Assembly: GCA_009469665.1 (NCBI GenBank)
Contig: SSTB01000029.1
Coordinates: 1 to 12,235, forward strand
Direction of reading: 5' to 3'
DNA from: Azonexaceae bacterium
Lineage (GTDB): Bacteria > Pseudomonadota > Gammaproteobacteria > Burkholderiales > Rhodocyclaceae
Length of the DNA: 12,235 bases
In this document: positions 1 to 12,235 of the stretch, piece after piece
Numbering within the stretch: position 1 is the stretch's first letter
Layout: every line of letters starts with the position of its first letter
Made by a program: the position numbers and the translations under genes
Notes under the pieces: model-generated
Seen by the model: the letters and a program-made list of their open reading frames with translations, nothing else
Told to the model about the DNA's origin: nothing
The model's database searches: none

Positions 1-1
1 G

Positions 2-175
2 CGCTGGCGCTACGCCTTCACCACCCTGGCATGCAATGGCCGCCAGATCGGTATCTGCTTCGAGGAAACCTGCTCCGGCTGCGACGAGGATGGCATCCGC
101 CGCGCCTTCGACGACTTCGAATTCCCGGCCCGCGCCCAGGCAGCCTTCGCCGCGAGCCTCAAGACCCATCACTGA
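2..175 (+). CDS. C-terminal end of an unrecognised Cys-rich protein (partial)
   Basis: The reading frame is open from position 2 to a TGA at 173-175 and gives 57 residues; the start lies outside the window. The visible part begins RWRYAFTTLACNG and carries four cysteines in a short stretch (ACNG, then ICFEETCSGC), followed by an acidic Asp/Glu segment and an Ala-rich tail ending KTHH. The frame is the one with coherent codon use, and an intrinsic terminator starts about 20 bases after the stop, which supports a real gene end. The CxxxxCxxC-like spacing (CFEETCSGC) could bind metal or form disulfides, but I do not recognise the family and assign no function. Confidence 0.6.
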   Translation, partial: RWRYAFTTLACNGRQIGICFEETCSGCDEDGIRRAFDDFEFPARAQAAFAASLKTHH

Positions 176-195
176 TCAAGCTCCGCGCCACCAAG

Positions 196-220
196 AACCC
201 GCTTCAAGCGGGTTTTTTTT
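196..220 (+). terminator. Rho-independent terminator after the first partial gene
   Basis: The stem AACCCGC (196-202) pairs with GCGGGTT (208-214) around the loop TTCAA, and is followed by a run of eight T (213-220). It sits 20 bases after the stop of the + strand partial gene. It may also help stop the converging PEP-CTERM transcript, but on the minus strand only a weak TTCTT follows the stem. Confidence 0.9.
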
Positions 221-234
221 GGGGTAAGTATTCG

Positions 235-894
235 TCAGGTGCGGCGCCGACGCGTAGTGAGACCCACGAGAGCCGCGCCAGCGAGAAGGAAGGTCCCGGG
301 TTCGGGAACCTGACTAATCCGGTCAAGGCCGTCGTTGTTGGAAAAAACGGTCCAGACCGTCGATCCCGGAGCCAGGAACTGCGCTTCCTGGAGGCCGTCG
401 CAACAGCCTTCAAAGCCGTAGGCTTCGATGGTGTGGTTTCCGGTGGAAAGGGACACAGTCGCGACCAGCAATTCTCCGCTATTGGCGAAATTGCCACTCC
501 ACCAGAGATCGTCATCAATGAAGGATACGCCGACACCGTCGATGAACAGTGCGCCGCCCCGACCGAAATCCGGCCCGATCCGGAAAGACCAGGTTCCCCC
601 AAGGGTACCGCTGACGCCGAACTGGGCGGAGATGTCGAAGGCGATATCGCCGGCGACGCCGCCACAGCTGCTCTGATTGCTGAGGCCGCTCCAGGCGCCC
701 GGGCTACTGTTGCAGTAACCGCTCCCGGGTAGAGACCCCATGAGCCCTTCGACCGTGGTCTGGTAAGCCGCGGCGCTACCCAGGTACTGACTGGTGGAGG
801 CGCGGGTCTGGAATGAAATGACGCTGGCCTCTGCGGTCAGGCAAGCGGTGGTTAGGGCTGCTGCCAGGGCGACTCTGGGAAATCGGGGACTCAT
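235..894 (-). CDS. PEP-CTERM sorting domain protein with a GCCDG (CCxG-type) motif
   Basis: A 219-residue exported protein. An N-terminal signal peptide (residues 1-23, MSPRFPRVALAAAL..., probable cleavage after AEA) precedes a Gly/Ser-rich, beta-strand-like body. The C-terminus has the canonical PEP-CTERM tripartite tail: VPEPG at 196-200, a hydrophobic helix (TFLLAGAALVGL) and a final RRRR cluster. Such tails are recognised and removed by exosortase (EpsH/XrtA) in bacteria that make exopolysaccharide and flocs. The segment FIDGVGVSFIDDDLWWSGNF...TGNHTIEAYGFEGCCDG (about 117-167) resembles a PA14-like sugar-binding fold, and its GCCDG (163-167) recalls the CCxG group of PEP-CTERM proteins. 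The start at 894 is set by AGGAG six bases upstream. No exosortase gene is in the window, so it is an orphan substrate. The ligand is unknown. Confidence 0.88.
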   Translation of the reverse strand: MSPRFPRVALAAALTTACLTAEASVISFQTRASTSQYLGSAAAYQTTVEGLMGSLPGSGYCNSSPGAWSGLSNQSSCGGVAGDIAFDISAQFGVSGTLGGTWSFRIGPDFGRGGALFIDGVGVSFIDDDLWWSGNFANSGELLVATVSLSTGNHTIEAYGFEGCCDGLQEAQFLAPGSTVWTVFSNNDGLDRISQVPEPGTFLLAGAALVGLTTRRRRT

Positions 895-969
895 GTGTTA
901 CTCCTGGATGTTCTGGTTGCCTGGGGTGTTGGGGCCAGCTATCCAGCCAGTCCCCCGCCCGAGTGCGTG

Positions 970-985
970 ATCAAAAATCATTCCA
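970..985 (-). promoter_or_regulatory. Candidate sigma-54 (-24/-12) promoter of the PEP-CTERM gene
   Basis: On the minus strand the sequence TGGAATGATTTTTGAT matches the sigma-54 consensus TGGCAYR-N4-TTGCW at 10 of 12 defined positions. The -24 GG is intact and spacing is correct, but the -12 dinucleotide is GA instead of GC, which weakens the call. Transcription would start near 959, giving a leader of about 65 nt. It lies between the gene and the inverted repeat at 1039-1066, the expected order for an enhancer-dependent promoter. RpoN control of PEP-CTERM genes (PrsK/PrsR system) is described in Zoogloea and related bacteria. Confidence 0.42.
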
Positions 986-1038
986 TGTACCTATGAGACT
1001 GGATTTTCGGGCGAGTTACCGGGAATGCGCGGAGTGCT

Positions 1039-1066
1039 TGTCGGCCGACTGTTAAATATTCCGACA
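1039..1066 (-). promoter_or_regulatory. Inverted repeat, possible activator site upstream of the PEP-CTERM gene
   Basis: The outer arms TGTCGG and CCGACA form a perfect 6-bp inverted repeat over 28 bp, and a second, shorter palindrome GTCGGCCGAC (1040-1049) is nested in one arm. Its centre lies about 94 bp upstream of the start of transcription predicted from the candidate -24/-12 element. This is the normal place for a sigma-54 enhancer-binding protein site, perhaps a PrsR-type regulator. The site lies between the 3' end of ettA and the promoter, so it is not coding. The spacing differs from the TGTC-N10-GACA sites at 4256-4339, so a different regulator is likely. Confidence 0.4.
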
Positions 1067-1089
1067 GCCGGTCTGCGGGAACTGCCGGC

Positions 1090-2754
1090 TCAACGGCTGA
1101 TCGGCTTGTATCGGATGCGCTTGGGCTTGGCCCCTTCCTCGCCCAGGCGCCGTTTCTTGTCCTCTTCGTATTCCTGGTAGTTCCCTGTGAAGAAGGTCCA
1201 TTGGGATTCGCCTTCGGCAGCCAGGATGTGGGTGCAGATACGGTCCAGGAACCAGCGGTCGTGGGAGATGACCAGGGCGCAGCCGGGGAATTCGAGCAGG
1301 GCGTCTTCCAGGGCGCGCAGCGTTTCCACGTCCAGGTCGTTGGAGGGTTCGTCCAGCAGGAGCACGTTGCCGCCGGCCATCAGGGTCTTGGCCAAGTGCA
1401 GGCGCCCCCGCTCGCCGCCGGAGAGGTTGCCCACCAGCTTGCCCTGGTCGGCGCCCTTGAAGTTGAAGCGGCCGATGTAGGCCCGGCTGGGCATCTCGAA
1501 CTTGCCGATCTGCAGGATGTCGCGGCCTTCCGCCAGTTCGTCGAAGACGGTTTTGCTACCGTCCAGGCAGTCCCGGGACTGGTCCACATAGGCCATCTTC
1601 ACCGTCTGGCCGATGAGCACTTCGCCGGAATCCGGCTGCTGCTGGCCGGTGATCATCTTGAACAGGGTGGACTTGCCGGCGCCATTGGGGCCGATGATGC
1701 CTACAATGGCGCCCGGCGGCAGGGCGAAGGAGACCTTGTCCATGAGCAGCTTGTCGCCGAAGGCCTTGGACACGCCGTTGAACTCGATGACTTTGTCGCC
1801 CAGGCGCTCGCCGACCGGGATGAAGATTTCCTGGGTCTCGTTGCGCTTCTGGTATTCGTGGCTGGAGAGTTCCTCGAAGCGGGCGATGCGGGCTTTGCTC
1901 TTGGCCTGGCGCGCCTTGGGATTGCTGCGCACCCACTCCAGTTCCTGCTTCATGGCCTTCATGTGGGCGTCGATTTGCTTGTTCTCGGTTTCCAGCCGGG
2001 CTTCCTTCTGCTCCAGCCAGGACGAGTAATTGCCCTTCCAGGGGATGCCATGGCCGCGGTCCAGTTCGAGTATCCACTCTGCCGCGTTGTCGAGGAAGTA
2101 ACGGTCGTGGGTGACGGCCACCACGGTGCCAGGGAAGCGGCAGAGGAACTGCTCCAGCCATTCGACGGATTCGGCGTCGAGGTGGTTGGTGGGTTCGTCC
2201 AGGAGCAGCATGTCGGGCTTGGAGAGCAGCAGCTTGCACAGGGCCACGCGGCGCTTTTCGCCACCGGAGAGGTGCTTGATGGTCGCTTCCCAGGGCGGCA
2301 GACGCAGGGCGTCGGCGGCGATTTCCATCTGGGTTTCGGTGTCGGCTCCGGAGGTGGACAGGATGGCCTCCAGGCGGGCCTGCTCTTCGGCCAGCTTGTC
2401 GAAATCAGCTTCCGGATCGGCGTAGGCGGCGTAGATTTCGTCCAGCTTCGCCTGGGCTTCCATGATCTCGCCCATGCCCGATTCGACTTCCTGGCGGACG
2501 GTCTTTTCCGGGTCGAGCTGGGGTTCCTGGGGCAGGTAGCCGATCTTGATATTGGGCAGGCGCTGGACTTCGCCGTCGAATTCCTTATCCACGCCAGCCA
2601 TGATCTTCAGCACGGTGGATTTGCCGGCGCCGTTGAGGCCGAGCAGCCCGATCTTGGCGCCGGGGAAGAATGAGAGGGAAATATCCTTGATGATCTGCCG
2701 CTTGGGGGGAACGATCTTGCTCACCCGCAGCATGGACATGACGTACTGAGCCAT
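1090..2754 (-). CDS. ettA: Energy-dependent translational throttle protein EttA (ABC-F ATPase)
   Basis: A 554-residue, soluble ABC-F protein that binds the ribosomal E site and gates entry into elongation according to ATP/ADP level. Two nucleotide-binding domains are complete: Walker A GLNGAGKST (39-47) and GPNGAGKST (355-363); signature LSGGEKRR (162-169) and LSGGERGR (444-451); Walker B LLLDEPTNHLD (183-193) and LLLDEPSNDLD (465-475); switch His in THDRYF and SHDRWF. The interdomain P-site tRNA interaction motif is visible as a basic helical stretch (EWVRSNPKARQAKSKARIARF, about 273-293). The start at 2754 is chosen because MAQYVMSMLRVSKIVPPKRQIIK aligns with E. coli EttA (MAQFVYTMHRV...), whose length (555) also matches; in-frame sequence further upstream is not conserved. 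The Shine-Dalgarno is weak (GGCAGG). It is monocistronic, with a terminator of the upstream operon before it. Confidence 0.96.
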   Translation of the reverse strand: MAQYVMSMLRVSKIVPPKRQIIKDISLSFFPGAKIGLLGLNGAGKSTVLKIMAGVDKEFDGEVQRLPNIKIGYLPQEPQLDPEKTVRQEVESGMGEIMEAQAKLDEIYAAYADPEADFDKLAEEQARLEAILSTSGADTETQMEIAADALRLPPWEATIKHLSGGEKRRVALCKLLLSKPDMLLLDEPTNHLDAESVEWLEQFLCRFPGTVVAVTHDRYFLDNAAEWILELDRGHGIPWKGNYSSWLEQKEARLETENKQIDAHMKAMKQELEWVRSNPKARQAKSKARIARFEELSSHEYQKRNETQEIFIPVGERLGDKVIEFNGVSKAFGDKLLMDKVSFALPPGAIVGIIGPNGAGKSTLFKMITGQQQPDSGEVLIGQTVKMAYVDQSRDCLDGSKTVFDELAEGRDILQIGKFEMPSRAYIGRFNFKGADQGKLVGNLSGGERGRLHLAKTLMAGGNVLLLDEPSNDLDVETLRALEDALLEFPGCALVISHDRWFLDRICTHILAAEGESQWTFFTGNYQEYEEDKKRRLGEEGAKPKRIRYKPISR

Positions 2755-2806
2755 TGCTTGCCTGCCAAAAGAGGTAAAGGGCGAAGTGTACGCGGCAGTG
2801 GCGAGC

Positions 2807-2848
2807 AAAAAAAGGGGGCGGCCGCCACGGGGGATGGTCAGCCGCCCC
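2807..2848 (-). terminator. Rho-independent terminator of the bactofilin-acyltransferase operon
   Basis: On the minus strand GGGGCGGC (2848-2841) pairs with GCCGCCCC (2822-2815) across an 18-base GC-rich loop, followed by seven T (2813-2807). It lies 25 bases beyond the stop of the acyltransferase gene, and separates that operon from ettA, so the ettA promoter must lie in about 2755-2806, where I see no convincing -35/-10 pair. Confidence 0.82.
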
Positions 2849-2872
2849 AGCCAGGGACGTCGTCAGCGCTCG

Positions 2873-3550
2873 TCAAATCGCCGACGGCGGAGGAAAACTC
2901 TCGTTGGCGCACTCCGACCAAGGCAGGACGGGAATGGGCGAAGGCGCGGGGAACTCACGGTGCAGGAGGACGGCGGGTGCATCCACCCGGGGGCAGTGGC
3001 GCCGTCCGCCCAGGGTGGTGAAGCCGAAACGTCGTTGGTAGTAGCGGACGTGCCGCGGATTGACTTCGATGACCGCATCGGTGGCACCTAGGACGTTGCG
3101 GCCGTAGGCCTGGGCCGTCCGAAACAGTGCGGCGAGCAGTTCGGGGCAGCCGTGGTCCGGATCTGCCGCCAGGCGGGAGATTTCGCATACCCTGCGGCCG
3201 CTGTACCTTAAGGTGGCAAGCTCCTCGCCATAGAGGGTATCGGCGAGAAGACCCCGGGATGAATCCTTCCCCAGGGTCAGAGTGGCCAGGATGTCCTCTC
3301 CCCGCCAGGCCGCGAGGACCAGGCGGGACTCCTCGGACCCTGCCTGGGCCCGATAGCCGCGCCAGGAGTACATGCGGCGGACCAGGGCTGCAGCGGCGCG
3401 CTTCTGATGGGGGGTCGATGCGGTGCGGATGGAAACGCTGCGCAGGGATGAGGGCGGGTCCGTCACCAGCACCAGGCGGGGAGGAGCCGCCAAGTGCACG
3501 CCAAGGGCTTCGCGCGGGGTGTGCAGGGGGATTCCTTTGAAGACGGTCAT
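2873..3550 (-). CDS. FeeM-like N-acyl amino acid synthase / GNAT-fold acyltransferase
   Basis: 225 residues. The core VRRMYSWRGY (58-66), then VCEISRLAADPDHG (121-134) and AVIEVNPRHVRYYQRRFGF (159-177) is the pattern of the FeeM-type N-acyl amino acid synthase branch of the GNAT fold: an E-x-SRLA strand followed by an Asn-Pro-x-H..YY-x-R-x-GF substrate/cofactor segment. FeeM enzymes join acyl chains, often from acyl carrier protein, to amino acids. Whether this one uses acyl-ACP or acyl-CoA cannot be told. No signal peptide or membrane segment is seen, so it is cytoplasmic or membrane-peripheral. The ATG at 3550 overlaps the bactofilin stop by one base (TGATG), implying translational coupling, and is preferred over the longer frame that would run into the bactofilin gene. 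A terminator follows 25 bases after the stop. A generic acetyltransferase is the alternative. Confidence 0.68.
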   Translation of the reverse strand: MTVFKGIPLHTPREALGVHLAAPPRLVLVTDPPSSLRSVSIRTASTPHQKRAAAALVRRMYSWRGYRAQAGSEESRLVLAAWRGEDILATLTLGKDSSRGLLADTLYGEELATLRYSGRRVCEISRLAADPDHGCPELLAALFRTAQAYGRNVLGATDAVIEVNPRHVRYYQRRFGFTTLGGRRHCPRVDAPAVLLHREFPAPSPIPVLPWSECANESFPPPSAI

Positions 3551-4125
3551 CAGCCGGCCACCACCAGGGGGAGAGGCGTCTCGCTGCGGGATTTGGCCGG
3601 GCTCGTTGCCGTGTCGGAGCCCAGGGCGCTGATCTCGCCGCACAGTTCTCCGCCTTCGTCGATGACCAGCTTGCCGTAGCGAATCTTGCCGCTCACCCGG
3701 CCGGTGGAGTGAATAATGAGCTGGGCGCGGGCCGTCAGTTCTCCTTCGAAGCGGCCGTGGATTTCCGCCACGTCGATGCTGACCTTGCCCACGAAGGAGC
3801 CGGCTTCGGCGATGCGCACGACGCGGCTGTCCATAGTGGCTTCGACGCGGCCTTCGACCACCAGGGTGTCACAGTCCAGGATTTCCGCCCCGCGCAGCTT
3901 TACGTCGGGCCCGACGATGAGGCGGGCGCCCATGTCGTTGGCCGCAGGGGGCGCGATGATTTCCGTCACCACAGGGGCGGGCGCGGGTTCCGGGCGGGCC
4001 GCGGCCACCGGAGGGGTGGCGGCCTTGTCGGTGTCGGTCGCGGGGCTGGAGCCGGAAAGGACGGGGCGGACGTCTCGGCGGACGACGGTCTCGTTACGGT
4101 TGAGAAGGCCGGGCTTGCTGAACAT
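3550..4125 (-). CDS. Bactofilin (polymer-forming cytoskeletal protein)
   Basis: 191 residues. Residues 67-167 form the bactofilin core (DUF583/PF04519): short repeating beta-helix turns such as LIVGPDVKLRGAEI, TLVVEGRVEATMDS, VRIAEAGSFVGKVSI, AEIHGRFEGEL, LIIHSTGRVSGKIRYGKLVIDEGGELCGEI. The N-terminal 65 residues are a Pro/Ala-rich disordered arm and the C-terminal 24 residues a Ser/Pro-rich tail, as in other bactofilins. Bactofilins self-assemble without nucleotide into membrane-associated filaments that place cell-wall, polysaccharide or polarity proteins. The ATG at 4125 is set by AAAGGAG five bases upstream; the frame extends further but without conserved sequence. It is first in a two-gene operon with the acyltransferase, and is preceded by a strong sigma-54 promoter and two GlrR-type sites. 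I do not assign a named gene such as bacA. Confidence 0.93.
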   Translation of the reverse strand: MFSKPGLLNRNETVVRRDVRPVLSGSSPATDTDKAATPPVAAARPEPAPAPVVTEIIAPPAANDMGARLIVGPDVKLRGAEILDCDTLVVEGRVEATMDSRVVRIAEAGSFVGKVSIDVAEIHGRFEGELTARAQLIIHSTGRVSGKIRYGKLVIDEGGELCGEISALGSDTATSPAKSRSETPLPLVVAG

Positions 4126-4164
4126 GAATACTCCTTTGCTGCGGATTGCGAGTCGCCATCCCCT

Positions 4165-4180
4165 TGCGAAAGCCGTGCCA
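4165..4180 (-). promoter_or_regulatory. Sigma-54 (-24/-12) promoter of the bactofilin operon
   Basis: On the minus strand TGGCACG-GCTT-TCGCA fits the sigma-54 consensus TGGCACG-N4-TTGCW with one mismatch; both invariant dinucleotides (GG at -24, GC at -12) and their spacing are correct, and an extra T precedes the -24 element as in strong promoters. Transcription would start near 4154, leaving a leader of about 29 nt with the AAAGGAG ribosome binding site. Such promoters are silent without an enhancer-binding activator, and two matching upstream palindromes exist at 4256-4273 and 4322-4339. Confidence 0.8.
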
Positions 4181-4255
4181 AGTGTGAAATTTCTCACGGA
4201 AACAGGGCCTTGCCCGGAAGTGCCGAAGCAAAGGCGGGGTGTCTGGGGTCGGAGG

Positions 4256-4273
4256 TGTCGCCACTGAGCGACG
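4256..4273 (-). promoter_or_regulatory. Proximal GlrR-type enhancer site (TGTC-N10-GACG)
   Basis: TGTCGCC-ACTG-AGCGACG (plus-strand order) is an interrupted palindrome with arms GTCGC/GCGAC and a 6-base centre. It matches the TGTC-N10-GACA motif reported for GlrR/QseF with one terminal mismatch, and agrees with the second copy at 14 of 18 positions. Its centre is about 111 bp upstream of the predicted bactofilin transcription start, a normal enhancer distance. A run of six T follows, so it could be mistaken for a weak terminator, but no upstream plus-strand gene needs one. Confidence 0.65.
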
Positions 4274-4305
4274 GATTTTTTGTGTTTTGGGATAAAGGCC
4301 GGGAA

Positions 4306-4318
4306 GATCAAGGACTTG
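4306..4318 (+). promoter_or_regulatory. Possible IHF site between the two enhancer sites
   Basis: GATCAAGGACTTG fits the IHF consensus WATCAA-N4-TTR at all defined positions except the first. IHF bending commonly assists sigma-54 activators, but the consensus is loose, the flanking DNA is only moderately AT-rich and the position (between the palindromes rather than between enhancer and promoter) is not the usual one. Confidence 0.25.
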
Positions 4319-4321
4319 GGA

Positions 4322-4339
4322 TGTCGCCGTTAAGCGACA
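4322..4339 (-). promoter_or_regulatory. Distal GlrR-type enhancer site (perfect TGTC-N10-GACA)
   Basis: TGTCGCC-GTTA-AGCGACA is a perfect match to the TGTC-N10-GACA motif, with 6-bp arms TGTCGC/GCGACA around a 6-base centre. It lies 66 bp from the proximal copy, about six helical turns, so both copies face roughly the same side of the DNA. Its centre is about 177 bp upstream of the predicted bactofilin transcription start and 129 bp upstream of the glrK start codon. A further half-site TGTCGC is seen at 4375-4380. Confidence 0.7.
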
Positions 4340-4459
4340 GATCGTGTAAGACGATGAAAATTAGAGGATTTTTTTGTCGCATTGGGGCCATCTGCCAGAT
4401 GTCCGAGGGGGAAGGGAAGGCTAAACTACGCACTTTTGCAGCGCCAGCCTCTCTCTTCC

Positions 4460-5872
4460 ATGACCCGAATTTCCTTTCGCCAGAGCATGTTGGCGGGTTT
4501 TCTCCTCATCGCCCTGCTGCTGGGCGGAGCCGCCGTGCGGAGCTGGATGGTGGTCGAACGCTTCGTGGACCGTAGCCGGGAAGTCAGCGCCGAGGCCGTG
4601 CTCCTTACCGGCCTGGTGCAGGATATTGCCGAGCGGGCGCCGGATCTGGAACGGGCCGCGCGGCAGTATCTGATCCTGGGGGATCCCGTGCTGCTGGCCC
4701 GCTTCGACGCCACTTTGAGCCATGCCCGGGGCGTGGCCGAGAAGATCGACACCTTGCCTGGGAGACCCCTGGGCGGTCTTGCTGCCGAATGGGCCCTTGC
4801 GGCCGGGCACATCGGGGATGTCCTGCGCAACGGAGCCACCCGCGAGGAACTGGGTCCCCTGCTCACCGCCCTGGACGACCTGGGAGCCCGCCTGGCACCG
4901 GCCGGCCGGCGCTGGATCGAGGCGCGTAATGGCGAAGTGCTGGCGGAACTGCAGGAAAACCGGTTGCAACTCACGGGCCAGGTGATCGCGGCCGCCGTCG
5001 GCGCGGTCATCGTCGCCCTCGGCATGGGCTGGTGGCTGGTACGGCCCATCCAGCAACTCGAACGCAACATCCACCGCCTGGGAGAAAGCCGCCTCGACCA
5101 GCCGGTGCAGGTGCGCGGGCCGGCGGACCTGCGCCGTGTCGGTCGCCGTCTGGAGTGGCTGCGCCAGCGTCTGGCGGAACTGGAGGCCGACCGGGAGCGC
5201 AGTCTGCGCCATGTGTCCCACGAACTGAAAACGCCGCTTACGGCACTGCGGGAGGGCATCACCCTGCTGCAGGAGCAGGTGGTGGGGCCTCTTGACCAAG
5301 CCCAGCAGGAAGTGGCGGACATCCTGCGCCACAATGTGGTGCTGCTCCAGGAACAGATCGAAAGCCTGCTGCGCCTCAACGCCGCCTCCTTCGACGCCAG
5401 ACGCCTGAGCTATCGCCCCCAGATCGTGCGGCGCATCCTGGCCCAGGTGGTCAAGGCGCGGGAATTGCAGTTGCAGGCGCGGCGCATCAGCGTGCGGCGT
5501 TCGGCGCCCGCGGTGACCCTGCCCCTGGATGGGGAGAAACTCCAGGTGGTGGTGGACAACCTGTTGTCCAACGCCATCGACTTCAGCCCCGATGGAGGAA
5601 CCATCCGGCTGGAAGCCCTGGTGGACGAGCGGCGCCTGCTGCTCGATTGCATCGACGAGGGCCCCGGCGTTGCGCCGGAGGACGCGGAGAAGATCTTCGA
5701 CCCCTTTGTGCGCGGCATGCGGGAAGCGCCGGCGCCACGCCGGGGGAGCGGTGTTGGATTGTCCATCGTGCGGGAACTGCTGGCCGCCATGGGCGGCCGG
5801 GTCGCTCTGGTCAGCGAAGGTTCCGGGGCCCGGGGCGCCCATTTTCGAGTCGAGATTCCCTATGAACTTTGA
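4460..5872 (+). CDS. glrK: Sensor histidine kinase GlrK/QseE-type
   Basis: A 470-residue inner-membrane histidine kinase. TM1 is at about 10-27, a periplasmic sensor helix bundle at 28-172, TM2 at about 173-194, then a HAMP segment (RPIQQLERNIHRLGESRLDQPVQVRGPADLRRVG). The H-box RHVSHELKTPL has the phosphoacceptor at His254; N-box DNLLSNAIDFSP (366-377), G1 DEGPGV (399-404), F-box IFDPF and G2 GSGVGLSIV (429-437) are intact, so it should be active. TALREG...QVVGPLDQAQQEV is close to E. coli GlrK (ASMREGTELLADQVVGPL). The start at 4460 (MTRISFRQS) puts a basic segment right before TM1; there is no clear Shine-Dalgarno, and an upstream in-frame TTG at 4382 is less likely. It heads glrK-qseG-glrR, overlapping the next gene by 11 bases. 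In enterobacteria this system responds to envelope stress. The inducing signal here is unknown. Confidence 0.92.
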   Translation: MTRISFRQSMLAGFLLIALLLGGAAVRSWMVVERFVDRSREVSAEAVLLTGLVQDIAERAPDLERAARQYLILGDPVLLARFDATLSHARGVAEKIDTLPGRPLGGLAAEWALAAGHIGDVLRNGATREELGPLLTALDDLGARLAPAGRRWIEARNGEVLAELQENRLQLTGQVIAAAVGAVIVALGMGWWLVRPIQQLERNIHRLGESRLDQPVQVRGPADLRRVGRRLEWLRQRLAELEADRERSLRHVSHELKTPLTALREGITLLQEQVVGPLDQAQQEVADILRHNVVLLQEQIESLLRLNAASFDARRLSYRPQIVRRILAQVVKARELQLQARRISVRRSAPAVTLPLDGEKLQVVVDNLLSNAIDFSPDGGTIRLEALVDERRLLLDCIDEGPGVAPEDAEKIFDPFVRGMREAPAPRRGSGVGLSIVRELLAAMGGRVALVSEGSGARGAHFRVEIPYEL

Positions 5873-6443
5873 ATTTGTGCGCGGACCCGTGGTCTGGGCA
5901 GCGCTCCTCCTGGCCCTGGGCGGCTGCGCCGCCTTGTCCGGGCCGCCTACCCCCGAGGCGCCGGTGGCGGCAGGGTCTCCGGCGCCGGAAGAGGGGGGAG
6001 TCGATTCCCTGCTCAGTTACTACCAACTGGTCAATCGCATGACCTCTCAGGAACTGGCGCGGGAGCGCAGCGCCCTCACGAGCCAGGCCGCCACACCGGC
6101 CCATCAGCTCCGCCTGGCTATGGTGCTGGGGATGGGGCGCTCCCCTGCGGACCTCAATCGGGCGGCGAGTCTGCTGGACGGTGTGCTCAAGTCCCAGGCG
6201 GGTCAAGCGTCCCGCCTGCATCCCCTGGCCCGACTTCTTGCCGATCACTACGGCGAGCGGCTCAGGCTGGAGCAGCAAGCGGAACGCGCCGTCCAGCAGG
6301 CCGAGAAAGCCGGCCAGCAGGCTCGGGACAGCCAGCGGCGAGCAGCAGAACTGCAGGAGAAAATCGACGCCTTGGCCGATATCGAACGCTCGCTGCCCTT
6401 GCGTTCCCGGGGCGTCCGGCCTCCCGCGGGGGGCGGACGATGA
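5862..6443 (+). CDS. qseG: QseG-like outer-membrane lipoprotein of the GlrKR system
   Basis: 193 residues with a lipoprotein signal: hydrophobic stretch VVWAALLLALGGC with lipobox L19-G20-G21-C22. The residue after Cys22 is Ala, not the Asp that would keep it in the inner membrane, so an outer-membrane destination is predicted. A Pro-rich linker (28-45) precedes a helical domain: SLLSYYQLVNRMTSQELARER, then a long Gln/Ala/Glu-rich coiled coil (about 131-170) ending with ALADIERSL, a sequence found in QseG/YfhG proteins. In E. coli QseG contacts GlrK (QseE) and is needed for its activity. Gene order glrK-qseG-glrR is the same as in enterobacteria. The ATG at 5862 lies inside the end of glrK (11-base overlap), and the stop overlaps glrR by four bases (ATGA), so translation is coupled. 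Overall sequence is divergent, so homology rests mainly on lipobox, coiled coil and synteny. Confidence 0.8.
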   Translation: MNFEFVRGPVVWAALLLALGGCAALSGPPTPEAPVAAGSPAPEEGGVDSLLSYYQLVNRMTSQELARERSALTSQAATPAHQLRLAMVLGMGRSPADLNRAASLLDGVLKSQAGQASRLHPLARLLADHYGERLRLEQQAERAVQQAEKAGQQARDSQRRAAELQEKIDALADIERSLPLRSRGVRPPAGGGR

Positions 6444-7822
6444 AGCCCGCCACCCAGGCTGCCGGTCACATCCTGGTGGTCGATGACGACGAAGACCTGT
6501 TGCGCCTCCTCTCCCTGCGGCTGGGAGCGCGGGGTTTCCGGGTTTCCACCGCCAAATCAGCCGAGGAAGGGCTTTCCCGCATCGCGGTGGAGCCGCCCGG
6601 GCTGGTGGTCAGCGATGTTCGCCTGCCGGGACGTGACGGCCTGGCACTGTTCGAGGAACTGCGGGTCAGCCATCCCACGCTCCCGGTCATTCTCCTCACC
6701 GCCCACGGAACAATACCCGATGCGGTGGAAGCCACCTCCCGCGGAGTGTTCGGCTATCTCACCAAGCCCTTCGACAGCCAGATTCTCCTGGAAAAGATCG
6801 ATCAGGCCCTGCGGCTCGCCACTGCGGGGGCTCAGGGGCCCGAGGGCGACGCCTGGCGGGCGGGGATCGTCTACCGCAGCAGCCGCATGGCCGAAGTCAT
6901 GCAGGAAGCCCGGGCCGTGGCAGCGTCCGAGGCCAGCGTCCTCATCCGGGGGGACAGCGGTACCGGCAAGGAAGTTCTCGCCCGAGCACTCCACCGGGCA
7001 AGTCCCCGAGCCGGCGCTCCCTTCGTGGCCATCAACTGCGGCGCAATTCCCGAGCAGTTGCTGGAATCCGAACTCTTCGGCCACGTCCGCGGGGCCTTCA
7101 CGGGGGCCGGAACGGCCCGGGTCGGCCTCTTTCAGGCCGCCGACGGGGGAACACTCTTCCTGGACGAAATCGGCGACATGCCTCTCGCCCTCCAGGTAAA
7201 GCTCTTGCGCGTGCTGCAAGAGCGGGCGGTCCGTCCGGTGGGTTCCAACCAGGCGGAACCGGTCAATGTGCGCGTCCTCTCGGCGACCCACCGCGATCTG
7301 GAGGCGGCCCTGGCCGAGGGTAGCTTTCGCGAAGACCTCTACTACCGCCTGGACGTGGTGACTCTCACCCTGCCACGCCTCGACGAGCGGCGGGAGGACA
7401 TTCCGCTTTTGGCTGCCCATTTCGTGCGCCAGATCGCGGCCAAGTACGGCAAGTCCCTGGTGGGCATCGCCCCCGAAGGGCTGTCCATGCTCGCTTCAGC
7501 GCCCTGGCCGGGCAACGTACGCCAGCTCTACAACGTGGTGGAGCAGTGTTGCGCCCTGGCGGCCACGCCGCTCATCCCTTCCGCCCTGGTGCAACGCGCC
7601 CTGCGGTTGCCGGCCGTGGAGCCCCTGTCCTACGCCGACGCCAAGCTCCGCTTCGAACGCGACTATCTGGTGCAACTCCTCAAGCTGACGGACGGCAACG
7701 TGGCCGACGCGGCGCGCATCGCCGACCGCAACCGTACCGAGTTCTATCGCCTGCTGCAAAGGCACGACCTGGCGCCGGCCATGTTCCGGGCCGACGGCGC
7801 GGAAGGCGCAGGAGGCAGTTGA
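6440..7822 (+). CDS. glrR: Sigma-54 response regulator GlrR/QseF-type
   Basis: A 460-residue NtrC-family activator. The receiver domain (about 10-125) has the acidic pocket DDDED (15-19), phosphoacceptor Asp59 (VVSDVRLPGRDG), conserved T87 and K109. The AAA+ domain (about 143-370) has Walker A GDSGTGKE (171-178), the sigma-54 contact loop GAFTGA (218-223), Walker B GGTLFLDEIG (236-245) and the arginine-finger region REDLYYRLDV (297-306). The C-terminal Fis-type helix-turn-helix (418-442, GNVADAARIADRNRTEFYRLLQRH) is nearly the recognition region of E. coli GlrR (GRNRTEFYKLL), which suggests conserved DNA specificity. This is why the TGTC-N10-GACA-like sites at 4256-4273 and 4322-4339 are attributed to it. 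The start ATG at 6440 overlaps the qseG stop. All motifs needed to activate sigma-54 polymerase are intact. Confidence 0.93.
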   Translation: MKPATQAAGHILVVDDDEDLLRLLSLRLGARGFRVSTAKSAEEGLSRIAVEPPGLVVSDVRLPGRDGLALFEELRVSHPTLPVILLTAHGTIPDAVEATSRGVFGYLTKPFDSQILLEKIDQALRLATAGAQGPEGDAWRAGIVYRSSRMAEVMQEARAVAASEASVLIRGDSGTGKEVLARALHRASPRAGAPFVAINCGAIPEQLLESELFGHVRGAFTGAGTARVGLFQAADGGTLFLDEIGDMPLALQVKLLRVLQERAVRPVGSNQAEPVNVRVLSATHRDLEAALAEGSFREDLYYRLDVVTLTLPRLDERREDIPLLAAHFVRQIAAKYGKSLVGIAPEGLSMLASAPWPGNVRQLYNVVEQCCALAATPLIPSALVQRALRLPAVEPLSYADAKLRFERDYLVQLLKLTDGNVADAARIADRNRTEFYRLLQRHDLAPAMFRADGAEGAGGS

Positions 7823-7843
7823 GTTTCGGCCCCTCGCTGCCGT

Positions 7844-7861
7844 TTGCCCGCCGGCGGGCAA
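7844..7861. terminator. GC-rich perfect palindrome between convergent genes
   Basis: TTGCCCGCC is followed immediately by its reverse complement GGCGGGCAA. It sits 21 bases after the glrR stop and 11 bases after the end of the converging lipoyl-domain gene. There is no T-run on either strand, so it is at best a weak bidirectional terminator or an RNA 3'-end stabiliser. Confidence 0.35.
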
Positions 7862-7872
7862 GGGTCGGGAGC

Positions 7873-8139
7873 TTAGTCCCGCTCCAGGGTGATGAGCAGG
7901 GCGCCCTCGTCGACGCTGTCGCCCGCCTCGACATGGACGGCGACGACGGTCCCGGCCCAGGGCGTGGGGATGTCGAGGGAAACTTTGCCGGTCTCCAAGG
8001 TCAGGATGTTGTCGTCCCGCTCGAGATGTTCGCCCGGATGCACCAGGACTTCCAGGATGAAGACGTTTCCGTTGGCGCAATTGCCGCAGGATTCCCAGCA
8101 TTCGGGATACTTGGGCATGCGGACATTGGCGGTGGTCAT
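7873..8139 (-). CDS. Stand-alone lipoyl/biotinyl-carrier domain protein with CxxxCxxC insert
   Basis: 88 residues, a single biotinyl/lipoyl attachment fold with no enzyme attached. After VRMPKYP (6-12) comes an insert with C14-x3-C18-x2-C21 (ECWESCGNCANG), then the usual EVLVHPGEHLERDDNILTLETGKVSLDIPTPWAGTVVAVHVEAGDSVDEGALLITL. Lys52 in ETGKVSLDIP sits at the hairpin where E2 proteins carry lipoyl-lysine in ETDKA; here Asp is replaced by Gly. The MPK opening and the acidic E..L..ETgK hairpin favour lipoylation over biotinylation (biotin domains have MKM). The ATG at 8139 is used because the longer frame would overlap tRNA-Arg; the Shine-Dalgarno is poor. No pyruvate or 2-oxoacid dehydrogenase genes are nearby, so the partner enzyme is unknown. 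The three cysteines could hold metal or a redox bridge. Confidence 0.8.
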   Translation of the reverse strand: MTTANVRMPKYPECWESCGNCANGNVFILEVLVHPGEHLERDDNILTLETGKVSLDIPTPWAGTVVAVHVEAGDSVDEGALLITLERD

Positions 8140-8166
8140 GACGGCAGGCTGTTTGGGCGGCCAGGC

Positions 8167-8194
8167 TTGCAATTCGGGCGCTGTACCGTATAAT
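8167..8194 (+). promoter_or_regulatory. Sigma-70 promoter of tRNA-Arg with a stringent-type discriminator
   Basis: TTGCAA (8167-8172) and a perfect TATAAT (8189-8194) are separated by 16 bp. The bases after the -10 box (GCGCGGC) are a GC-rich discriminator typical of stable-RNA promoters under ppGpp control. The start of transcription would be near 8201, ten bases before the mature tRNA 5' end. Confidence 0.82.
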
Positions 8195-8210
8195 GCGCGG
8201 CTCACGAAAC

Positions 8211-8287
8211 GCGCCCGTAGCTCATCTGGATAGAGTACTTGGCTACGAACCAAGGGGTAGGGAGTTCGAATCTCTCCGGGCGCGCCA
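8211..8287 (+). tRNA. tRNA-Arg (anticodon ACG)
   Basis: 77 nt that fold as a complete cloverleaf. The acceptor arm GCGCCCG (8211-8217) pairs with CGGGCGC (8277-8283); discriminator G8284 and an encoded CCA (8285-8287). D-stem GCTC pairs with GAGT (one G-T pair). Anticodon stem CTTGG/CCAAG encloses loop CTACGAA with anticodon ACG at 8245-8247, normally edited to ICG to read CGU, CGC and CGA. Variable loop is five bases, and the T-arm GGGAG-TTCGAAT-CTCTC is intact. It has its own promoter and terminator, so it is transcribed alone. Confidence 0.97.
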
Positions 8288-8294
8288 GAATATC

Positions 8295-8332
8295 ACGGGC
8301 TGAACCGATTCCGGTTCGGCCCGTTTCGTTTT
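8295..8332 (+). terminator. Rho-independent terminator of tRNA-Arg
   Basis: A 13-bp stem, ACGGGCTGAACCG (8295-8307) against CGGTTCGGCCCGT (8312-8324) with one T-G pair and the loop ATTC, is followed by TTCGTTTT. It begins eight bases after the tRNA CCA end. Confidence 0.88.
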
Positions 8333-8454
8333 GGGGCGGTCGAAGCCCGCGGCACGGCACCCCATAAGCAGGCTTCAGACGTAAGATTCGCTCCGAACCT
8401 TCCGCTTCCCTCGCCGCCTCCCCTCTTCTCTCTGCTGCCTGACTCCGCGCCGCC

Positions 8455-9771
8455 ATGAGCGACCTGTTTTCCCTGCCCCCGGACGGCCCAGGCGCCACCG
8501 CGCCCCTGGCCGAGCGCCTGCGTCCAAGCAATCCGGACGATGTGGTCGGCCAAAGCCATCTCCTGGGGCCCGGCATGCCGCTGCGCCTCCTCTTCGATTC
8601 GGGGCAGCCCCACTCCCTCATCCTGTGGGGGCCACCGGGAGTCGGGAAGACGACGCTGGCGCGGCTCATGGCCCAAGCGTTCGATTGCGATTTCATCGCC
8701 CTCTCGGCTGTGCTCGCCGGCGTCAAGGATATCCGCGAAGCCCTCCTGCGGGCCGAGGATAACCGGGGTCGCGGAAGGCGCACCCTCCTCTTCGTCGATG
8801 AATGCCATCGCTTCAACAAGGCGCAGCAGGACGCCTTTCTGCCCTTCGTCGAATCCGGTCTGGTGACCTTCATCGGTGCCACCACCGAGAATCCCTCCTT
8901 CGAGGTGAATTCGGCCTTGCTCTCCCGGGCGGCGGTCTATGTGCTGAAGCCCCTGGAGGAAGCAGAGATGAGCCAGCTCTTCGACCGGGCGTGGGCGACG
9001 GCCCTGGCGGATCTGGCCTTTGAGCCCGCCGCCCGGGACCGCCTGGTGGGTCTGGCCGACGGCGATGCGCGCCGGCTCCTGAACCTGCTGGAGCAGATGC
9101 GCACAGCGGCCCATACCGCTGGCGTCACGACGGTGGACGGCGCATTCGTCGAGGCGGCGGTCGCCCAGAACCTGCGCCGCTTCGACAAGGGGGGCGATGC
9201 CTTCTACGACCAGATTTCGGCGCTCCACAAGTCGGTCCGGGGCTCCAATCCGGACGCTTCCCTCTACTGGCTGACCCGCATGCTGGACGGCGGCGCCGAC
9301 CCGCGCTATCTGGCGAGGCGCATCGTGCGCATGGCCTGGGAGGATGTTGGCCTGGCCGATCCCCGCGCCGCCCGCATGGCTCTGGACGCTGCCGAAACCT
9401 ACGAGCGACTCGGCTCGCCGGAGGGCGAACTGGCCCTGGCCCAGGCAGTGCTCTACCTGGCCGTGGCGCCCAAATCCAATGCCGGCTACAACGCCTGGAA
9501 CGCCGCCCGCGCCTTCGTCGGCAAGGACGCCTCGCGGCCGGTCCCGGTGCATCTGCGCAACGCGCCGACCAAGCTGATGAAGGAACTGGGCTACGGCAAG
9601 GCCTATCGCTATGCCCACGACGAGCCGGAGGCCTACGCCGCCGGCGAGGATTACTTTCCGGAGAACATGCCCGCCGTTTCCTGGTACGAGCCGACGGAGC
9701 GGGGCCTGGAAGGCAAGATTGGAGAAAAGCTCGCCCACCTGCGGGAACTGGACCGCAAGGCCAGGAAATAA
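8455..9771 (+). CDS. rarA: Replication-associated recombination protein A (RarA/MgsA AAA+ ATPase)
   Basis: A 438-residue, cytoplasmic clamp-loader-like ATPase (also called MgsA, homologue of eukaryotic WRNIP1) that acts at stalled replication forks with SSB. N-terminal PLAERLRPSNPDDVVGQSHLLG is the usual RarA opening. AAA+ motifs: Walker A GPPGVGKT (59-66), Walker B LLFVDECHRFNKAQQD (111-126, Cys where E. coli has Val), sensor 1 GATTENPSFEVNSALLSR (141-158) with the arginine finger in LLSR. The C-terminal tetramerisation region keeps FYDQISALHKSVRGSNPDASLYWL and YLARRIVRMAWEDVGLADPRA. Length matches the family (about 440). The ATG at 8455 fits the conserved N-terminus although no Shine-Dalgarno is seen. 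The stop shares one base with the next start (TAATG). The lolA and serS neighbours common in proteobacteria are absent on both sides. Confidence 0.95.
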   Translation: MSDLFSLPPDGPGATAPLAERLRPSNPDDVVGQSHLLGPGMPLRLLFDSGQPHSLILWGPPGVGKTTLARLMAQAFDCDFIALSAVLAGVKDIREALLRAEDNRGRGRRTLLFVDECHRFNKAQQDAFLPFVESGLVTFIGATTENPSFEVNSALLSRAAVYVLKPLEEAEMSQLFDRAWATALADLAFEPAARDRLVGLADGDARRLLNLLEQMRTAAHTAGVTTVDGAFVEAAVAQNLRRFDKGGDAFYDQISALHKSVRGSNPDASLYWLTRMLDGGADPRYLARRIVRMAWEDVGLADPRAARMALDAAETYERLGSPEGELALAQAVLYLAVAPKSNAGYNAWNAARAFVGKDASRPVPVHLRNAPTKLMKELGYGKAYRYAHDEPEAYAAGEDYFPENMPAVSWYEPTERGLEGKIGEKLAHLRELDRKARK

Positions 9772-10364
9772 TGGATCTCGTTCAGACCGTCGCCCTGTCC
9801 GCCGGCCTCGCCTGGGCCAGCGGGTTGCGGCTGTACCTGGTTGTCTTCTTGGCCGGCGTGCTGGCCCATTTCGGCTACCTCCACCTCCCCGACACCCTGC
9901 GGGTGTTGCAGCACCCGGCGGTGATCGCCGCCGCCGGCCTCATGGCCCTGGCCGAGGCGGCGGCCGACAAGATACCTGCCTTCGATTCCCTGTGGGACAG
10001 CATCCAGACCTTCATCCGCATCCCTGCTGGCGCCTTGCTTGCAGCCCTGGCCCTGGGAAACGCCGATCCCGCCTGGGTGGCGGCGGCGGGGCTGATTGGC
10101 GGCACCATCACCGCCGGAACTCACTTCGCCAAGGCGGGCAGCCGCTTGGCCATCAACGCCTCGCCGGAGCCCTTCAGCAACTGGCTGGCATCCTTCGGCG
10201 AGGAGGGCCTGGTACTGGGCGGTATGTGGGCGCTGCTCGCCTCGCCGGGGCTATTCTTGGGGCTGCTCGCCCTGTTTCTTCTCCTGGCAGTCTGGCTGCT
10301 TTACAGACTGGGCCGCGGCGTGCGGCGTCTGTTCGGCTCAAGAAATTCCGAAACATCTCGTTAA
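9771..10364 (+). CDS. DUF4126 family integral membrane protein
   Basis: 197 residues, strongly hydrophobic, with about five predicted membrane segments: roughly 5-35, 48-66, 84-98, 102-118 and 148-177. Between them are the signature segments AEAAADKIPAFDSLWDSIQTF (about 61-81) and GTHFAKAGSRLAINASPEPFSN (116-137) that I recognise as DUF4126. Its function is unknown. The C-terminus is short and basic (RLGRGVRRLFGSRN), expected on the cytoplasmic side. The ATG at 9771 overlaps the rarA stop by one base, so it is translated by coupling to rarA; a link with replication stress cannot be concluded from that alone. No other start is better placed. Confidence 0.85.
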   Translation: MDLVQTVALSAGLAWASGLRLYLVVFLAGVLAHFGYLHLPDTLRVLQHPAVIAAAGLMALAEAAADKIPAFDSLWDSIQTFIRIPAGALLAALALGNADPAWVAAAGLIGGTITAGTHFAKAGSRLAINASPEPFSNWLASFGEEGLVLGGMWALLASPGLFLGLLALFLLLAVWLLYRLGRGVRRLFGSRNSETSR

Positions 10365-10369
10365 AGTCG

Positions 10370-10401
10370 GTGTCACGGGCGTCACCGGCCGTGACGGACA
10401 C
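10370..10401. repeat. Inverted repeat in the rarA/DUF4126 downstream region
   Basis: GTCACGG (10372-10378) and CCGTGAC (10389-10395) form a perfect 7-bp inverted repeat with a 10-base spacer; outer GTGTC and GACAC (10370-10374, 10397-10401) are also complementary but offset by one base, so the two pairings compete. It begins five bases after the DUF4126 stop. It may be a T-less terminator of that operon or an operator for the small gene downstream. Confidence 0.35.
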
Positions 10402-10433
10402 GGGCTCCGCTCTCCTCCACAATGCATCGCACG

Positions 10434-10451
10434 CCGGGAGCGGGTTCCCGG
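10434..10451 (+). repeat. Short hairpin in the leader of the 57-residue peptide gene
   Basis: CCGGGA (10434-10439) and TCCCGG (10446-10451) form a perfect 6-bp stem around a 6-base loop. It ends 13 bases before the AAGGAG ribosome binding site (10465-10470), so it would be in the untranslated leader. No T-run follows. Confidence 0.35.
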
Positions 10452-10476
10452 TAGTTCAGCGCACAAGGAGATCGAC

Positions 10477-10650
10477 ATGAAAAGCAGCCCAGCCAAGACC
10501 CAGTCCCCCAGCATCGCCCGTCCCATCGCCCATCTGCTTTCCGGAACCAGGAGTGCCGCAGCTTCCATCCCGGCTGGCGCCACCCTGCCCAAGCCCGATA
10601 CCTCGGTGAGTCGAGAAGTGGCGAGCGTAGCGGTGACCGGCTACAACTGA
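10477..10650 (+). CDS. Orphan small protein of 57 residues, unknown function
   Basis: ATG at 10477 preceded by AAGGAG with six bases spacing, the best ribosome binding site in this part of the window, and a TGA at 10648-10650. The product MKSSPAKTQSPSIARPIAHL...ends KPDTSVSREVASVAVTGYN. It is rich in Ser, Ala and Pro, contains no Cys or Trp, has a net basic N-terminus and no signal peptide or membrane helix. I do not recognise a family. The strong Shine-Dalgarno and two hairpins just upstream argue that it is expressed; the absence of similarity that I can recall argues caution. It converges on nosR. It is not a PqqA-like precursor (no Glu-x3-Tyr). Confidence 0.5.
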   Translation: MKSSPAKTQSPSIARPIAHLLSGTRSAAASIPAGATLPKPDTSVSREVASVAVTGYN

Positions 10651-10660
10651 GCCCTTGGCG

Positions 10661-10681
10661 CGAGGTCACCCCTCGACCTCG
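10661..10681. terminator. Hairpin between the convergent small gene and nosR
   Basis: CGAGGTC (10661-10667) pairs perfectly with GACCTCG (10675-10681) around a 7-base loop. A second GC stem, GGGCCG/CGGCCC, lies at about 10693-10711, next to the nosR stop. Neither has a T-run, so these are candidate bidirectional or Rho-assisted ends rather than canonical terminators. Confidence 0.4.
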
Positions 10682-10713
10682 CCGCGTTCCGGGGCCGTCG
10701 TCGCCGCGGCCCG

Positions 10714-12235
10714 TCAGGCCTTGGCTGCTGCAGGAGCTTCGTTTTCGCCCAGCATCACGCCTTTGGGCGTGAGAATCTTGCCCTTCTTTTCGTAGAGCAG
10801 GATAGGCGCGCAGCGTTGCGGGTCGTGATAGATGCCGACGCAGTCCAGGCACTGGAAGCAGGCGTCGTAGCGGATTTCCCCGCTGGGTTCGATGGCGTCG
10901 TAGGCGCACTTGGCCTTGCAACTCTGGCAAGGCTTGCCGCATTCCGCCCGGCGCGTGAGCCAATTAAACACCCGCAGCCTCCCGCCCAGGGACATGACGC
11001 CGCCCAGGGGGCAGAGGAAACGGCAGAACGCCTTGTAGTAGAAGGCTCCGGCCAGTAGGAGGGCGACGGCGTAGGCGACGAAGGGCCAACTGCGGTCGAA
11101 ACCGACGGTAATGGCGGTCTTGAAGGGTTCCACCTCGTTCAGGCTCTCGCCCTGGCGGGGAAGAAAGAAGGCGGCGCCCACCAGGACGGCCAGCACGACA
11201 TAGCGCCCCCATTCCAGGCGCTTGGCCACGGCCATGGGGATGCGCAGCTTCGGCAGCCGCAGCTTCCTTGCCATGGTGCCGACGAATTCCTGCAGGGCGC
11301 CGAAGGGGCACAGCCAGCCGCAGAAGGTGCCACGGCCCCAGACGAAGAAGGTGAGCAATGTGAAAGCGATGAGCAGCAGCGAAATCGGGTCGTATAAATA
11401 GCTGCTCAGCCCCTGGCCGGCCTTGAGGGACTTGATGGCCCCCGTCACTTGGACGATGGAGAGCTGTCCCTGGGCGTACCAGCCGATCCAGACCAGGGTG
11501 AAGGCCAGGAAGCCGAGGCGGAAGACGCGCAGCCGGCGGGCGTCGATGGAAATCCAGCGGGGCCGGGCGAGGACCACGGCGAGGAGTGCAAGGGCGGTGC
11601 CCAGGATGACCAGGTCGGCGGCCCGGCCCTTCCAGGCCAGCAGCCACTCCGGCGGCGGTTCCGGCGGGTAGACGAAGAGGCCGGCCGGCGGCGCGTATTT
11701 CAGGGTCACCGGTTTGTGGGTGAGGAGGGGCAGGATCATGCCCTTGGCGCGGGTGATGGTGACGGTGAGGTCCAGGCTGCGGGCCGGGTCGAGGCCGGCT
11801 TCGAGATAGACGCCGAAGAGCCGCGAGACGTTGAGTTCCGGCGGGCCGGCGATGCCCTTGGGCTCGAAGCCCTGGTCCCGCAATTCGTAGAAGAGGTCGT
11901 CCTGGGTCATGGCCATGCGGGTGGACTGGCCCCCCGGCACGAAGCTGTCGTCCACGATGGGGTAGCGCCCCGCCGAGCCGATCCACCACAGGTGGCGGTT
12001 GTCGAAATTGCGCTCCATGGCCACCTTGTATTGGGCGTCACCGAGGATGGCGCGGCCGATGGTGGGGGCGTTGAGGTAGGCGATGTAGAGGTCTAGGAAA
12101 ACGTCGTCGGGATGGGCCAGGGCCTCCTCATCCACCCCGGCGCCGTCGCTGCCGGCAAAGAGCTTTTCCACCTCGGCGTTGCTTAGGCGCAGGCGCCCCA
12201 CCATGCCGTTCTTGAGCATCTGCTCGAAGGCCACC
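10714..12235 (-). CDS. nosR: NosR, membrane iron-sulfur flavoprotein of nitrous oxide respiration (C-terminal 506 residues)
   Basis: The open frame runs off the window, so about the first 200 residues (signal and most of the FMN-binding domain) are missing. The visible part, numbered from the edge, has periplasmic sequence (1-203, ending in a Pro-rich stretch before TM1), then about five or six membrane helices from residue 204. It carries two CxxxCP elements, FCGWLCPFGALQE (304-316) and FCRFLCPLGGVM (403-414), and a C-terminal ferredoxin-like module with eight cysteines in CGKPCQSCKAKC...CFQCLDC (432-465) followed by RC (475). This arrangement is that of NosR, which feeds electrons to N2O reductase and is needed for its maturation and activity; NirI is the closest alternative. 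The stop is at 10714-10716. The next gene downstream is convergent, so nosZ does not follow nosR here. Confidence 0.9.
   Translation of the reverse strand, partial: VAFEQMLKNGMVGRLRLSNAEVEKLFAGSDGAGVDEEALAHPDDVFLDLYIAYLNAPTIGRAILGDAQYKVAMERNFDNRHLWWIGSAGRYPIVDDSFVPGGQSTRMAMTQDDLFYELRDQGFEPKGIAGPPELNVSRLFGVYLEAGLDPARSLDLTVTITRAKGMILPLLTHKPVTLKYAPPAGLFVYPPEPPPEWLLAWKGRAADLVILGTALALLAVVLARPRWISIDARRLRVFRLGFLAFTLVWIGWYAQGQLSIVQVTGAIKSLKAGQGLSSYLYDPISLLLIAFTLLTFFVWGRGTFCGWLCPFGALQEFVGTMARKLRLPKLRIPMAVAKRLEWGRYVVLAVLVGAAFFLPRQGESLNEVEPFKTAITVGFDRSWPFVAYAVALLLAGAFYYKAFCRFLCPLGGVMSLGGRLRVFNWLTRRAECGKPCQSCKAKCAYDAIEPSGEIRYDACFQCLDCVGIYHDPQRCAPILLYEKKGKILTPKGVMLGENEAPAAAKA

What the first reader, a model, noticed from the sequence alone, without database searches (positions are those of the whole stretch)
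4165..4339. GlrR-type enhancer pair facing a sigma-54 promoter of a bactofilin operon
Two palindromes (TGTC-N10-GACG and TGTC-N10-GACA, 14 of 18 bases identical, 66 bp apart) lie about 111 and 177 bp upstream of the transcription start set by a near-perfect -24/-12 element that reads into the bactofilin gene. The response regulator encoded 2 kb away has an intact GAFTGA loop and a DNA-recognition helix almost identical to GlrR, whose known motif in enterobacteria is TGTC-N10-GACA (recalled from the glmY/glmZ promoter work, not checked here). In enterobacteria the known targets are small RNAs for glucosamine-6-phosphate control and rpoE; control of a cytoskeletal bactofilin plus an acyltransferase would be a new output of this envelope-stress system.
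Basis: partly seen in the sequence, partly recalled or inferred. Interest (0 to 1): 0.8.

Follow-up and report, generated by a model that had tools for sequence, protein, structure and literature searches.

The report
GlrR enhancer pair driving bactofilin operon
Two matching DNA sites next to a stress-sensing gene set very probably let its regulator, GlrR, switch on a gene for a cell-shape filament protein, an output I found no report of, and the same layout recurs in related bacteria.

Summary
The palindromes at 4256-4273 and 4322-4339 face a -24/-12 element at 4180-4165 (10 of 11 scored positions) that reads into a bactofilin/FeeM-type acyltransferase operon. They fit the published QseF (GlrR) consensus TGTC-N10-GACA, save one end base.

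In 249 genomes of one family (that of Dechloromonas denitrificans), paired sites occur in 109 and track GlrR: 100 have both, 9 the pair only, 20 GlrR only, 120 neither. Of 55 units drawn by the pair alone, 23 precede bactofilin; others precede glycine-zipper lipoproteins, BON proteins, an MlaC and unknowns.

The pair stays with bactofilin away from glrK and was not found upstream of glrK where bactofilin is not there (one exception). Distances to the promoter step by about 11 bp. E. coli glmY has a similar layout. In four genomes no glrK or receiver domain was found near bactofilin, but the GlrR AAA+-HTH core sits beside it.

GlrR control of bactofilin is strongly supported by comparison. Binding and activation remain untested.

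The parts
4322..4339 (.). Promoter-distal GlrR-type palindrome TGTCGCCGTTAAGCGACA, centre near -176 from the inferred start
   Evidence: matches the printed consensus TGTCN10GACA (PMC8745638 passage)
4256..4273 (.). Promoter-proximal GlrR-type palindrome TGTCGCCACTGAGCGACG, centre near -110; last base departs from the consensus
   Evidence: partner 66 bp away, spacing 64-69 in 82 units
4306..4318 (+). IHF-like motif GATCAAGGACTTG (1 mismatch to WATCAANNNNTTR, consensus recalled) between the palindromes
   Evidence: same orientation and nearly the same place as AATCAATGAGTTA in the E. coli glmY spacer (position 2 versus 3)
4200..4212 (+). Second IHF-like motif AAACAGGGCCTTG (2 mismatches), 32 bp before the -24 element
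   Evidence: this position and strand is the commonest in the gaps of 82 units
4165..4180 (-). Sigma-54 promoter element TGGCACGGCTTTCGCA; inferred start about 4154
   Evidence: the TCGC variant recurs in close relatives
3550..4125 (-). Bactofilin gene (191 aa), first gene of the operon
   Evidence: Pfam PF04519, 65.5 bits against a cut-off of 27.9
2873..3550 (-). FeeM-type (N-acyl amino acid synthase-like) acyltransferase gene, overlapping the end of bactofilin; probable second gene
   Evidence: Pfam PF21926, 151.5 bits against 27
4460..5872 (+). glrK/qseE-type sensor kinase, divergent from bactofilin
   Evidence: HAMP, HisKA and HATPase_c; 135 of 450 aligned positions (30%) identical to E. 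coli GlrK
5862..6443 (+). QseG-like lipoprotein (lipobox LGGC by eye), between kinase and regulator
   Evidence: gene order; no Pfam or NCBIfam match; weak BLAST to E. coli QseG, best E 0.064, with LADIERSL against LTDIERQL in a second segment
6440..7822 (+). glrR/qseF-type response regulator (receiver, AAA+ with GAFTGA, HTH)
   Evidence: best NCBIfam model is GlrR, 593.7 bits, below the 763 cut-off; 56% identity to E. coli GlrR

Best explanation
The 4165-4339 segment is the control region of a sigma-54 promoter for the bactofilin/acyltransferase operon, activated by the GlrR encoded 2 kb away. The kinase, helped by the QseG-like lipoprotein, phosphorylates GlrR in response to an envelope signal (inferred from enterobacteria). 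GlrR dimers bind both palindromes; IHF or a similar protein bends the DNA between the palindromes and before the promoter; the GlrR AAA+ ring reaches the waiting sigma-54 polymerase and opens the promoter. More bactofilin, and probably the acyltransferase, is made. Shown by sequence comparison: the sites, the promoter, their conservation, their phasing, their tie to glrR and to bactofilin. Inferred: binding, bending, activation, and the signal.
For: Pairs in 109 of 249 family genomes against 7 of 249 with the pattern read backwards (7 is my count of rows). With GlrR (E <= 1e-150): 100 both, 9 pair only, 20 GlrR only, 120 neither, Fisher p about 1e-37, not corrected for kinship. 61 of 76 pairs have a -24/-12 element of at least 8 of 11 within 150 bp, against 7.3% of random places in the same loci. 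Of 55 pair+promoter units drawn by the pair alone, 23 precede bactofilin; of all 82 units, 45, but that sample is partly drawn by bactofilin or GlrR. Of 69 loci with glrK, 38 have divergent bactofilin and a pair, 27 neither upstream of glrK (one of these, L208, has no upstream sequence), 1 the pair only (no bactofilin detected) and 3 bactofilin only. Pairs stay with bactofilin on other contigs or far from glrR (L156, L158, L161, L164, L166) and across an inserted transposase-like gene (L125). Bactofilin genes picked by protein match: 23 of 40 in GlrR genomes have pair+sigma-54, against 1 of 20 in genomes below the GlrR cut-off. That one (G183), and four others with pairs but no scored promoter, carry a GlrR-like gene beside bactofilin. 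Gap to promoter clusters at 51-52, 62-67, 73-78, 85-88 and 94-97 bp (R 0.79 at 11.1 bp; 0 of 3000 random sets as good). E. coli glmY: two sites 63 bp apart, IHF consensus between, sigma-54 element.
Against: No binding, expression or start-site data. No whole genome is held for the window, so other targets of its GlrR are unknown. 20 of 120 GlrR genomes lack the strict pair. I fetched the glrR region of 11 of those 20: three show a relaxed pair at bactofilin (L203, L204, L207), three have bactofilin with one site only (L211-L213), three have no bactofilin there (L205, L206, L209), one is cut by the contig end (L208) and one gave no glrK match (L210). 17 of 40 bactofilin genes in GlrR genomes lack pair+sigma-54, though five of these show two full sites. 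15 of 76 pairs have no scored promoter, and six of those 15 lie before bactofilin (L117, L126-L129, L133). The window's IHF-like motifs are 1 and 2 mismatches off, and the spacer one is not at the usual place. No count is corrected for kinship.
Confidence: 0.88

Rival explanations
1. The palindromes serve autoregulation of the divergent glrK-qseG-glrR operon; their nearness to bactofilin is incidental.
For: They lie about 120-200 bp upstream of the glrK start, and bEBP operons are often autoregulated (recalled). In 5 of 69 loci (L002, L005, L144, L198, L200) an element scoring 9 or more points towards glrK within 600 bp.
Against: No element scoring 9 or more faces glrK in the window. Of 28 loci without detected bactofilin divergent from glrK, 27 show no pair in the 600 bp upstream of glrK (one of them cut by the contig end), while 38 of 41 with bactofilin have one. 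Pairs sit at bactofilin genes far from glrK.
Confidence: 0.05
2. Another sigma-54 activator with a similar site (for example a PrsR-type regulator of PEP-CTERM genes, or a further NtrC-family protein) uses the pair.
For: Other pairs in the family read TGTCCGGA..TCCGGACA, perhaps another activator's sites (inference; label recalled). The window encodes a PEP-CTERM protein at 235-894. 9 of 109 pair genomes lack GlrR at the cut-off; for five of these nine no GlrR-type gene was shown beside bactofilin.
Against: The pair tracks GlrR across 249 genomes, resembles the E. coli glmY sites and fits the printed QseF consensus. In genomes where no glrK or receiver domain was found near bactofilin, the GlrR AAA+-HTH core sits beside it.
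Confidence: 0.05
3. GlrR binds as a repressor, or acts on a promoter of another class; the -24/-12 match is accidental.
For: 15 of 76 pairs have no scored promoter, and 17 of 40 separately picked bactofilin genes lack the combination.
Against: 61 of 76 pairs have an element of at least 8 of 11 within 150 bp against 7.3% of random places, with distances stepped by about a helical turn, as expected for activation by looping.
Confidence: 0.02

Closest known systems
glmY sigma-54 promoter with QseF/GlrR and IHF sites (E. coli K-12, Proteus mirabilis)
   Same: TGTC-N10-GACA sites, a pair 63 bp apart with an IHF consensus between them, and a -24/-12 element; IHF assists QseF (PMC6075780 passages); P. 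mirabilis has three QseF and two IHF putative sites (PMC8745638 passages).
   Different: Target is a bactofilin operon, not a small RNA; E. coli has a third site at -230; the promoter is divergent from glrK here, while glmY lies directly upstream of glrK on the same strand.
QseE-QseG-QseF (GlrK-YfhG-GlrR) three-gene system
   Same: Same gene order, intact GAFTGA, nearly identical recognition helix. The cluster is reported in Betaproteobacteria (PMC12691602 passages).
   Different: Kinase only 30% identical to E. coli GlrK; lipoprotein barely alignable; regulator below the NCBIfam GlrR cut-off.
Bactofilins (PF04519; BacA, CcmA)
   Same: Bactofilin domain well above cut-off.
   Different: I found no paper tying a bactofilin to GlrR, QseF or sigma-54 control.

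Membership tests
GlrR/QseF-dependent sigma-54 promoter | TGTC-N10-GACA upstream activating sites | tested here: met
   the proximal site ends GACG, not GACA; consensus seen in PMC8745638 (passage)
GlrR/QseF-dependent sigma-54 promoter | -24/-12 element downstream of the sites | tested here: met
   10 of 11 positions; conserved in relatives
GlrR/QseF-dependent sigma-54 promoter | IHF site(s) | tested here: inconclusive
   1 and 2 mismatches in the window; positional clustering across the units is strong
GlrR/QseF-dependent sigma-54 promoter | Binding by GlrR and loss of expression without glrR or rpoN | not testable with these tools
   needs gel shift, footprint and mutants
QseEGF (GlrK-YfhG-GlrR) system | Kinase, lipoprotein and bEBP response regulator in this order | tested here: met
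   that the middle protein is a lipoprotein rests on its lipobox, by eye
QseEGF (GlrK-YfhG-GlrR) system | QseG-like lipoprotein | tested here: inconclusive
   E 0.064 to E. coli QseG; lipobox LGGC by eye; LADIERSLPLR has L, E, R, R at the spacing of Salmonella QseG L209, E213, R214, R219 (residues from a figure legend; comparison mine)
NCBIfam GlrR equivalog NF011695 | Score above the curated cut-off | tested here: not met
   593.7 bits against 763, though the best of 107 matching models; hence called GlrR-type, not a formal equivalog
Bactofilin PF04519 | Score above gathering cut-off | tested here: met
   65.5 against 27.9
FeeM PF21926 | Score above gathering cut-off | tested here: met
   151.5 against 27

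The most novel reading that the evidence does not exclude
Bactofilin is a core, possibly ancestral output of GlrR in the Dechloromonas family of Betaproteobacteria: the system senses envelope trouble and responds by building the bactofilin scaffold and small envelope proteins (glycine-zipper lipoproteins, BON, MlaC) from a phased enhancer (site - IHF - site - IHF - promoter) shared with the enterobacterial glmY promoter. In one set of genomes the system is reduced to a GlrR without receiver, beside bactofilin, with no kinase nearby.
Probability: 0.65. Interest if true: 0.75.

Novelty: new member of a known kind. Interest (0 to 1): 0.62.

Why it matters
In the passages read, GlrR/QseF is described through glmY and rpoE in enterobacteria. 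A conserved GlrR enhancer on bactofilin would link this three-part envelope sensor to a cytoskeletal scaffold in a large environmental family, give a concrete regulator for a bactofilin, and offer many natural promoters with stepped spacing for studying how an enhancer loops to sigma-54 polymerase. It also supplies a candidate target set (bactofilin, glycine-zipper lipoprotein, BON, MlaC) for testing in isolates such as Dechloromonas.

Tried and rejected
Autoregulation of glrK as the main role was rejected. A small RNA in the window, as in glmY, was looked for: Rfam at gathering scores finds only a tRNA, and the promoter reads directly into bactofilin. A CRP-like palindrome TGTGAAATTTCTCACG near 4182-4197 is not seen at that place in the relatives printed. 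Extension to enterobacteria: 15 of 198 genomes have weak bactofilin-like matches (25-35% identity), and 0 of those 15 loci hold TGTC-N10-GACA. A search of 21 genomes from outside the family search that have glrR loci found pairs in 10 (wider spacer); the Chitinimonas bactofilin has two sites but no scored promoter. In the order, 109 of 399 genomes have pairs, against 23 by my count of the backwards-pattern rows; those targets were not worked through. Literature searches for bactofilin with GlrR, sigma 54, RpoN, envelope stress or Rhodocyclaceae, for CcmA with QseF, and a six-term search gave no paper on this link. Of the papers listed there I read passages of PMC9218911 and PMC5590869 only; the others I saw as listings. 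PMC3162934 has no occurrence of 'bactofilin' in its main text. A protein search with bactofilin was not used further.

Rows dropped: of the pair places listed (itself truncated) I fetched 60 regions; I left out places that looked to me like chance matches or like TGTCCGGA-type sites, some others, and those not listed. Among those 60 regions the 76-pair count and the 61 with promoter are (with the window, L001 and L003). For the 82-unit set only full-core sites with an element of at least 9 of 11 were kept.

Full report
What is there. The window holds, on the minus strand, a bactofilin gene (3550-4125) followed by an overlapping FeeM-type acyltransferase gene (2873-3550). Divergent from them is a three-gene set: sensor kinase (4460-5872), small lipoprotein (5862-6443) and sigma-54 response regulator (6440-7822). 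Between them lie two palindromes, 4256-4273 and 4322-4339, and a -24/-12 element at 4180-4165 that reads into bactofilin. Within the window the pair is far beyond chance (0 of 200 shuffles).

Identity of the regulator. The best NCBIfam model is GlrR at 593.7 bits, below its cut-off of 763. It is 56% identical to E. coli GlrR, with GAFTGA and a last helix RNRTEFYRLL against RNRTEFYKLL. The kinase is 30% identical to E. coli GlrK. The lipoprotein aligns weakly to QseG (E 0.064) but sits in the right place and keeps LADIERSLPLR, whose L, E, R, R have the spacing of QseG residues mutated in the mBio 2025 work (figure legend seen; the comparison is mine). I call the system GlrR-type.

Conservation. 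Three of the closest regulator relatives in the first scan (L001 Dechloromonas, L002 a MAG, L003 Propionivibrio) have the same divergent layout, two palindromes 65-66 bp apart (one end base of L002's distal site departs) and a promoter 73-75 bp further on. A search of 249 genomes of the Dechloromonas family for TGTCN10GACR-N45-51-TGTCN10GACR found pairs in 109; the same pattern read backwards hit 7 by my count of rows. GlrR at E <= 1e-150 is in 120 of the 249. Together: 100 with both, 9 with pair only, 20 with GlrR only, 120 with neither. The 9 are not all clean exceptions: G070, G111, G118 and G153 have a GlrR-like gene beside bactofilin that fell under the cut-off. The 20 are not all clean either: relaxed pairs turned up at bactofilin in G046, G150 and G103 (L203, L204, L207) and in G045 and G078 (L254, L258).

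Architecture. I took 60 regions around listed pairs. Of 76 pairs in these plus the window, L001 and L003, 61 have a -24/-12 element of at least 8 of 11 within 150 bp, against 7.3% of 3800 random places in the same loci; 59 have at least 9, against 3.0%. In a later set of 82 distinct units (full core, element at least 9), pair spacing is 64-69 bp and the gap from palindrome to element clusters at 51-52, 62-67, 73-78, 85-88 and 94-97 bp, stepped by about 11 bp (R 0.79; 0 of 3000 random sets as good). An IHF-like motif (at most 2 mismatches) lies at spacer position 15 in 26 and at 16 in 19 of the 82, and another 31, 32 and 33 bp before the element in 17, 29 and 6. In the 61-unit set the counts at positions 15 and 16 were 23 and 19, and 200 rounds of shuffled spacers never gave more than 4 at one place. 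For the gap only presence was set against shuffles: 37 of 82 with at most 1 mismatch against a mean of 5.9 (largest 12, in 30 rounds). The window has both kinds, with 1 and 2 mismatches, but its spacer motif lies near the distal palindrome on the other strand, which is where E. coli glmY has its perfect match. Related sequences are not independent, so these figures are descriptive.

Which gene the pair serves. Of 69 loci with a clear glrK, 38 have bactofilin divergent from glrK and a pair, 27 have neither (in one of them, L208, the upstream stretch is off the contig), 1 (L121) has the pair with no bactofilin detected and only a short open frame in its place, and 3 (L211-L213) have bactofilin without a pair, each keeping one site. 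Many of these loci were fetched because they hold a pair, so the telling part is the 27: where bactofilin was not found beside glrK, no pair was found in the 600 bp upstream of glrK. Bactofilin on another contig or far from glrR still has pair and promoter in L156, L158, L161, L164 and L166, and in L125 a gene that I read as a transposase separates glrK from a pair that stays with bactofilin. Further bactofilin genes picked by protein match have pair+promoter in 23 of 40 from GlrR-bearing genomes (a number of these lie close to glrR, and one is Chitinimonas from outside the family) and in 1 of 20 from genomes below the GlrR cut-off. That one (G183) also has a GlrR-like gene next to it. Of the other 19, four with GlrR-like neighbours show two full-core sites, and the listing shows no more than one for each of the remaining 15. 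Two of those 15 genomes (G059, G166) hold partial GlrR-like matches of 63-65% identity elsewhere.

Targets. Of 55 units drawn by the pair alone (L117-L176), 23 precede bactofilin; of all 82, 45. First genes of other units include, among ten scanned with Pfam, three BON proteins, four with glycine-zipper matches (one, L139, below the cut-offs), one MlaC and two without a match. Many of these lie just downstream of glrR. Duganella and Chitinimonas have a pair before a BON-like gene next to glrR (BON by my reading, not scanned). These suit an envelope-related regulon.

Reduced systems. In G070, G153, G118 and G183 no glrK or QseG-like match was found in about 8 kb, and the GlrR-like protein matches only from about residue 105-136 onward, that is, with no receiver match; it sits divergent from bactofilin, and a full-core pair is present in three of the four. 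I read the open frame only for G070 (380 aa from its first possible start); those of G118 and G183 are longer (548 and 488 aa) and may carry another N-terminal part. G111 has a full-length GlrR-like match without a glrK match in 6.5 kb. What remains in these loci is the part that would bind and activate the bactofilin promoter.

Mechanism. Best reading: phosphorylated GlrR binds the two sites, IHF-like bending brings it to sigma-54 polymerase, and the bactofilin operon is induced. The sites, their association and phasing are shown; binding, bending and the signal are inferred. In E. coli, QseF acts on glmY and rpoE, with IHF's help at glmY (PMC6075780, passages), and QseEGF clusters occur in Betaproteobacteria (PMC12691602, passages).

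Novelty. The promoter kind is known. I found no paper joining bactofilin and GlrR, QseF or sigma-54 control (searches, in open-licence PMC papers only). Rated a new member of a known kind, with an unexpected target and a clear test.

Noticed in passing
L303, L304, L305, L306 (bactofilin neighbourhoods of G070, G153, G118, G183): GlrR-like activator without a receiver match, divergent from bactofilin; no glrK or QseG-like match within about 8 kb; full-core pair in three of four.
   Followed up: partly
L232, L234, L241, L244, L245, upstream of bactofilin: Genomes below the GlrR cut-off have a single palindrome (such as TGTCTGCCATTGACGACA) close before what looks to me like a non-sigma-54 promoter; perhaps another regulator or a relic.
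   Followed up: partly
family search results (for example G013, G041, G124, G231): A second class of pairs, roughly TGTCCGGA..TCCGGACA, with similar spacing; possibly sites of a different activator such as PrsR (label recalled).
   Followed up: no
window 4182-4197: CRP-like palindrome TGTGAAATTTCTCACG just upstream of the -24 element (CRP label recalled); not seen in the relatives printed.
   Followed up: yes
window 235-894: Minus-strand PEP-CTERM protein gene (PF07589).
   Followed up: no
window 4165-4180 and relatives: The -12 half reads TCGC instead of TTGC in the window and in nearly all bactofilin promoters printed (L123 reads CCGC), a shared variant.
   Followed up: partly
L134, L135, L137: Pair and promoter before genes of unknown function: His-rich, secreted-looking proteins in L134 and L135, a 444-aa protein in L137; L135 and L137 have no Pfam match.
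   Followed up: partly
L165: Pair and promoter (gap 86) before an MlaC gene (PF05494), suggesting lipid-transport genes in some GlrR regulons.
   Followed up: partly
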